Positions 1 to 56,619 of a stretch of DNA of 56,619 nt are shown here, in pieces. The stretch's first letter is position 1. Each line of letters opens with the position of its first letter. Source of the DNA: Nitrospirota bacterium (GTDB lineage Bacteria > Nitrospirota > Thermodesulfovibrionia > Thermodesulfovibrionales > JdFR-88); NCBI GenBank assembly GCA_014874185.1, contig JACWAF010000018.1:1-56619 (forward strand). The letters run 5' to 3'. Both the position numbers and the translations under genes were made by a program. The notes under the pieces are model-generated. The model saw nothing but the letters and a program-made list of their open reading frames with translations, had not been told where the DNA came from and ran no database searches.

Positions 1-153
1 CAAAGGGGGAGGTTACCCCATAGAGATGGCAGTGGAGTCGCATTGGAGATAACACTCCCAGCCTCCCTTTTTCAAAGGGGGAGGTTACCCCATAGAGATG
101 GCAGTGGAGTCGCATTGGAGATAACACTCCCAGCCTCCCTTTTTCAAAGGGGG
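1..153. repeat. 72-bp tandem repeat, two full copies plus start of a third
   Basis: The block beginning CAAAGGGGGAGGTTACCCC starts at 1, 73 and 145, so the period is exactly 72 bases. The first two copies are identical over their visible length. The third diverges after about nine bases into a related palindromic element. Each unit starts with a GGGGGAGG stretch and ends with CCTCCC, so neighbouring ends can pair. The window edge cuts the array, so more copies may lie upstream. Because 72 is a multiple of three, one frame stays open through it, but I see no sign of a gene. Confidence 0.9.
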
Positions 154-158
154 GGATT

Positions 159-201
159 TACCCCCTCTTCGGAGAAGAGGGGTGGGGGAAGATTTTCCGG
201 T
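159..201 (+). repeat. Palindromic dispersed repeat, copy R1
   Basis: CCCCCTCTT and AAGAGGGG form a hairpin with loop CGGAG or similar, followed by GGGGGAAGATTTTCCGGT. The hairpin and its GATTTTCCGGT flank match, in reverse orientation, the copy at 10046-10112. It sits directly behind the 72-bp tandem repeat and before the first gene. Confidence 0.75.
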
Positions 202-246
202 AAGAATGTCTATTCAATCATGATTTTTAATAGCTGAAAGGAAGAT

Positions 247-468
247 ATGAAACTTGTAAAAATAATCATCATAGCCGCCGTCCTGGCCCTGGCCGCCTGG
301 TTCATAATCCCCGCATTCCATAAGACTGCGAAAGAGGCGGAGAATTCCGCCGTGCAGACCACCAGGACGGCGGTTGACATCACCAAAAAGGCCGAAGCGG
401 TTACGGAGCAGGCGAATAAGGCCATCCAGCAGACCGAGCAGATCGCAAACGGCGCGGACAGACAATGA
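247..468 (+). CDS. Small membrane-anchored hypothetical protein (73 aa)
   Basis: I do not recognise this protein. Residues 4-24 (VKIIIIAAVLALAAWFIIPA) form one hydrophobic segment. The remainder is polar and rich in Ala, Thr, Gln, Glu and Lys (KTAKEAENSAVQTTRTAVDI and onward) and looks like a long amphipathic helix or coiled coil. The likely topology is an inner-membrane anchor with a soluble helical tail. GAAAGGAAGAT gives a ribosome site just before the ATG. It ends 19 bases before the start of the LolD-like ATPase gene, so the two are probably co-transcribed. Confidence 0.65.
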   Translation: MKLVKIIIIAAVLALAAWFIIPAFHKTAKEAENSAVQTTRTAVDITKKAEAVTEQANKAIQQTEQIANGADRQ

Positions 469-487
469 GAGGAGCCTTTTCCGGATA

Positions 488-1189
488 GTGATAGAAGTAA
501 AAGGGCTCCAAAAGACCTTTTCCCACCCCTCTGGAGAACTCCATGTCCTGAAAGGGATCGACCTCGCCATAAAGGAAGGCGAGATGACCGCCGTGGTTGG
601 GGCATCGGGAGTGGGCAAGAGCACTCTCCTACATATACTGGGCACCCTTGACAGGCCGACCGCCGGGAAGATTTATTATGACGGGGTGGACGTCTTCGGG
701 CTGCATGAGAAGGAGCTTACCGCTTTTCGCAACAAGAGAATAGGCTTCGTCTTTCAATTCCATCACCTGCTTCCTGAATTCACCGCGATAGAGAACGTCT
801 TCATGCCGGGACTCCTTGCAAGGGAAACAGACTACGAGAGGATGGAGAAGAGGGCCGCCAGTCTTCTGGAGGAGCTTGGGCTCAAAGGGAGAATGAGGCA
901 CAAGCCCGGGGAGCTTTCGGGCGGAGAGCAGCAGAGGGTTGCCGTGGCCAGGGCGCTCTTCATGAGCCCCGCCGTGGTGCTTGCCGATGAGCCCACGGGG
1001 AACCTGGACATGGAGACCGGAAGGGAGCTGTTCGAACTCCTCTTCAGACTCAATTCGGAGAAGGGGATCACCTTCCTTATCGCCACCCACGACAAAGAGA
1101 TATCGGGCAGGTGCAGAAGGGTGCTGGAGATGGTGGGCGGGCATATAAAGAGCACTTTCAACGGGCGCGCGAAAGATGTTCCTGCTTAA
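488..1189 (+). CDS. lolD: LolD-like lipoprotein-releasing ABC transporter ATPase
   Basis: This 233-aa ATP-binding subunit belongs to the MacB/LolD branch of ABC transporters. In the Lol system LolD drives release of outer-membrane lipoproteins from the inner membrane with LolC/LolE. Visible motifs are Walker A GASGVGKST, Q-loop FVFQFHHLLPEFTAIEN (typical of LolD), signature LSGGEQQR, Walker B VVLADEPTGNLD and switch His in ATHD. I chose the GTG at 488, which gives VIEVKGLQKTF. An in-frame extension to 374 lies inside the preceding gene and has a low-complexity Arg/Ser composition. No permease gene is next to it, so a partner must be encoded elsewhere. The 3' end overlaps the next gene by 14 bases. 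Confidence 0.85.
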   Translation: MIEVKGLQKTFSHPSGELHVLKGIDLAIKEGEMTAVVGASGVGKSTLLHILGTLDRPTAGKIYYDGVDVFGLHEKELTAFRNKRIGFVFQFHHLLPEFTAIENVFMPGLLARETDYERMEKRAASLLEELGLKGRMRHKPGELSGGEQQRVAVARALFMSPAVVLADEPTGNLDMETGRELFELLFRLNSEKGITFLIATHDKEISGRCRRVLEMVGGHIKSTFNGRAKDVPA

Positions 1190-1958
1190 AAAAATTCTGG
1201 AGTCTTTTCTCCTGCCGCCCGGTCTCTTTATTCTGCTGATGCTGGCCGCCTCCTTTCGTTTTTTTATCAAAAAAAACCATTCCGCGGGGGCCTTCTGTTT
1301 CCTGATGGCCGCGCTCCTTTACGCCTCTTCCCTCTCGCCGGTGAGCGATTACCTGCTGGGGCATCTTGAATCCAAATATAAAATACCTGCCCGGATAAAG
1401 GGGGATGTCATAGTGCTCCTCGGGGGCGGCATATTCGACAATGTGCCGGACCTGACCGGTACGGGAGCGCCTTCGGAGGACATGTATGCAAGAATTTTTA
1501 CCGCCATTCGTCTGCAGAAGAGGCTTGGAGTGCCGGTCATCATCTCCGGCGGAAGGGTATTCAGGGACCGGAAGCCCGAAGCGCCTGTGATAAAAAGGTT
1601 CCTGACGGATCTTGGCGTGCCGGCCGACGAGATAATAATTGATGACAAAAGCAGGGACACGCTTGAGAACGCGTCTTATACGGAGGCGCTGCTGAAAAAA
1701 TATGATTTCAAAGACCCGCTGCTCGTGACCTCAGCCTATCACATGGCGCGGTCCGTCAGGTCATTCGAAATGGCGGGGGTGAAGGTCACGCCCGTTCCGG
1801 CGGATTTCAAGACATGGAAGAGAAAATACGGGATTGACGGCTATCTGCCCACGGCCTATAACCTGGAAAGGGTTGCCAAAGCGGGGCATGAGTACCTGGG
1901 GCTCCTGTATCTGAAGCTAACGTCCCATATCCCCAGGCGGTTTGCGATTTTCAATTAG
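1176..1958 (+). CDS. YdcF/ElyC-family (DUF218) membrane protein
   Basis: This 260-aa protein has two N-terminal membrane segments (about residues 12-30 and 38-55), then a DUF218 domain. The domain shows VIVLLGGG near residue 80, VPVIISGGR near 125, a D-E-I-I-I-D-D-KSRDTLENA stretch and LLVTSAYHMARS. Family members include E. coli ElyC/YcbC and YdcF, linked to envelope and peptidoglycan precursor homeostasis; the exact reaction is unsettled. It overlaps lolD by 14 bases, so it is translationally coupled to it, which fits an envelope role. The ATG at 1176 gives MFLLKKILESFLL, a normal membrane start. Confidence 0.8.
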   Translation: MFLLKKILESFLLPPGLFILLMLAASFRFFIKKNHSAGAFCFLMAALLYASSLSPVSDYLLGHLESKYKIPARIKGDVIVLLGGGIFDNVPDLTGTGAPSEDMYARIFTAIRLQKRLGVPVIISGGRVFRDRKPEAPVIKRFLTDLGVPADEIIIDDKSRDTLENASYTEALLKKYDFKDPLLVTSAYHMARSVRSFEMAGVKVTPVPADFKTWKRKYGIDGYLPTAYNLERVAKAGHEYLGLLYLKLTSHIPRRFAIFN

Positions 1959-1966
1959 GGGTCAGC

Positions 1967-2437
1967 TTATTTCAGACACCCGTTTCTAACCATGGCGTCT
2001 TTTATCCGCTGGGCGTGCGAACGGCCGTCTGAGAGCAGGGTGCTGAAGAGCTTTTTCAAATCCCCTTCATTTGTCTTCGCAACCAGTTCTGACAGATACC
2101 TTTCAACGGAGGTGAACTCCAGCGAGAAGGCGGTCTCCAGTGCCTGGTCCAGAGAGAGTTCCCCCCGCAGGGCCTTTTCCTTCACCATGCGCACAAGCTC
2201 CATCGTCTCATCGATCATGGTAATGCATTCGGGCGTCATCTCAGGGATTATCCCGGCCCTCTGAAAGCCCCGGCACATGAGGAACATCCGGGCGTGGACA
2301 TCTTCCTCTTTGGCGAGCCCCTCCCACAGGCTCTTCTCTTTGGGAAACCGCGCCGCAAATATCTTGTATATCTCCCCGAAGGTGCTCTCTATTTTCATGC
2401 AGGTCTGGACCTTTTGCAGGTTGTCTCTATTAGTCAT
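1967..2437 (-). CDS. Ferritin-like / rubrerythrin-like diiron protein
   Basis: This 156-aa helical protein matches the ferritin-like four-helix pattern. Helix 1 has MKIESTFGEIYKIFA with E17 and E22. Helix 2 has LAKEEDVHARMF with an E45-x-x-H48 metal motif. Helix 3 has SLEFTSVERYLSEL, and helix 4 has DGRSHAQRIKDAM with a further His. These residues could hold a diiron centre as in rubrerythrins, but there is no rubredoxin CxxC domain. A role in oxidative stress or iron handling is inference. No Shine-Dalgarno sequence precedes the ATG. A TATATT box ends 7 bases upstream, so the message may be leaderless. Confidence 0.75.
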   Translation of the reverse strand: MTNRDNLQKVQTCMKIESTFGEIYKIFAARFPKEKSLWEGLAKEEDVHARMFLMCRGFQRAGIIPEMTPECITMIDETMELVRMVKEKALRGELSLDQALETAFSLEFTSVERYLSELVAKTNEGDLKKLFSTLLSDGRSHAQRIKDAMVRNGCLK

Positions 2438-2444
2438 GATAATT

Positions 2445-2450
2445 AATATA
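2445..2450 (-). promoter_or_regulatory. Putative -10 box placing transcription start at the ATG
   Basis: On the minus strand TATATT is followed by seven bases and then the ATG of the ferritin-like gene. A start about 7 bases after the box would be the A of ATG. The -35 region is weak. Confidence 0.4.
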
Positions 2451-2488
2451 AAACAGCGGGGGATTTTTTGCCCGGATAGTTCTGGAAA

Positions 2489-2516
2489 GGGCCCCCTCCC
2501 AACCGGGAGAGGGCCC
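2489..2516 (-). terminator. Intrinsic terminator after nuoN
   Basis: GGGCCC-TCTCCC pairs with GGGAGG-GGGCCC around a GGTT loop, a 12-bp stem with one G-U pair. On the minus strand the stem is followed by only three T residues. It lies 10 bases past the nuoN stop. The stem is symmetric and may also limit plus-strand readthrough. Confidence 0.75.
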
Positions 2517-2526
2517 TTAAATTGGC

Positions 2527-3960
2527 TTATATTCCGAAGCCCGCGAGGGCCGAACGCGCCATCTGTATAAATCCTGTGGGCTGGACTCCTATCAGGAGGA
2601 CGGCTATCCCGGTGAACATGAGTGCCACTCTGCCCGCCGTGGAGCGCTGCACCGGGATCACCGTGCCCGGCTCCTTCATGTACATGTACATGACCACCCG
2701 CAGGTAGAAATAGGCCGATATCGCGCTCATTATTACGGCTATTACCGTAAGCCAGAGATACCCGGCGTTTATGGCCGCGACGAAGAGGTAGAACTTCCCC
2801 ATGAAACCGGCGGTGGGCGGGATGCCCGTCAGCGAGAACATGAACAGAAGCATCAGCGCGGAAAGGAGCGGATGGTTTTTTGAGAGCCCTTCGTAGTCGG
2901 AGAGGTCTTCACCCTTCACGCCCTCCGTGCGAAGCAGCGTCACCACCGTGAACGCCCCGATGTTCATGAAGGTATAGATGAGCAGGTAGTTCATCATGCT
3001 GGCAAGCCCCTCGGGGCCGCCCGCGATCACGCCTAAAAGGGCATAGCCCGCGTGCGCTATGGAGGAATAGGCCAGCATCCTTTTTATATTGGTCTGCGAG
3101 ATGGCGAGTATGTTCCCCACCGCCATCGAGAGGATCGAAAGCACGATAAGAAGCCCCGTCCACTCGCTTGAGACAGGCCCTAAAGCCACCGTCAGCACCC
3201 TGCCTATCACGGCGAAGCCCGCCGCCTTCGGCCCAACGCTCATGAAGGCGGTAACAGGGGTTGGCGCGCCCTCATATACGTCGGGGGCCCACATATGGAA
3301 GGGCACGGCCGCGATCTTGAACCCGAAGGCCGCCACGTAGAGTATGGTCGTGAAGGCCAGCACGGGGTTTCCGGCAAGCCCGTTGTCTTTTATGTACTGG
3401 GCCACCCCGGATATCTGGGTTGTGCCCGTAAGCCCATACGTGAACGAGATGCCCAGCAGCAGAAATGCCGAGGCGAATGCGCCCAGCATGAAGTACTTGA
3501 GGGCGGCCTCGTTGGAGCGCGTGCTCTGCCGCATGAATCCGGCCAGCACGTAGACGGAAAGCGACATCAGTTCCAGCCCCAGGTAGACCATTATAAGGTC
3601 CCCGGCCGAGGCCATAACCATCATCCCTATGGTTGCAAACAGCATCAGGCCGTAATACTCGCCGAAGTTTATCCGCTCCACGGGAAGATACTTGAGGGAC
3701 ACCAGTATGGAAAGACAAAGGCTGGTGAGGAATATGAAATTGAAGAAAAGGCCGTAGCCGTCGGCAAGGAACATGCCCCCGAAGGCGGTGCCCTGCCTCC
3801 CGAACATCGTGAACATTATGAATAGTGCCGCAGCTATGCTCAAGTAGGCAAGAACGCTCTTTTCCTTTATGACCAGGTCCAGCAGGATCACGCCAAACGC
3901 AAAGACGGCCAGGACTATCTCGGGCCCCAGCAACCAAAGCTGCGCACCAATATCCGGCAT
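2527..3960 (-). CDS. nuoN: NADH-quinone oxidoreductase subunit N (complex I antiporter-like subunit)
   Basis: This 477-aa polytopic protein is the NuoN proton-pumping subunit of respiratory complex I. About 14 membrane helices are visible. Typical stretches are YYGLMLFATIGMMVMASAGD, LGLELMSLSVYVLAGF with the conserved Glu, AALKYFMLGAFASAFLLLG, IAAVPFHMWAPDVYEGAPTP and IKRMLAYSSIAHAGYALLG. Length matches the family. GGAGGGTTCTCTGTA before the ATG supports the start. nuoN usually ends a nuoA-N operon. Here it is alone, with its own promoter-like sequence upstream and a terminator downstream, so it is either detached from its operon or a second copy. Confidence 0.92.
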   Translation of the reverse strand: MPDIGAQLWLLGPEIVLAVFAFGVILLDLVIKEKSVLAYLSIAAALFIMFTMFGRQGTAFGGMFLADGYGLFFNFIFLTSLCLSILVSLKYLPVERINFGEYYGLMLFATIGMMVMASAGDLIMVYLGLELMSLSVYVLAGFMRQSTRSNEAALKYFMLGAFASAFLLLGISFTYGLTGTTQISGVAQYIKDNGLAGNPVLAFTTILYVAAFGFKIAAVPFHMWAPDVYEGAPTPVTAFMSVGPKAAGFAVIGRVLTVALGPVSSEWTGLLIVLSILSMAVGNILAISQTNIKRMLAYSSIAHAGYALLGVIAGGPEGLASMMNYLLIYTFMNIGAFTVVTLLRTEGVKGEDLSDYEGLSKNHPLLSALMLLFMFSLTGIPPTAGFMGKFYLFVAAINAGYLWLTVIAVIMSAISAYFYLRVVMYMYMKEPGTVIPVQRSTAGRVALMFTGIAVLLIGVQPTGFIQMARSALAGFGI

Positions 3961-4012
3961 TACAGAGAACCCTCCTTTGGGTCTTGCAGGTTTTGCATAA
4001 AGATACCAAAGA

Positions 4013-4039
4013 ATAATACAGATTATAAGTTATTGTCAA
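4013..4039 (-). promoter_or_regulatory. Candidate sigma-70 promoter for nuoN
   Basis: Minus strand: TTGACA at 4039-4034, a 15-base spacer, then TATTAT at 4018-4013. The -35 is a perfect consensus match, but the spacer is short. The resulting leader is about 45-50 bases and includes the nuoN ribosome site. Confidence 0.5.
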
Positions 4040-4096
4040 ATATTCATAAGGAAACTTTATGCTTTGGCCGCCGGGGTTAAAAAGGGCTCTCTGTGG

Positions 4097-4102
4097 TATA
4101 AT
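4097..4102 (+). promoter_or_regulatory. Extended -10 promoter for the exported-protein/uppS/cdsA operon
   Basis: TGGTATAAT (an extended TGn -10) starts at 4094 and a transcription start is expected near 4109. There is no convincing -35. The first gene begins at 4142 behind an AAGGGGAGG ribosome site, giving a leader of about 33 bases. It is divergent from the nuoN promoter. Confidence 0.6.
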
Positions 4103-4141
4103 TTGTGATTGCATACAGCCTTTTTTTCCAAAGGGGAGGCC

Positions 4142-5842
4142 ATGAAGAAAGGTTTTTTAAGGTTTTTGGTTTTTTTAATATTGGGAATTCTCTTTCTGGC
4201 TCCGGCCTCCCAGGCCAGGGAAGACTCCAAAAAGGCCCTTGTCCCGCTCGAAAAAATGAGGGACTCCGTGCTGGCCTTTTTCAAACCCGCTGAAGCGGAG
4301 GTGGTCAACTCCTCCGGCGGGCTCTTCACCGGCTCGATAGGCAACGCCCCCGGCTTCAAGGAGGGCATGAGGTTCCGTGTCCTCAGGAAGGGAATCCCTT
4401 TCCTTCACCCGGTTACCCACGAGCCCGTGGCCAATATAGAAGAAGACACAGGCATGGCCGAGCTTGAGAAAATAACCGGAGATACAGGCTATTTCAAGGT
4501 GCTGGAGGGTGAGGCAAAACCGGGAGATTACGCCAGGATATCTAACTCAAAAGTGCGGCTCCTGTTTTATCAGTTAAGGAATGTGGGCTGGGCCCTTTCC
4601 GAGGAGTATTTCGAGCTGCTGAAAAAATCCGGCAGGTTCGGACTCCTGACGACCGCCCTGGACAATGCGGCCGGCGCCATGCCGGAGGCGAAGAGGCTGA
4701 AGGCCGATGCGGTGCTTGTCCTTTCCCAATCAAAAGGGGAGGACGGCAAGACCGTTCTCAACCAGAAGCTCCTGTGGGCCTCCGACGGGAAAGAGTTCCA
4801 GGCCTCCAGTACAGCGCTTGAACCCGAGGCGGTCAAGGAATTGACCGTTGGAGAGGAGTTGTTCACTCCGAAAGGGGACACCGCCACCACCTTCCACATA
4901 CCCTTCGCTTCGGACCTCATCGGCCTTGCGGACGTAAGAGGCGACGGCACGAAGGAACTCTTCATAAACTCCGGCAAGAAACTCCTTTTTTATGACGCAA
5001 AAGAGGCGGCCCTGGAACCGACATTGGGCGAAGGCGAGATAGAGCGGCACGCCGGGGACGAGTACCTGCACTTCGACTCCGTCCGCCCTGGCAAGGGCAA
5101 AAAAGAGGACATAGTGGTCACGGCCATGAACGGCGGCCATATAATCTCTTACATCTACGCCTTCGACGGCTCAAAATTCAAAGAGGTGTGGACCGGCAAA
5201 GAACTCTTCCTCCGCACGATAGGAGGGAAGCTCTATGGGCAGAAATTCGATTCCGATAAGGGCTATTCCGGCCCGGTCATGGAGATGGCCTTCCGTTCGG
5301 GCATGATGAAAGAGACCGGGAAGCGGCTCAAGCTGCCAGAGGGCGTGAACATTTACGATTTCAGCTATATGGACGAGGGCGGCAAGAGATACATCGTGGC
5401 ATTTAATGATGCCGACCAGATAAACCTCTATACTGATAAAGGCATGCTCATATGGTACTCGAAGAAGTCCTTTGGCGGGTTTTTGAAGAAATTCAAGAAA
5501 AATGCCCCCACGGTGATGGTGGACAGGGGCGAGTGGTCCGTTAAAGACCCGATATTGGTAAGGGGCAAGGACGTGATAATCGTAAAGAGAAAGCCCCTGG
5601 TCGGCATGGCCATGGGGCTTGGCTATAAGGACTCCGCCATCAAGACCCTGCGCTGGAACGGCAACGGCTTCGACGAGCTTGACCTGGTGAAGGAGATCCA
5701 CGGCACCATTTACGATTACGCCATCTCCGGCAACAACCTGCTTGTCATAGCGAGCCCGATCCTGGGCATGGAATTCAAGAAGATTCTTCAGGGCGAGTCG
5801 CCGGTTACCCGCTTTCTTTACATGTATCCCCTGGAGGAATGA
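4142..5842 (+). CDS. Exported protein of unknown function with possible beta-propeller
   Basis: This 566-aa protein starts with a signal peptide (KKGFLRFLVFLILGILFLAP, then ASQA) and is expected in the periplasm or outer membrane. The N-terminal third holds a beta-rich stretch (GSIGNAPGFKEGMRFRVLRK) that resembles flagellar-assembly or curli-type FlgT-like domains. The C-terminal half has FG-GAP/VCBS-like turns such as LADVRGDGTKELFI, SVRPGKGKKEDIVV and DADQINLYTDKGMLIW, suggesting a propeller. Those domain readings are inference. The ATG at 4142 has a strong AAGGGGAGG site; an upstream in-frame ATG at 4109 lacks one. It overlaps uppS by 4 bases. Confidence 0.75.
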   Translation: MKKGFLRFLVFLILGILFLAPASQAREDSKKALVPLEKMRDSVLAFFKPAEAEVVNSSGGLFTGSIGNAPGFKEGMRFRVLRKGIPFLHPVTHEPVANIEEDTGMAELEKITGDTGYFKVLEGEAKPGDYARISNSKVRLLFYQLRNVGWALSEEYFELLKKSGRFGLLTTALDNAAGAMPEAKRLKADAVLVLSQSKGEDGKTVLNQKLLWASDGKEFQASSTALEPEAVKELTVGEELFTPKGDTATTFHIPFASDLIGLADVRGDGTKELFINSGKKLLFYDAKEAALEPTLGEGEIERHAGDEYLHFDSVRPGKGKKEDIVVTAMNGGHIISYIYAFDGSKFKEVWTGKELFLRTIGGKLYGQKFDSDKGYSGPVMEMAFRSGMMKETGKRLKLPEGVNIYDFSYMDEGGKRYIVAFNDADQINLYTDKGMLIWYSKKSFGGFLKKFKKNAPTVMVDRGEWSVKDPILVRGKDVIIVKRKPLVGMAMGLGYKDSAIKTLRWNGNGFDELDLVKEIHGTIYDYAISGNNLLVIASPILGMEFKKILQGESPVTRFLYMYPLEE

Positions 5843-6543
5843 TGCCCCTTAAGGAAAAATTCCCTGAACACATAGGCATAATCATGGACGGAAACGGCAG
5901 GTGGGCCGCATCCAGGGGCCTTCCGCGCATGGAGGGGCACAGGCGCGGGGCCGAAAGGGCCAAAGAGATAATCCTCGCCGCGAAGGACCTGGGCGTAAGG
6001 GCGCTTACCCTGTACATATTCTCGCTTGAGAACTGGCAGCGCCCCCAGGCGGAGATTGCGGTCCTTATGAAGCTCCTGGAGATATACCTCCAGCGCGAAA
6101 TGTACGAATTCAGGAAAGAGGGCATCCGCTTCAGGGCCATAGGGGAGATGTGGAAGCTGCCGAAAGGCGTCCAGAGGCTGATAACGGAAACCGAGGGCCT
6201 AACTTCGGCCTGCGCCCGGATGGACCTGATCGCGGCCATCAGCTACAGCGGCCGCAACGAGATACTGCGCGCCGTGAAGAAGGCGATTGCCTCCGGCGCG
6301 GACGGCGAGCTTGACGAGTCCCGCTTCTCCGCATTCCTGGACACGGCGGGCGTACCCGAGCCGGACCTCATTATACGCACCTCCGGCGAAAGGCGGATCA
6401 GCAATTTCCTCCTCTGGCAATCGGCCTACGCGGAATTCTACTTCACGGACACCTTCTGGCCCGATTTCGGCAAGGAGGAGCTTGTCCGCGCCATAGAGGA
6501 CTACCAGATGCGCGAGCGAAGGTTCGGGGCCGTGAAGCTTTAA
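5839..6543 (+). CDS. uppS: Undecaprenyl diphosphate synthase
   Basis: This 234-aa cis-prenyltransferase condenses isopentenyl diphosphate onto farnesyl diphosphate to make C55 undecaprenyl diphosphate, the carrier lipid for peptidoglycan and surface glycans. Visible motifs are HIGIIMDGNGRWA (catalytic Asp), GHRRGAERAKEI, LTLYIFSLENWQRP and the C-terminal LIIRTSGERRISNFLLWQSA followed by YAEFYFTDTFWPDF. Length is normal for the family. ATG codons at 5839 and 5842 are both possible; the first overlaps the preceding stop. It overlaps cdsA by one base, the common uppS-cdsA pairing. Confidence 0.95.
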   Translation: MMPLKEKFPEHIGIIMDGNGRWAASRGLPRMEGHRRGAERAKEIILAAKDLGVRALTLYIFSLENWQRPQAEIAVLMKLLEIYLQREMYEFRKEGIRFRAIGEMWKLPKGVQRLITETEGLTSACARMDLIAAISYSGRNEILRAVKKAIASGADGELDESRFSAFLDTAGVPEPDLIIRTSGERRISNFLLWQSAYAEFYFTDTFWPDFGKEELVRAIEDYQMRERRFGAVKL

Positions 6544-7331
6544 TGCACATAAAGAGGCTGATAACCGCCGCGGTCCTTATCCCGCCCATCTATTTTTATA
6601 TAACCAAGCTGCCCCCCGTTTATTTCTCCGTGCTGATAGCGGTGCTGGCCCTGGCCGGGCTTTGGGAATACCTTTCGATGTACAAAGTGGAGCCGGTGAT
6701 GCTCTGGTCCACGATGGTGCTTGGGGCCATGATACTTGTCTCCTCGGTGCTGGCCGGGATGCCTTCATTTGAGATCTTCGCGTTCGTCTTCCTGGGGCTT
6801 GCCGTGCTCAGGCTTTTCATATACGGCCCGGAAAACGCACTGCGGGACCTCTCCGCTCCGGTGATAGGGCTTATATACATACCCGGACTCGTAAGCTACC
6901 AGATGCTCCTGCGGGAGGCCGGGGCGGGGTGGATAATATTCCTCTTCGGCACGGTCTGGATAGCCGACAGCGCCGCTTTCTACGTGGGCTCCACGCTGGG
7001 CAGGCACAAGCTGTATCCGGCGGTGAGCCCGAAGAAGACAGTGGAAGGCGGCATCGGCTCGGTACTGGGCGGGACAGGGGCCGCGATCGGCATCAAATTC
7101 CTGTTCAGTCTGCCGCTCTCCCTGGGGCAGACGGCCGTAGTGGGCCTTGTGCTTGGGATTACCGCCATCCTTGGCGACCTGGTGGAGTCCATGTTCAAGA
7201 GGAACGCGGGGGTAAAGGACTCAAGCCACATAATCCCCGGGCACGGCGGGATACTGGACAAGCTGGACGGCTCACTCTTCTCCGCGCCCATACTCTACTG
7301 GCTCCTGATCGTCTTTGGGGCCAACGCCTGA
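6543..7331 (+). CDS. cdsA: Phosphatidate cytidylyltransferase (CDP-diacylglycerol synthase)
   Basis: This 262-aa membrane enzyme makes CDP-diacylglycerol from phosphatidic acid and CTP, the precursor of all bacterial phospholipids. Several hydrophobic segments fill residues 5-130. The family signature lies near the C terminus: KDSSHIIPGHGGILDKLDGS, together with the upstream S-P-K-K-T-V-E-G-G motif. The product feeds Psd and PssA, whose genes are about 4 kb away. The usual next gene, dxr, is absent; a convergent kinase-like gene follows after about 60 bases. Confidence 0.93.
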   Translation: MHIKRLITAAVLIPPIYFYITKLPPVYFSVLIAVLALAGLWEYLSMYKVEPVMLWSTMVLGAMILVSSVLAGMPSFEIFAFVFLGLAVLRLFIYGPENALRDLSAPVIGLIYIPGLVSYQMLLREAGAGWIIFLFGTVWIADSAAFYVGSTLGRHKLYPAVSPKKTVEGGIGSVLGGTGAAIGIKFLFSLPLSLGQTAVVGLVLGITAILGDLVESMFKRNAGVKDSSHIIPGHGGILDKLDGSLFSAPILYWLLIVFGANA

Positions 7332-7393
7332 AATTCGCCTTCTCTGCCTGAATTCCTGAGCCTCTGAAAACAGAGCGGGAAGATATAAAAGTT

Positions 7394-8236
7394 CTATAAC
7401 GGCATGTCCCCGAAATTTATCCCGTTTATCTTCTCCAGCGAGCGGAGCGGCGTCTTTACGGCGATTTTATCGCCGGCCATCCCCGTGAATGTCCCCAGCG
7501 CTGCGGTTCGGCCGTTTTGGTTGAGGGCAAGGAGCGTGCCCCGCCTTGGCGGGGCCTCTTCAGGGGAGAACGGCTCTCCCAGATGGGAGAATTCGAACCT
7601 CGAAACAGGGGCATAAAGGATATGCGCCCGGCTGAAGTACTCGCGGAATTTCCGCTCCCTGTATTCAGCGCGCATCGCGGGGCTTCGCTTTTTTGCAAGC
7701 GGAGACGGGCGGAGGCGGTGAATCCTCGCCCCCCGCACCTCGCGGAGTATATGCTCCAGTTCATCCTTCTTTTCAATCGCGATAAGATGGCGCGGCTTTA
7801 CGGCCCTTATCTTTCCAAGCTTCAGGGCCTTTCCCAGCCCGCCCCGGACCAGCCCGGTGGTATCGATAAGGACCATCCTGACCCCTCTTTTTTTGCAGTC
7901 TTCAACCATTGCCTTTGTGCCGTCGATCATGAAACCTATCCGTCTGGCCGGGTTCATCACCCCTGCAAAGAGCATCTGGCGCGCTGAGAAATCCCTAAGG
8001 GCGGCGGGCCTGCGAAAAATCTTTTTGGCTATGGTGCCCGGCACTCCCAGCGAAGACTGGCCTATATCCGCATCCACGAAGCAGACCGGCCTTTTCCGTT
8101 CCAGGAATTCACTTATCAGAAATCTGCCGAGGGTGGACTTCCCGGCATCGGATTCGCCCATCAGGATGGCCGTTCCCTCGTGTTGGATGAGGTCTTTAAG
8201 CAGGGCCTCCCAGCCCTCGCCGGGGAGTGTTTCCAA
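7394..8236 (-). CDS. Clp1/Grc3-family P-loop polynucleotide kinase-like protein
   Basis: This 280-aa protein has Walker A GESDAGKST (residues 27-35), then VCFVDADIGQSSLGVPGTI (about 51-69) and MVLIDTTGLVRG. The D-x-D-x-G-Q and following P-G are the hallmark of the Clp1/Grc3/NOL9 family, whose characterised members phosphorylate 5'-hydroxyl RNA or DNA ends. A conserved RxxR-like lid is not obvious to me. The start is TTG at 8236, about nine bases after AGGGGA. It begins 18 bases after the cytochrome stop, so the two are probably one transcript. Its substrate and its link to a cytochrome are unknown. Confidence 0.75.
   Translation of the reverse strand: METLPGEGWEALLKDLIQHEGTAILMGESDAGKSTLGRFLISEFLERKRPVCFVDADIGQSSLGVPGTIAKKIFRRPAALRDFSARQMLFAGVMNPARRIGFMIDGTKAMVEDCKKRGVRMVLIDTTGLVRGGLGKALKLGKIRAVKPRHLIAIEKKDELEHILREVRGARIHRLRPSPLAKKRSPAMRAEYRERKFREYFSRAHILYAPVSRFEFSHLGEPFSPEEAPPRRGTLLALNQNGRTAALGTFTGMAGDKIAVKTPLRSLEKINGINFGDMPL
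7538..7555. repeat. 18-bp GC palindrome inside the Clp1-like gene
   Basis: GCCCCGCC-TT-GGCGGGGC is a perfect palindrome apart from the central TT. It encodes part of the EEAPPRRGT segment near the C terminus. The same element, with central AA, lies inside secG at 46087-46104. Confidence 0.8.
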
Positions 8237-8254
8237 ACAGCAAATCCCCTGAAA

Positions 8255-9646
8255 CTAGTCTTTCGCGTGGCATTTGTTGCAGAGCTGTCTCTGGTAGGCG
8301 GCCCATATCTTTTGCTGCCTGCCATAAAAGGCCTGCTGCACCTGAGCCTGGGTATAGCCCAGGTTGTAATCGCCCTTCTTGGCCTCCGCGCCGGAAGCGT
8401 CTATGCCGGGATACTCCCCTTGCACGACAAGGAACTCGCTCTGGGTGTTCCATCTGGCGCCTTTGAACCATGCGGACGCGTGCGCCCTGTGGCAGGAGAG
8501 GCACATGACAACTTCCTTGCCGGTAATCGGGCCGGTGGTTTTTGAGCCGTCACTAACCGCACGGGTTGCCAGGTCGGCGTAGTTGGCCTGGTTCAGCGGC
8601 AGGCCTTCCTCGTAAGGGACCAGCGAGAGATAGGAGGTCGACTGGGTGCCGGTAAGATTGCCCGAGTTTACGTATGCGTTGTACTTCTGGGCGATGCTTA
8701 CGCCAGATGAGTCGGTGATGCTGAGCAGGGCGTCCGCGACCTCGCCGGTCGGGTGTTCTTTGGTCGTGGGATAGTTCGGGTTGTGGATGGACGCATGGCA
8801 GTTGGAGCACCACTCGGCCATGCCGTATCCGTATGCAACCCTGGTATCGGTCAGACTCTCGGACCTGTTATAGTCAGCGGGCGCGAAGGCGAACGGGGAG
8901 GGCTGAGTGAAGGCTGCGCCTGAAGTGCCGCTCAGGGAATCGGGCAGATAGCCCACGCCGCCCAGAAGCCTGTAGACGCCGACGGAGTTGCCGTTGCCCG
9001 GGAGGACTGTCCCGTAAGAACCGGAGGCGATGATCGGGCCCACGCTCTTGCCGATAGCGGAAACCACCTCGGTATAAGTGCTGTCAATCCTGTACCTGCC
9101 GTGCGGATCGTGGCAGGAAGAGCAGTACAGGTCCGCTGTTGGGTAGTTGCCGCCCGGGGAAAGCGTATAATCTGTCCTGGCAATGAGACCGAAGTCGGCG
9201 GCCACGATATTATGCCCTCGGTCTATGGCCCTGTTGGTCTCTGATACAGTGATGCCGGCCGCATTGGTAATGCTGTACGTGATGTCTGGCACCTTCAGCC
9301 ATGCGAAGTCGCCGCCCGGGGTCAGCTCTTGTGGCACGAAGCTGCCGGCCACCGCCGAGGCGCTGACGGTAGACATTATGTGCCAGCCCGTGGGGATGCT
9401 GTCGTTGGATGCGTGGCAGTTAAGGCAGGTGGAACTCTGGTCGCTGCCCGTCAGCAGGAAGGCATGGCCGTTGAACTGGGTTGCGCCCGCAGTTGTGGTT
9501 ACCGGCAGATTCGATTCTGAATTGTGCATCGTGTGGCATCCCTCACAATAGGCAACGCCGCCGTCGTGGAAAGCGAGTGCCGTCCCGCCAGGACCGAAAG
9601 TTATTAGGGCTGATATAATAAAAGGCAACAGTTTGAAAGTTTTCAT
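8255..9646 (-). CDS. Exported six-heme cytochrome c
   Basis: This 463-aa protein has a signal peptide (MKTFKLLPFIISALITFGPG to about residue 25) and six CxxCH heme-binding motifs: CEGCH (C34-H38), CLNCH, CSSCH, CSNCH, CLSCH and CNKCH, the last at the extreme C terminus. It is predicted to be periplasmic or outer-membrane-associated, carrying electrons in anaerobic or extracellular respiration, but its partners cannot be read here. I chose the ATG at 9646 behind AAGGAGATGAT because it starts the signal peptide. The frame is open 39 codons further, to a TTG at 9763 with its own AGGAGGTGA. It is followed by the Clp1-like gene. Confidence 0.88.
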   Translation of the reverse strand: MKTFKLLPFIISALITFGPGGTALAFHDGGVAYCEGCHTMHNSESNLPVTTTAGATQFNGHAFLLTGSDQSSTCLNCHASNDSIPTGWHIMSTVSASAVAGSFVPQELTPGGDFAWLKVPDITYSITNAAGITVSETNRAIDRGHNIVAADFGLIARTDYTLSPGGNYPTADLYCSSCHDPHGRYRIDSTYTEVVSAIGKSVGPIIASGSYGTVLPGNGNSVGVYRLLGGVGYLPDSLSGTSGAAFTQPSPFAFAPADYNRSESLTDTRVAYGYGMAEWCSNCHASIHNPNYPTTKEHPTGEVADALLSITDSSGVSIAQKYNAYVNSGNLTGTQSTSYLSLVPYEEGLPLNQANYADLATRAVSDGSKTTGPITGKEVVMCLSCHRAHASAWFKGARWNTQSEFLVVQGEYPGIDASGAEAKKGDYNLGYTQAQVQQAFYGRQQKIWAAYQRQLCNKCHAKD

Positions 9647-9920
9647 ATCATCTCCTTGATCTTTTAAAATCCAGGGATAACTTTCAAAGTCAGGATTGAT
9701 TGCTGCCTCATCCGAACGGCTTGCGCCACCAACCAGCAATTTTTTGTCTTCTCTATTTTTCAATCACCTCCTTTTCCGAATCCTCGATGGCTTTTCACCC
9801 CTGAGCCGGGTCCGCAATTCAGAGGAACGAGAGGTCATTAATACTGGAGGCCCCAAGGCTCAATTTGAAAAGGAAATTTTCAGGGAAATACGGAGAAATC
9901 CTGTTTCAAGGTAAGTAGCT
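9647..9920 (-). promoter_or_regulatory. Long structured 5' leader of the cytochrome gene
   Basis: From the predicted transcription start (about 9921) to the ATG at 9646 is roughly 275 bases. Visible elements are a TTGAGCC/GGCTCAG long-range stem, an AGGAGGTGAT ribosome-site match before a TTG at 9763, and a TTGCTG/CAGCAA stem enclosing a GGC-GCAA-GCC hairpin near 9703-9740. The TTG frame runs into the cytochrome without a stop. It does not match a riboswitch class I know. It could hold a leader peptide or an RNA switch. Confidence 0.45.
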
Positions 9921-9925
9921 ACTTA
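9912..9925. promoter_or_regulatory. 14-bp perfect palindrome at the cytochrome transcription start
   Basis: TAAGTAGCTACTTA is a perfect inverted repeat lying two bases downstream of the -10 box and covering the expected transcription start. That position is typical of a repressor operator. No regulator gene is adjacent. Confidence 0.6.
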
Positions 9926-9927
9926 GG

Positions 9928-9956
9928 ATTATTGGCCAAAATGCCAGGACTGTCAA
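9928..9956 (-). promoter_or_regulatory. Sigma-70 promoter of the cytochrome gene
   Basis: Minus strand: TTGACA at 9956-9951, a 17-base spacer and AATAAT at 9933-9928. That is a perfect -35, the optimal spacing and a 5/6 -10. It is among the best promoter matches in the window. Confidence 0.8.
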
Positions 9957-10045
9957 CAAAAAAATTCCGGCTCTCTATTCCGGTTTGCTGGCGAGTTTCA
10001 ATCAAACAGTTTTATTAAGGGTCTCATAATTGAACAGACATTTTG

Positions 10046-11191
<1,146 letters not shown>

Positions 11192-11192
<1 letters not shown>

Positions 11193-11839
11193 TGCCGAAG
11201 TTCGCGCCCGAGGGGATCCCGTATTTTGTAGTCTTCGGGGCCATTACCATAGCGGTTGGGTATTTCGGGGGAATATTTGCGATTATCCCCGGCCTCGTCC
11301 TGGCCTTCATGTTCTACTTCTTTCGGGACCCGGAGAGGGAGACCCCCCAAGGCGAGGGGCTGTACGTATCCACCGCCGATGGCAAGGTGCTGATAACCGG
11401 GCCGGTGCACGAGAAGGACTATCTTGATGCCGACTGCGTGCAGGTAAGCATCTTCATGAGCCCGCTGGACGTACACGTGAACAGGGCCCCATGCAACTGC
11501 GTGGTAATGTCCGTGAAATACAACAAAGGCTCCTTCAAAAAGGCCTTCAGCGAAGAGGCCTTCAAGAAGAACGAGAACATCTCTACCGTGGTGGAGGAAG
11601 AGGACGGCCTCACGGGGCGCAGGATTTTTTTCAGGCAGGTGGCGGGCTCCATAGCGCAGAAGGCGGTGTTCAGGAAGAGGCCCGGAGACCATCTCCGGCG
11701 CGGCGAGCGCTTCGGAATGATAAAGTTCAGTTCGCGCATGGACATCTTTCTGCCGCCCGATGTCAGGCTGCGGGTAAAGCCAGGGGACCGGGTGAGGGCG
11801 GGCGAGACCGTAATAGCCGAGCGGATTAAAAATGGCTGA
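11192..11839 (+). CDS. psd: Phosphatidylserine decarboxylase proenzyme (short, PSD-A type)
   Basis: This 215-aa membrane-associated enzyme makes phosphatidylethanolamine from phosphatidylserine. It has an N-terminal hydrophobic region (residues 10-44), the FRDPERETP motif, IFMSPLDVHVNRAP and a C-terminal RFGMIKFSSRMDIFLPP. PSD proenzymes cleave themselves at a Gly-Ser to form the pyruvoyl group. Here the pair reads S180-S181, so the residue before the attacking Ser is Ser rather than the usual Gly. The start is GTG at 11192, overlapping the ilvC stop. It overlaps pssA by 8 bases. Confidence 0.9.
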
Positions 11840-12614
11840 AGAAAAAAATAAGGCAGACATCCCGTCCAGGAAGGGACAGAAGGAGCCCCCGCGCAGGGAG
11901 CACATGAAGAAAGGCATCTACATCCTCCCCAACACGCTCACCCTGATAGGGATGTTCGGCGGGTTCTTCGCCATCATAATGGCCATAGAGGGGCGGTTCG
12001 TCTGGGCGGCCTGGGCGGTGCTGGCCTCAATGATATTCGACGGCCTGGACGGGTTCATCGCCAGGCTTACGGGCAGCAACACCCGCTTCGGGATAGAGCT
12101 TGATTCCCTGTCGGACCTGGTGGCATTCGGCCTGGCCCCGGCAATAATCATCTATCAAAGCTCGATAGCGCCCTTTGGCAGGGCTGGATGGCTTGCCGCG
12201 TTTTTGTACGTGGCCTGCGGCGCCCTGCGGCTTGCCAGGTTCAACATACAGATGGTGACCACGGAGAGAAAGTCCTTCATGGGCGTGCCCATCCCCGGGG
12301 CGGCAACCGTGCTGATGACACTCATAATCTTCTGCAACGAGCGCGGGATAGACCCGAAAGGGAGCGTCTTCGTGCTGGTCCTCACGTTTGTGCTCTCGCT
12401 CCTGATGGTGAGCACCCTGCGTTTTCACGGGGCCAAGGAGATAAACTTCAAGAGGCGCAAGCCGTTCTGGATACTTGTGAGCCTGGTGCTTATCTTCGTG
12501 ATAATCGCCATCCGCCCGGAGATAGCCTTGTTCCTGTTTGCCATGCTCTACCTTGCAATAGGTATAATAGAGAATATTTATCTTTTCGCGAGGAGGAGAA
12601 GAAAGCCGGCATGA
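11832..12614 (+). CDS. pssA: CDP-diacylglycerol-serine O-phosphatidyltransferase
   Basis: This 260-aa integral membrane enzyme makes phosphatidylserine from CDP-diacylglycerol and serine. The CDP-alcohol phosphotransferase motif is complete: DGLDGFIARLTGSNTRFGIE followed by LDSLSD, with all conserved Asp, Gly and Arg in register. About eight hydrophobic segments follow a polar N terminus of roughly 25 residues (EEKNKADIPSRKGQKEPPRR). The internal Met at residue 25 (MKKGIYILPN) is a possible alternative start. It works directly before Psd in phospholipid synthesis. Its stop overlaps leuA by ATGA. Confidence 0.93.
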   Translation: MAEEKNKADIPSRKGQKEPPRREHMKKGIYILPNTLTLIGMFGGFFAIIMAIEGRFVWAAWAVLASMIFDGLDGFIARLTGSNTRFGIELDSLSDLVAFGLAPAIIIYQSSIAPFGRAGWLAAFLYVACGALRLARFNIQMVTTERKSFMGVPIPGAATVLMTLIIFCNERGIDPKGSVFVLVLTFVLSLLMVSTLRFHGAKEINFKRRKPFWILVSLVLIFVIIAIRPEIALFLFAMLYLAIGIIENIYLFARRRRKPA

Positions 12615-14122
12615 GGCAGGTAAGGATCTTCGATACCACGCTCAGGGACGGGGAGCAGTCCCCCGGGGCGAGCATGAATGTTGAAGAGAAGGTACAGTTG
12701 GCAAAACAGCTTACCCGCCTTGGGGTGGACATCATAGAGGCGGGTTTCGCCATAAGCTCTCAGGGCGACTTCGACGCCATAAAAAGGATAGGCGATGAGG
12801 TGAATGGGCCCGTTGTCGCAAGCCTTGCCAGATGCAGGGAGCCCGATATAAAAAAGGCCTTTGAGGCCCTGCGGGACGCGCCCAAAAAACGCATCCATAC
12901 GTTCCATTCCACATCGGACATCCATCTCAAGTACCAGTACAGGATTGACCGCGAAGAGGCATTGAAGAGGTCCGTTGAGATGGTCCGGTACGCGCGGAGC
13001 CTTGTGGAGGACGTGGAGTTTTCCCCGATGGACGCAACGCGCACCGATCCGGCATACCTGGCCCAGGTGGTGGAGGCCGTGATCGATGCCGGGGCAAGCA
13101 CTGTGAACATCCCGGACACGGTTGGTTATGCCATTCCGGCCGAATTTGCCGAGCTTATAGGATACCTGACGAAGAACGTAAAGAACATGGACAGGGCGGT
13201 CATCTCGGTCCATTGCCATAACGACCTGGGGCTTGCCGTGGCAAACAGCCTGGCGGCGGTGGCGGCCGGGGCGGGGCAGGTGGAATGCACCATAAACGGC
13301 ATCGGCGAGCGCGCGGGCAATTCCTCGCTGGAAGAGATCGTCATGGCCCTCCGCACCCGAAGGGACTTCTTCCAGGCGGACACGAATATAAACACGGAAG
13401 AGATAATCCGCACAAGCCGGCTGGTCACGAAGATAACCGGCATCTCCGTTCAGCCAAACAAGGCCATCGTTGGGGCCAACGCCTTCGCACACGAGAGCGG
13501 CATCCATCAGGACGGGCTTCTGAAAGAGAAGACCACCTACGAGATCATCCGGCCCGAGTCCATAGGCTTGCACAGCACCAAACTGGTGCTTGGAAAGCAC
13601 TCCGGAAGGCACGCATTCAAGACCAGGCTGAAGGAGCTTGGGCACGAGCTTACGCCCGAGGAGTTCGAGGTGGCCTTCGATAGGTTCAAACACCTTGCCG
13701 ACCAGAAGAAAGAGATTTACGAAGAGGACATAGAGACACTTATCTCCGAGCAGATGGCGAAGGCGCCGGAGGTGTATTCCCTTGTTGATATGAGCATCGC
13801 AAGCGGGATAGGGCAGGCCCCCACGGCAACGGTGAAGCTCAAGGTGAACGATGACCTCGTGGACCGGATGAGCCGGGGAGACGGCCCTGTGGACGCCACA
13901 TACAAGGCCATCGCGGAGATAACGAAGACAAAGAGCACGCTGAAGAGGTTCGAGGTCAAGAGCATCACGGGCGGGATGGACGCCCTGGGCGAGGTGAGCG
14001 TTGTGGTTGAAGAGGGCGACCGCACCGTCCGCGGGCACGGCGCGGACACGGACATCATAATTGCCGCCGCCAAGGCCTACATTAACGCCCTCAACAAGCT
14101 GGCCCAGAAGAAGAAAAGCTGA
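12611..14122 (+). CDS. leuA: 2-isopropylmalate synthase
   Basis: This 503-aa enzyme condenses acetyl-CoA with 2-oxoisovalerate, the first committed step of leucine synthesis. Motifs are FDTTLRDGEQSPGASM at the N terminus, the metal site VHCHNDLGLAVANS, GERAGNSSLEEIVMAL and HESGIHQDG. The C-terminal regulatory LeuA dimer domain is present (about residues 370-500), so leucine feedback inhibition is likely. I chose the ATG at 12611, which overlaps the pssA stop as ATGA. A longer in-frame stretch upstream is only a shadow of pssA. Partner leuC lies 36 kb away; leuB and leuD are not in the window. Confidence 0.96.
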   Translation: MRQVRIFDTTLRDGEQSPGASMNVEEKVQLAKQLTRLGVDIIEAGFAISSQGDFDAIKRIGDEVNGPVVASLARCREPDIKKAFEALRDAPKKRIHTFHSTSDIHLKYQYRIDREEALKRSVEMVRYARSLVEDVEFSPMDATRTDPAYLAQVVEAVIDAGASTVNIPDTVGYAIPAEFAELIGYLTKNVKNMDRAVISVHCHNDLGLAVANSLAAVAAGAGQVECTINGIGERAGNSSLEEIVMALRTRRDFFQADTNINTEEIIRTSRLVTKITGISVQPNKAIVGANAFAHESGIHQDGLLKEKTTYEIIRPESIGLHSTKLVLGKHSGRHAFKTRLKELGHELTPEEFEVAFDRFKHLADQKKEIYEEDIETLISEQMAKAPEVYSLVDMSIASGIGQAPTATVKLKVNDDLVDRMSRGDGPVDATYKAIAEITKTKSTLKRFEVKSITGGMDALGEVSVVVEEGDRTVRGHGADTDIIIAAAKAYINALNKLAQKKKS

Positions 14123-14252
14123 ATTTCATCTGCTCACTCTCTCAAATATCTCCGTTTTTGTATTGCGGCTTGTCCAACTCGAAATTTTTCATTAAAGGGT
14201 CTTGTAAACAGGTTTTTTCTTTGCTAACCTCCGAAAATGAAAGGGGGCGCGT

Positions 14253-14501
14253 ATGGGTTATACGAATGTCGCTTTAAAAGACAAGATAATGGAGATGTAT
14301 CCGGAGATCCCGGCGCACAGGATATCGGTGGGCCTGGATTTCAACCCGGAGAAGAACGCCTATATCGTGAAGCTCAAGAAGAATACGCACGAGCTAACGA
14401 CTCACATTGAAAAGAAAGACGCGGACGAGTGCATGGACGGCATTAAATGCATCTACCTGGGCGTGCAGATAGGGCAATTCATAAAGAATTTTGAAGAATA
14501 G
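14253..14501 (+). CDS. Hypothetical protein (82 aa)
   Basis: I do not recognise this small soluble protein. It starts MGYTNVALKDKIMEMYPEI, has a central beta-like stretch (SVGLDFNPEKNAYIVKLKKN) and ends with a helix-like GVQIGQFIKNFEE. It has two Cys (in DECMDGIKCIYLG). There is no signal peptide or membrane segment. AAAGGGGGCG supplies a ribosome site. It stands alone, with 130 bases after leuA and a two-sided terminator just beyond its stop. Readthrough from the opposite-strand riboswitch would run antisense to it. Confidence 0.7.
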   Translation: MGYTNVALKDKIMEMYPEIPAHRISVGLDFNPEKNAYIVKLKKNTHELTTHIEKKDADECMDGIKCIYLGVQIGQFIKNFEE

Positions 14502-14507
14502 ATATAA

Positions 14508-14536
14508 AAAGGGCCAGTCCATCGGACGGGCCCTTT
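14508..14536. terminator. Bidirectional terminator shared by the 82-aa gene and the riboswitch RNA
   Basis: AAAGGGCC and GGCCCTTT form an 8-bp stem, continued past one A-G mismatch by GTCC/GGAC around an ATC loop. On the minus strand the stem is followed by TTTTTAT, a good terminator tail for the riboswitch transcript. On the plus strand the tail is weaker (TTTAT). Confidence 0.8.
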
Positions 14537-14543
14537 ATGATTC

Positions 14544-14636
14544 CTGCCACCTCAGCAACCCCTCTTTCCGGTTCGCACCGGACAGGTAGCTTTGCGCCAT
14601 ACGGTCTCCCGTATTTTACCCTTTATGGGGTGGCAG
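14544..14636 (-). ncRNA. Cyclic di-GMP-I (GEMM) riboswitch-like aptamer, orphan
   Basis: Read on the minus strand, CUGCCACC and GGUGGCAG close the element as an 8-bp P1. Inside come AAAGGGUAAAAUACGG, a GAGA tetraloop hairpin (AUACGG/CCGUAU), then GGCGCAAAGCUACCUG, a UCCGG/CCGGA hairpin and GGGGUUGCUGA. This follows the GEMM-I order: GGGCAAA, a GNRA-capped P2, GACGCAAAGCC, P3, GGGUUGCCGA. A terminator lies 8 bases downstream. No gene follows on this strand, and the element has its own promoter. The P3 tetraloop receptor is not clearly conserved, so ligand and affinity are open. Confidence 0.78.
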
Positions 14637-14653
14637 TCCCTGTTTCTGATTTA

Positions 14654-14682
14654 ATGATTGCACGCGGGCTAAGTACTGTCAA
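14654..14682 (-). promoter_or_regulatory. Promoter of the orphan riboswitch RNA
   Basis: Minus strand: TTGACA at 14682-14677, a 17-base spacer and AATCAT at 14659-14654 (4/6). Transcription would start near 14647, about 11 bases before P1. Confidence 0.6.
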
Positions 14683-14684
14683 TA

Positions 14685-14741
14685 CCCCCTTGCCTCTTTT
14701 AGGAAAGGGGGTCCTTTTCTAAAGATGGGTCAGGGGAGATT
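14685..14741. repeat. Palindromic dispersed repeat, copy R3
   Basis: ACCCCCTTGCCTCTTTTAGG and AAAGGGGGTCC form an imperfect hairpin, followed by CTAAAGATGGGTCAGGGGAG. The tail resembles the one at 16222-16234. It lies just past the stop of the deaminase-like gene and may end its transcript. Confidence 0.65.
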
Positions 14742-14746
14742 AAGGA

Positions 14747-16066
14747 CTAGCCACTTATCCGGGCCGCCCACTCCCTTGCCCTGGCAAGAATGGCCTGCTC
14801 GTCCGCGGCAAGGACCTTCCGCTCATGCATGAGGAGCTTTCCGTTTACCATCACGCTTTCAACGTCCGAGGGCAGCGCGGCATATACAAGGTGGGACCAG
14901 GCGTTATACATGGGCGTAAGCCTGGGCTTGTCCAGGTCCAGCATTATCAGGTCGGCGGCCTTGCCCTTTTTTATCGAGCCGGTCTTCCCGCCTAGCCCCA
15001 GTGCCTCCGCTCCCCAGAGCGTGGCCATTTTAATCGCGGTCCTCGATGGCAGGACGGTTGGGTCTTCGGAAAGGGCCTTATGGACCTTTGCCGATGTGGC
15101 AATCTCGCCCATTATATTCAGGTCGTTATTGCTGGCCGCTCCGTCCGTGCCGAATGTGACCTTCACTCCCCTCGCAAGCATCTTCGGCACAGGGGCGATT
15201 CCCGACGCAAGCTTCAGGTTGCTCTCAATGCAATGGGATACCCCGACTTCCCTCCGGGCGAGGATATCTATTTCATCGTCGTCCACCCAGACGCAGTGCG
15301 CGGCAACTATCCTCTTTGAGAGCACGCCAAGTTTTTCGAGAAATTTTATCGTGGTCTGCCCATAGAGCCTGTTTGATTCTTCGAGTTCCCACCTGGTCTC
15401 GGATACGTGGATCGGGATGATTATATTGTACTTTTCCGCAAGTCCGACCGCCTTCTTCAGGCTCTCCGGGCCGCATGTATAGACCGAGTGAGGGGCGATA
15501 GCGGGGCGTGTCAGTTCGTCTTTGAGGAAGTTTCTTATGAAGTCTTCCGCCCGTGCAAGATATTCTTCGCACGTCCTTGCCACCCTGGTGGGGAAGTCCA
15601 CGATCCCGGCGGCGATGACGGCCCGCATGCCCAGTTCTTTTACCGAACGGGCCGCGGATTCCCCGTAGAAGTACATGTCGCAGAACGTGGTTATGCCTGC
15701 TCTCATCATTTCAAGGCAGGCCAGGCGGGTGGCATCTTCCACGAACTCCGGCCCAAGCCATTTCGCCTCCAGGGGCCAGATGTGCTTTTCAAGCCAGTCC
15801 TTCAGCGGCAGGTCGTCCGCAATGCCTCTAAGGTACACCATCGGTGCGTGAGTATGGGTGTTCACGAACCCCGGCATCAGGAGCTTGTGCTCCCCGCCTG
15901 TTTCCATCGCGGGATCGTATTTGAGGGCCATCTCCGGATAGGGCCCAAGGTCGTGGATGAGCGCGCCTTTTACGGCGACGGCCCAGCCCCTTTCGGGTTC
16001 ATCGGATTCCAGTGTAAGGAGGTACCCGGCCTTAAGGAGGTAATCGACTTTTTCTTTAAGAGGCAT
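14747..16066 (-). CDS. mtaD: 5-methylthioadenosine/S-adenosylhomocysteine deaminase-like amidohydrolase
   Basis: This 439-aa metal-dependent hydrolase of the TrzA/AtzA/MtaD group deaminates adenosine-type nucleosides in S-adenosylmethionine salvage. Metal and catalytic motifs are PGFVNTHTHAPMVYLRG (HxH), IPIHVSETRWELEES, IVAAHCVWVDDDE and VTFGTDGAASNNDLN. The last is the form found in MTA/SAH deaminases. Length and the C-terminal KKGKAADLIMLDLD fit the family. Substrate assignment within the family is inference; other amidohydrolases look similar. It is alone on its strand, between two palindromic repeats. Confidence 0.85.
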   Translation of the reverse strand: MPLKEKVDYLLKAGYLLTLESDEPERGWAVAVKGALIHDLGPYPEMALKYDPAMETGGEHKLLMPGFVNTHTHAPMVYLRGIADDLPLKDWLEKHIWPLEAKWLGPEFVEDATRLACLEMMRAGITTFCDMYFYGESAARSVKELGMRAVIAAGIVDFPTRVARTCEEYLARAEDFIRNFLKDELTRPAIAPHSVYTCGPESLKKAVGLAEKYNIIIPIHVSETRWELEESNRLYGQTTIKFLEKLGVLSKRIVAAHCVWVDDDEIDILARREVGVSHCIESNLKLASGIAPVPKMLARGVKVTFGTDGAASNNDLNIMGEIATSAKVHKALSEDPTVLPSRTAIKMATLWGAEALGLGGKTGSIKKGKAADLIMLDLDKPRLTPMYNAWSHLVYAALPSDVESVMVNGKLLMHERKVLAADEQAILARAREWAARISG

Positions 16067-16121
16067 TAATCTCCGAATCTGCTTTAGAAGCCATCTCCAA
16101 ATCGGACTTTTTTATAATTGG

Positions 16122-16234
16122 TAATCCCCCTCCATCACCCTTTAGGAAAGGGGGATTTTAAACTCCCCTCCCTCGGAGGGGTGCAGGGGTGGGTTGTCCC
16201 CCTCTTTTCTAAAGAGGGGTTAGGGGAGATTACA
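16122..16234. repeat. Compound palindromic repeat, copy R4
   Basis: Three hairpins follow one another: CCCCCTCC...GGGGGA (16126-16155), CCCCTCC-CTC-GGAGGGG (about 16165-16181) and CCCCTCTTT-TCT-AAAGAGGGG (about 16200-16220). The last has the tail TTAGGGGAGATTACAG. It fills most of the 207-base gap between the deaminase-like gene and proS. The last hairpin has the same core as the copy at 10065. Confidence 0.75.
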
Positions 16235-16273
16235 GAAATCATTTCTCATCCATATTCGTGTCAAGATTCGAGT

Positions 16274-17947
16274 TTATTTTTTAGTAATTTTTTGAATCAA
16301 CTCATCTGGCGTCAGTTTCTCGGTCGCCTTCGTCCGTCTGGTCTTCAATTCCACAAGGCCCTCTTTAAGGTTCCTCTCCCCGACTATGACCTGCATGGGT
16401 ATGCCGATGAGGTCCGCGTCCTTGAACTTCACGCCAGCCCGCTCGTCCCGGTCGTCCATGAGCACGTCAAGGCCAGCCTCATGAAGCTCTTTATAGAGCC
16501 TCTCGGCAGTCTGCGCCACCTCGGCGGCTTCGGAGGGGACTATAATAACCTCCACATCGAAGGGCGCGATGGCGCCGGGCCAGATGATGCCGTCCTTGTC
16601 GTAGTTCTGCTCGATCGCGGCCGCGGCGATACGCGCCGGGCCTATGCCGTAGCTTCCCATTATGACGGGCTTCTCCTGGCCGTTTTCGTCCAGGTACATG
16701 GCGCCAAGCGGGACGGAGTACTTTGTGCCAAGCTGAAAGATGTTTCCTATCTCTATTGCCTGCTCTATGCGCACGGGGGTGCCGCATCCGGGGCATTTCT
16801 CCCCGGCCCTGGCCTTGTGGATGTCATGCCACTCGGCCTGAAAATGCTCCCCTGCTTTTATGCCGGTCTTGTGATAGTCCTTCTTGTTCGCGCCGCTTAT
16901 GTAAGAGCCCGTCTGGAGGGCGGGGTCTGCAATGGTCCTTATCTTATGCCCCATCGGGCCTATGAAGCCCGCCTCCACGCCCAGGGCCTCCCGCACTTCG
17001 TCCTTTGTGGCCGGCCTGTGCGGGCCGGTTATCTTCGAGAGCTTTTTTTCATGAAGTCCGTGGTCCCCTCTTACAAGCGCCAGGACGGGGCCGTTTTCAG
17101 AGATTACCAGGATGCTCTTTATGAAATTTTCGGGTTTTTTCTTGAAGAAATGGCTTACCTCTTCAACCGTCCTCCGGTTGGGGGTATGCACCTCTTCGAA
17201 GGGCATCTCCTCTTTTCCCGCCGGCTCGGGGAGAGTGACCGCAAGCTCCACGTTGGCCGCGTAGCCGCATTTATCACATAAAACTATTTCGTCCTCCCCG
17301 GCGGGGCTTGGGGCCATGAACTCGTGCGCCATGCCGCCCCCCATCATGCCGGGGTCGGAGAGCACCTGGTGGAACTTCAGCCCGCAGCGGGAGAATATCC
17401 TTTGATAGGCCCCGGCGTGAAGCTCGTAGCTTTTTAGCAGCCCTTCCTGGCCGGCGTCGAAGCTGTAGCTGTCTTTCATTATGAATTCGCGCGTGCGGAG
17501 TATGCCGCTTTTGGGCCTGGCCTCGTCGCGGAGCTTCGTCTGTATCTGATACCACATCTGGGGCAGCTGGCGGTAGGAGCGTATCTCGCGGGCGGCAAGC
17601 CACGTCATTATCTCTTCGTGCGTCATGCCAAGGCACATCTCCCTGCCCGTGCGGTCCTTCAGCCTGAACATCTCTTCTTTGATCTCATGCCACCTGCCGG
17701 TTGCCTCCCAGGGTTCGGAAGGCTGCAATACGGGCATGGAGACTTCCTGGGCGCCTATCCCGTCCATTTCTTCCCGCAGGATCCTGTTTATCTTCGTCAT
17801 TACCCTCTGTCCAAGGGGCAGAAGGATGTACAGCCCGGCCGCAAGCTGCCTTACGTATCCCGCGCGGAGCATCAGCCGGTGGCTTTCGGCCGTGGCCTCC
17901 GAGGGGTTTTCACGCATAGTGGGTATGAAAGCACTGGTAAATCTCAT
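16274..17947 (-). CDS. proS: Prolyl-tRNA synthetase with editing domain
   Basis: This 557-aa class II synthetase charges tRNA-Pro. N-terminal catalytic motifs include QLAAGLYILLPLGQRVM and RDEARPKSGILRTREFIMKD (motif 2). Motif 3 is GSYGIGPARIAAAAIEQ. The bacterial INS editing domain lies between motifs 2 and 3 (about residues 220-370; FFKKKPENFIKSILVI, then LVRGDHGLHEKKLSKITG). It removes mischarged alanine. The C-terminal anticodon domain holds DVEVIIVP and GIPMQVIVGERNLKEG. I chose the ATG at 17947 (MRFTSAFIPTMRENP) behind GGAGGCGCGA. It is divergent from trxA. Confidence 0.96.
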   Translation of the reverse strand: MRFTSAFIPTMRENPSEATAESHRLMLRAGYVRQLAAGLYILLPLGQRVMTKINRILREEMDGIGAQEVSMPVLQPSEPWEATGRWHEIKEEMFRLKDRTGREMCLGMTHEEIMTWLAAREIRSYRQLPQMWYQIQTKLRDEARPKSGILRTREFIMKDSYSFDAGQEGLLKSYELHAGAYQRIFSRCGLKFHQVLSDPGMMGGGMAHEFMAPSPAGEDEIVLCDKCGYAANVELAVTLPEPAGKEEMPFEEVHTPNRRTVEEVSHFFKKKPENFIKSILVISENGPVLALVRGDHGLHEKKLSKITGPHRPATKDEVREALGVEAGFIGPMGHKIRTIADPALQTGSYISGANKKDYHKTGIKAGEHFQAEWHDIHKARAGEKCPGCGTPVRIEQAIEIGNIFQLGTKYSVPLGAMYLDENGQEKPVIMGSYGIGPARIAAAAIEQNYDKDGIIWPGAIAPFDVEVIIVPSEAAEVAQTAERLYKELHEAGLDVLMDDRDERAGVKFKDADLIGIPMQVIVGERNLKEGLVELKTRRTKATEKLTPDELIQKITKK

Positions 17948-17989
17948 TCGCGCCTCCGCTAAAGGCCTTTTAATGTTATCAAGTTTTTT

Positions 17990-17997
17990 ATTATAAT
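17990..17997. promoter_or_regulatory. Bidirectional -10 element between proS and trxA
   Basis: ATTATAAT is its own reverse complement and gives a TATAAT on both strands inside an AT-rich block. It could serve proS (leader about 36 bases) and trxA. Neither direction has a good -35. Confidence 0.4.
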
Positions 17998-18064
17998 ATA
18001 AAACATGCCGTGGAACGACATCGAGCGTTATCAATAATACGCGGATTAATTAAAGGAGGACATA

Positions 18065-18397
18065 ATGGCTGAGGGCGTTCTTCATGTTACAACGGCTACA
18101 TGGGAGCAGGAGGTGCTCAAGGCGGACGGCCTGGTACTGGTGGATTTCTGGGCGGCCTGGTGCGGCCCCTGCCGCATCATAGCCCCAACGGTAGAAGAGC
18201 TGGCGGGCGAGTACGCGGGCAAGCTGAAAGTGGCGAAGCTCAACACGGACGAGAACCCCGAGATAGCAAGCCGCTACAAGATAATGGGCATCCCCACCCT
18301 GATCTTCTTCAGGAAAGGCGAAAAGGCTGACCAGATAGTGGGTGCAGTCCCCAAGCCTCAGCTCAAGGCCAAGATAGACGCTCTCCTCGCCTCCTGA
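18065..18397 (+). CDS. trxA: Thioredoxin
   Basis: This 110-aa protein is a standard cytoplasmic thioredoxin, reducing protein disulfides. The active site FWAAWCGPCRIIAP contains WCGPC. The conserved cis-Pro motif GIPTLIFFRKGEK and the closing GAVPKPQLKAKIDALL are present. AAAGGAGGACATA precedes the ATG. A TlpA-like lipoprotein gene follows after 8 bases, so a cytoplasmic and an exported thiol protein are made together. Confidence 0.95.
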   Translation: MAEGVLHVTTATWEQEVLKADGLVLVDFWAAWCGPCRIIAPTVEELAGEYAGKLKVAKLNTDENPEIASRYKIMGIPTLIFFRKGEKADQIVGAVPKPQLKAKIDALLAS

Positions 18398-18405
18398 GGT
18401 GATTT

Positions 18406-18924
18406 TTGAGAAAGTCATTATTGGTTTTTCTCGCCCTGGTTGCGGCCGCCCTCCTGATGGCGAGCTGCAAGAAGGGGGAGCAGCAGTCCTCCGCGAGCGA
18501 TAAAGCCCCGGATTTTACCCTCACGGATGTTAACGGACAGGCTTACAGCCTCTCCGCTCTCAGAGGCAAAGTGGTCCTCATGGATTTCTGGGCCACGTGG
18601 TGCCCCCCGTGCCGGATGTCCGTGCCGGAGCTTAACAAGGTTTACGAGGCGTTCAAGGGAAAGGATTTTGTCCTGATCGCCATTTCCGCCGACGATTACG
18701 GGCCGGGCCTTGTAAGCAAGCTGAAGGCCTTCGGCAAAAAGCACGGCGTGGAATACCCCATGCTTCCGGACAGCATGGGTGTGGCCGATATGTACCATGT
18801 GGATGGGTTGCCGCAATCCTTCCTTATAAATAAGGACGGGTTTATAGTGGACCGCCACATGGGTTATTACCCGGATATGGCAAGCTCTTATGAAACTGAA
18901 ATAAACCAGCTTTTAGGGAAGTGA
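18406..18924 (+). CDS. TlpA/ResA-like thiol-disulfide lipoprotein
   Basis: This 172-aa protein has a lipoprotein signal (LLVFLALVAAALLMASC, lipidated Cys about residue 21) followed by a thioredoxin-fold domain with DFWATWCPPCRMSVPE. The WCPPC site and the preceding APDFTLTDVNGQAYSLSALR are typical of TlpA/ResA proteins, which reduce exported thiols, for example apocytochrome c. It would be anchored facing the periplasm. With a six-heme cytochrome and a heme sensor in the window, a role in cytochrome maturation is plausible but not shown. The start is TTG at 18406 behind GAGGTGAT. Confidence 0.85.
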   Translation: MRKSLLVFLALVAAALLMASCKKGEQQSSASDKAPDFTLTDVNGQAYSLSALRGKVVLMDFWATWCPPCRMSVPELNKVYEAFKGKDFVLIAISADDYGPGLVSKLKAFGKKHGVEYPMLPDSMGVADMYHVDGLPQSFLINKDGFIVDRHMGYYPDMASSYETEINQLLGK

Positions 18925-18931
18925 TTTTTTA

Positions 18932-20254
18932 ATGCTCGACAGCCTAAGCGAAAAATTAGAAGGCATATTCAAAAAACTTAAGGGCAAGGGGCTCCTCAAG
19001 GAGCAGGACATAGACCTCGCCCTTAAAGAGGTCAGGGTGGCCCTGCTTGAAGCCGACGTGAACTTCCGCGTGGTGAAGGACTTTATCCAGGGCCTGCGCG
19101 AGAAGGCCGTGGGCAAGGAGGTCCTTGACAGCCTGACCCCCGGCCAGCAGGTGATAAAGATAGTGCACGCCGAACTCTGCACCCTGCTTGGGGGCGCGGA
19201 CAACAGGATTAAGCTCTCCCCCAATCCGCCCACATTGATAATGATGGTGGGCCTGCAAGGCTCCGGCAAGACCACCACATCGGCCAAGCTTGCCCGTATG
19301 TACAAGCGCGAGGGCAGAAGGCCCCTTCTTGCCGCGGCAGACCTCCAGAGGCCTGCCGCAATAGACCAGCTTATCACCCTTGGCGGCCAGCTGGACGTGC
19401 CCGTCTACTATTCACGCGAGACAAAGTCCCCCGCCGCTGTCTCGCAGGAGGCCCTCAAGAAGGCGAAGCTGGAGGGCAGGGACATAGTGATACTGGATAC
19501 CGCCGGGCGGCTCCATATAGACGAATCCCTGATGCAGGAGTTGAAGGACATCAAGGCCAAGACTCCCCCGAACGAGACCCTTCTGGTGGCGGACGCCATG
19601 ACCGGCCAGGAGGCCGTGAACATCGCAAAGAACTTCAACGAGGCCATCGGTCTTGACGGCGTGGTGCTCACCAAGATGGACGGCGACGCCCGGGGCGGCG
19701 CGGCCCTCTCCATAAAGGCCGTGACCGGGAGGCCGATAAAGCTCATAGGCATGGGCGAGAAGCTGGACATGCTGGAGCAGTTCTACCCCGAAAGGCTGGC
19801 CTCGCGCATCCTGGGGATGGGCGACGTCCTCTCTTTGATAGAGAAGGCCCAGCAGGACTATGACCAGAAAGAGGCCGAAAAGCTCTCCAGAAAGATAATG
19901 TCCGAGGGCTTCACGTTCGAGGACCTGAGGGACCAGCTTAAAAAGATCCGCGGCATGGGTTCCATAGAAAGCCTTCTAAGCATGATACCCGGAATGGGCG
20001 CAAAGCTCCGCGGCGTGAAGGTGGACGAGAAGGAGTTCGTAAAGATAGAGGCCATAATAAACTCCATGACCCTCAGGGAGCGGGCCAATCACAACCTCCT
20101 GAACGGAAGCCGCAGGAAGCGCATAGCCGACGGAAGCGGCACCAGCATAGCAGAAGTGAACCGGGTGATAAAGCAGTACCTCGAGATGAAGAAGATGCTC
20201 AAGATGTTCAAGGGCGGCAAGGGGCTGAGACTTCCCAAGATAATGCCGTTCTAA
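18932..20254 (+). CDS. ffh: Signal recognition particle GTPase Ffh
   Basis: This 440-aa SRP54-type protein targets membrane proteins to the Sec translocon with 4.5S RNA and FtsY. The N domain is residues 1-85, with the ALLEADVNFRVVKDF motif. The G domain has G1 GLQGSGKTTTSAKLA, DLQRPAAIDQL, DTAGRLHIDE, TKMDGDARGGAALS and GMGEKLDMLEQFYP. The M domain (about 300-440) has GMGSIESLLSMIPGM and SRRKRIADGSGTSI. It usually precedes rpsP; here a histidine kinase follows after 174 bases that contain only GC-rich hairpin potential. It begins 8 bases after the lipoprotein gene. Confidence 0.97.
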   Translation: MLDSLSEKLEGIFKKLKGKGLLKEQDIDLALKEVRVALLEADVNFRVVKDFIQGLREKAVGKEVLDSLTPGQQVIKIVHAELCTLLGGADNRIKLSPNPPTLIMMVGLQGSGKTTTSAKLARMYKREGRRPLLAAADLQRPAAIDQLITLGGQLDVPVYYSRETKSPAAVSQEALKKAKLEGRDIVILDTAGRLHIDESLMQELKDIKAKTPPNETLLVADAMTGQEAVNIAKNFNEAIGLDGVVLTKMDGDARGGAALSIKAVTGRPIKLIGMGEKLDMLEQFYPERLASRILGMGDVLSLIEKAQQDYDQKEAEKLSRKIMSEGFTFEDLRDQLKKIRGMGSIESLLSMIPGMGAKLRGVKVDEKEFVKIEAIINSMTLRERANHNLLNGSRRKRIADGSGTSIAEVNRVIKQYLEMKKMLKMFKGGKGLRLPKIMPF

Positions 20255-20428
20255 TGCCAGGCGGGCGCTTTCCGGGGCGCTTCCGGGGACCCTGCCGCCT
20301 TGCGCTTCCGCATATCAGCCTCATCTTCCGTCCGGCAAGAGTAAACTCCGCTTAAAAATCAGGTTTGAAGACGGGCTTTAAGGTTGTAAACTTCAAAAAG
20401 GGAACGGGCGATTGAGCCGGAGGAAGCC

Positions 20429-21484
20429 GTGAAGAGGAAATATGCCTTTGTCCTGGTTGTAATTTTCGTTCTGCTTATAACCTATCTCCATTACTCCACC
20501 CTGCCCAGGATATATTCGCTGCACAGCACGTACAAGGAATTCTACTACATACCCATTTTCATGGCCGCAATAGCATACGGAACGAGAGGGTCCCTGCTTG
20601 TCTACTTGATGGTGCTCGTTTTCGATATGCCTTTCGTCCTCATCGGCTGGACCGGCGTATTCACCCTGGAGGTGGTCAGGCTTTTGCATCTGATATTGCA
20701 GGGCATTTTTGCCGTTCTTGCGGGCCTTCTGGCTGACCGGGAGAAGCGGATGAGAGAGCAGGTCGAGAAGGACAGGTATCTGGCGGGGCTTGGGCAGGCC
20801 TCCGCGGCAATTGTGCACGACCTCAGAAATCCGCTGCTTACCATAACCGGGTTTGCGAAACGCCTGCAGGAACACAGGACTGAACCGGATGCGGCGCTGC
20901 GGGAGATAATGGACGCGGCCCAGAGCATGCAGGAGATCATTGTGGACGTGCTCGATTTCTCGAAGCCGCCAAAGCTGGACCTGAAAAGGCAGGATTTGCG
21001 GGAGGTGGTCGCCAGGGCCTGCGAGCACAGCCAGGAAAAAGCAAAGCTTGAAGGAGTGGCCCTGAAAACCAGCCTGCCTCAAACCCCGCAGTTTGTACTG
21101 CTTGACGCCTTTCAGATGGAGAGGGCCATTGTGAATTTCATAAACAACTCGATCGAGGCCTCCCGCAAGGGCCAGGAAGTAATGGTCTTCCTGAAAGCCG
21201 GGCGGACTGGTCCGGCCATTCTGATAAGAGACCGGGGCGTGGGAATGGACAAAAATACAGTGAGTAATCTCTTTGTCCCGTTCTACACGAAAAAAAAGGG
21301 CGGGACCGGCTTGGGCATGTCCATAGCCAAGAAGGTCATCGACGGACACGGAGGGGAAATCCACATCCATTCCAAACCCGGTGCTGGTACTGAGGTCAGT
21401 GTCGAACTGCCCCTCCAGGTCCCGGGGGAAATCCGGCCTCCGAAAAAAGGACGGGCCGGCAAACCGCAGAGGCCGCAGGCTTGA
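20429..21484 (+). CDS. Membrane histidine kinase
   Basis: This 351-aa sensor kinase starts with about four membrane segments (residues 7-100: FVLVVIFVLLITYLHYS, FYYIPIFMAAIAYG, LLVYLMVLVFDMPFVLIGW and LLHLILQGIFAVLAGLL) and no periplasmic sensor loop of size. The dimerisation box is SAAIVHDLRNPLLTITGFAK, with the phospho-accepting His in V-H-D-L-R. The ATPase domain has N box VNFINNSIEAS, G1 IRDRGVGMD, F box FVPFYTKKKGG and G2 GTGLGMSIAKK. The start is GTG at 20429 behind GGAGGAAGCC. No response regulator is adjacent. The stop overlaps the next gene in TTGA. Confidence 0.88.
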   Translation: MKRKYAFVLVVIFVLLITYLHYSTLPRIYSLHSTYKEFYYIPIFMAAIAYGTRGSLLVYLMVLVFDMPFVLIGWTGVFTLEVVRLLHLILQGIFAVLAGLLADREKRMREQVEKDRYLAGLGQASAAIVHDLRNPLLTITGFAKRLQEHRTEPDAALREIMDAAQSMQEIIVDVLDFSKPPKLDLKRQDLREVVARACEHSQEKAKLEGVALKTSLPQTPQFVLLDAFQMERAIVNFINNSIEASRKGQEVMVFLKAGRTGPAILIRDRGVGMDKNTVSNLFVPFYTKKKGGTGLGMSIAKKVIDGHGGEIHIHSKPGAGTEVSVELPLQVPGEIRPPKKGRAGKPQRPQA

Positions 21485-23208
21485 TCGTATTCAGGAAGAA
21501 CGACCGTGAGAGGGGCCCTGGCGAGTTCATCCAGCGGCTCTCCCTTATTGCCGGGGAGCTTGAGAAGGACCCGCTTGACCGGGAAAGGGCGCGGGACCTG
21601 CTTATAGAGACGGGGGAGTTCGAAGCCGCGATAGCGGATTCGCTCTTCAGGCACGAGGACTCCCAAAACCGGCTCACCCGCACCCTGCGCACCGTCAGCC
21701 TGCTTGCCGGGGGCGTTTTTCTCAGCGCCCTCCGGAGGCGGGTGGAGGGGGCCGGGTATTTCCTCATGATGTTCAGTCGCGCGCTGGACGCCGTGCGCCC
21801 GTTCAGGGTTCCGCAGAGGCTCGCGGCTCGCATCCCTGAGGGCTATGCGCATTACGGGCTGTATCCGGAGATGTACGTGAAAGCGGCTGAGGATTTTTTG
21901 CGCGATAACAGCCCAGCCCGCGCTGTCGTAATCGGTATAAGGAGCATCGGGACCAGCCTTTCTGCCGCGGTCTCAGCCGTCCTCCAGGAGGCCGGATGCG
22001 AGGTCTGGTCTTTTACAATAAGGCCCAGGGGCCATCCTTTTAACAGGGAAGTGATCGCATCCGAGGAGCTGAAGCGCGCCATCGGCCCGTTCATGGCCGG
22101 TCCGTTCCTGATCGCGGATGAGGGGCCTGGCCTCAGCGGCTCAAGCTTTCTTGCCGTGGTGGACTTCCTGCTTTCTATTGGAATCTTTGAAGAAAACATG
22201 GCTTTTTTTCCAAGCCATGCCGGGGAGGGGGCAACATTTCAGTCCGAAGAGGCCGCCCGCAGGTGGGCCGGGCTGAAGAAGTATGTTGCGCCTTTTGAGG
22301 AGGCCGGGGTGCTTGAATTCTCCGCGCCGGATTGCATGGACATCTCGGCTGGCGCATGGAGAGGCAGCCTTTACGGGAGAGAGGAAGAGTACCCGCCCGT
22401 GAACCCGATGCATGAGCAAAGGAAATACCTGCTTATGGACTCCGGTCACGGCGCGGGCGATAACCCCCTGTTTCTGAAATTCCTTGGCTTGGGCCTGTAC
22501 GGCCGGGCTAAATACATAAAAAGCAAAAAGCTGGCGGAGGCAGGTTTCTATCCGCGTACCGAAAGCTTCGAAAACGGTTTTTTGAAACGTGAGTTCGTGC
22601 CCGGCAGTCCGCTTGCTAAAAGCGGTATAAGTAGTGGATTCCTGGAATTCGCGGCGGACTATTTCGCCTTTACAAGAAATAATTTCATGGAAGAGAAGGG
22701 CACTTCATTCGATGAAAATATCGCAATGATACGGGAGAACGTGAAAGACTGCCTCGGCCCCGGATGGGAGAAGGCGCTGGATGCCGTCCAAAAAAAGTTT
22801 TCACATATTCTGGAGGACTCTCTCACATTCAGGATAGACGGCAGGGTATTTCCCCATGAATGGATCAAGACCGGGACGGGTTATATAAAGACGGATTCCG
22901 AATGCCATTATGACGACCAGTTCTTCCCGCGCTCGCAGGAGATGGCTTGGGACATAGCGGCATTTATTGTGGAGTTCGGCCTGGACGGGGGTGCCCGGCG
23001 CTATTTATTGGACGCTTATAAGAAGAAGTCCGGGGATAAACATATTGAAGAAAAACTGCCCTTCTACTTTATCGCCTGTCTCTCATACCGCCTTGCCTAT
23101 TGCGAACTCTCCTCGATGGGGCTTGGCGAAGGCCCCGATGCCGGGAGATTCAGGGCCGCCTGCCGCCGTTACCGTCCCCTGCTTGCGGAATCCCTGGAAT
23201 CGATCTGA
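21481..23208 (+). CDS. Phosphoribosyltransferase-like protein with C-terminal kinase-like region
   Basis: This 575-aa protein is not one I can name. Residues about 145-240 look like a type I PRTase fold: ARAVVIGIRSIGTSLSAAVS, then FLIADEGPGLSGSSFLAVVD in the place of the PRPP loop (DE in place of the usual DD). The C-terminal part (about 300-560) resembles aminoglycoside-phosphotransferase or kinase-like proteins: KYLLMDSGHGAGDNPLFLKF, then FPHEWIKTGTGYIKTD and MAWDIAAFIVEF. The expected catalytic H-G-D reads H-E-W, so activity is doubtful. The start TTG overlaps the histidine kinase stop, implying coupling. Both domain calls are by eye. Confidence 0.6.
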   Translation: MIVFRKNDRERGPGEFIQRLSLIAGELEKDPLDRERARDLLIETGEFEAAIADSLFRHEDSQNRLTRTLRTVSLLAGGVFLSALRRRVEGAGYFLMMFSRALDAVRPFRVPQRLAARIPEGYAHYGLYPEMYVKAAEDFLRDNSPARAVVIGIRSIGTSLSAAVSAVLQEAGCEVWSFTIRPRGHPFNREVIASEELKRAIGPFMAGPFLIADEGPGLSGSSFLAVVDFLLSIGIFEENMAFFPSHAGEGATFQSEEAARRWAGLKKYVAPFEEAGVLEFSAPDCMDISAGAWRGSLYGREEEYPPVNPMHEQRKYLLMDSGHGAGDNPLFLKFLGLGLYGRAKYIKSKKLAEAGFYPRTESFENGFLKREFVPGSPLAKSGISSGFLEFAADYFAFTRNNFMEEKGTSFDENIAMIRENVKDCLGPGWEKALDAVQKKFSHILEDSLTFRIDGRVFPHEWIKTGTGYIKTDSECHYDDQFFPRSQEMAWDIAAFIVEFGLDGGARRYLLDAYKKKSGDKHIEEKLPFYFIACLSYRLAYCELSSMGLGEGPDAGRFRAACRRYRPLLAESLESI

Positions 23209-23283
23209 TTTTTGGTCCGGTCATTGAAAACCGCCTGCAAAAGAATTATTTTAAAGATAGAAAGAAATTCCAAAGGAGATTAA

Positions 23284-24492
23284 ATGGAGAACAAGGAAAA
23301 GCGGACCTCCTATTGCGGCGCATTGGAGACGAAGTATATCTACTTCGACCATAACGCGACCACCCCGATACACCCCGAAGTGAAGGACGCCATGGAGCCC
23401 TTCCTGTGCGAAAAATTCGGAAACCCGTCTTCCGCCCACTGGGCGGGCAAGGACGTGCGGGGCCATATAGATGAAGCAAGGGCCAGGGTTGCGGCCCTGA
23501 TAAACGCAGAGCCTTCGGAGATAATCTTCACAAGCGGCGGCTCGGAGGGCGACAACCTGGCAATTAAGGGCGTCCTTTTCAGGAACCTGAAAAAAGGCGG
23601 CCATATTATCACGACGGCCGTGGAGCATCCTGCCGTGATACGCACCTGCCAGCAGATGGAGCGCTTCGGGTTCGAGGTGACCTATGCCGTGGTGGACGAA
23701 TACGGCAGGCTGGACCCGCGCGAGATAGAAAAGGCGATAAGAAAGGACACGCTGCTCATCTCCGTGATGTACGCCAATAATGAGACCGGCAATCTCTACC
23801 CCGTCCGGGAGATAGCCGCCATTGCCCGCGAGAGGGGAGTTATCTTCCACACGGACGCGGTCCAGGTGGTAGGGAAGCTGCCGGTAGATGTAAAGGAGCT
23901 TGGGGTGGATCTCCTCTCCGCATCCGGTCACAAGTTCAACGCGCCAAAGGGGGTTGGCTTCCAGTACGTGAAGAAGGGGCTTGAGCTGATGCCCCTCATA
24001 AGCGGCGGCCACCAGGAGAGGGGGTATCGCGCGGGCACCGAGAACGTGCCGGGCATAGTCGCCATAGGGAAAGCCTGCGAGATAGCGAAGGACACGATGG
24101 CCGGGAAATCGGCCAGGATAGGCGCGCTCAGGGACAGGCTGGAGAATGCCATCCTGGAGAGGATCCCCGATACAGTGGTAAACGGAAACCGCGAGGACCG
24201 TATCTACAATACGGCCAACGTAAGCTTCAAGTACATAGAGTCCGAGGCCCTGCTTGTGATGCTGGACCTGAACGGCATTGCGGTCTCAACCGGCTCGGCC
24301 TGCTCCTCGGAATTCTCGGAGCCCTCTCACGTCCTTCAGGCAATGCACCTGGACCCGTTATGCTCCAGGGGCGCCCTCCGGATGAGCCTGGGGCTTGGCA
24401 ATACCCGGGAAGAGGTGGACCATGTGGTAGAGGCCCTGGTTGGGCTTGTGGAGAGGCTCAGGCAGATGTCGCCCTTTTACCAGGGCAAGTAG
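23284..24492 (+). CDS. nifS: Cysteine desulfurase (NifS/IscS family)
   Basis: This 402-aa PLP enzyme removes sulfur from cysteine for Fe-S clusters and other sulfur cofactors. Visible motifs are YFDHNATTPIHPEV, FTSGGSEGDNLAIKG, TTAVEHPAV, VMYANNETGNLYPV, HTDAVQVVGK, the PLP lysine in SASGHKFNAPKGVG and the active-site Cys in VSTGSACSSE. The last position and the loop length fit the NifS/IscS group. No nifU, iscU or regulator gene lies next to it, so its scaffold is elsewhere. AAAGGAGATTAA precedes the ATG. It is convergent with the glycan cluster. Confidence 0.93.
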   Translation: MENKEKRTSYCGALETKYIYFDHNATTPIHPEVKDAMEPFLCEKFGNPSSAHWAGKDVRGHIDEARARVAALINAEPSEIIFTSGGSEGDNLAIKGVLFRNLKKGGHIITTAVEHPAVIRTCQQMERFGFEVTYAVVDEYGRLDPREIEKAIRKDTLLISVMYANNETGNLYPVREIAAIARERGVIFHTDAVQVVGKLPVDVKELGVDLLSASGHKFNAPKGVGFQYVKKGLELMPLISGGHQERGYRAGTENVPGIVAIGKACEIAKDTMAGKSARIGALRDRLENAILERIPDTVVNGNREDRIYNTANVSFKYIESEALLVMLDLNGIAVSTGSACSSEFSEPSHVLQAMHLDPLCSRGALRMSLGLGNTREEVDHVVEALVGLVERLRQMSPFYQGK

Positions 24493-24557
24493 GGCAAACC
24501 AAGTGGCCTGAGGCCAAATTCCAGGCCTTGCCTCCGCTAGCTCAGAGGGGTCTGAAG

Positions 24558-25640
24558 TCAAGGCGGGCTAGTGCGCATGCGCGGTTTTACTTCGGATATG
24601 TATTTTTCAAGGGCCTCTGCCCTGTGGGCCGCGGTATGCTCGCGGAGGACCCGCTCCCGGGCCCTTAAGGCAATCTCGTGCCGGAGAGTTTCGGGCCGGT
24701 TCCGGAGGAAGGACAGCACCTCTTCAGGCCCGCTTGCTATCAATATTTCCCTGCCCGGTTCGAATATGGTCTCGATCCCTTTCCAGTAGTCGCTTATTAT
24801 GGAGGTGCCGCAGGCCGCGGCCTCGAAGAGCCGCACGCTCGGCGAATACCCCGCCGCAATCATGTCCGCCCTGGTCACATTCAGGGTGAACCTCTGCCGG
24901 TTGTAAAAACCTTTATGCTCTGAAGGGGGGAGGTGTTCTATCCTCCGGACGTTTTCGGGCCAGCTTATCTCACTTGGATAAAGAGGTCCCGCTACAATAA
25001 AACGGCCTTCTTTCCAGGCCTTTGCGGGCCAGATCAGCATCCGGGTGAGGGCGGGCTGCCTGTCCGCGCTGTATGTGCCTATATAGCCCAGGTCCCATTC
25101 AGGGCAGCTGCCGTTGGGGGAATAATTCTCCGGGTCCGCGGAGCAGTAAAGCACCCTGGCCGCCCTGGCGCCGTATCTGGTTTCAAGGAGATTCAATATC
25201 GGGCCGCCTGTAAACGAGAGATAGAGGTCGAACCTGGGCACAAGCGCGGGCGAAAGATATTCCGTATCGGCATAATTCAGCTTCGAAACCGTAACCGGCG
25301 TGTCTATGTCGTAAAAGGCGGTGAGCCCGTGCGCGGTCTCCAGCACCCATTTGCCTGCTTCCACCCCTTGCGGGACATAAGAACCCAGAATGACAACATC
25401 CGCCTCTTTCACATCGCGCGAATAAAAATCTCTTAACTCTTCCAGAGAGGAATATAACCCCAATCCGCAGTACGGAGGGGAGGCGAGGTCCCGGTTGGCG
25501 GCATACCAGGGGACATCCCTTTCCAGGAAAAGGACATCATGTCCTTTTCTTGAAAGCTCTCTTATTAATCCTCTGTATGTAGTCGCGTGCCCGTTGCCCC
25601 ATGAGGAAGTTATGGAGAGCCCCAGGAATACGAACTTCAT
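24558..25640 (-). CDS. CgeB-family glycosyltransferase
   Basis: This 360-aa protein has the CgeB/GT-B layout. The N-terminal Rossmann half starts MKFVFLGLSITSSWGNGHAT. The C-terminal donor-binding half has WDLGYIGTYSADRQPAL, RFIVAGPLYP, FYNRQRFTLNVTRADMIAAG, then SPSVRLFEAAACGTSIISDY and EPGREILIA. The RLFEAAACGT motif is the usual nucleotide-sugar contact region. It is the last gene of the minus-strand glycan operon, 7 bases after a second CgeB-like gene. Donor and acceptor cannot be read from sequence. Sequence similarity to the two genes before it suggests duplication within the cluster. Confidence 0.82.
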   Translation of the reverse strand: MKFVFLGLSITSSWGNGHATTYRGLIRELSRKGHDVLFLERDVPWYAANRDLASPPYCGLGLYSSLEELRDFYSRDVKEADVVILGSYVPQGVEAGKWVLETAHGLTAFYDIDTPVTVSKLNYADTEYLSPALVPRFDLYLSFTGGPILNLLETRYGARAARVLYCSADPENYSPNGSCPEWDLGYIGTYSADRQPALTRMLIWPAKAWKEGRFIVAGPLYPSEISWPENVRRIEHLPPSEHKGFYNRQRFTLNVTRADMIAAGYSPSVRLFEAAACGTSIISDYWKGIETIFEPGREILIASGPEEVLSFLRNRPETLRHEIALRARERVLREHTAAHRAEALEKYISEVKPRMRTSPP

Positions 25641-25647
25641 ACCAGCT

Positions 25648-26745
25648 TCATCTTCCCCGGCATTCGGCCTCTCTGCGGCTTACGCCCAGAATGGATTCGA
25701 ACTGCATGGCCCTGTGCGCGTATGTGTGCTCACCCAGGATGCGGGCCTTTCCCGCCTGGCCTATCCGCCTGGCCCGTTCGGGCGTAAGCCCTTCCAGTAT
25801 CCGGGCGACCTCTGCCGCGTCTTCGGCCACAAGGATCTCTTTTTCCGGTTCCATGAAGAAATCGATCCCTTCCCATTTGTCCGTGATGATGCAGGCACCG
25901 GCTCCTGCGGCCTCAAAGACCCTCGTGGCGGGCGAATATCCGTACCGGGCCATGCTCTCGCGGCTTATGTTCAGCACGGCAAGCGGCGTGCAGTTGAAGG
26001 CGTTGTGGTCTTTTGTGTAAACATGCCCCAGATACCTGACGTTATCGGGAAAGGGCTTCCCGTCCCACCCGTTCCCGCCAAGCAGAAAACGCCTTCCGGT
26101 CAGCAGAGAGGCCGGTTTGATGAAGAACTCCTCCACCCTGGCCTCTCTGTCTGGCAGCCTGTTGCCAAGGAAGGCGAAGTCACTTTCGAAGCGCGGCTCC
26201 GGCGGCACCGGATAATGAGTGGAAGGGTCCAGCGCGTTGTAAATGGGATGGCAGTTCTTCGCCCCCGCCTCGATATAAGCCTTTATTACGGGCGGCCCTC
26301 CGCCGTAGGTGAAGATGAAATCGTAACGGGGCACCAGGGCACGGAACGGGTCCTGCGGGTTGGCCCGAAGCCGGTCCAGCGTGGCGGGCGCGTCCACGTC
26401 CCAGAACGCAACCTGGTTGCCCGGCTTCCTGAGCGCGAAGACCTCTTTCTCAAGCAGCCCGTCGAATACGCCTACCCCGCTTGCCTTTACAACAAGGTCC
26501 GGCTCCCACTCGTAAGCGTCCTCAAGGGCCTGGTACACGCCTTCGAGGGTCGCCTCATATACAACCACCTTCGCCCAGTCCGGGTCCGGGATGTCACGGT
26601 GCTGCTGCCTCTCGTATGCATCGGGCTCATAGAACCTTATCGTATGCCCCAGCCTGTGCAGGGCGGAGATTATGCCCCTGTAATAGGTGGCGGCCCCGTT
26701 CCAGTAAGCCGAGACCAGGCTTGAGCCGAAGAAGGCTATCCGCAT
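25648..26745 (-). CDS. CgeB-family glycosyltransferase
   Basis: This 365-aa GT-B enzyme is a sibling of its neighbour. It starts MRIAFFGSSLVSAYWNGAAT, and the C-terminal half has SDFAFLGNRLPDREARVEEF, FLLGGNGW, NAFNCTPLAVLNISRESMAR, YGYSPATRVFEAAGAGACII and MEPEKEILVA. I chose the ATG at 26745, which follows the preceding stop by 4 bases. A TTG four codons upstream overlaps that gene and has no advantage. It is expected to add a sugar to a cytoplasmic or lipid-linked acceptor made by the cluster. Confidence 0.82.
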   Translation of the reverse strand: MRIAFFGSSLVSAYWNGAATYYRGIISALHRLGHTIRFYEPDAYERQQHRDIPDPDWAKVVVYEATLEGVYQALEDAYEWEPDLVVKASGVGVFDGLLEKEVFALRKPGNQVAFWDVDAPATLDRLRANPQDPFRALVPRYDFIFTYGGGPPVIKAYIEAGAKNCHPIYNALDPSTHYPVPPEPRFESDFAFLGNRLPDREARVEEFFIKPASLLTGRRFLLGGNGWDGKPFPDNVRYLGHVYTKDHNAFNCTPLAVLNISRESMARYGYSPATRVFEAAGAGACIITDKWEGIDFFMEPEKEILVAEDAAEVARILEGLTPERARRIGQAGKARILGEHTYAHRAMQFESILGVSRREAECRGR

Positions 26746-26749
26746 GCAC

Positions 26750-27877
26750 CTAGGCAATGGCCCGCTCCTTCATTTGGTCCGTTTCTTCCGGCATTCTGAT
26801 CTTCCTGCATATCTCGAACAGCTCGTCAACACGGTGGGCGCAGGTATGCCGGTTGAGAACAGTGCGCAGGCCGTTTGCGCCCAATTCCAGCGCGGGCCCC
26901 GGGTCATTCAGGATGCTTCTGATATGTTTTTTCATTTCGGTCCCATCTTTTGCCTGAAGGTAATCCCTGCCAGGCGTGAAAAGCCCCTCCACGTCCTCCC
27001 AGGGGGCGGAGATCAGAGGCAGTCCGCAGGCCATTGCCTCGAAAGGCCGTATGGTTGGGATGCCGGGAAGGGCCTTTGTGTACGGCCCTCTCGGAATGTG
27101 CACGGTCATTTTGTATCGTGAGAAGACGGCCGGTACTTCGTAATTAGGTATCCACCCGCCGTAATCAATTCCGCTGTTCTTCAGGGTTTCGAGCGCGTGG
27201 TCAGGGTAGCGCACGCCGTAAGCCGCGGCCTTCAAGTTAAGCTCTCGGACCGGCCCCATGAAAAATTCAGCAAGTTCCTTCGTCCTTTCACCGTCGCCCC
27301 AGTTGCCGATCCAGACAATATCGCCGGTCTTCTCATTCTCGATGGGCCTGAAGACCCGCGTGTCCGCCGCTTCATGCCAGGTCCATGCGCGCCCGGCCCA
27401 GCCGTTTTTTTTGTAGACGTCCTTTAAGGCCGCGCCGAAGGCAAGCACGCCGTCATAGTTGGAGAGGTCGCAGGAAAGCATCTCTCCGGGGCTTGTGATC
27501 ATGCGGTGATGGGTGTCATGGAAGAGCAGGGTATATCCGCCCACACGCATTCTGTGCAGGCCTATCCGCCTTACCATCTCGTGCGAGTTCCACTCGTGCA
27601 CCATAACGAGGTCCGCGCCATCCAGGGCCTTGTTCAGGTCAAGCCCCCTCGGATCGTACCTGGTGCTCTTCAGATGCGGGAAGGCCCTCTCGAAACGGGT
27701 TATGGCCTCCTGGCCGTATTCCCTTAAAAGGTTTTCGGCGCTCCATGAGTCGAGCGGCTCGTAGATCTTCACCTCGTGCCCGCGTGAGATAAGCTCCGAG
27801 GCGATGCCCCTCAGAAAATGGGCGTTCCCGTGGTTCCAGTCGGAGAACAGCGATTGATAGAAAAGGCGTATGCGCAT
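26750..27877 (-). CDS. CgeB-like glycosyltransferase
   Basis: This 375-aa GT-B protein starts MRIRLFYQSLFSDWNHGNAH. Its C-terminal half has GDIVWIGNWGDGERTKELAE, PAVFSRYKMTVHIPRGPYTK, PTIRPFEAMACGLPLISAPW and TPGRDYLQA, the typical donor-binding motifs. I chose the ATG at 27877 behind GAGGGGCAC. The frame is open 30 codons further, but that part has the composition of the neighbouring gene's shadow. It lies between a GT4 gene (7 bases away) and the next CgeB-like gene. The specific linkage is unknown. Confidence 0.82.
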   Translation of the reverse strand: MRIRLFYQSLFSDWNHGNAHFLRGIASELISRGHEVKIYEPLDSWSAENLLREYGQEAITRFERAFPHLKSTRYDPRGLDLNKALDGADLVMVHEWNSHEMVRRIGLHRMRVGGYTLLFHDTHHRMITSPGEMLSCDLSNYDGVLAFGAALKDVYKKNGWAGRAWTWHEAADTRVFRPIENEKTGDIVWIGNWGDGERTKELAEFFMGPVRELNLKAAAYGVRYPDHALETLKNSGIDYGGWIPNYEVPAVFSRYKMTVHIPRGPYTKALPGIPTIRPFEAMACGLPLISAPWEDVEGLFTPGRDYLQAKDGTEMKKHIRSILNDPGPALELGANGLRTVLNRHTCAHRVDELFEICRKIRMPEETDQMKERAIA

Positions 27878-27884
27878 GTGCCCC

Positions 27885-29030
27885 TCAGACCTGAATGTCC
27901 GTGCAGGCCAGCTCGCCCGGCTTGAGGGGGCCGGCACCCCCCCTTCCCCCCTCGAGGAGGCCGGCATAGAGCTGGAGGTATTTTCGGGCCATCAGCTGGG
28001 GGGTAAGCTCAAGCGCCCGCTTTCTTGAGAAGGCGGCCATCTTCGTCATGAACGGGATGTCCGCGATAAGAGACCTTATGGCATCCCGCAGGACATCGGG
28101 CTTGTCCGGCGGCACATACAGCGCGCTTTCCCCCCATATCTCTCTCAGGCTCGGTATATTCCCCAGCACCAGGGCGCAGCCCGCAAGGGCCGCTTCAAGC
28201 ACGGAGAGCCCGAATGGCTCGTAACGCGCGGGCAGCACGTAAATGGACGCGCGGCTCAGCCAGCCCGCCAGCGATTGCGGGGACATCCGGCCGAATACCC
28301 TTACCTTTTTAAACGCGGCGTGTTTTCCGCCGGGGTGCCTGTTCTCCCCGGCAACGTAGATGGGCCATGGCAGCTCATCGGCTATTTCTTCCAGGGCGCC
28401 GAAATTCTTTGCCTCGTCCCAGAGCCTTCCGGCCGAGAAGATGAACGGGTACTTTGTGCCCGGCGAGAATAGCTCGTGGCCGCGTCCGTTGAATATGACC
28501 GCGGCGTTTTCCATTGGGCCGTAATGGCGCTTGAGGGCATTAAGCATCGCGCCGCTTGGGGCGGCCACGGCGCAGGCCGAAGAGAGCCCGCTCCTTACCG
28601 CCTCGCGGTATCGCTCCCATCGGGGCGGGGGCGTTTCGCCGTGCACGGCCTCCCACCAGGAATAGACGCACGAGTGCCCCACTACCATATTGGGCGCTTG
28701 CCAGGGCAGGGCGCCATGCGCGAAATTGTTCAGGTGGACTATGTCGGGCTGGATGGCCGACTCAAGCTCAAGGAGCCATCTGCCCGCCTTCTCCACGTCT
28801 TCCCAGGGTTCTTCCATCCACTCCAGTTTGTATTCGCTCTCGAATACCTGGAGGTCCGGCATCCCGGAGACCTCTTCGCGCTGGGCGGGGCCCATAAGGC
28901 CCCCCATCAGGGCAAGCGAAACCTCCACGCCCAACTGTCCAAGCGCCCGTGAAAGCTCAAGTGCATATACCCATACACCCCCAACCGTGTCCGCGGTCAT
29001 CAGGATACGCCGTGGCAGCTGTCCTCGCAT
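27885..29030 (-). CDS. Glycosyltransferase family 4 protein
   Basis: This 381-aa retaining GT-B glycosyltransferase starts with RRILMTADTVGGVWVYALEL, the usual GT4 opening. It has PFIFSAGRLWDEAKNFGALE, VRVFGRMSPQSLAGWLSRAS and IYVLPARYEPFGLSVLEAAL, containing the E-x7-E-like EPFGLSVLEAAL donor motif. I chose the ATG at 29030, which has GGAGAGG upstream and overlaps the radical SAM gene by 31 bases. The ATG at 29000 (TGATG overlap) is the alternative. GT4 members use nucleotide-sugar donors, and three SDR genes upstream may make them. Confidence 0.85.
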   Translation of the reverse strand: MRGQLPRRILMTADTVGGVWVYALELSRALGQLGVEVSLALMGGLMGPAQREEVSGMPDLQVFESEYKLEWMEEPWEDVEKAGRWLLELESAIQPDIVHLNNFAHGALPWQAPNMVVGHSCVYSWWEAVHGETPPPRWERYREAVRSGLSSACAVAAPSGAMLNALKRHYGPMENAAVIFNGRGHELFSPGTKYPFIFSAGRLWDEAKNFGALEEIADELPWPIYVAGENRHPGGKHAAFKKVRVFGRMSPQSLAGWLSRASIYVLPARYEPFGLSVLEAALAGCALVLGNIPSLREIWGESALYVPPDKPDVLRDAIRSLIADIPFMTKMAAFSRKRALELTPQLMARKYLQLYAGLLEGGRGGAGPLKPGELACTDIQV

Positions 29031-30286
29031 TCTTTTTTCCTCTCCTCCAATATTTGAAGGGGCAGATGTCCCGTCCCCTGTATATCGCTGAATTGTTCGT
29101 ATGAGCGCAGATAGAATTCGTGCGCGCGCTCCCAGGCGGACGCGTCCGGCGCCCCCCACCTCCTCCTGTACTCCGGGCTGCCCGGATAAGGGAAGAGGGG
29201 CACCGGCCTGTTCGCCCATACCCCTTCGGCCATGAGGCGTTCGCGCCAGGCCTCCAACTCCTCCCGCCTGTCCGATTCCGCACAGAGTAGATTGGCCTGG
29301 ACGAAGGGGATTTTTCTTTTCGCGTATAGAAGCCGCTCGATTAGCTCATCATTAGTGAGGCGGCACCTCTTTCCAAAGGCCTCGCGGCCCTCTTCGGTTA
29401 TGCTCTCCACGCCCGCTTCCACCGAGACGCACCCCGCCTCTCCCAAAAGGGATAGGGCCTCAAAACTCCAGATATCTATGCGGGTCTGGATGCCGAATTT
29501 GAGATTGCGTCCGGACAGCCCTTTCAGGAGGCCCATATCGGGCATGAAAATTTCGTCTATGAAGTAGACGTATTCCGTTCCAAATGAAAGGATGTGGTCC
29601 AGTTCCTTTAGAAAGGTCTCGACCGGGCGTTTCCTGTAACCGCCCCGGAAGTTCTCCCTGGCGCAGAACGAACATCTGTATGGGCATCCCCGTGAATACT
29701 CCACCTCCGCCCCCGGGCCGCGCGGCGCGGAGTCGAACCGGTGATGGTGGTGCGCGTGCCTGGCTATCTCATCCTTCGTCCACATGAGGGCCGGAAGTCT
29801 CTTCATATCGGTCTCGCGCGGGAGGGAAGGGCCCGGATAAACGGAACCGCTCGCTTTTCCCTGGGCCATCTCCAGGAGCACTTCTTCGCATTCGCCGGTT
29901 ATGGCGATGTCCGCGCCAAGTTTTTTCAATGCGGTTTCGGGAGTGGCGGAGGCGTGCGGGCCCACAACGGCAGTCATGCATCGAAGCTCCTTAAGATGGC
30001 GGGACAGCTCGATGGAAGCGCTCAGTTCAGGGGGCGGGCACCTCCAGAAAAGATAAGTTGGCGCGGTCGTTATTACAATGAGGTCCGGCGAGAAGGCCTC
30101 CGCCCTGGAAAATATCTCACCACCCGAAAGTCCCTCGGCGTGGGCATCCATTATAACGGCCTCGTGCCCGTTTTCTTCGAGCAGGGCTTTTGAATAACCC
30201 AGCTCAAGCGGCAGGTGGGGCTCCCTGCAGCCAAAATATATGCTCCCCTCGAAACTCCAGTTGGGGTTTACGAGCGCGACTCTCAC
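29000..30286 (-). CDS. B12-binding-domain radical SAM protein
   Basis: This 428-aa protein has an N-terminal cobalamin-binding-like domain (MRVALVNPNWSFEGSIYFGC, then DLIVITTAPTYLFW and MTAVVGPHASATPETALKKL) and a central radical SAM domain. The 4Fe-4S motif is C201-x3-C205-x2-C208 in YSRGCPYRCSFCARENF. Downstream are YFIDEIFMP and VSVEAGVESITEEGREAF, typical radical SAM barrel elements. Such enzymes often methylate or rearrange unactivated carbons. From memory it resembles a family seen with oligosaccharide genes. It overlaps the SDR gene by 4 bases and the GT4 gene by 31. Substrate unknown; a modified sugar is a fair guess. Confidence 0.82.
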   Translation of the reverse strand: MRVALVNPNWSFEGSIYFGCREPHLPLELGYSKALLEENGHEAVIMDAHAEGLSGGEIFSRAEAFSPDLIVITTAPTYLFWRCPPPELSASIELSRHLKELRCMTAVVGPHASATPETALKKLGADIAITGECEEVLLEMAQGKASGSVYPGPSLPRETDMKRLPALMWTKDEIARHAHHHHRFDSAPRGPGAEVEYSRGCPYRCSFCARENFRGGYRKRPVETFLKELDHILSFGTEYVYFIDEIFMPDMGLLKGLSGRNLKFGIQTRIDIWSFEALSLLGEAGCVSVEAGVESITEEGREAFGKRCRLTNDELIERLLYAKRKIPFVQANLLCAESDRREELEAWRERLMAEGVWANRPVPLFPYPGSPEYRRRWGAPDASAWERAHEFYLRSYEQFSDIQGTGHLPLQILEERKKECEDSCHGVS

Positions 30287-31362
30287 GGGGCGTTCTCTTT
30301 CACCAGTTTGCTTCTCTCTGGAGAAACCGCCATGGCCGGCCTGCGCTCACCCAATAGCCATTTATAAAGCATTTCCACCCCGCTCGTATGCATAACGCGG
30401 GGGAACCAGCCCGTACAAGACCGGAACTTGCGGGTGTCCGAGACGTAATATTTCTGGTCACCCATCCGCCCGCCCTCGAACGAGCAGTCCGGCCCCTTGC
30501 CCTTGAGCACGTTTATGAACTCGACAAGCTCCAGCAGGCTTATGGAGTTCGCGGGGCCGCCGCCTATGTTGAAGGCCTCTCCGGAGACCGCGTCCATATT
30601 GCGCATGGCGAGCAGAAAGGCGTTCACCAGGTCGTCTATGAAGAGGATGTCCCGCACCTGGAGGCCGCTGCCGTAAATGGTGATCGGGCTTTCTTCGATG
30701 GCCCTGATTAAAAAATGGGCCACCCAGCCCTGGTCCTCGGTGCCGAACTGGTGGGGGCCGTAAATGCAGCTCATCCTGAAAACGGCCGCCTTCAGCCCGA
30801 ACGTGCGCGAGTAATCCAGCACGTACTGGTCCGAGCACCCCTTTGAGCACCCGTAGGGACTGTGGAAGTCCAGCGGGCGCAACTCGCTTATCCCGTAGTC
30901 TTTCAGGCCCGGGTCTTCAGGCTCGTACCGCGGGCCCGTTTCAGCAAGCTTTATATCCCGCAGCTCGCCATAGGTCTTGTTGGTCGATGTAAAGATCAAG
31001 GCCGGCTGCTCGTCCATGGCCCTTATGGCCTCAAGCAGGTTCAGGGTGCCGCGCGCGTTTATCTCGAAATCCGTCATGGGGTCTTCAATGCTGGTTGTTA
31101 CGGCGACCTGCGCGGCAAGATGGAAGACGAACTCCGCCCCGTCCACGGCCTGTTTTACCGCGTTCATGTCCCGGAGGTCGCCAAGCAGCAGCCGCACGCT
31201 ATCCCCGTGGGCGGCCCGGAGCCATTCGATATTTTTTATCACCCCGGAGCGCGACAGGTTATCCAGCAGGAGGACGTCCCTGCCTTCTTCAAGAAACCTG
31301 TTGGCGAGGTTGGCGCCTATGAACCCCGCGCCCCCGGTTATGAGGATATGCCCTTTGCTCAT
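30283..31362 (-). CDS. SDR-family NAD-dependent sugar epimerase, CDP-paratose 2-epimerase-like
   Basis: This 359-aa extended short-chain dehydrogenase has HILITGGAGFIGANLANRFL (NAD-binding GxxGxxG), FHLAAQVAVTTS, TSTNKTYGE and the catalytic Y-x3-K in SPYGCSKGCSDQYVLDYS. The phrases SPYGCSKGCSDQY and CIYGPHQFGTEDQGWVAHF are close to CDP-tyvelose/CDP-paratose 2-epimerases. The true substrate may be another nucleotide sugar. It overlaps its neighbours by 4 bases on each side, so it is part of one operon with the second SDR and the radical SAM gene. Confidence 0.85.
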   Translation of the reverse strand: MSKGHILITGGAGFIGANLANRFLEEGRDVLLLDNLSRSGVIKNIEWLRAAHGDSVRLLLGDLRDMNAVKQAVDGAEFVFHLAAQVAVTTSIEDPMTDFEINARGTLNLLEAIRAMDEQPALIFTSTNKTYGELRDIKLAETGPRYEPEDPGLKDYGISELRPLDFHSPYGCSKGCSDQYVLDYSRTFGLKAAVFRMSCIYGPHQFGTEDQGWVAHFLIRAIEESPITIYGSGLQVRDILFIDDLVNAFLLAMRNMDAVSGEAFNIGGGPANSISLLELVEFINVLKGKGPDCSFEGGRMGDQKYYVSDTRKFRSCTGWFPRVMHTSGVEMLYKWLLGERRPAMAVSPERSKLVKENAP

Positions 31363-32477
31363 ACCATGAGCCCCCGCCGGACAAGCTCCGTATTGGCCTG
31401 TGCGGCCCTGTCATTTGCTGCCTGGTTTTGAAGCCATGACGCAAACTCCAGAAGCCCGTCCTCGAACTGTACCATAGGCACATAGCCCAGGACTTTTTTG
31501 GCGAGCGTAACATCGGCGAAGCAGTGCCTTATATCGCCCACCCGGTATTTGCCGGTTATCTCCGGCCCTATGCCCTTGCCCAGGACGGATGCCATCCTGC
31601 CAGCCGCGTCGTTTATGCTTATGGGCCGGCCGCTGCCGATATTGAAGACCTGGCCGGAGGCGGCCGGAGTCTCAAGCGCCAGGCGGCATGCCCGCGCCGC
31701 GTCGTAAACGTTCACGAAGTCCCGCATCTGGTTGCCGTCTTCGTAGATCAGCGGCGGGTTATTGTTAAGCAGGCGGGAGGCGAATATCGTGAGCACGCCG
31801 GTATAAGGGTTGGACAACGCCTGCCTTGTGCCGTAAACATTAAAAAACCTTAAAGCGGCGGCCGGTATCCCGTAGGCCCTGCCCACCATCATGCACATGC
31901 GCTCCTGGTCGTACTTGGAGAGGGCGTAGATGGAAGAGAGCGCGGGCGCTTTGCCCTCAGGCGTGTGGACGGGCGTAAGCGTCTCGCCGCTGGCGTCCCT
32001 GGGCTCCCAGATGCCCGCCTTGAGGTCCTCCAGAGCGCGTTCGGCCTTTTCATGATATTTTCCAATGCTGTTTATATACAGGCCCTCCCCGTATATGCTC
32101 ATGCTTGAGGCCGCGACCAGGCGCTCCACCGGGTGCTCCAGCAGGGCCTCAAGGAGGATGGCCGTGCCAAGGCTGTTCACGCTGGTGTAGCGGCCGATCT
32201 CGTACATGCTCTGGCCCACCCCCACCGAGGCCGCGAGATGGCATACCGCTTCTATGCCCTCCAGGGCGTCCCTTACAGCCCCGGGGTCCCGCACGTCGGC
32301 AACGATAAGTTCGGCCTCACGGTTCAGGTAACAGGGCCTGATGTTCCCACTGCCGTGCACCTGCTCGGAAAGATTGTCCAGTATGCGGACCTTGTAGCCG
32401 TTGGCCAGGAGTTCGTCCGCGAGGTGCGACCCTATGAAGCCCGCGCCGCCCGTAATAAGCACTCTCTTGCCGCCCAT
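31359..32477 (-). CDS. SDR-family nucleotide-sugar epimerase/dehydratase
   Basis: This 372-aa extended SDR has KRVLITGGAGFIGSHLADEL, CHLAASVGVGQSMYEIGRYT, ASSMSIYGEG and Y-x3-K in IYALSKYDQERM, with RFFNVYGTRQALSNPYTGV and the C-terminal FNIGSGRPISINDAA. It is nearest to UDP-glucose 4-epimerase/dTDP-glucose dehydratase relatives; the substrate is not fixed. I chose the ATG at 32477 behind AAAGGAGGAAGG; the longer frame has no such site. It is the first gene of the SDR-SDR-radical SAM-GT operon, with a promoter candidate 160 bases upstream. Confidence 0.85.
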   Translation of the reverse strand: MGGKRVLITGGAGFIGSHLADELLANGYKVRILDNLSEQVHGSGNIRPCYLNREAELIVADVRDPGAVRDALEGIEAVCHLAASVGVGQSMYEIGRYTSVNSLGTAILLEALLEHPVERLVAASSMSIYGEGLYINSIGKYHEKAERALEDLKAGIWEPRDASGETLTPVHTPEGKAPALSSIYALSKYDQERMCMMVGRAYGIPAAALRFFNVYGTRQALSNPYTGVLTIFASRLLNNNPPLIYEDGNQMRDFVNVYDAARACRLALETPAASGQVFNIGSGRPISINDAAGRMASVLGKGIGPEITGKYRVGDIRHCFADVTLAKKVLGYVPMVQFEDGLLEFASWLQNQAANDRAAQANTELVRRGLMV

Positions 32478-32633
32478 CCTTCCTCCTTTGATAACGGGGG
32501 ATTCAAAAAGCAAAAGAAGCGCCGCCTTCCGGGCCGCGCATTTTCTTCTTGTTTTTTCCCGTCCGGCCTTAATCCGCCAGGCAGGGGTGGAGAGGGCGCC
32601 CGGTTCCGCAAGGCGCGTTTTTCTTCAACTCAA

Positions 32634-32662
32634 CTTCTATCAAAAAGGGGCCGCCTTGTCAA
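32634..32662 (-). promoter_or_regulatory. Candidate promoter of the SDR/radical SAM/glycosyltransferase operon
   Basis: Minus strand: TTGACA at 32662-32657, a 17-base spacer and TAGAAG at 32639-32634 (4/6). It lies at and just past the end of the UDP-glucuronate decarboxylase gene and gives a leader of about 150 bases. Confidence 0.5.
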
Positions 32663-32668
32663 CGACGG

Positions 32669-33676
32669 TTATTTCAGCGAGACGGCTTTTTTAATGTCTT
32701 TCAGCTTTATTACGTTTTCGTCCCGGTCTTTCAGCAGGCGCTCGAAATGCCCCAACGTCTTCTCCAGTCCCTTGTCCAGATACGTTGCGGGCATCCAGCC
32801 AAGCTTCTCCTTGGCAAGCGAGATCTCCGGCTTCCTCTGCATCGGGTCGTCCGAGGGCAGTTTTTTGAATATTATCCTGGAACAGGAGCCCGACATGTGA
32901 ATTATCTTTCTGGCCAGCTCCAGGATGGATATCTCGTGCGGGTTGCCGAGGTTGACCGGGCCCGTGAAATCGTCGGGGCTGTCCATCAGCCTTATAAAAC
33001 CCTCCACCATGTCGTCGACATAACAGAAGCTCCTGGTCTGGCTCCCGTCGCCGTAGACGGTTATGTCCTCTCCCTTCAGGGCCTGTATTGCAAAATTGCT
33101 CACCACTCGCCCGTCGTTTGGGTGCATCCGCGGGCCGTACGTGTTGAAGACCCTGGCTATCTTTACCTTCAGGCCGTATTTCCGGTGGTAATCGAAGAAG
33201 AGCGTCTCGGCGCAGCGTTTCCCCTCGTCATAGCAGGAGCGCAGGCCAATGGGGTTCACGTTGCCCCAGTAGTCTTCCGTCTGCGGGTGCACGAGCGGGT
33301 TCCCGTAGACCTCCGATGTGGAGGCCTGGAATATCCTTGTCCGGAGCCTTTTTGCAAGCCCAAGCATGTTGATGGCGCCTTCCAGGGCTGTTTTTATGGT
33401 CTGCACGGCGTCGTACTGGTAATGGACCGGCGAGGCCGGGCAGGCCAGGTTGTAAATCTCGTCCACTTCCACGTACAGGGGGAAGCGCACGTCGTGGCGC
33501 TTGAATTCGAAATCCGGGTTCTTCAGCAGATGGGAGATGTTGGCCTTGCGCCCGGTGTAGAGGTTGTCCACGCAGAGGACCTCGTGCCCCTCTTCGAGGA
33601 GCCTTTCACAGAGGTGCGAGCCAAGAAAACCGGCCCCTCCGGTGACAAGAATCCTTTTGGACGAGTATTTTTTCAT
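32669..33676 (-). CDS. UDP-glucuronate decarboxylase (UDP-xylose synthase-like)
   Basis: This 335-aa SDR enzyme has [60 protein letters not shown] and [20 protein letters not shown], with Y-x3-K read as Y-D-E-G-K. It continues with [20 protein letters not shown] and [20 protein letters not shown]. This series is diagnostic of UDP-glucuronic acid decarboxylase, which makes UDP-xylose. It likely supplies a donor to the glycosyltransferases downstream. It is flanked by promoter-like sequences on both sides, so it may be its own transcription unit. No clear ribosome site precedes the ATG. Confidence 0.92.
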
Positions 33677-33716
33677 GATTTTTGGGTCGGGACGGAATAA
33701 ACGGGTTTATAGCTTT

Positions 33717-33745
33717 TTTTTATCAGACAAACCTGCTCTTGTCAA
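33717..33745 (-). promoter_or_regulatory. Promoter of the UDP-glucuronate decarboxylase gene
   Basis: Minus strand: TTGACA at 33745-33740, a 17-base spacer ending in TGA and TAAAAA at 33722-33717, giving a TGn-extended -10. The start would be near 33710, about 35 bases before the ATG. Confidence 0.65.
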
Positions 33746-33768
33746 GTTTAAGAAAGATGTTTTTTGGC

Positions 33769-35367
33769 TTAATGGGGCAGCTGCCGGCGGCCGGCGCGCT
33801 TGAGGAAAGAGTTCAAGGCCGTTATGCCTTTCGAGAAGATGCCGTTGCCCCAGAGGAGCTCGTTTATGTTCTCCTCGAAGTACGGCCGCTCGCGGTCGAA
33901 GAACCCCATGCTGGGTTTTACATACCTGAGAAGTCTGCTTTCATCGAATATGGTGCGGAGGGGGACGCGCCGGAGCCTGCCCCGTTTATTGGCGGCCAGC
34001 TCTTCCAGCGCGGAGACCAGGCCCCCGGTCTTCGCGAATGTCCTCCGCGCTTCCAGTCCGAAGAGCCCGGCGTGCTCCATCAGGAGGCTCACCCGCGCGT
34101 GCCTTACGGACCTTATCAGTTCTCTTTCGGCCTGGCCCGCCGCTTCAAAGGAGATATTAAGCTCGGAATCCAGGCTGAGGCTGCGGTTTGTCGTGTTGGC
34201 GGAGCCGATGTTCAGGAAACGGTCGTCCACTATGAACAGCTTTGAATGCGTGTAGGTGGGTTTTTCCTCGCCCGATTCGAAACCGGTTGAATAGAAAGCC
34301 CCGAAAAAATGGCCCGTCTTTTCCGCCTCCTCTTTCAGAAGCCCCAGCAGCCTGGATTGCGCCTCCCCCAGCCCGAACTGTTCTATGAAGGCCTCCGGCC
34401 GCTCGGGCAGGACCAGTATTATCTGCATGGGGTCGCCCCGCCGCTGCCTCATCCGCCGGACAAGGGCCTTGTAAATGGCGAGCGAGGTGAAATACTGGTT
34501 CTCGACGTAAATCACCTCTCGCGCGCTGAGTACCGCGTCCTGGTAGAGGGCCTTTATCTCCCTGAAATCATCGGGGATCGTCAGCGTCTTCGTCTGCGTC
34601 CTGCTTATGGCGGCCGTCTTCGCCTCCAGGGCGATGCTGGATTTGAAAATGATCTCCGGGCCGTCCGGCGGCCTCTTGAGTTCAAGCTGGTAGCCCCCGG
34701 AGTTGACCCAGCGCCTCTTGTATATCTCTTCAAGCGCTCCCACGATCTCCCCGGTCAGGCAGCACTGGGTCTCGTGATAGGGGCCGTAAGGCTCGTCGCC
34801 GGGTTCTATCCTGTACGGATTGCCGGGGTCGTGGCAGCGGTCGTCCCAGCGGTTGGCGCATATGTCCATCCCGCCCGCGAAGGCGAGCTTTCCGTCTATG
34901 ACAACGAATTTGTGGTGCAGGCTTGCCCCTATCGCCTGGCTCGCGTCGAAGCGGAAATGTATCTTGGGGCAGGTTGTCCAGCGGAATATGTATTCCTGGA
35001 ACCATTCGCGCTCGAAGGCGAAGAATACGCTGAAGTTCCACGCCAGTATGTATACATGAAGGTCCGGCTTTTCAGCGCAGAGCCGGTTCAGGAACTCTAT
35101 GAACCGCAGATCGCCCTTCGCCCTTTCCCTGTCCCTGCCCCGTAGCAGAAGGGTCTCGCTGTCGAACTGCCAGCCCGCTATGAGGATATAGCTCTCGGCC
35201 TGAAGGGCGGCCTGGTAAAAGGCGTAATAATAATCGCGCCCGTCGATGAGCAGCCCGGCCCTGTCCACTGCGTATATGCCCGAACAGTTCCTTCCCGGCG
35301 AGAGGATCTTCTTGAACTGTCCGTCCGTGTGCCCCCCCAGACGAGATGGGGCCGTCCTGTTATTCAA
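33769..35367 (-). CDS. Phospholipase D-family protein (two HKD motifs)
   Basis: This 532-aa protein carries two HxKx4D motifs: H151-x-K153 to D158 in LHHKFVVIDGKLAFAGG, and THSKLFIVDDRFLNIGSANT near residue 375. Both are followed by the usual Gly/Asn residues. This is the layout of phospholipase D and cardiolipin synthase relatives, acting on phospholipid headgroups. There is no signal peptide or N-terminal membrane helix, unlike standard Cls. The start TTG at 35367 overlaps the EEP gene by 8 bases, so the two are coupled. The pairing suggests a lipid-processing module beside the glycan genes. Confidence 0.85.
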   Translation of the reverse strand: MNNRTAPSRLGGHTDGQFKKILSPGRNCSGIYAVDRAGLLIDGRDYYYAFYQAALQAESYILIAGWQFDSETLLLRGRDRERAKGDLRFIEFLNRLCAEKPDLHVYILAWNFSVFFAFEREWFQEYIFRWTTCPKIHFRFDASQAIGASLHHKFVVIDGKLAFAGGMDICANRWDDRCHDPGNPYRIEPGDEPYGPYHETQCCLTGEIVGALEEIYKRRWVNSGGYQLELKRPPDGPEIIFKSSIALEAKTAAISRTQTKTLTIPDDFREIKALYQDAVLSAREVIYVENQYFTSLAIYKALVRRMRQRRGDPMQIILVLPERPEAFIEQFGLGEAQSRLLGLLKEEAEKTGHFFGAFYSTGFESGEEKPTYTHSKLFIVDDRFLNIGSANTTNRSLSLDSELNISFEAAGQAERELIRSVRHARVSLLMEHAGLFGLEARRTFAKTGGLVSALEELAANKRGRLRRVPLRTIFDESRLLRYVKPSMGFFDRERPYFEENINELLWGNGIFSKGITALNSFLKRAGRRQLPH

Positions 35368-36100
35368 GCTCCATCTCCGCGATAAGGGGCAGGTGGTCGG
35401 AGGCGGTCCGCGTAAGCCTGGTGAACGGCACGTCTATGCTTTTCACCTTGAATTCGCTGCTTGCGAAGATATGGTCCAGACGCAAAACGGGGAGATAGCT
35501 GGGGTAAGTGCGCCTGGGCCTTCCGTCCTTCATGGAAAGCTGGGCGTCCATGAGTATCTGGCTGAAGGTCTTGTACACCTGTGAGGCGGGCGGGGTGTTG
35601 AAATCCCCGCAGATGATGAGCGGAGTGGAGCACATGGAGTTCCCCAGCCAGTCACCCCCGATCAGCGCTTCGGTCTGAGCCGCGCGCTCCAGCCTGTTCA
35701 GACCCAGATGCGTGTTTATAACCTGTATCGCCTGCCCGTTCAGCCGCGCGCTCACCCAAAGGGCGCTCCTCTTCTCTAGGTCCGTGCGGGTTGGCAGGGT
35801 GGGCAGCTGCTCCGCCTGGATCACGTCTATGTGGAAGCGGCTGAGGACGGCGTTGCCGTATTTCTCGCCCCTCATCTCCAGGGATGAGCTGAAATGAAAA
35901 TACATCTTCAGGTCCCGCGCTATTACATAGGGCTGGTCTATAACGCCGGTCCTCACCCTTTTCACGTCCAGCTCCTGGAGGGCGACTATGTCCGGGTCGT
36001 AATCGGCTATGATTTCGGCTATCCTGTAAGGAGAAATCTTGCCGTCTCTCCCTATGCAGCCATGGACGTTATAAGTCATTATCCTGAAGGTGGTCATCAT
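35360..36100 (-). CDS. Endonuclease/exonuclease/phosphatase-family protein
   Basis: This 246-aa protein has the EEP fold motifs: RIMTYNVHGCIGRDGK, DIVALQELD (catalytic Glu), VINTHLGLNRLERAAQ, PLIICGDFNTPPAS and LDHIFASSEF, with a final TASDHLPLIAEMEL (catalytic His). Members cleave phosphodiesters or phosphomonoesters of DNA, phosphoinositides or lipids. The pairing with a phospholipase D gene favours a phospholipid or glycan phosphate substrate, but that is inference. No secretion signal is seen. ATG codons at 36100 and 36097 are both possible. A hairpin with eight U residues lies immediately upstream. Confidence 0.85.
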   Translation of the reverse strand: MMTTFRIMTYNVHGCIGRDGKISPYRIAEIIADYDPDIVALQELDVKRVRTGVIDQPYVIARDLKMYFHFSSSLEMRGEKYGNAVLSRFHIDVIQAEQLPTLPTRTDLEKRSALWVSARLNGQAIQVINTHLGLNRLERAAQTEALIGGDWLGNSMCSTPLIICGDFNTPPASQVYKTFSQILMDAQLSMKDGRPRRTYPSYLPVLRLDHIFASSEFKVKSIDVPFTRLTRTASDHLPLIAEMELE

Positions 36101-36103
36101 TTG

Positions 36104-36132
36104 AAAAAAAAGGAGGGTCTCTCCGCCCTTTT
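36104..36132 (-). terminator. Terminator-like hairpin in the EEP leader
   Basis: Minus strand: AAAAGG pairs with CCTTTT, or GGAG with CTCC, and the 3' side runs into eight T residues that end 3 bases before the ATG. From the promoter at 36141-36169 the whole leader is about 34 bases, almost all in this structure. It could act as an attenuator. Confidence 0.4.
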
Positions 36133-36140
36133 CTAATTAA

Positions 36141-36169
36141 TTTATAGCCCATAGGCTACTTACGCTCAA
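36141..36169 (-). promoter_or_regulatory. Candidate promoter of the EEP-PLD pair
   Basis: Minus strand: TTGAGC at 36169-36164, a 17-base spacer and TATAAA at 36146-36141. The -10 is 5/6 and the spacing ideal. Confidence 0.55.
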
Positions 36170-36206
36170 GGGAATACGCCGGCATCTCCGGCTCAAAAAG
36201 CGCAAA

Positions 36207-36899
36207 ATGACATTCAAAAAACGCGTAACCGTCGCAGCCGTATTCCTGGCCGTTGTGATCGGCCTGCGCATCTGGCTTTCAAGCGAGTTTAGTCTCCAGC
36301 ACCTTATAGAGCACCGGGATGAATTCAGGCGCTACGCGCAGGAAAACTACTTCCTGTCGGTTGCCGTTTATTGCGCCTCCTATCTGGCCAGCGCCTTTTT
36401 CCTTCCCGGCGCACTGCCCCTGGCAATCATAGGCGGGTTCCTTTTCGGGTGGGCCGGCGCTTTCATCTGCATTGTTTTCAGCGCGCTGGCCGGCTCAAGC
36501 CTTTCCTTCTATGCGGCAAGGCGTTTCCTTGGCAGGTGGATACAGACGAGGTATTCCAAGCGCCTGAAAAAATTCAATGCGGAGATGGACCTGAACGGCC
36601 CTTATTACCTGATCGCGATGCGCATACTGCCGGTCTTCCCGTTTTTCATGGTCAACTTTTTTGCCGGGCTCACCAGGATGCCCTTCAGGATATATCTGCT
36701 GGCCACCTTGTTCGGGATTGTGCCCGGCGCGATCATCTACCCTCTGGCCGGGGAGCGGCTCGGAGCGGTCCGGAGCGGGCGCGAGCTGCTGTCGGGGAGG
36801 GTTGTCCTGCCGGTTGCCCTCATGCTGTTCCTGGTGGTTTTCCCCATTATCCTGAACGAGATCAGGAGAAAAAAGAGGAAGCCCGGGAAAAAAGGCTGA
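36207..36899 (+). CDS. TVP38/TMEM64 (VTT-domain) membrane protein
   Basis: This 230-aa protein has an N-terminal helix (VAAVFLAVVIGLRIWLS), then the VTT/SNARE-assoc domain: YLASAFFLPGALPLAIIGGF, then LFGWAGAFICIVFSALAGSS and IAMRILPVFPFFMVNFFAGL, with the conserved F-P and G-G-F-L-F-G elements. The family is related to DedA; several DedA members and eukaryotic relatives are implicated in lipid transport across bilayers, so a lipid-carrier role here is plausible. It is divergent from the EEP-PLD pair. No clear ribosome site is present before the ATG. Confidence 0.85.
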   Translation: MTFKKRVTVAAVFLAVVIGLRIWLSSEFSLQHLIEHRDEFRRYAQENYFLSVAVYCASYLASAFFLPGALPLAIIGGFLFGWAGAFICIVFSALAGSSLSFYAARRFLGRWIQTRYSKRLKKFNAEMDLNGPYYLIAMRILPVFPFFMVNFFAGLTRMPFRIYLLATLFGIVPGAIIYPLAGERLGAVRSGRELLSGRVVLPVALMLFLVVFPIILNEIRRKKRKPGKKG

Positions 36900-36925
36900 C
36901 TTCCATCACCCATCACCCGTTCAGC

Positions 36926-36954
36926 TTGCATATTTTTCCGAATTGTATTTATAT
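36926..36954 (+). promoter_or_regulatory. Candidate promoter of the GGDEF gene
   Basis: TTGCAT at 36926, a 17-base spacer and TTATAT at 36949-36954 (TATATT one base later). Transcription would start near 36961, only about four bases before the TTG start codon. Confidence 0.45.
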
Positions 36955-36964
36955 TTAACTCACC

Positions 36965-38359
36965 TTGGAACCCGATACAATTTTCATATACGAGAAAAAC
37001 GAGGGTGCGCTGAATTTCCTCAGGCCTTTTTTCAGGGCGGAGAAGGGCCGCAAGGCGGTCTTCTTCAGGGACGCGGCGCAGCTTGAAAGGAAGATAAAGA
37101 AAACCCCTCCGCTCCTTGCAATTCTGGGCGCTCCAGCCTGCCTGGAGGAGGCTTACCCGTTATGCGCCGGAATCCCCGTAATAGCCATGATAGGCGGCAA
37201 CGTAAGGGAGGGCCTTTCGTCCGTGATCAGGCTGGATATAGAATTCTACATGCTGGCCCCGTTCTACAGGGAAGACCTCGCCCACAAGCTGAGGGTTGCA
37301 ACCTCGATGAGCAAGGGGATAAACTCCCTGGCGGAAAAGGTCCAGGACCTCGAGGCCATAATCGATATTGCCGGGCTCATGTCCACCTCGATGAATCCCC
37401 GGGAAGTGCTCGTTTTCATAGTGAAGAAGGTAAGCGAGTATGTCAAAGTCAGCAGGTGCTCCATAATAAGCATCGCCGACAAGGACAGCGCTTGCGGGCA
37501 CGTGGTCACGTCCTTCGAGGACGCCCAAATCGAAGACCTGAAAATAGACCTCCAGAAATACCCCGAAATAAAAAAGGCACTCGCCCTCAAGAGGCCCGTT
37601 TACGTGGAGGACGCCTTGCGCGACCCCCTGATGAAGCCGGTGGCCCAAATAATAAAGCCGCTGGGCGTGAAGTCCATATTGGTCGTGCCCATGCTGTACA
37701 GGGACGAGGTCATAGGGACCCTCTTCCTGCGCACTTCGGGAAGGACCCGCTTCGGGCAGAGGGAGCTTTCATTCTGCAGCTTCGTTGCCAATATGGCCGT
37801 GAATTCGCTGTATAACGCCTTCCTCTTCGAGAAGCTTGAGAAGGACAGACGGAAATTCCAGAGGCTTTCCATAACCGATTACCTCACCGGCAGCTACAAC
37901 GTGCGGTATCTTTATCTGAGACTTGATGAGGAGTTCCAGAGGGCAAAGAGGTATGGGGCCCCGCTTGGCTGCATAATGATGGACATCGATTATTTCAAGC
38001 GCGTAAACGACAAGTACGGCCATAAGGTGGGGGACATGGTGCTCAGGGAGTTCACAAACCTTGTGAAGAGGCACATCAGAAGGAGCGACATCTTCGCCCG
38101 CTACGGCGGGGAGGAGTTCGTCCTGCTGCTGCCCCAGACAAACCTGGACGGCTCCAGGGGCGAGGCCGAAAGGCTCCGGAAGCTGGTCAGAGACAATGAT
38201 TTCAAGTCCCTGAGGGAAGGGGACGGGCTTACCATGAGCCTTGGGATATCCTATTACCCAGATATAAGGGTAGAGATGCCGGATGACCTCATTACCCTGG
38301 CCGATAACGCCCTCTTCGAGGCCAAGACCACCGGGCGCGACAAGCTCTTCGTGAGCTGA
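36965..38359 (+). CDS. Diguanylate cyclase with degenerate receiver and GAF domains
   Basis: This 464-aa cytoplasmic protein has three parts. Residues 1-115 resemble a receiver domain but have LLAILGAP where the phosphorylated Asp strand should be. A GAF domain follows (about 135-290; ISIADKDSACGHVV, SILVVPMLYRDEVIGTLFLR). The GGDEF domain is at 300-464: DYLTGSYNVRYLYLRLDEEF, MMDIDYFKRVNDKYGHKVGD and RYGGEEF at 379-385. The I-site RxxD (R372-D375) is exactly five residues before GGEEF, so product inhibition is expected. It should make c-di-GMP from GTP. The start is TTG at 36965, without a ribosome site. Confidence 0.88.
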   Translation: MEPDTIFIYEKNEGALNFLRPFFRAEKGRKAVFFRDAAQLERKIKKTPPLLAILGAPACLEEAYPLCAGIPVIAMIGGNVREGLSSVIRLDIEFYMLAPFYREDLAHKLRVATSMSKGINSLAEKVQDLEAIIDIAGLMSTSMNPREVLVFIVKKVSEYVKVSRCSIISIADKDSACGHVVTSFEDAQIEDLKIDLQKYPEIKKALALKRPVYVEDALRDPLMKPVAQIIKPLGVKSILVVPMLYRDEVIGTLFLRTSGRTRFGQRELSFCSFVANMAVNSLYNAFLFEKLEKDRRKFQRLSITDYLTGSYNVRYLYLRLDEEFQRAKRYGAPLGCIMMDIDYFKRVNDKYGHKVGDMVLREFTNLVKRHIRRSDIFARYGGEEFVLLLPQTNLDGSRGEAERLRKLVRDNDFKSLREGDGLTMSLGISYYPDIRVEMPDDLITLADNALFEAKTTGRDKLFVS

Positions 38360-38393
38360 TGCCGTTCCGGACTCGATCCCTTTTCAGTCCAAA

Positions 38394-38423
38394 TTGAAAG
38401 CCGCGTCCCGTTAGTGCTATAAT
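38394..38423 (+). promoter_or_regulatory. Promoter of the spermidine-synthase-like/TPR gene
   Basis: TTGAAA at 38394-38399, an 18-base spacer ending TGC and TATAAT at 38418-38423. That gives a 5/6 -35 and a perfect, TGn-extended -10. The leader would be about 47 bases. Confidence 0.7.
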
Positions 38424-38476
38424 CCTGCTTTACTGATTATGGGGACTTAATTTTCGCTTGGGATCGGTTTGAGAGC

Positions 38477-41400
38477 GTGAACTGGCTGGTTTTTCTCCTT
38501 TTTTTCATATCCGGGGCGTGCGGACTGATATACGAGGTGGTCTGGTCCCGGATGATGACGCTTATCTTCGGCCGGAACGTGCTGGCCGTGGGGACGGTCC
38601 TTGCCGCCTTCATGTCCGGGCTCGCCCTGGGGAGCTATTTTCTGGGGAAGCTCGCCGACCGCAGCCGCAGGCCGCTTCGCCTCTATGCCGTTTACGAAAC
38701 GGGTGTCGGCCTCACCGCGTTCACTGCCTCGCTCCTCATAACACGGATAACGCCTGTTTATGTCTGGGTGCATGGCACTTTTGGCGGTTCGCCCGTTGTG
38801 CTTGCGGCAGTGCGCTTCCTTATCGCATTCGCGCTGCTCATCATCCCGACGGCACTGATGGGGGCAACATTGCCGATACTGTCCCGGGCAGTGGTCAAGC
38901 GGCTCTCAAAAGTCGGCAGCGAACTCGGTCGTCTTTACGCCATAAACACGGTAGGGGCCGTTGGGGGCAGCCTGGCTGCGGGATTTTTCCTGATCGGCCG
39001 CCTCGGCCTGCATTGGACCTTCTCAATAGCCGCTGTTGGAAACATCGGGGTGGGCGCCCTGGCCTGGCTTGTCTCCACCCGCGCCGGGCTTGAAGGCCCT
39101 CCGGCCTTCAAATCCGCGCCCGCAAAGGCCCCAGATCCTCCGTCCCCGGTCATCGACGCGCAGGCCCGGCGGGTTTACCGCGTTGTGCTTTGCGCCTTCG
39201 CGCTCAGCGGCCTGGCCTCGTTCGCTTATGAGGTCTTCTGGACGCGCTCGCTGGTCTTCCTGCTTGGGAACACGACTTATTCTTTCACCCTGATGCTCAC
39301 GGCCTTCCTGTCGGGCATCGCCCTGGGCGGATACCTCATCCGGTTCGCGGCGGACAGGGTGAAAAGCCCGCTGCGGCTTTTTGCGGCAATCGAGGTCCTT
39401 ATAGGCGTGTTCTCTTCAGTTGCGCTGCCATTGCTTTTTTATATCGTGAAATCTGAGGCGGTACGCGATTTTCTTCTCCGCATGTCAGGCCGCCTCTGGC
39501 CCCTCGCCCTCTCCAACTTCGGCATGGCCCTCATCATGATGCTTGTGCCCGCCACCCTTATCGGGGCCACTCTGCCGCTCTTGGGCCGGATATTCGTCAG
39601 CGACCTTCAGAGCACGGGGACCACGGTCGGAAAAATATATGCCGTAAACACGCTGGGGAACGTCATCGGGGCGCTTGTCCCCGGGCTTTTGATAATGCCG
39701 CTATTGGGCATCCAGAGGGGCGTCCTCCTGATGGCCGCCCTGAACGTATCGCTGGGAGTGGCGCTCTTGTCTTTGCACTGGAAGCGGTCAACCGCCGTCA
39801 TCTCCGGTGCGGCCGCGGCGCTCGTCCTCTTCATCCTGGTCCTTCCCCGTGTCCCGGTCGCCTTTCAATTTCCGTCGGAGTACCAGAAGCCGGAGGACGA
39901 AGTGCTCTTCTATGACGAGGGGGGCCTGGTGACCACGAAGGTCTGGGCCAGCGCGGAGACGGGCTACAAGGTTATAAGCGTGGACGGGATCAATATCGGC
40001 GGGACAAGCGATTCCGATTACAAGCAGGAGATACTGGCCCACCTGCCGAAACTCCTTCTGAAATCCTACAGCTCGGAGCTTTCGGTTGGGCTTGGCTCCG
40101 GGATATTGGCGGGCGAGAGCGCCCGGCACCCCGCGCTGAAGAAGATCGTCTGCGTGGAGATATCGAAGGGCGTTGTTTCCGGGGCACGCTATTTCTCCAA
40201 GGAGAACCATAATATCCTCAAGGACCCGCGCGCCAGGATAATAATCGACGACGTGGCAGATTTCCTGCATACCTCGGCGGGAAAATACGACATCATATCG
40301 GCCGACGAGAAGACAACCGGGAAGTACGCCACGAACTCTTTTTCGTACTCGAAGGAATACTACGCGCTCCTGAGGAAGCACCTTGCCCCCGGCGGGCTCG
40401 TCATCCAGTGGATACCGGCCGACCTGCCGCCCTCGCAGTTCACTCTCGCGATAAGGACGTTTGTCGGCTCTTTCCCGCACGTCCTCTGCTGGTATTTCCC
40501 TCCGGTGGGCAGTTTTACCATGACCAACACCTTCCTTGTGGGCTCCAACCAGCCGGTTAATATCGACCCGGGCTGGATGCGTCAGGCCATGGAGAGCGAC
40601 CCCGGAGCCTTCCAGGGCATCCGCAAATACGGCCTTGATACGCCGGAGGCCGTGCTGGCCCACTTTGTCGGGAACGAGCAGACCCTGCGCCGCGGAATCC
40701 CGGCCGGCCCGGTGAACAGCTTTGAAAGGCCGTACTTCGAATTCTACTCCCCGGTGGATTATGCCGTCTCCAGGGAAGAGAGGGCGCTTGAGGACCAGGA
40801 CCTCATGGTTTCCATGCGGGGGCCGGACTTCGAAAATCTCGTTTTAAAGGGCGTGAGCGGCCCGGAAGCCGGGCGTCTGAAGGCGGCCTTTCAGGCAGAG
40901 GGCATATTCATGAGCGTGCACCAGGCCATGCTTCAGGGCCAGCCCGCCGGACAGCTGCAACAATATTATGATCAGGCGCTCGGCGCGGCCCCATGGGATA
41001 ATTCCCTGCGGGACGAAATCCTTTCGGACCTCTACAGCGAGTCGCGCAAGGCCTATTTCGCTGGCGACAACGCCGGCGCCCTGACACTTATCCGCCGTGC
41101 AGCCTGGGTTTACCCCGAAAGCAGCGAGGTGCACAAGGATTACGGCCTGATGCTCTGGAAGACCGGGCAGATGGAGCTTGCGGAGGGCGAGCTTGAGCGG
41201 GCTGTTTCATTGAATCCGCAGTTCGTGCCGGCCAGGCGGGGGCTGGCTGAGATATATGCCGCGCTCGGAGAGAACGAAAAGGCAAAGGAACAGTGGAAAG
41301 AGGCCCTTGCCATGGACCCTGACAACGTCTCCACGCTGGAGGGATACGGCATCTACCTGGCCCAGCAGCGTTCCGGCGCCAAGGCCGTTCAATTGCTTGG

Positions 41401-41575
41401 AAAGGCTTACAAACTGGACTCTGAAGACCCCGGCATCATCGACGGATATGCCAGGGCAATGTACATGCTGGGCGACATCACGGATGCGAAACGCATTGTG
41501 AAAAAGGGCGGGGATTATTATAAGGCCAATCCGCTCTTCGATCAGCTCCGCGCGGCCATTCTGGGTGCGAATTGA
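38477..41575 (+). CDS. Large membrane protein: transporter-like region, spermidine-synthase-like domain and TPRs
   Basis: This 1032-aa protein combines three regions. Residues 1-440 hold two blocks of about six membrane helices that look like halves of an MFS-like fold (SGACGLIYEVVWSRMMTLIF and LSGLASFAYEVFWTRSLVFL are internal repeats). Residues about 470-740 are SpeE-like, with the SAM site VGLGSGILAGESARHP near 538, then KIVCVEISKGVV and SYSKEYYALLRKHL. The position of the catalytic D-S-S-D-P reads SADEKT, so aminopropyl transfer is uncertain. Residues about 850-1030 are TPR repeats (ALAMDPDNVSTLEGYGIYLA). The start is GTG at 38477. Confidence 0.8.
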   Translation: MNWLVFLLFFISGACGLIYEVVWSRMMTLIFGRNVLAVGTVLAAFMSGLALGSYFLGKLADRSRRPLRLYAVYETGVGLTAFTASLLITRITPVYVWVHGTFGGSPVVLAAVRFLIAFALLIIPTALMGATLPILSRAVVKRLSKVGSELGRLYAINTVGAVGGSLAAGFFLIGRLGLHWTFSIAAVGNIGVGALAWLVSTRAGLEGPPAFKSAPAKAPDPPSPVIDAQARRVYRVVLCAFALSGLASFAYEVFWTRSLVFLLGNTTYSFTLMLTAFLSGIALGGYLIRFAADRVKSPLRLFAAIEVLIGVFSSVALPLLFYIVKSEAVRDFLLRMSGRLWPLALSNFGMALIMMLVPATLIGATLPLLGRIFVSDLQSTGTTVGKIYAVNTLGNVIGALVPGLLIMPLLGIQRGVLLMAALNVSLGVALLSLHWKRSTAVISGAAAALVLFILVLPRVPVAFQFPSEYQKPEDEVLFYDEGGLVTTKVWASAETGYKVISVDGINIGGTSDSDYKQEILAHLPKLLLKSYSSELSVGLGSGILAGESARHPALKKIVCVEISKGVVSGARYFSKENHNILKDPRARIIIDDVADFLHTSAGKYDIISADEKTTGKYATNSFSYSKEYYALLRKHLAPGGLVIQWIPADLPPSQFTLAIRTFVGSFPHVLCWYFPPVGSFTMTNTFLVGSNQPVNIDPGWMRQAMESDPGAFQGIRKYGLDTPEAVLAHFVGNEQTLRRGIPAGPVNSFERPYFEFYSPVDYAVSREERALEDQDLMVSMRGPDFENLVLKGVSGPEAGRLKAAFQAEGIFMSVHQAMLQGQPAGQLQQYYDQALGAAPWDNSLRDEILSDLYSESRKAYFAGDNAGALTLIRRAAWVYPESSEVHKDYGLMLWKTGQMELAEGELERAVSLNPQFVPARRGLAEIYAALGENEKAKEQWKEALAMDPDNVSTLEGYGIYLAQQRSGAKAVQLLGKAYKLDSEDPGIIDGYARAMYMLGDITDAKRIVKKGGDYYKANPLFDQLRAAILGAN

Positions 41576-41602
41576 AAGGCCCCGTCTGACTATGAAACGG
41601 GA

Positions 41603-42115
41603 TTAGAGGAAAAGTTTCCTGCTTTCTCTTGCCAGATACGTTTCTATCTCGTGCTCGAAATTGTCGCTCAGTATGCCCGTGCCCAGGGCGGCCTTTATCT
41701 CCTCCATAGACCAGAAGCGCACCTCGTCTATCTCCACCGGGTCGAACCTGAAAGGCCCCTCGCCCGCGCATCTGTATGTATGCACCAGTTCGGTCTCGTA
41801 CGGGTTGGAGTGCGTGTATGAATACAGGAATTGAAGCTCGCCCTCATGGCCCAGCTCTTCCGCCATCTCCCTCAGGGCCGCCTCCGCAAGGCTTTCCTTC
41901 GGGTCCACATGGCCCCCGACCGAGGTGTCCCACCTACCGGGGGCGACATCCTTCTCCATGGAGCGCTTCTGGAGGAGTATCCCGCCGTTCCGGTTAAAGA
42001 CAAGCACGTGCACCACCCGGTGCATCAGGGAGGGGTTGCCGTGTATCTCCGAGCGCGGAGCGGTCCCTATTACCTCGCCCCGGATATCGACTATCTCAAG
42101 GTATTCCTCAGACAT
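41603..42115 (-). CDS. Nudix hydrolase
   Basis: This 170-aa protein contains a complete Nudix box starting at GGHVDPKESLAEAALREMAE and ending ELG, with the Mg2+-binding REMAEE core. The N-terminal part (EYLEIVDIRGEVIGTAPRSE, then MHRVVHVLVFNRNGGILLQK) and overall length are like IDI-type or YfcD-type Nudix proteins, which handle nucleoside or isoprenoid diphosphates. The substrate is unknown. I chose the ATG at 42115, behind AGGGGGAATGCGCC; the frame is open 17 codons further with no such site. It is divergent from the UMF1 gene, sharing a short control region. Confidence 0.88.
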   Translation of the reverse strand: MSEEYLEIVDIRGEVIGTAPRSEIHGNPSLMHRVVHVLVFNRNGGILLQKRSMEKDVAPGRWDTSVGGHVDPKESLAEAALREMAEELGHEGELQFLYSYTHSNPYETELVHTYRCAGEGPFRFDPVEIDEVRFWSMEEIKAALGTGILSDNFEHEIETYLARESRKLFL

Positions 42116-42156
42116 GGCGCATTCCCCCTGTTTTTCCTTTCCTGTTATTATTACTC

Positions 42157-42179
42157 GTCCGGACAAGTGAGATTATAAA
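42157..42179. promoter_or_regulatory. Shared divergent control region of Nudix and UMF1 genes
   Basis: ATTATAAA at 42172-42179 gives TATAAT on the minus strand and TATAAA on the plus strand. Next to it, CTCGTCCGGACAAG (42154-42167) is a 14-bp near palindrome (12 of 14) over the expected minus-strand start. On the plus strand a start near 42186 would lie two bases before the UMF1 ATG. Confidence 0.45.
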
Positions 42180-42187
42180 ACAGCTTT

Positions 42188-43396
42188 ATGAAGAAAAAGC
42201 AAATAGTGAGCTGGTGCCTGTACGATTTCGCGAACGCGAGCTATTCCTCCGTAATAGCGGCCGTTATCTTCCCCGTCTTTTATGCGCGGCACATAGTGGG
42301 CGGGGCGCTTGGTGACCTGTGGTGGGGCAGGGCGATATCCGTAAGCATGCTGCTTGTGGCCCTAAGCTCCCCCTTTATGGGCGGGATTGCGGACAGGAGC
42401 GGGATGCGAAAGGGCTTTCTTGCCGTCTATACCCTGGCCTGCGTAATCGCGGTCTCATCGTTTGCGCTCCTGAAGCCCGGAAGCGTACTCGATGGCTTTT
42501 TACTTATAGTTTTGGCCAATACCGCGAGGGAAGGGGCGCTTACCTTTTACAACTCCTTCCTTCCGGAGATATCCGAGCCCCGGTTCCGGGGAAGGGTGTC
42601 CGGATGGGGGTTCGGCCTGGGTTATGCGGGCTCCATAGCCGCGCTGGGGATGGCCTTCCCGCTGGTGAAAAGGGGGATGTTCCCCGCGGTTTGGCTGGGC
42701 GTTGCGGGATTTCTGCTCCTTTTCTCCATGCCCGCCTTCTTTTTCCTTCCACGAAAGGATGGCACCGGCACGGGCGGAGTCATAAGGGCCGCCAGCGAGG
42801 GCATAGCTGATGCGTTTAAAAGCCTGAACGCCTTATGGGTGGGAAACTCCGCCTCCAGGAGGTTCCTGCTCTCCTATCTGTTTTATGCCGACGGCGTGAA
42901 CACCATAATCGTGTTCTCCAGCATCTTCGCGCAGGCCACCTTCGGCTTCAGCACCGGGGAACTGATAATCCTCTTTCTGGTCGTACAGATAACGGCACTG
43001 GTTGGGGCATTCGGGATGGCAAAGCCCACGGACGTATGGGGGCCGAAGAGGGTGATACTCATGACGCTGTTTCTGTGGCTTGGGGTGAGTGTCTCCGCCT
43101 ATTTCGCGCAGGCCAGATGGCAGTTCTGGGCGATTGCCTCCTTTGCCGGGCTTGGGCTTGGCAGCGTCCAGGCCGCCTCCAGGGCCCTTTTTTCAAGGTT
43201 CATACCGCCGGGGAAAGAGTCCGAGTACTTCGGCGCGTACTCGATGATAGGGAAGACCTCTGCCATACTGGGGCCTTTGCTGTTCGGTTTCGTATCGGAG
43301 AGGACCGGCTCGCAGAGGCCGGCCGTACTGGCCGTGGCGCTTTTTTTCGCGCTTGGGATTTCGGTGCTGTGGAACCTCAGGGAGCCCGGGGTTTAG
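42188..43396 (+). CDS. UMF1/Atg22-like major facilitator transporter
   Basis: This 402-aa protein has about 12 membrane helices. It opens with SWCLYDFANASYSSVIAAVI, the hallmark of the UMF1 (Atg22-like) MFS family, and includes SPFMGGIADRSGMRKGFLAV, RGRVSGWGFGLGYAGSIAAL and GLGLGSVQAASRALFSRFIP. Family members are linked to solute efflux, such as amino acids in yeast; bacterial substrates are mostly unknown. There is no Shine-Dalgarno sequence before the ATG; a TATAAA box ends 8 bases upstream. A ferredoxin gene follows after 36 bases. Confidence 0.88.
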   Translation: MKKKQIVSWCLYDFANASYSSVIAAVIFPVFYARHIVGGALGDLWWGRAISVSMLLVALSSPFMGGIADRSGMRKGFLAVYTLACVIAVSSFALLKPGSVLDGFLLIVLANTAREGALTFYNSFLPEISEPRFRGRVSGWGFGLGYAGSIAALGMAFPLVKRGMFPAVWLGVAGFLLLFSMPAFFFLPRKDGTGTGGVIRAASEGIADAFKSLNALWVGNSASRRFLLSYLFYADGVNTIIVFSSIFAQATFGFSTGELIILFLVVQITALVGAFGMAKPTDVWGPKRVILMTLFLWLGVSVSAYFAQARWQFWAIASFAGLGLGSVQAASRALFSRFIPPGKESEYFGAYSMIGKTSAILGPLLFGFVSERTGSQRPAVLAVALFFALGISVLWNLREPGV

Positions 43397-43432
43397 TTGT
43401 GAGCGGCCTTTACAAAGCGGTATAATAATTGC

Positions 43433-43627
43433 GTGAGACCAAAAATAGACCACGATAAATGCATCGGGTGCGGCAACTGTCAGGAGGTCTGCCCGGCCGT
43501 CTTCCATCTGAACGAGGAGATAGGCAAGGCCGAGGTGATAGACCCCGAAGGCTGCGAGCTTGCGGACTGCTGCGAGGCGGCCGCCGAGAACTGCCCCGTC
43601 GAAGCCATAACCATAGAGGAAGACTGA
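43433..43627 (+). CDS. Small [4Fe-4S] ferredoxin
   Basis: This 64-aa protein has CIGCGNCQEVCP (C10, C13, C16, C20) and a C-terminal ENCP. This fits a single-cluster ferredoxin in which C10, C13, C16 and the C-terminal Cys hold the cluster, while C20 and a Cys in DCCEAAAENC may form a disulfide, as in Desulfovibrio gigas ferredoxin. It is a low-potential electron carrier of the cytoplasm. The start is GTG at 43433. A 12-bp perfect hairpin follows the stop. Partner enzymes cannot be read from context. Confidence 0.9.
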   Translation: MRPKIDHDKCIGCGNCQEVCPAVFHLNEEIGKAEVIDPEGCELADCCEAAAENCPVEAITIEED

Positions 43628-43636
43628 TAATAATCC

Positions 43637-43663
43637 GGGGCGGGCCGGTATCCGGCCCGCCCC
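43637..43663. terminator. Perfect 12-bp GC hairpin after the ferredoxin gene
   Basis: GGGGCGGGCCGG-TAT-CCGGCCCGCCCC is a perfect stem with a three-base loop. No T run follows on either strand (AAAAAG on plus, GGATTATT on minus). It may still stop or stabilise transcripts from both sides: the ferredoxin mRNA and the short minus-strand transcript from 43802. Confidence 0.6.
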
Positions 43664-43693
43664 AAAAAGAGGAGGTGCAGAGGACATTCCATT

Positions 43694-43774
43694 TCAGCCT
43701 CTGCGCGCTTTCCAGCTTTCCTCCTCTTCCGTGCCGTCCATACGGAACTGATCGGTCCTGAACCTGCTCTCCAT
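43694..43774 (-). CDS. Possible 26-aa protein downstream of a strong promoter
   Basis: The frame reads MESRFRTDQFRMDGTEEEES followed by WKARRG and stop. It is charged, soluble and not recognised. A good promoter lies 28-56 bases upstream on the same strand, and the ATG is about ten bases after GAGAGGGA. The transcript would run toward the 12-bp hairpin at 43637-43663. It might equally be a small RNA without translation. It is too short for composition to prove coding. Confidence 0.35.
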   Translation of the reverse strand: MESRFRTDQFRMDGTEEEESWKARRG

Positions 43775-43801
43775 CGGCTTCTTTCCCTCTCTGCTGATTC
43801 C

Positions 43802-43830
43802 AATATATCCCTGGTCCTAAGTAGAGTCAA
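43802..43830 (-). promoter_or_regulatory. Strong promoter in the ferredoxin-ubiX gap
   Basis: Minus strand: TTGACT at 43830-43825, a 17-base spacer and TATATT at 43807-43802, both 5/6. No annotated gene lies on this strand downstream except the 26-aa ORF. Confidence 0.7.
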
Positions 43831-43883
43831 CTGCGGAAAAAACAAGGTATGATGCGGGTTCCGGGGGTATGTTATTATTAGCG

Positions 43884-44480
43884 ATGAAGAGATACGCCCT
43901 CGGGATAAGCGGCGCGAGCGGCACCCGGATAGGTGTCCGGTTGCTGGAAGTCCTCCTGCAAATGGATTACGAAATTCATCTGGTTATCTCGCGGGCCGGT
44001 CTGGCAATCATGGAGCATGAAACGTCCCTGACACTTACCGGCAAGGGCAGTGATGGGGCGGAAAGGACCCTGCGCGAGCGCTTCGGACCGGAGCGCATAT
44101 TCTATTATCCCGAGGACCAGCTCTTTGCCCCCGTTGCAAGCGGCTCTTTTCAGTGCGAGGGGATGTTCGTTGCGCCGTGCTCGATGAAAACGCTTTCGGC
44201 CATCGCGAACGGCTATGCGTCGAACCTTCTTGAAAGGGCGGCGGACGTGACCATAAAAGAGGGGCGGAAGCTCATCCTCTGCCCGCGCGAGATGCCCTTT
44301 AGCGCCATCCATCTTGAAAACATGCTGAAGCTGGCGCGGCTGGGGGTGGTAATCGCTCCTCCGGCAGCGGCCTTTTACCAGGAACCGGAAAGCGTGGACC
44401 AGATGGTGGACTTTTTCGTGGGAAAGCTCCTCGATTCAGCCGGCATTCCGCACAGTCTTTTCAAGCGATGGGGAGTATGA
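43884..44480 (+). CDS. ubiX: Flavin prenyltransferase, UbiX-like
   Basis: This 198-aa flavoprotein joins dimethylallyl phosphate to FMN to make the prenylated FMN used by UbiD-type decarboxylases. Motifs are LGISGASGTRIGVRLLEVLL, VAPCSMKTLSAIANGYASNL and CPREMPFSAIHLENMLKLAR. Length fits the family. I chose the ATG at 43884 (MKRYALGISGASG); an ATG at 43869 adds five residues and is possible. A TATGAT box at 43848-43853 may be its -10. No ubiD gene is in the window, so a role in quinone synthesis or aromatic decarboxylation is not fixed. Confidence 0.9.
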   Translation: MKRYALGISGASGTRIGVRLLEVLLQMDYEIHLVISRAGLAIMEHETSLTLTGKGSDGAERTLRERFGPERIFYYPEDQLFAPVASGSFQCEGMFVAPCSMKTLSAIANGYASNLLERAADVTIKEGRKLILCPREMPFSAIHLENMLKLARLGVVIAPPAAAFYQEPESVDQMVDFFVGKLLDSAGIPHSLFKRWGV

Positions 44481-44524
44481 CCGGAATCATGGTTTTTTTA
44501 ATCCGGCAATGAGAAAATAAAATC

Positions 44525-44767
44525 ATGCTGAAAGAGACATGTCCTGGAAGCAGTGAGATAAAAAACCCCTACCCGGAAGAGATTGAGTGCTATTTCTGCG
44601 GGAAGAAGAACGAGATATGGTCTGACGAGGCCGAGACCAGCTGCTCGGGCTGCAAACAGACCATCCACAGGGACCTGAAGGCAAGCTGCATCATGTGGTG
44701 CCCGGCCGCCAAGGAATGCGTAGGGGCGGAAAAATACGAGCGCCTTATGAAGGCGATGAAAGGGTAG
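44525..44767 (+). CDS. Small Cys-rich zinc-ribbon-like protein (80 aa)
   Basis: Residues 21-44 (IECYFCGKKNEIWSDEAETS, then CSGCKQ) form a CxxC...CxxC zinc ribbon. The C terminus has SCIMWCPAAKECVGAEKY, a second Cys cluster. The pattern of an N-terminal ETCPGS, a ribbon and a terminal C-x3-C-x5-C resembles the Cys-rich segment I recall at one end of some HD-domain phosphohydrolases, here free-standing. The function is unknown; metal binding or a redox-active structure is likely. It begins 44 bases after ubiX and is probably co-transcribed. Confidence 0.7.
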   Translation: MLKETCPGSSEIKNPYPEEIECYFCGKKNEIWSDEAETSCSGCKQTIHRDLKASCIMWCPAAKECVGAEKYERLMKAMKG

Positions 44768-44848
44768 CAAGGTATTTACCTTCATGCTTCACATCAACAA
44801 ACCTTTACAAGCCCCCGTTTTAAAAAAGAAATCGTAATTTGTACACAT

Positions 44849-44878
44849 TTGACTATTTATAAAGTTTCTGCTTATAAT
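44849..44878 (+). promoter_or_regulatory. Promoter of the C-rich small RNA
   Basis: TTGACT at 44849-44854, an 18-base spacer and a perfect TATAAT at 44873-44878. A transcription start is expected near 44885. The nearest start codon downstream in context is tpiA at 45081, beyond a strong terminator. Confidence 0.8.
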
Positions 44879-44884
44879 AAATCT

Positions 44885-44966
44885 AGCCTAACGAGGAGAT
44901 ACCCTCCCCCTCGTTAAGAGGCGTTCCCCCGGGGAAGCCCCCCGCATCCCCGGGGTTATTTTTTTC
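44885..44966 (+). ncRNA. Candidate C-rich small RNA, about 80 nt
   Basis: Between a good promoter and a strong terminator lies a short non-coding unit. Hairpin 1 is TAACGAGG (44889-44896) with CCTCGTTA (44909-44916) and a 12-base loop AGATACCCTCCC. A linker containing GTTCCCCC follows, then the terminator. The exposed CCCTCCC and CCCCC stretches are complementary to Shine-Dalgarno sequences, as in C-rich regulatory RNAs of Firmicutes. No ORF of note and no known RNA family is evident. It occupies part of the 313-base gap between the zinc-ribbon gene and tpiA. An alternative is an attenuated tpiA leader. Confidence 0.65.
44927..44965 (+). terminator. Intrinsic terminator of the small RNA
   Basis: CCCCGGGG at 44927-44934 pairs with CCCCGGGG at 44948-44955 around a 13-base C-rich loop. 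TTATTTTTTT follows. Confidence 0.85.
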
Positions 44967-45044
44967 TGCCGGTCAGGGATGTTGAAATGCCTTTTCTTTC
45001 TCCGGTATCATGTCTTGTCTTGCCGGCCCTTTTCCGTTCATCCC

Positions 45045-45073
45045 TTGACATTTTGGGCCTTGTCCATTTAAAT
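45045..45073 (+). promoter_or_regulatory. Promoter of tpiA, with start at or next to the ATG
   Basis: TTGACA at 45045-45050, a 17-base spacer and TTAAAT at 45068-45073. The ATG is at 45081, seven bases after the -10, and no Shine-Dalgarno sequence intervenes. The mRNA is probably leaderless. Confidence 0.65.
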
Positions 45074-45080
45074 TCAATGG

Positions 45081-45839
45081 ATGCGCACTCCTTTTGTTGC
45101 CGCAAACTGGAAGATGTACAAGACAATAGCGGAAGCGGTGGATTTCGCAAGGAAATTAATTCCGCTTGTGAAGGACGCCTCCGGGGTGGAGAAGGTCATA
45201 GCGCCTCCGTTTACGGCCTTGAAGGCGCTCTCCGATGCCGTGAAAGGGACCGGTATACAGGTGGCGGCCCAGGACGTTTTCCATGAGCCCAAAGGGGCGT
45301 ATACGGGCGAGGTCTCGGCGGAGATGGTAAGCGACGCGGGGGCAAGCTATGCAATCGTAGGCCATTCCGAGCGCAGGCAGTACTTCCATGAGACCAATGA
45401 TATCTTGAATAAGAAACTGAAGGCCGCCCTCGGCGCCGGCCTTGGTGTGATCTTCTGTGTTGGCGAGAGCATAGAGCAGAGGCAGGCGGGAAAGACTTTC
45501 GAGCTTCTGAAATCCCAGATAGCCGAGGGCCTTGCCGGTCTCACGGCTCAAAACTCAAAGAAGACCGTTATCGCATACGAACCCGTTTGGGCCATCGGCA
45601 CGGGCCTCACGGCTTCGCCGGAGCAGGCCCAGGAGGCGCACGCGTTCATCCGCGCCCAGCTCAAAGAGATATACGGCGAAGGGCCTGCCGGCATGAGGAT
45701 ACTCTACGGGGGCAGCGTAAAGCCGGACAACATAGATATACTTATGTCGCGGCCCGATGTGGACGGGGCACTTGTGGGCGGTGCAAGCCTGGAGGCCGAA
45801 AGCTTCGCGAAAATAGTAAATTTCAGGAGAGGAAAATAG
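45081..45839 (+). CDS. tpiA: Triosephosphate isomerase
   Basis: This 252-aa TIM-barrel enzyme interconverts dihydroxyacetone phosphate and glyceraldehyde 3-phosphate in glycolysis and gluconeogenesis. Catalytic residues are visible: Lys in FVAANWKMYKT, His in AIVGHSERRQYFHETND and Glu in IAYEPVWAIGTGLTASPEQA. The phosphate-binding ILYGGSVKPDN is also present. Length is standard. There is no ribosome site; a -10 box ends seven bases before the ATG. secG starts immediately after the stop. Confidence 0.97.
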   Translation: MRTPFVAANWKMYKTIAEAVDFARKLIPLVKDASGVEKVIAPPFTALKALSDAVKGTGIQVAAQDVFHEPKGAYTGEVSAEMVSDAGASYAIVGHSERRQYFHETNDILNKKLKAALGAGLGVIFCVGESIEQRQAGKTFELLKSQIAEGLAGLTAQNSKKTVIAYEPVWAIGTGLTASPEQAQEAHAFIRAQLKEIYGEGPAGMRILYGGSVKPDNIDILMSRPDVDGALVGGASLEAESFAKIVNFRRGK

Positions 45840-46232
45840 ATGACGATATTACTTACCGCAGTCCATGTGACAGTCTGCCTGTTCTTGATATTCATAGTCC
45901 TGGTGCAGGGGGGAAGGGGAGCGGAGCTTGGGGCTACCTTCGGCGGCTCCAGCCAGACCCTTTTTGGCGGCAGGGGTGCTACGACCTTCTTGAGCAAGCT
46001 GACCACCGCGGCGGCGGCCCTCTTCATGGTCACGTCCCTGCTCCTTACCATAATCGCCCTGAAGGGCGGCTCGACCATAATCGGTCAGCCCCGCCAAGGC
46101 GGGGCCCCCATGCAGAGACAGACGCTGCCAGTCCCAGGCCCGGCCGCACCCGGCCAGCCCGCGCAGAAGCCGGCGCCTGCGCCAGGCGTGCCCCTGACCA
46201 ATCCGCCACAGAAGACGCCTGCGGGAAGATAG
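45840..46232 (+). CDS. secG: Protein translocase subunit SecG with Pro-rich tail
   Basis: This 130-aa protein has two membrane helices (residues 3-22 and about 55-75) and the central FIVLVQGGRGAELGATFGGS, then SQTLFGGRGATTFLSKLTT, the hallmark of SecG. SecG assists SecYE/SecA protein export. After the second helix comes a roughly 50-residue tail rich in Pro, Gln, Gly and Ala (PGPAAPGQPAQKPAPAPGVP), longer than in E. coli. The tail region contains a GC palindrome at 46087-46104. It follows tpiA with no gap and precedes a lipoprotein gene by 9 bases. Confidence 0.93.
   Translation: MTILLTAVHVTVCLFLIFIVLVQGGRGAELGATFGGSSQTLFGGRGATTFLSKLTTAAAALFMVTSLLLTIIALKGGSTIIGQPRQGGAPMQRQTLPVPGPAAPGQPAQKPAPAPGVPLTNPPQKTPAGR
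46087..46104. repeat. 18-bp GC palindrome inside secG
   Basis: GCCCCGCC-AA-GGCGGGGC is the reverse complement of the element at 7538-7555. It lies in frame where the second SecG helix ends and the Pro-rich tail begins (QPRQGGAP). Confidence 0.8.
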
Positions 46233-46241
46233 CGCTTTCTT

Positions 46242-47828
46242 TTGAGGCGGGCGGCCGTACTCATAATACTGGCACTTTCACTTGCCCAGTATTCCTGCGT
46301 CCGCGAACCGAAGATAAATTATCCCCAGGCCATAGTAGTGGGTTCCCAGGCCGATGCCAGGATGCTCCTTCCGATGCTGGCCTCTGATTCGGCAAGCGCG
46401 GACATAAGCGGGCTCATCTTCAACGGCCTCACCAAATACGACAGAAACCTGAAGATCGTGGGAGACCTGGCCCGAAGCTGGGATATCAAGGATGGCGGCC
46501 TTGAGATAATCTTTCATTTAAGAAAAGGTGTCAAGTGGCAGGACGGCGCGCCCTTTACCGCGGACGACGTTGTCTTCACGTATCAGACGGTAATCAATCC
46601 CAGGGTGCCCACCCCTTACTCAAGCAACTACGGCCCGGTGCAGTCCGTTACCGCCCCGGACCCCTATACAGTGCGCGTAAAATACAAAGAGCCCTTCGCC
46701 CCGGCGCTCGAATCCTGGGGGATGGGCATAATCCCCAGGCACATCCTTGATGGGAAAGACGTGTCTGCGGAGGAATACAACCGCCATCCCGTGGGCACCG
46801 GCCCCTACATGCTGAGGGAATGGGTAACCGGGCAGAAGATAGTGCTCGAGGCGAACCCGGATTATTTCGAGGGGAAGCCCCTGATAGAGAAGTACATCAT
46901 GCGCATAATCCCCGACGACGCGACGATGTTCCTGGAGCTGAAGTTCGGGGGGATAGATTTCATGTCCCTTACGCCCGCTCAGTACAAGCTTCAGGCCCGG
47001 ACAAAATTTTTCGACAAATACTTCCAGAAATTCCGGTATCCGTCTTTCGGGTATACGTATCTTGGCTACAACCTCCTGGACGACAAATTCAAGGACGTAA
47101 GGGTGAGGAGGGCGCTCTCTCACGCGATAGACAAGAAATCCATAATCAAGGGCGTGCTCATGGGTTACGGCTCTCCTTGCACGGGGCCGTTCCCGCCAGA
47201 GTCCTGGGCCTACAACCCGCACGTGAATGACCCGCATTATGACCCCCGGAGGGCGCTTGAGCTGTTCAGGGAAGCCGGGTGGGTGCTTAAAAACGGCGTC
47301 CTGATGAAAGACGGCAGGCCCTTCACTTTTACGATACTCACCAACCAGGGCAGTCCGCAGCGCCTCCTTGCGGCCCAGATAATCAAAGAGGACCTGGGCA
47401 GGGTAGGGGTCAACGTGAACATAAAGGTCCTGGAATGGCAGGCCATGCTGCACGACTTCGTGGACAAGAAGAGGTTCGAGGCGGTCATCCTCGGCTGGGC
47501 GCTCTCGCGCGACCCGGACTTGTATGATCTCTTCGATTCCTCGAAGACCAAAGAGGGCGATTTCAATTTCATCTCCTACAAGAACCCTGAAGTGGACAAG
47601 CTCCTTCTGGAAGGCCGCCAGACCTTCAACCTTGAAAAAAGGAAGGCTATATACCACCGCATCCACGCCATCCTGGCAGAGGACCAGCCGTACACTTTCC
47701 TCTATGTGCCGGACTCGCTGCTGGTGCTTAACAAGAGGTTCAAGGGGGTGCGGAAGTCGCCCATAGGCATCTGGTACGACCTCATACACTGGCGGGTGCC
47801 CGCCGATAAAAACCTGTGGTACAATTGA
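46242..47828 (+). CDS. Oligopeptide ABC transporter substrate-binding lipoprotein (SBP family 5)
   Basis: This 528-aa protein has a lipoprotein signal (AAVLIILALSLAQYSC, lipidated Cys about residue 19) and a full SBP family 5 domain, as in OppA/DppA. Motifs are LIFNGLTKYDRNLKIVGDLA, HLRKGVKWQDGAPFTADDVV, GTGPYMLREWVTGQKIVLEA, VRRALSHAIDKKSIIKGVLM and DPHYDPRRALELFREAGW. It would be anchored facing the periplasm and bind peptides or similar solutes. No permease or ATPase gene adjoins it. The start TTG at 46242 has no clear ribosome site. It follows tpiA-secG and leads to glgC. Confidence 0.9.
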   Translation: MRRAAVLIILALSLAQYSCVREPKINYPQAIVVGSQADARMLLPMLASDSASADISGLIFNGLTKYDRNLKIVGDLARSWDIKDGGLEIIFHLRKGVKWQDGAPFTADDVVFTYQTVINPRVPTPYSSNYGPVQSVTAPDPYTVRVKYKEPFAPALESWGMGIIPRHILDGKDVSAEEYNRHPVGTGPYMLREWVTGQKIVLEANPDYFEGKPLIEKYIMRIIPDDATMFLELKFGGIDFMSLTPAQYKLQARTKFFDKYFQKFRYPSFGYTYLGYNLLDDKFKDVRVRRALSHAIDKKSIIKGVLMGYGSPCTGPFPPESWAYNPHVNDPHYDPRRALELFREAGWVLKNGVLMKDGRPFTFTILTNQGSPQRLLAAQIIKEDLGRVGVNVNIKVLEWQAMLHDFVDKKRFEAVILGWALSRDPDLYDLFDSSKTKEGDFNFISYKNPEVDKLLLEGRQTFNLEKRKAIYHRIHAILAEDQPYTFLYVPDSLLVLNKRFKGVRKSPIGIWYDLIHWRVPADKNLWYN

Positions 47829-47851
47829 AAAAAATCCGGGGAGGAGACAAG

Positions 47852-49093
47852 ATGGCGCATCCGGGCGTGCTAGCCTTCATACTGGCTGGAGGCAAGGGAG
47901 AGAGGCTTTTCCCGCTTACGGCCATGCGCTCCAAGCCGGCGGTCCCCTTCGGAGGCCGGTACAGGATAGTCGATTTCGTACTTTCGAACCTGATCAACTC
48001 GCGGATATATTCGATATATCTTCTGGTGCAGTACAAGTCCCAGTCCCTGATAGAGCACATAAGGCAGAACTGGGTCCTTTCGCCTGTTTTGAGAGAGCAC
48101 TTCATAACCGTTGTCCCCCCCCAGATGAGGATGGGGCCGGAATGGTTTCAGGGGACGGCGGACGCGGTTTACCAGAACCTTGCTCTTATCGGACAGCTTA
48201 ACCCTGAACTCATAATCGTCTTTGGAGCGGACCATGTCTACCGGATGGACATACGCCAGATGATAGATTTCCACCTCGAAAACAATGCGCAGATCACGGT
48301 GGCGGCAAGGCCCGTGCCCCTGAAGGACGCCTCCAGCTTTGGCGTGATAGAGGCGGATTCCACCGGGCGCCTGCTTGCCTTTCACGAAAAGCCCAAAGAG
48401 CCCAAACACATGCCCGGAGACCCCACTCGCGCTTACGTCTCGATGGGCAATTATATCTTCAGCAGGGATTTCCTGGTGCGCGCCCTTGTAGAGGCCCAGG
48501 CCAGGAGGCACCATGATTTCGGCACCCATATAATCCCGGACGCCACGGAAAAAGGCGCCAGGGTCTTCGCGTATGATTTTTCAAAAAACGCAATCCCAGA
48601 TTTGAAACCCGGCGAGGAGCTTGGCTATTGGCGCGACGTGGGCACGATAAAGGCCTTCTTCGACGCGCACATGGACATCCTGGGCGTGGACCCCCGGTTC
48701 GACATGTCCAACAGGGCGTGGCCGATACATCCCACCCTTTACGAGGGCCCGGCGGCAAGGATCATACGGGGCGATATGGAGAACTCCGTCCTGGCCGAAG
48801 GGGTGTTTATAAAGAATGCCGTCATCAGAAATTCTTTCCTGCGGAGCGGGGTTGTGGTGGAGGACGGGGCGGAGATTGAAAACTGCATCATAATGGAAGA
48901 CTGTGTAATCAAAGAGGGCGCAAGGCTTCGAAACGTGATCATGGACAAGCTTAACGTAGTGGAAAAGGAAGAGACCATCGGCTTCGACCCGGACCGCGAC
49001 AGGTTCCGCTCGCATATAGATTCCTCAAGCATCTGCGTGGTGCCCAGGATGGGCAGAAGGGTGCCGGGCGGCCCCGGCCCCGTTGCCTTATAA
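47852..49093 (+). CDS. glgC: Glucose-1-phosphate adenylyltransferase
   Basis: This 413-aa enzyme makes ADP-glucose for glycogen. N-terminal nucleotidyltransferase motifs are AFILAGGKGERLFPLTAMRS, KPAVPFGGRYRIVDFVLSNL, WFQGTADAVYQNL and IIVFGADHVYRMD, with PRAYVSMGNYIF-like and YWRDVGTIKAFFDAHMDI. A left-handed beta-helix follows (about residues 295-400; INCIIMEDCV-type hexapeptides). The usual allosteric region is present. I chose the ATG at 47852 behind GGGGAGGAGACAAG. No glgA or other glycogen gene is nearby. It is convergent with the TPR gene, 4 bases away. Confidence 0.95.
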   Translation: MAHPGVLAFILAGGKGERLFPLTAMRSKPAVPFGGRYRIVDFVLSNLINSRIYSIYLLVQYKSQSLIEHIRQNWVLSPVLREHFITVVPPQMRMGPEWFQGTADAVYQNLALIGQLNPELIIVFGADHVYRMDIRQMIDFHLENNAQITVAARPVPLKDASSFGVIEADSTGRLLAFHEKPKEPKHMPGDPTRAYVSMGNYIFSRDFLVRALVEAQARRHHDFGTHIIPDATEKGARVFAYDFSKNAIPDLKPGEELGYWRDVGTIKAFFDAHMDILGVDPRFDMSNRAWPIHPTLYEGPAARIIRGDMENSVLAEGVFIKNAVIRNSFLRSGVVVEDGAEIENCIIMEDCVIKEGARLRNVIMDKLNVVEKEETIGFDPDRDRFRSHIDSSSICVVPRMGRRVPGGPGPVAL

Positions 49094-49097
49094 AATT

Positions 49098-49835
49098 TCA
49101 CTTGATGAAGTAGCTTCTCAGTATGCCCAGGTATTTATTAAGGGCATTGCCGCGGTCAAGGAAGGGCAGCGGCGGCTTTCTGCGGACCCCGAGTTTCTTT
49201 ATCTCCCACAGGATCTCCCTGTTGTCTTTTTCAACCGAGAGGCCTTTACTGAAAGAGTTTATCGCCTCCCATTTCTTCCCCGCCAGAGCGTAAGTCCTGC
49301 CCAGGTTCAGATACAGGACCGGGTAGAAGAACTCCGCCCCGAAGGGGGCCCTGCTCTTCAGGGTATTTATCGCCTTCAGGCAGAGGTCAAGCCCCTCCCG
49401 GTTTCTCTTGTCGGCTTTTGCAATCAGAAAGCCATAAAATGATCTAAGATAGAGGTCATCGGGGAAAATGCTCAGGGCCTCGGATGCAATCTCGCGTGCC
49501 GCCCTGAAGGAATTCTTTTTCATAAGCTCTTTTATTTCCTGCACGTAATCGGCCGCGTGCTTGAGGAGAGCGCCCATCTCCTGCTTCAGCACCCTTGTGC
49601 ACATATCGTGCTGAATGCGCATGAGTTCATGGATGTCGAGTTTTTCCGGCCCGATATGGCCGTGGTCGGCGGTACGCGTTTTCAGAAGCTCACCGCCTCT
49701 GTAGACCCGGGTTGTTACGGCCGGTTTTCCGGTGGCGCATTCAGTGATTATGAAGAACTCGTCCCGGCCGATACGGACGGAGGACTCCATTGGCGAGTTG
49801 CTGGAAGACCTTATGTTTATCTTCTCCCTCGACAC
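49098..49835 (-). CDS. TPR-repeat protein of unknown function
   Basis: This 245-aa protein has a beta-rich N terminus (GRDEFFIITECATGKPAVTT, then RVYRGGELLKTRT) and an HxxxxR-type helix (ELMRIQHDMCTRVLKQEM). The C-terminal half has TPR-like pairs (NSFRAAREIASEALSIFPDD, LYLRSFYGFLIAKADKRNRE, YLNLGRTYALAGKKWEAINS). I do not know its function; TPRs usually hold protein partners. The start is GTG at 49835. A promoter at 49843-49872 would start transcription at or next to this GTG, and no ribosome site is seen, so it may be leaderless. ATG at 49790 is the alternative. Confidence 0.75.
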   Translation of the reverse strand: MSREKINIRSSSNSPMESSVRIGRDEFFIITECATGKPAVTTRVYRGGELLKTRTADHGHIGPEKLDIHELMRIQHDMCTRVLKQEMGALLKHAADYVQEIKELMKKNSFRAAREIASEALSIFPDDLYLRSFYGFLIAKADKRNREGLDLCLKAINTLKSRAPFGAEFFYPVLYLNLGRTYALAGKKWEAINSFSKGLSVEKDNREILWEIKKLGVRRKPPLPFLDRGNALNKYLGILRSYFIK

Positions 49836-49842
49836 CGGGCAT

Positions 49843-49872
49843 ATTCTATATGATTCCGGCGAAAACTCTCAA
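49843..49872 (-). promoter_or_regulatory. Promoter of the TPR gene with start at the GTG
   Basis: Minus strand: TTGAGA at 49872-49867, an 18-base spacer and TAGAAT at 49848-49843 (5/6). Seven bases separate the -10 from the GTG at 49835. Confidence 0.55.
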
Positions 49873-49917
49873 TCGTTTTAATTGCGCTCAGCCAGGCGGC
49901 CCCATTTCCGGCAAAAC

Positions 49918-49946
49918 TTGTTTTGAAAAAATGCGGAGTATATAAT
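49918..49946 (+). promoter_or_regulatory. Promoter of leuC
   Basis: TTGTTT at 49918, a 17-base spacer and a perfect TATAAT at 49941-49946. The leader is about 28 bases and includes CAAGGAGG. Confidence 0.65.
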
Positions 49947-49980
49947 AAAAAAGCTTTAATTCAAGGAGGAATTTTCCCCG

Positions 49981-51243
49981 ATGATGACAATTACCGAGAA
50001 GATATTCGCGGCGCACTGCGGGCGCGGGCAGGTCTCCCCCGGAGAGCTGGTAAATGCGAAGGTGGACTTCGTGCTCGCAAACGACATAACCGCGCCGATA
50101 GCGATAAAAGAATTCAGCAGGATAGGAGCGGGGGACGTCTTTGACCGCGAACGGGTCACGTTCGTGCCGGACCATTTCGCCCCGCAGAAAGACATCAAGG
50201 CCGCCGAGCAGTGCAGGATGCTGCGGGACTTCTCCGCCGGGCACCGCCTTAAATACTATTACGAGGTGGGCAGGATGGGCGTGGAGCACGCCCTTCTGCC
50301 GGAAGAGGGCCTTGTCCTGCCCGGAGACCTGATAATCGGGGCCGACAGCCATACCTGCACCTATGGCGGGCTGGGCGCGTTCGCAACCGGGGTGGGCTCC
50401 ACCGACGTGGCGGCCGCGATGGCCCTGGGAGAGTTATGGTTCAAGGTGCCGGAGTCCGTCAAATTCATCTATTACGGTAAACCTGGCAGATGGGTGGGGG
50501 GCAAGGACATTATCCTGCACACCATCGGCGATATAGGCGTGGACGGGGCCCTGTACATGGCCATGGAGTTCGAGGGCGAGACCATCCGTGACCTCCCAGT
50601 GTATGGGAGGCTTACCATCTGCAACATGGCAATTGAGGCCGGTGGCAAGTCCGGCATAATCGCCCCTGACGAAAAAACGGAAGAGTACGTCAAGGTGCGT
50701 GCGAAGAGGGCGTACAAATTCTACTCGTCCGATCCGGACGCAAGATATGCATCGGTCAGGGAATATGACGCCTCCAGGATACCGCTTACGGTCTCCTGCC
50801 CGAGCATGCCCTCCAATACGAAACCCGCGGCGGAACTCTCTCAGGTGAAAGTGGACCAGGTAGTGATAGGCTCCTGCACTAACGGCAGGATCGAGGACCT
50901 GCGGGAGGCCGCCCGGATTATAAAAGGCCGGAAGGTGAACCCCAATGTGCGCCTGATAGTGATACCCGCCACCCAGCTCATATACCGGGAGGCAATGCGC
51001 GAGGGGCTCCTGGATGCCTTCGTGGAGGCCGAGGCCGTGGTCTCCACGCCCACATGCGGCCCCTGCCTTGGCGGGCACATGGGCATCCTTGCCAAAGGGG
51101 AAGTGGCCCTGGCCACCACAAACCGGAATTTCGTGGGCAGGATGGGCCACCCGGAAAGCTCGGTCTATCTCTCAGGCCCGGCAGTGGCTGCCGCCTCCGC
51201 CGTGCTTGGAAGGATAGGCACGCCCGATGAGCTTGGGCTGTAA
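49981..51243 (+). CDS. leuC: 3-isopropylmalate dehydratase large subunit
   Basis: This 420-aa aconitase-family protein isomerises 2- to 3-isopropylmalate in leucine synthesis, with LeuD. Cluster-binding Cys lie in VIGSCTNGRIEDLREAARI and TPTCGPCLGGHMGILAKGE; GADSHTCTYGGLGAFATGVG is also present. Its length is that of the shorter LeuC2/homoaconitase-like type, so homoaconitase or a related substrate cannot be excluded, but leuA in the window favours LeuC. ATG at 49981 or 49984; GGAGG precedes. No leuD follows; a RidA-family gene does. It has its own promoter. Confidence 0.92.
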   Translation: MMTITEKIFAAHCGRGQVSPGELVNAKVDFVLANDITAPIAIKEFSRIGAGDVFDRERVTFVPDHFAPQKDIKAAEQCRMLRDFSAGHRLKYYYEVGRMGVEHALLPEEGLVLPGDLIIGADSHTCTYGGLGAFATGVGSTDVAAAMALGELWFKVPESVKFIYYGKPGRWVGGKDIILHTIGDIGVDGALYMAMEFEGETIRDLPVYGRLTICNMAIEAGGKSGIIAPDEKTEEYVKVRAKRAYKFYSSDPDARYASVREYDASRIPLTVSCPSMPSNTKPAAELSQVKVDQVVIGSCTNGRIEDLREAARIIKGRKVNPNVRLIVIPATQLIYREAMREGLLDAFVEAEAVVSTPTCGPCLGGHMGILAKGEVALATTNRNFVGRMGHPESSVYLSGPAVAAASAVLGRIGTPDELGL

Positions 51244-51245
51244 GT

Positions 51246-51710
51246 GTGACCCCCGAAGAACGGCTTCGTGAGCTTGGCGTAGAGCTTCCACCCGCTCCAG
51301 AACCTCTTGGCGCCTATGTACCCGTTGTGCGGAGCGGAGACCTTCTCTTTCTGAGCGGGATGCTCCCCCTGAAAGATGGAAAGCTCATGGATACCGGGAA
51401 GGTGGGGCTGGGAATAAGATTAAAAGAGGCGCAGGAGCTGGCCCGCCAGACCGTTATAAACGCGCTCTCTGTGGTGAAGGGGCATCTGGGCTCGCTCCAA
51501 AAGGTGAACAGGTGCGTAAAGCTCACCGGATATGTGGCATCCGCCCCGGAGTTCACGGAACAGCACAAGGTGCTGAATGCCGCCTCCGAGCTGCTGTTTC
51601 AGGTATTTGGGGAGGCAGGAAGGCACGCGCGGTCGGCCGTGGGCGTCTATGAACTGCCCCTTGGAAGCCCGCTTGAGATAGAGTTCATCTTCGAAGTAAA
51701 TCCTGATTAG
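51246..51710 (+). CDS. RidA/YjgF-family protein
   Basis: This 154-aa protein belongs to the RidA family, whose archetype hydrolyses reactive enamine/imine intermediates from PLP enzymes to 2-oxo acids and ammonia. Visible are PLGAYVPVVRSGDLLFLSGM, then VVKGHLGSLQKVNRCVKLTG, and the C-terminal ARSAVGVYELPLGSPLEIEF. Canonical RidA has an active-site Arg in a C-x-R context; here the position is less clear (RSAVGVYELP), so it may be a non-RidA subgroup. The start is GTG at 51246, 2 bases after leuC. A place in branched-chain metabolism, where imine damage occurs, is plausible. Confidence 0.85.
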   Translation: MTPEERLRELGVELPPAPEPLGAYVPVVRSGDLLFLSGMLPLKDGKLMDTGKVGLGIRLKEAQELARQTVINALSVVKGHLGSLQKVNRCVKLTGYVASAPEFTEQHKVLNAASELLFQVFGEAGRHARSAVGVYELPLGSPLEIEFIFEVNPD

Positions 51711-51725
51711 AACTTTTCCGATTTA

Positions 51726-51774
51726 GGCTCTTCAGACTTTTCTGTGGAATTCCCCCCTTTTCCAAAGGGGGGGA
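51726..51774 (+). repeat. Palindromic dispersed repeat, copy R5
   Basis: GGCTCTTCAGACTTTTCTGT leads into GGAATT and a CCCCCCTTT-TCC-AAAGGGGGG hairpin. The left flank matches the minus-strand flank of the copy at 10046-10112 at 24 of 26 positions. It lies 15 bases past the RidA-like gene. Confidence 0.75.
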
Positions 51775-51800
51775 CTACCCACACGGTTCCCGGAAGAGTC

Positions 51801-51904
51801 CCGATGCCCGGGACGACGAAGCAATCTCAGAACAGGAGATTGCCGCGCTCCCTGCGAATATGGCGCTGAAGCGCCTCGGGCGGTCGCTCGCAACGACAGG
51901 GAAT
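51801..51904 (-). repeat. Dispersed TCGTTGCGAGCGACC / GCGGCAATCTC repeat
   Basis: Read on the minus strand: CCTGTCGTTGCGAGCGACCG, then GGAGCGCGGCAATCTCC and GAGATTGCTTCGTCGTCCCG. This matches the pattern of a widespread bacterial intergenic repeat (GTCATTGCGAG...GGCAATCTC...GAGATTGCTTCGTC). The two halves are inverted repeats, so it can fold as one long hairpin. With copy R5 it fills most of the 213-base gap before the HD-GYP gene's end. Confidence 0.75.
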
Positions 51905-51923
51905 TACCTACCCGGATAGGCGT

Positions 51924-53888
51924 CTAGTTTACGAAATACCCGGCCTTGGCAAGGAAATCGTCTTCCCGGCTTTCCAGCAGATCCAGAAAGGTGACCACTA
52001 CAAGGGGGTCGAACTGCGTGCCGGAGCCCTGCATAAGCTCGTCCTTCACCCTTTGCAGGGGAAGGGCCTTTCTGTAAGGCCTGTCCATCATCATGGCGTC
52101 GAACGTGTCCACTACGCTAAGTATCCTGGCCTTCAGGGATATCTCCTCGCCGGCAATCCCGTAAGGATACCCGCTCCCGTCATATCTCTCGTGGTGCTGG
52201 ACGATGGTGGTCCTCACGCCTTCAAGCGTGCCTATTGGGCCCAGTATCTCGTCCCCTATCAGCGGGTGCGCCTTTACCAGGCTGAACTCGGAGTTGGTGA
52301 GTTTCCCGGGCTTGTTCAGGATCATCGAGTCCACGCCTATCTTGCCTATGTCGTGCAGAATGGCCGCGTGCTCAAGCGCTTCCAGCTCCTTGTAATTGAG
52401 GCCAAGCTGTTTGCCCAGCTCTATCGAGAGGAATTTGACTCGTTCCGAATGGCCGCGGGTATATTTGTCGTTTGCCTCGAGGGCGTTCACCAGGGCCTGG
52501 ATGGTGCCGAAGTAATTCGATTTCACGGACTCGTAAAGCCATGCGTTCTCTATGGCCACCATGGCCTGGTTGGCCAGGGTGCCCAGGAGTTCCAGCTCGT
52601 CTTCGCTGAAGGCGGAATCGAGCTTCTCGAGGAGCATCCCCCCTATCACCTGCCCCTTTACCTTCAGCGGCACGCCTATGGCGAACATGCCGTCTTCCGT
52701 TTTCCGGGTGATCGTCCGGGTGCCGTCGGCGAGCAGTTCCTTGTAGATGGGGTGGAAGTCTATTGAAACCCCTGACTTGTTCTCCACCCCCATCCCCTTG
52801 TTGTATTCGATGTTAAGCCTCGCGTCATTGCTCTTTTTCAGGTAAATGGAGCTTTTTTCCACCTTCAGGAGTTCGGAGGTGGTCCTTATTATCAGTTTGA
52901 TAAGCGCGTCGGTCTCGATTATGGAAGAGAGCATGCGCCCCACCTCGTTTATCCTCTTCAGCCTCTCCACCATTTTCTCAAGTTCAAGGTTCTTGTTCTT
53001 CAGTTCGCGGCTCAGGGATAGGATGGCCTCATTGGCGCTTTCAGCCTCTTTTATCTTGAATGCGAGCTGGTTATTGAGTTCCTCCAGTTTTTTCTTGTGC
53101 TCAAGCCCCATGCGCGCCTTGGATATCTCCCGCTCTCTGCGCGTATTCTTCTCATAGAGGTTCCGTATTTCCTCTATCATGCGGTTGAAAGAACGGGCGA
53201 AGGTGGCAAGCTCGTCTTTGCCCTTGTGCTCTATGCGCGCTTCAAGGTCGCCGCCTTCGACTTTTTTGATCACTTTCAGAAAATTTGTGAGCGGGTTGAT
53301 TATGTGTCTTGAAAAAAGCAGGCCCAGAAGGAGGCTGACCGCGATCACGGCAATGACGTTTGACAGGACCAGGAAGCGCTTCATGGCCAGAATGTCGGCG
53401 TTCCTGCGGGAGAAATCGTATTTTATATCCACGATCCCGTTGACCTTCCGGTTCCGGTCATGGCAGCCGAAGCATTCGGGCCTGTTCCTGATGAAAGCGG
53501 TGCTGGAGACGGTGTTTTCAGTTACAAAGGGTCTTTCAGAGATGCTGCCGGTCTGGTCACGAGGCACCGATGCCGCTTTTTTCCCTATCTCTTCCGGTTT
53601 TTTTGAACTGAGTATGTAACCTTCGGGCGAGAGTATCCTCAGGCTGAGGATGGCCGGGTCTTTCCCGATGTTCCCGACTATGTTCTGCACCTCGGCCGAT
53701 CTGCCCATGAGCATGGCATTCTCGGTGCTCCGGATTATCATGTCGTTAAGGATATTCACGTCCATGAGTTCGACGGCAGCGTGTCTCCTGTCCTGGAATT
53801 TGAGGACTATCAGCGTGGAAAACCCGAAGGAGAAGAATACAACGAAAGCTATTACAGCTATTATTTTCGCCCTCAGGTTCATGCGCAT
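51924..53888 (-). CDS. Heme-c-containing HAMP-GAF-HD-GYP sensor (c-di-GMP phosphodiesterase)
   Basis: This 654-aa membrane protein has a first helix (residues 8-30), a periplasmic domain with CFGCH (C139-H143), a second helix (about 170-195) and a HAMP domain. A coiled coil (230-310), a GAF domain (about 320-465) and an HD-GYP domain follow. The HD motif is HDIGKIG at H512-D513; H565-H566 lead into HHERYDGSGYP. HD-GYP enzymes hydrolyse c-di-GMP. A covalent heme in a double-Cache-like sensor resembles Geobacter heme chemosensors, so redox or gas input is likely. No good ribosome site; ATG at 53888 or 53882. Confidence 0.9.
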   Translation of the reverse strand: MRMNLRAKIIAVIAFVVFFSFGFSTLIVLKFQDRRHAAVELMDVNILNDMIIRSTENAMLMGRSAEVQNIVGNIGKDPAILSLRILSPEGYILSSKKPEEIGKKAASVPRDQTGSISERPFVTENTVSSTAFIRNRPECFGCHDRNRKVNGIVDIKYDFSRRNADILAMKRFLVLSNVIAVIAVSLLLGLLFSRHIINPLTNFLKVIKKVEGGDLEARIEHKGKDELATFARSFNRMIEEIRNLYEKNTRREREISKARMGLEHKKKLEELNNQLAFKIKEAESANEAILSLSRELKNKNLELEKMVERLKRINEVGRMLSSIIETDALIKLIIRTTSELLKVEKSSIYLKKSNDARLNIEYNKGMGVENKSGVSIDFHPIYKELLADGTRTITRKTEDGMFAIGVPLKVKGQVIGGMLLEKLDSAFSEDELELLGTLANQAMVAIENAWLYESVKSNYFGTIQALVNALEANDKYTRGHSERVKFLSIELGKQLGLNYKELEALEHAAILHDIGKIGVDSMILNKPGKLTNSEFSLVKAHPLIGDEILGPIGTLEGVRTTIVQHHERYDGSGYPYGIAGEEISLKARILSVVDTFDAMMMDRPYRKALPLQRVKDELMQGSGTQFDPLVVVTFLDLLESREDDFLAKAGYFVN

Positions 53889-53957
53889 CTATAATAAATT
53901 AAAAACGCCTTTTTTATTCCAAAAAAATCAACCTTTATATAGACTGGACCATTAGGT

Positions 53958-53963
53958 TAAAAT
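53958..53963 (+). promoter_or_regulatory. Possible -10 box next to the der start codon
   Basis: TAAAAT ends five bases before the der ATG at 53969, and no Shine-Dalgarno sequence is present. The -35 is weak. Transcription could start at the A of the ATG. Confidence 0.35.
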
Positions 53964-53968
53964 CTAAT

Positions 53969-55276
53969 ATGTCCTTGCCTCTGGTAGCAATAATCGGAAG
54001 GCCCAACGTGGGCAAGTCCACCCTGTTCAACCGCATCCTTGGCGTCTCAAGGGCGGTCGTGGAGGAAGCGGAAGGCGTCACCCGGGACCGCAACTACGCC
54101 GAGGCCGAATGGGAAGGGAAGCGCTTTATCGTGGTGGACACGGGAGGCTTCTATCCGGAATCCGCGGAAGAGATATTCTCTGAGGTCAGGGAGCAGGCCA
54201 TGTTCGCCGCCGAGGAGGCGGACCTTGTTATCCACCTGATGAACGCCAGGGACGGGCTTACCCCCGCAGACCTCTCCATAGCCGCCATGCTCCGCGAATC
54301 CGGAAAGCGCATCATCTGGGCGGCCAATAAGATAGACGGCCCCACCCGCGAGGACCTCTTGTTTGATTTTTACAGGCTTGGCTCCGAAGACATCCTGCCC
54401 GTTTCGGCGGCGACAGGCTACATGCTGGACGAACTCATGGAGAAACTCACCGGGCTCATTCCGGAGGCCGTTGCCGAAGAGAAGGCAGAGCTTCCGAAAA
54501 TAGCCGTCCTCGGGAGGCCCAACGTGGGCAAGTCCACCATGGTAAACGCCCTGCTTGGGAAAAAGAGGCTTGTGGTGAGCCCGGTAGCCGGAACGACAAG
54601 GGACGCCATAGACACGGTCTGCACCTATTACGGACGGAAATACCTCCTGATAGACACGGCCGGAATAAAAAGAAAGGCGAAATCCTATCCCCTGGAGAGG
54701 TTCTCGATGGTGCGCACGCTGCGGAGCATAGAACGCTGCGACGCGGCATTGATCCTGCTGGACGCACCGGAAGGGATCACATCGGATGACCAGAAGATTG
54801 CCGGGCTCGTACACTCTCATGGGAAGAGCGCGGTATTCGTTTTCAATAAATGGGACCTGGTGGCTGAACCCGATTCGGCATACAAAAAACTGGAAGGCGA
54901 GTTCAGACGAAAATTCTGGTTCTTCGATCACGCCCCGTTCATAACCACCTCCGGGCTGGAAAGGAAGAGGATAACCAAGGTCTTTCCGATTCTGGACGAT
55001 GTGCTTTCCGAGCGGGGAAAGACCATTCCGGCTGGCCGGCTCTCGGGATTTCTGGAAGAGACCCTCAGGATTGCCCAGCCGCCTCTTTATAAGGGGAAAA
55101 GGCTCATTATCGCGGGCTTCAGGCAGATAGGGAAGGCCCCTCCAGCCTTTGCCCTTTACGTGAGCGAACCGGCCGGAATAAAAGATTCCTATATAAGGTT
55201 CCTGGAGAAGCGCCTCAGGGAGCGATACGGTTTCCGGGGCACGCCGATAAGGATAGTGCCCAAGAGAAAGAGATGA
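53969..55276 (+). CDS. der: Ribosome-associated GTPase Der (EngA)
   Basis: This 435-aa protein has two tandem GTPase domains, a feature unique to Der, needed for 50S subunit assembly. Domain 1 has IIGRPNVGKSTLFNRILG and DTGGFYPESAEEI; domain 2 (from about residue 177) has VLGRPNVGKSTMVNALLGKK, SPVAGTTRDAIDTV, DTAGIKRKAKSY and FNKWDLV. A C-terminal KH-like domain follows (about 350-435; YIRFLEKRLRERYGFRGTPI). Length matches the family. It overlaps the YihY gene by ATGA. Confidence 0.96.
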   Translation: MSLPLVAIIGRPNVGKSTLFNRILGVSRAVVEEAEGVTRDRNYAEAEWEGKRFIVVDTGGFYPESAEEIFSEVREQAMFAAEEADLVIHLMNARDGLTPADLSIAAMLRESGKRIIWAANKIDGPTREDLLFDFYRLGSEDILPVSAATGYMLDELMEKLTGLIPEAVAEEKAELPKIAVLGRPNVGKSTMVNALLGKKRLVVSPVAGTTRDAIDTVCTYYGRKYLLIDTAGIKRKAKSYPLERFSMVRTLRSIERCDAALILLDAPEGITSDDQKIAGLVHSHGKSAVFVFNKWDLVAEPDSAYKKLEGEFRRKFWFFDHAPFITTSGLERKRITKVFPILDDVLSERGKTIPAGRLSGFLEETLRIAQPPLYKGKRLIIAGFRQIGKAPPAFALYVSEPAGIKDSYIRFLEKRLRERYGFRGTPIRIVPKRKR

Positions 55277-56094
55277 TAAACGGGTTGAGGGTTTTTTTTA
55301 AAAGCGTGAGGGGGTTCTTTGCCGATGGAGGAGTGATGATGGCGGGCTCTCTTTCGTTTTATTTCATCATGTCCTTTGTCCCTTTTTCCATGTTCCTTAT
55401 CGGCATAATAGGCTCCGTGCTGGGCGAATACGAAGGCTTTTACAGGTTCTTTACCGCCAAGTTCAGTTTCTTCTTCCCCTCGCTTACCGGGAAAAGCGCC
55501 CTTCAGCTGAAGAGGGTCCTGAGTCCCGCGCATTCCAAAAACTTAAGCCTTGTCCTTTACGTAATCTTCTCTTCCGGTTTCTTCATGAGCATGGAGAAGG
55601 CCCTGAACCAGATATTCAAGATAAAGACCAGGAGGACCTTCCCGGTCTCGTTCCTGATGGCAATGGTCGTGATCACGTCGATAGTGGCGATCGTGCTCTT
55701 TTCCTTCGTCCTCACCTATTATGAACCCCTTGCGGACTTCCTGGCCCATACGCTTAAATGGCATTCGGCCGCCGCACTGTATGAGATGTTCCTCAAGTAT
55801 ATAGTGCCGTTCTCGCTGGCCCTTGCCATAACGGCGGTGCTTTATTACATCCTGCCCGTGAAAAAGATAAATTTCAGGCAGGCCTTTTCGGGTGCCCTCT
55901 TTGCCTCTGTAATGTTCGAGATTGCCAAGCATGTCTTCGCCCTGTATATAAGAGGGGTTACCGTGATAGGAGAGGTCTACGGGCCGCTTACGGTCTTTGT
56001 CGTTTTTCTCATGTGGGTCTTTTATTCCTCATGCATATTCCTGCTGGGGGCGGAGATAGCACACAATATCAGCGGCAAAGGCGGCTGGCGGTGA
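55273..56094 (+). CDS. YihY/BrkB-family membrane protein
   Basis: This 273-aa protein has about six membrane helices: SLSFYFIMSFVPFSMFLIGI, SLVLYVIFSSGFFMSMEKAL, FLMAMVVITSIVAIVLFSFV, YIVPFSLALAITAVLYYILP, FSGALFASVMFEIAKHVFAL and VFVVFLMWVFYSSCIFLLGA. The N-terminal GGVMMAGSLSFYFIMSFVPF and the late F-L-L-G-A-E-I are typical of the YihY (formerly RNase BN) family; members are not nucleases, and a role in envelope or transport is proposed. It overlaps der and the next gene by 4 bases each. Confidence 0.9.
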   Translation: MINGLRVFFKSVRGFFADGGVMMAGSLSFYFIMSFVPFSMFLIGIIGSVLGEYEGFYRFFTAKFSFFFPSLTGKSALQLKRVLSPAHSKNLSLVLYVIFSSGFFMSMEKALNQIFKIKTRRTFPVSFLMAMVVITSIVAIVLFSFVLTYYEPLADFLAHTLKWHSAAALYEMFLKYIVPFSLALAITAVLYYILPVKKINFRQAFSGALFASVMFEIAKHVFALYIRGVTVIGEVYGPLTVFVVFLMWVFYSSCIFLLGAEIAHNISGKGGWR

Positions 56095-56288
56095 AAGAGC
56101 TTATCGGCAGGGAAGTGGAGGTGGGCACGCCCGGGATGACCTATTCCGGAAAGCTCCTGGAGATGACCGAGACTGAAATAACGCTTCAGACCGAAACCGC
56201 ATGGATAAGCGTGCCCGTTGACCAGGTGAGCTACATAAAAAAGGCCCCTGAAGGAAGTTCCGCGCCCCTTTTTGATCCCGGCGGCTAG
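56091..56288 (+). CDS. Small Sm-like/SH3-like barrel protein (65 aa)
   Basis: The start is GTG at 56091, overlapping the YihY stop as GTGA. The protein reads KELIGREVEVGTPGMTYSGK, LLEMTETEITLQTETAWISV and PVDQVSYIKK: a strand-turn-strand pattern with G-R-E-V-E-V and a V-x-Y-I ending, as in LSm/Hfq-like folds. That is inference from the pattern. It is the last gene of the der-YihY set before the rrn operon. A longer frame to 56013 is a YihY shadow. Confidence 0.6.
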   Translation: MKELIGREVEVGTPGMTYSGKLLEMTETEITLQTETAWISVPVDQVSYIKKAPEGSSAPLFDPGG

Positions 56289-56383
56289 CCCCCTTATATC
56301 CTTGTCCCGCTTCCGCGGGATCACTCCACGTTCTTTTCGATAGGGCGCCTCTCTTTTGCGGTTAGTTTTTTTTTAAAGAAAGG

Positions 56384-56412
56384 TTGACAAAAAATCGCTC
56401 CTCATGTAAGCT
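56384..56412 (+). promoter_or_regulatory. rrn operon promoter
   Basis: TTGACA at 56384-56389, a 17-base spacer and TAAGCT at 56407-56412, preceded by an A/T-rich stretch at 56365-56380 that may act as an UP element. The -10 is poor, but position and the perfect -35 support it. Confidence 0.7.
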
Positions 56413-56420
56413 AATAAAGT

Positions 56421-56432
56421 TGCTCTTTGACA
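56421..56432 (+). promoter_or_regulatory. boxA antitermination site
   Basis: TGCTCTTTGACA differs from the boxA consensus TGCTCTTTAACA by one base. It lies between the promoter and the 16S gene and would recruit the Nus factors. Confidence 0.8.
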
Positions 56433-56482
56433 AGTCTAAAAAGTGCGTAGTGCCTGAGTCAATTCAAAAAGATTTTCGAGTT

Positions 56483-56619
<137 letters not shown>

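Follow-up and report, generated by a model that had tools for sequence, protein, structure and literature searches.

The minus strand of the window (the whole stretch of DNA analysed here, 56,619 nucleotides from a Nitrospirota bacterium) very probably carries, judging from sequence signals and their conservation, the gene for a stand-alone small RNA without a cis target, in which a c-di-GMP-I (GEMM-I) aptamer lies between its own promoter and its own intrinsic terminator. The complete proposal is that a constitutively terminated RNA of about 140 nt would act in trans, soaking up or buffering c-di-GMP; it is put forward tentatively, at somewhat below even chances, and its stand-alone part is far safer than the sink role. 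Among the three roles first offered for this locus, a sponge or trans-acting RNA fits best.

The first-pass annotation had described a minus-strand promoter, a GEMM-I-like aptamer at 14636-14544 and a terminator, and this anatomy (Table 1) was right, as judged from the RF01051 model and the sequence itself. The covariance search that it proposed returned a match to RF01051 (c-di-GMP-I) at 14630-14551 (-) with 56.9 bits and an E value of 1.6e-8, against a gathering cut-off of 35 bits, and the match spans the full length of the model (all 87 positions). It is flanked by the strands of an extended P1, CUGCCACC (14636-14629) and GGUGGCAG (14551-14544). The spacer between the promoter boxes is 17 nt long and ends in TGC, and AATCAT is followed by TAAATCA. 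By itself this promoter is not significant (one found in 2.2 kb versus 1.5 expected); across the 2.43-Mb genome there are two occurrences of the exact composite pattern and none of its reversed control. The terminator hairpin begins 7 nt after the end of the aptamer, and the predicted fold of the RNA has a free energy of -60.5 kcal/mol (z -4.0 versus shuffles). The terminated 3' end is expected near 14503-14506, just before the stop codon of a convergent open reading frame for an 82-aa protein, with which the terminator is possibly shared.

Table 1 Features of the RNA locus and its flanking genes in the window
Feature	Position	Strand	Basis or remark
Extended -10 sigma70-type promoter	14654..14682	-	TTGACA 14682-14677, AATCAT 14659-14654
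5' leader, short	14637..14647	-	From sequence and leader comparison; putative start site ~14647
c-di-GMP-I (GEMM-I) aptamer with extended P1	14544..14636	-	RF01051, model R1, covariation
Intrinsic terminator hairpin	14508..14536	-	AAAGGGCCCGUCC-GAU-GGACUGGCCCUUU and U tail
Convergent 82-aa gene, no Pfam match	14253..14501	+	Outside the RNA unit
leuA	12611-14122	+	Opposite strand, beyond the 82-aa gene
Upstream amidohydrolase gene, co-oriented	14747..16066	-	Outside the RNA unit

As first annotated, no gene lies on the minus strand in the 2 kb beyond the terminator, where the sequence is only antisense to the next genes, the plus-strand 82-aa gene and leuA. The suggestion that the RNA is antisense to these two genes holds for the downstream region. 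However, the terminated transcript is predicted to end short of the 82-aa open reading frame, so that antisense to the coding sequence could arise from read-through only. Of the 176 genomes of the order, probably Thermodesulfovibrionales, 81 encode the 82-aa protein, with identity up to 84%. The stop codon of the upstream gene, whose product is probably an amidohydrolase of the mtaD/SAH deaminase type, lies 65 nt from the promoter of the RNA. In relatives, the 82-aa gene and the amidohydrolase gene sit apart from the RNA. Elsewhere in the window (8255-9646, minus strand) there is a gene for a secreted, multihaem cytochrome-like protein with several CxxCH haem-binding motifs, and look-alikes of it come after ordinary c-di-GMP-I riboswitches in one relative (G026).

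The c-di-GMP-I matches in relatives sort into distinct kinds. Two further matches in the window's own genome are both of the ordinary kind, while the stand-alone kind is marked by the extended P1, by CYACCU/AGAGGRG in P3 and by a terminator that follows closely. A custom covariance model, R1, was built from 11 RNAs of the stand-alone kind and run on 176 genomes of the order. Its top class comprised 16 loci in 13 genomes with 87-106 bits (102.1 bits for the window aptamer), loci which are not independent, all being from one order and five of them at one common locus; below it were one locus at 72 bits (G018) and a remainder at or below about 60 bits. Fragmented assemblies make up nearly all the genomes behind these counts, and every titled one is a MAG. 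Within the window's family, 10 of 12 genomes carry the R1 class; another family of the same order contributes three genomes, whose copies score 50.4-56.1 bits with RF01051. The family members in which it was not found are G003, in which c-di-GMP-I was not found at all, and G010, which is 82% complete. In two genomes (G004 and G008) the stand-alone RNA is the sole GEMM-I. Searching 396 genomes sampled across the phylum with R1 added nothing above 61.5 bits, and when one genome was scanned for each of 84,980 species, the exact pattern turned up in 14 stretches, all in Nitrospirota MAGs. The same scan of viral contigs gave no match and thus no sign of a phage origin. Since the majority of genomes of the order lack the RNA, it is not essential to the lineage.

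Conservation extends to the whole closed unit. A promoter could be aligned in 16/16 stand-alone loci, with TTGAC(A/T), a spacer of 16-17 nt that finishes with TG and one further base, and a -10 box followed in most cases by AATCA or a near variant. More than 100 exact matches to the composite pattern were counted in the 176 genomes versus two for its reversed control, which argues for a real promoter type in the order, although the pattern was derived from these RNAs and the matches at their own loci are not independent support. Among 20 loci with the pattern, a 6S RNA is present somewhere in the stretch in three and a tRNA in two; this is a co-occurrence in the stretch, and that the promoter type marks stable RNAs is a speculative idea. 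In all 16 loci an intrinsic terminator follows the aptamer match by no more than about 25 nt (the hairpin of G008 was assigned by hand). These observations bear on a further reading, in which the RNA would belong to the upstream gene, as its 3'-UTR or as a terminator module, and would not be an independent unit. That gene is indeed co-oriented in most contexts, but each of the 16 loci has its own promoter, the upstream gene is divergent in three of them (G002:C36a, G005 and G008) and upstream genes are unrelated across contexts, so that this reading is very improbable.

The aptamer itself shows covariation, with double-sided changes at 9 of 28 pairs, a value equalled in 0/500 shuffles, and sliding the pairing partners abolishes this signal. 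In the alignment 98% of the cells of the P1/P2/P3 junction fold are paired. Outside the fold little is kept. The leader is about 0 nt long in G004 and G007 and up to about 40 nt in G001, G009 and G011, with no conserved sequence; the short, largely A-rich linker varies in length and sequence among relatives, and the loops also show no sequence conservation among the stand-alone RNAs. Model position 11, which we take to correspond to the ligand-specifying base G20 of Vc2 (G in the c-di-GMP type, A in the cGAMP type), is G in 13 of 14 aligned members, the window included. The exception is the copy of G006 (L024 / L109, G006:C214), with an A at this position as in cGAMP-type GEMM-Ib; this copy may prefer cGAMP or otherwise differ in specificity.

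The first-pass annotation had also considered a riboswitch whose gene was lost. The window, having no downstream gene, would agree with such a decaying relic, but in 16 loci, spread over 13 genomes from two families, the aptamer, extended P1, promoter and terminator are intact and compensatory changes are present, and aptamer, promoter and terminator are conserved in at least 11 unrelated contexts. Hence this is the most improbable of the readings considered here. The view of the locus as an orphan aptamer forming its own transcription unit is supported by the sequence signals and generalises to 13 genomes.

The 16 stand-alone loci lie in 11 different gene neighbourhoods, which indicates that the RNA travels without a gene. 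The synteny check in relatives suggested by the earlier annotation agrees in most cases with the absence of a gene behind the aptamer: among the 16 loci the next downstream gene is convergent in 12, with a distance of 49-113 nt for 11 of these and 385 nt for the other, while one locus, at a contig end, gave no orientation. It does not hold throughout, because the next gene is co-oriented in the remaining three, one of them 841 nt away and the other two from a single genus (G005 and G008), in which a histidine kinase gene begins directly after the terminator. For ordinary GEMM-I copies of the same order, the next gene is co-oriented in 19 cases and opposed in five (Fisher p = 6e-4 versus the stand-alone kind); the counts come from a simple hexamer-based gene finder and the loci are related, so the p value is indicative. 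The convergent genes are unrelated to each other, and include the 82-aa gene, rplS (five genomes) and genes for GH57, a lipoprotein, a type III PKS, an EAL fragment, a Prc-like protease and an SDR, the lipoprotein and protease names being taken from reading the sequences. In the five genomes with convergent rplS (L110, L111, L112, L113 and L114), an 86-aa gene without a Pfam match lies upstream.

Whether the RNA could still switch a gene was considered from its possible pairings. In the ordinary GEMM-I kind, the 5' strand of P1 can pair with the 3' arm of the terminator (mean z -2.3 versus shuffled strands), and in a second sub-type, pairing involves the 5' arm instead (z -2.8). For the stand-alone kind, the same duplex test, which used mononucleotide shuffles and some hand-trimmed hairpins, found P1-terminator complementarity at the chance level in all three combinations (mean z -0.25 to -0.30). 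In view of this lack of pairing, termination should be independent of the ligand. Of the traits of a cis riboswitch, neither a close co-oriented downstream gene, save in G005 and G008, nor an expression platform mutually exclusive with P1 was found here. The second sub-type (L013, L017, L018, L026, L040 and L044; G010, G011, G001, G009 and G006) carries in many copies an AT-rich palindrome (e.g. TTGCAATTTTTAATTGCA) immediately 5' to the aptamer, whose own 5' strand, CGAAAAGGC, is complementary to the 5' arm of the terminator, and the sub-type is frequently without a close downstream gene.

These results leave it improbable that the RNA is a cis riboswitch with a missed target, whether this be an antisense transcript of a convergent gene or a small gene downstream, either reached by read-through. 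In the window, a transcript passing the terminator would run antisense to the 82-aa gene and to leuA, and the histidine kinase gene placed directly behind the terminator makes a cis role possible in G005 and G008. On the other hand, the convergent genes are unrelated between genomes, and P1 and the terminator do not form the mutually exclusive pairing seen in ordinary copies. The ligand-gated antisense RNA envisaged at first fails on similar grounds, as the convergent genes vary by genome and the terminator has no complementarity to P1. The idea that the 82-aa gene or leuA is under antisense control was likewise rejected, since the neighbours differ and no switch is visible.

In the proposed mechanism, the extended -10 promoter would drive synthesis of the RNA, which would fold as a c-di-GMP-I aptamer with an unusually long closing stem P1 and would be ended by the intrinsic terminator regardless of ligand. 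The product would control no neighbouring gene and would act in trans. A near-bare aptamer of this kind would bind c-di-GMP tightly and serve as a sink or buffer, setting the level of free c-di-GMP available to other receptors, among them the ordinary c-di-GMP-I riboswitches of the same genome. For such a role, the abundance of the RNA would have to match or exceed that of free c-di-GMP. The window's genome encodes 11 GGDEF domains, so it should make c-di-GMP. The sink or buffer is favoured because only the aptamer is kept, the leader and linker being variable, which suggests that ligand binding alone is needed. That the RNA is a dedicated, conserved buffer, its aptamer recruited as a signal sink and not as a gene switch, is proposed with rather more reserve than the scheme as a whole.

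The main rival to the sink is a ligand-gated regulator acting in trans, in which c-di-GMP would toggle binding of the RNA to a protein or to distant mRNAs. The stand-alone architecture fits it equally well, and Hfq is encoded in 12/12 genomes of the family. However, leader, linker and loops are unconserved and the leader is sometimes absent, which leaves no common seed region, and given the extended P1 there is little left to switch. This regulator is therefore considered unlikely, though it is the strongest of the alternatives. Riboswitch RNAs that act in trans carry a pairing or protein-binding part beside the aptamer. No conserved pairing or protein-binding region was found next to the aptamer across the stand-alone loci, where leader and linker vary. 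Riboswitches are recognised through a co-oriented downstream gene, and trans-acting cases exist but are rare (PMC7266159). In SreA/SreB (SAM, Listeria), EutX and Rli55 (AdoCbl), pairing regions or protein-binding sites adjoin the aptamer (PMC7266159). The RNA described here would resemble these in having its aptamer within a released small RNA, and action away from its own locus, known for them, is proposed here too; it differs in that almost only the aptamer is conserved and in its ligand class, c-di-GMP.

By score, fold and ligand-specifying G, the RNA appears to be a c-di-GMP-I member that departs from the class in its cis context. It shares with RF01051 riboswitches the aptamer sequence, the fold and the conserved junction residues including the G, whereas it has no co-oriented gene, no visible switching platform and a longer P1, and forms a closed unit with its own promoter and terminator. 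A c-di-GMP-I aptamer has likewise been counted as a small RNA in Clostridioides difficile, where RCd5, an RNA with a GEMM motif, is among the growth-phase-regulated sRNAs; in the accessible part of that report RCd5 is 398 nt long, comes from a single species and has an adjacent gene, CD1981, and a conserved closed unit is not described (PMC3649979). ModT, a raiA-motif RNA, is also a stand-alone structured RNA that affects cellular c-di-GMP, but it is unrelated, works via diguanylate cyclase expression and is not described as a c-di-GMP aptamer (PMC11706538). A literature search, mostly outside subscription journals, brought up no account of a c-di-GMP-I unit conserved without a gene. If the proposal is true, cells can employ RNA to keep hold of a second messenger, or to sense it, with no gene attached, which would be a reason to re-examine 'gene-less' riboswitch matches. 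The few trans-acting riboswitches retain, next to the aptamer, a region for pairing or protein binding, with which a closed bare-aptamer unit contrasts, and the choice between sink and trans regulator is a directly testable question.

Some loci of the stand-alone kind have unusual arrangements. In Nitrospirae bacterium Glo_13 (L125:3191-3388, minus strand), a new case among the 14 stretches of the species-wide scan, two aptamers lie in tandem before a single terminator, and no TTGAC promoter was found directly upstream. At L103 (G058:C19), the convergent short open reading frame matches only the C-terminal end of an EAL domain (c-di-GMP phosphodiesterase). L035 (G002:C36, 208896-211195) contains the RNA twice on one strand, the copies being separated by about 2.2 kb; they flank genes for a lipoprotein-like protein and an FKBP-type isomerase-like protein, which suggests that the pair arose by duplication.
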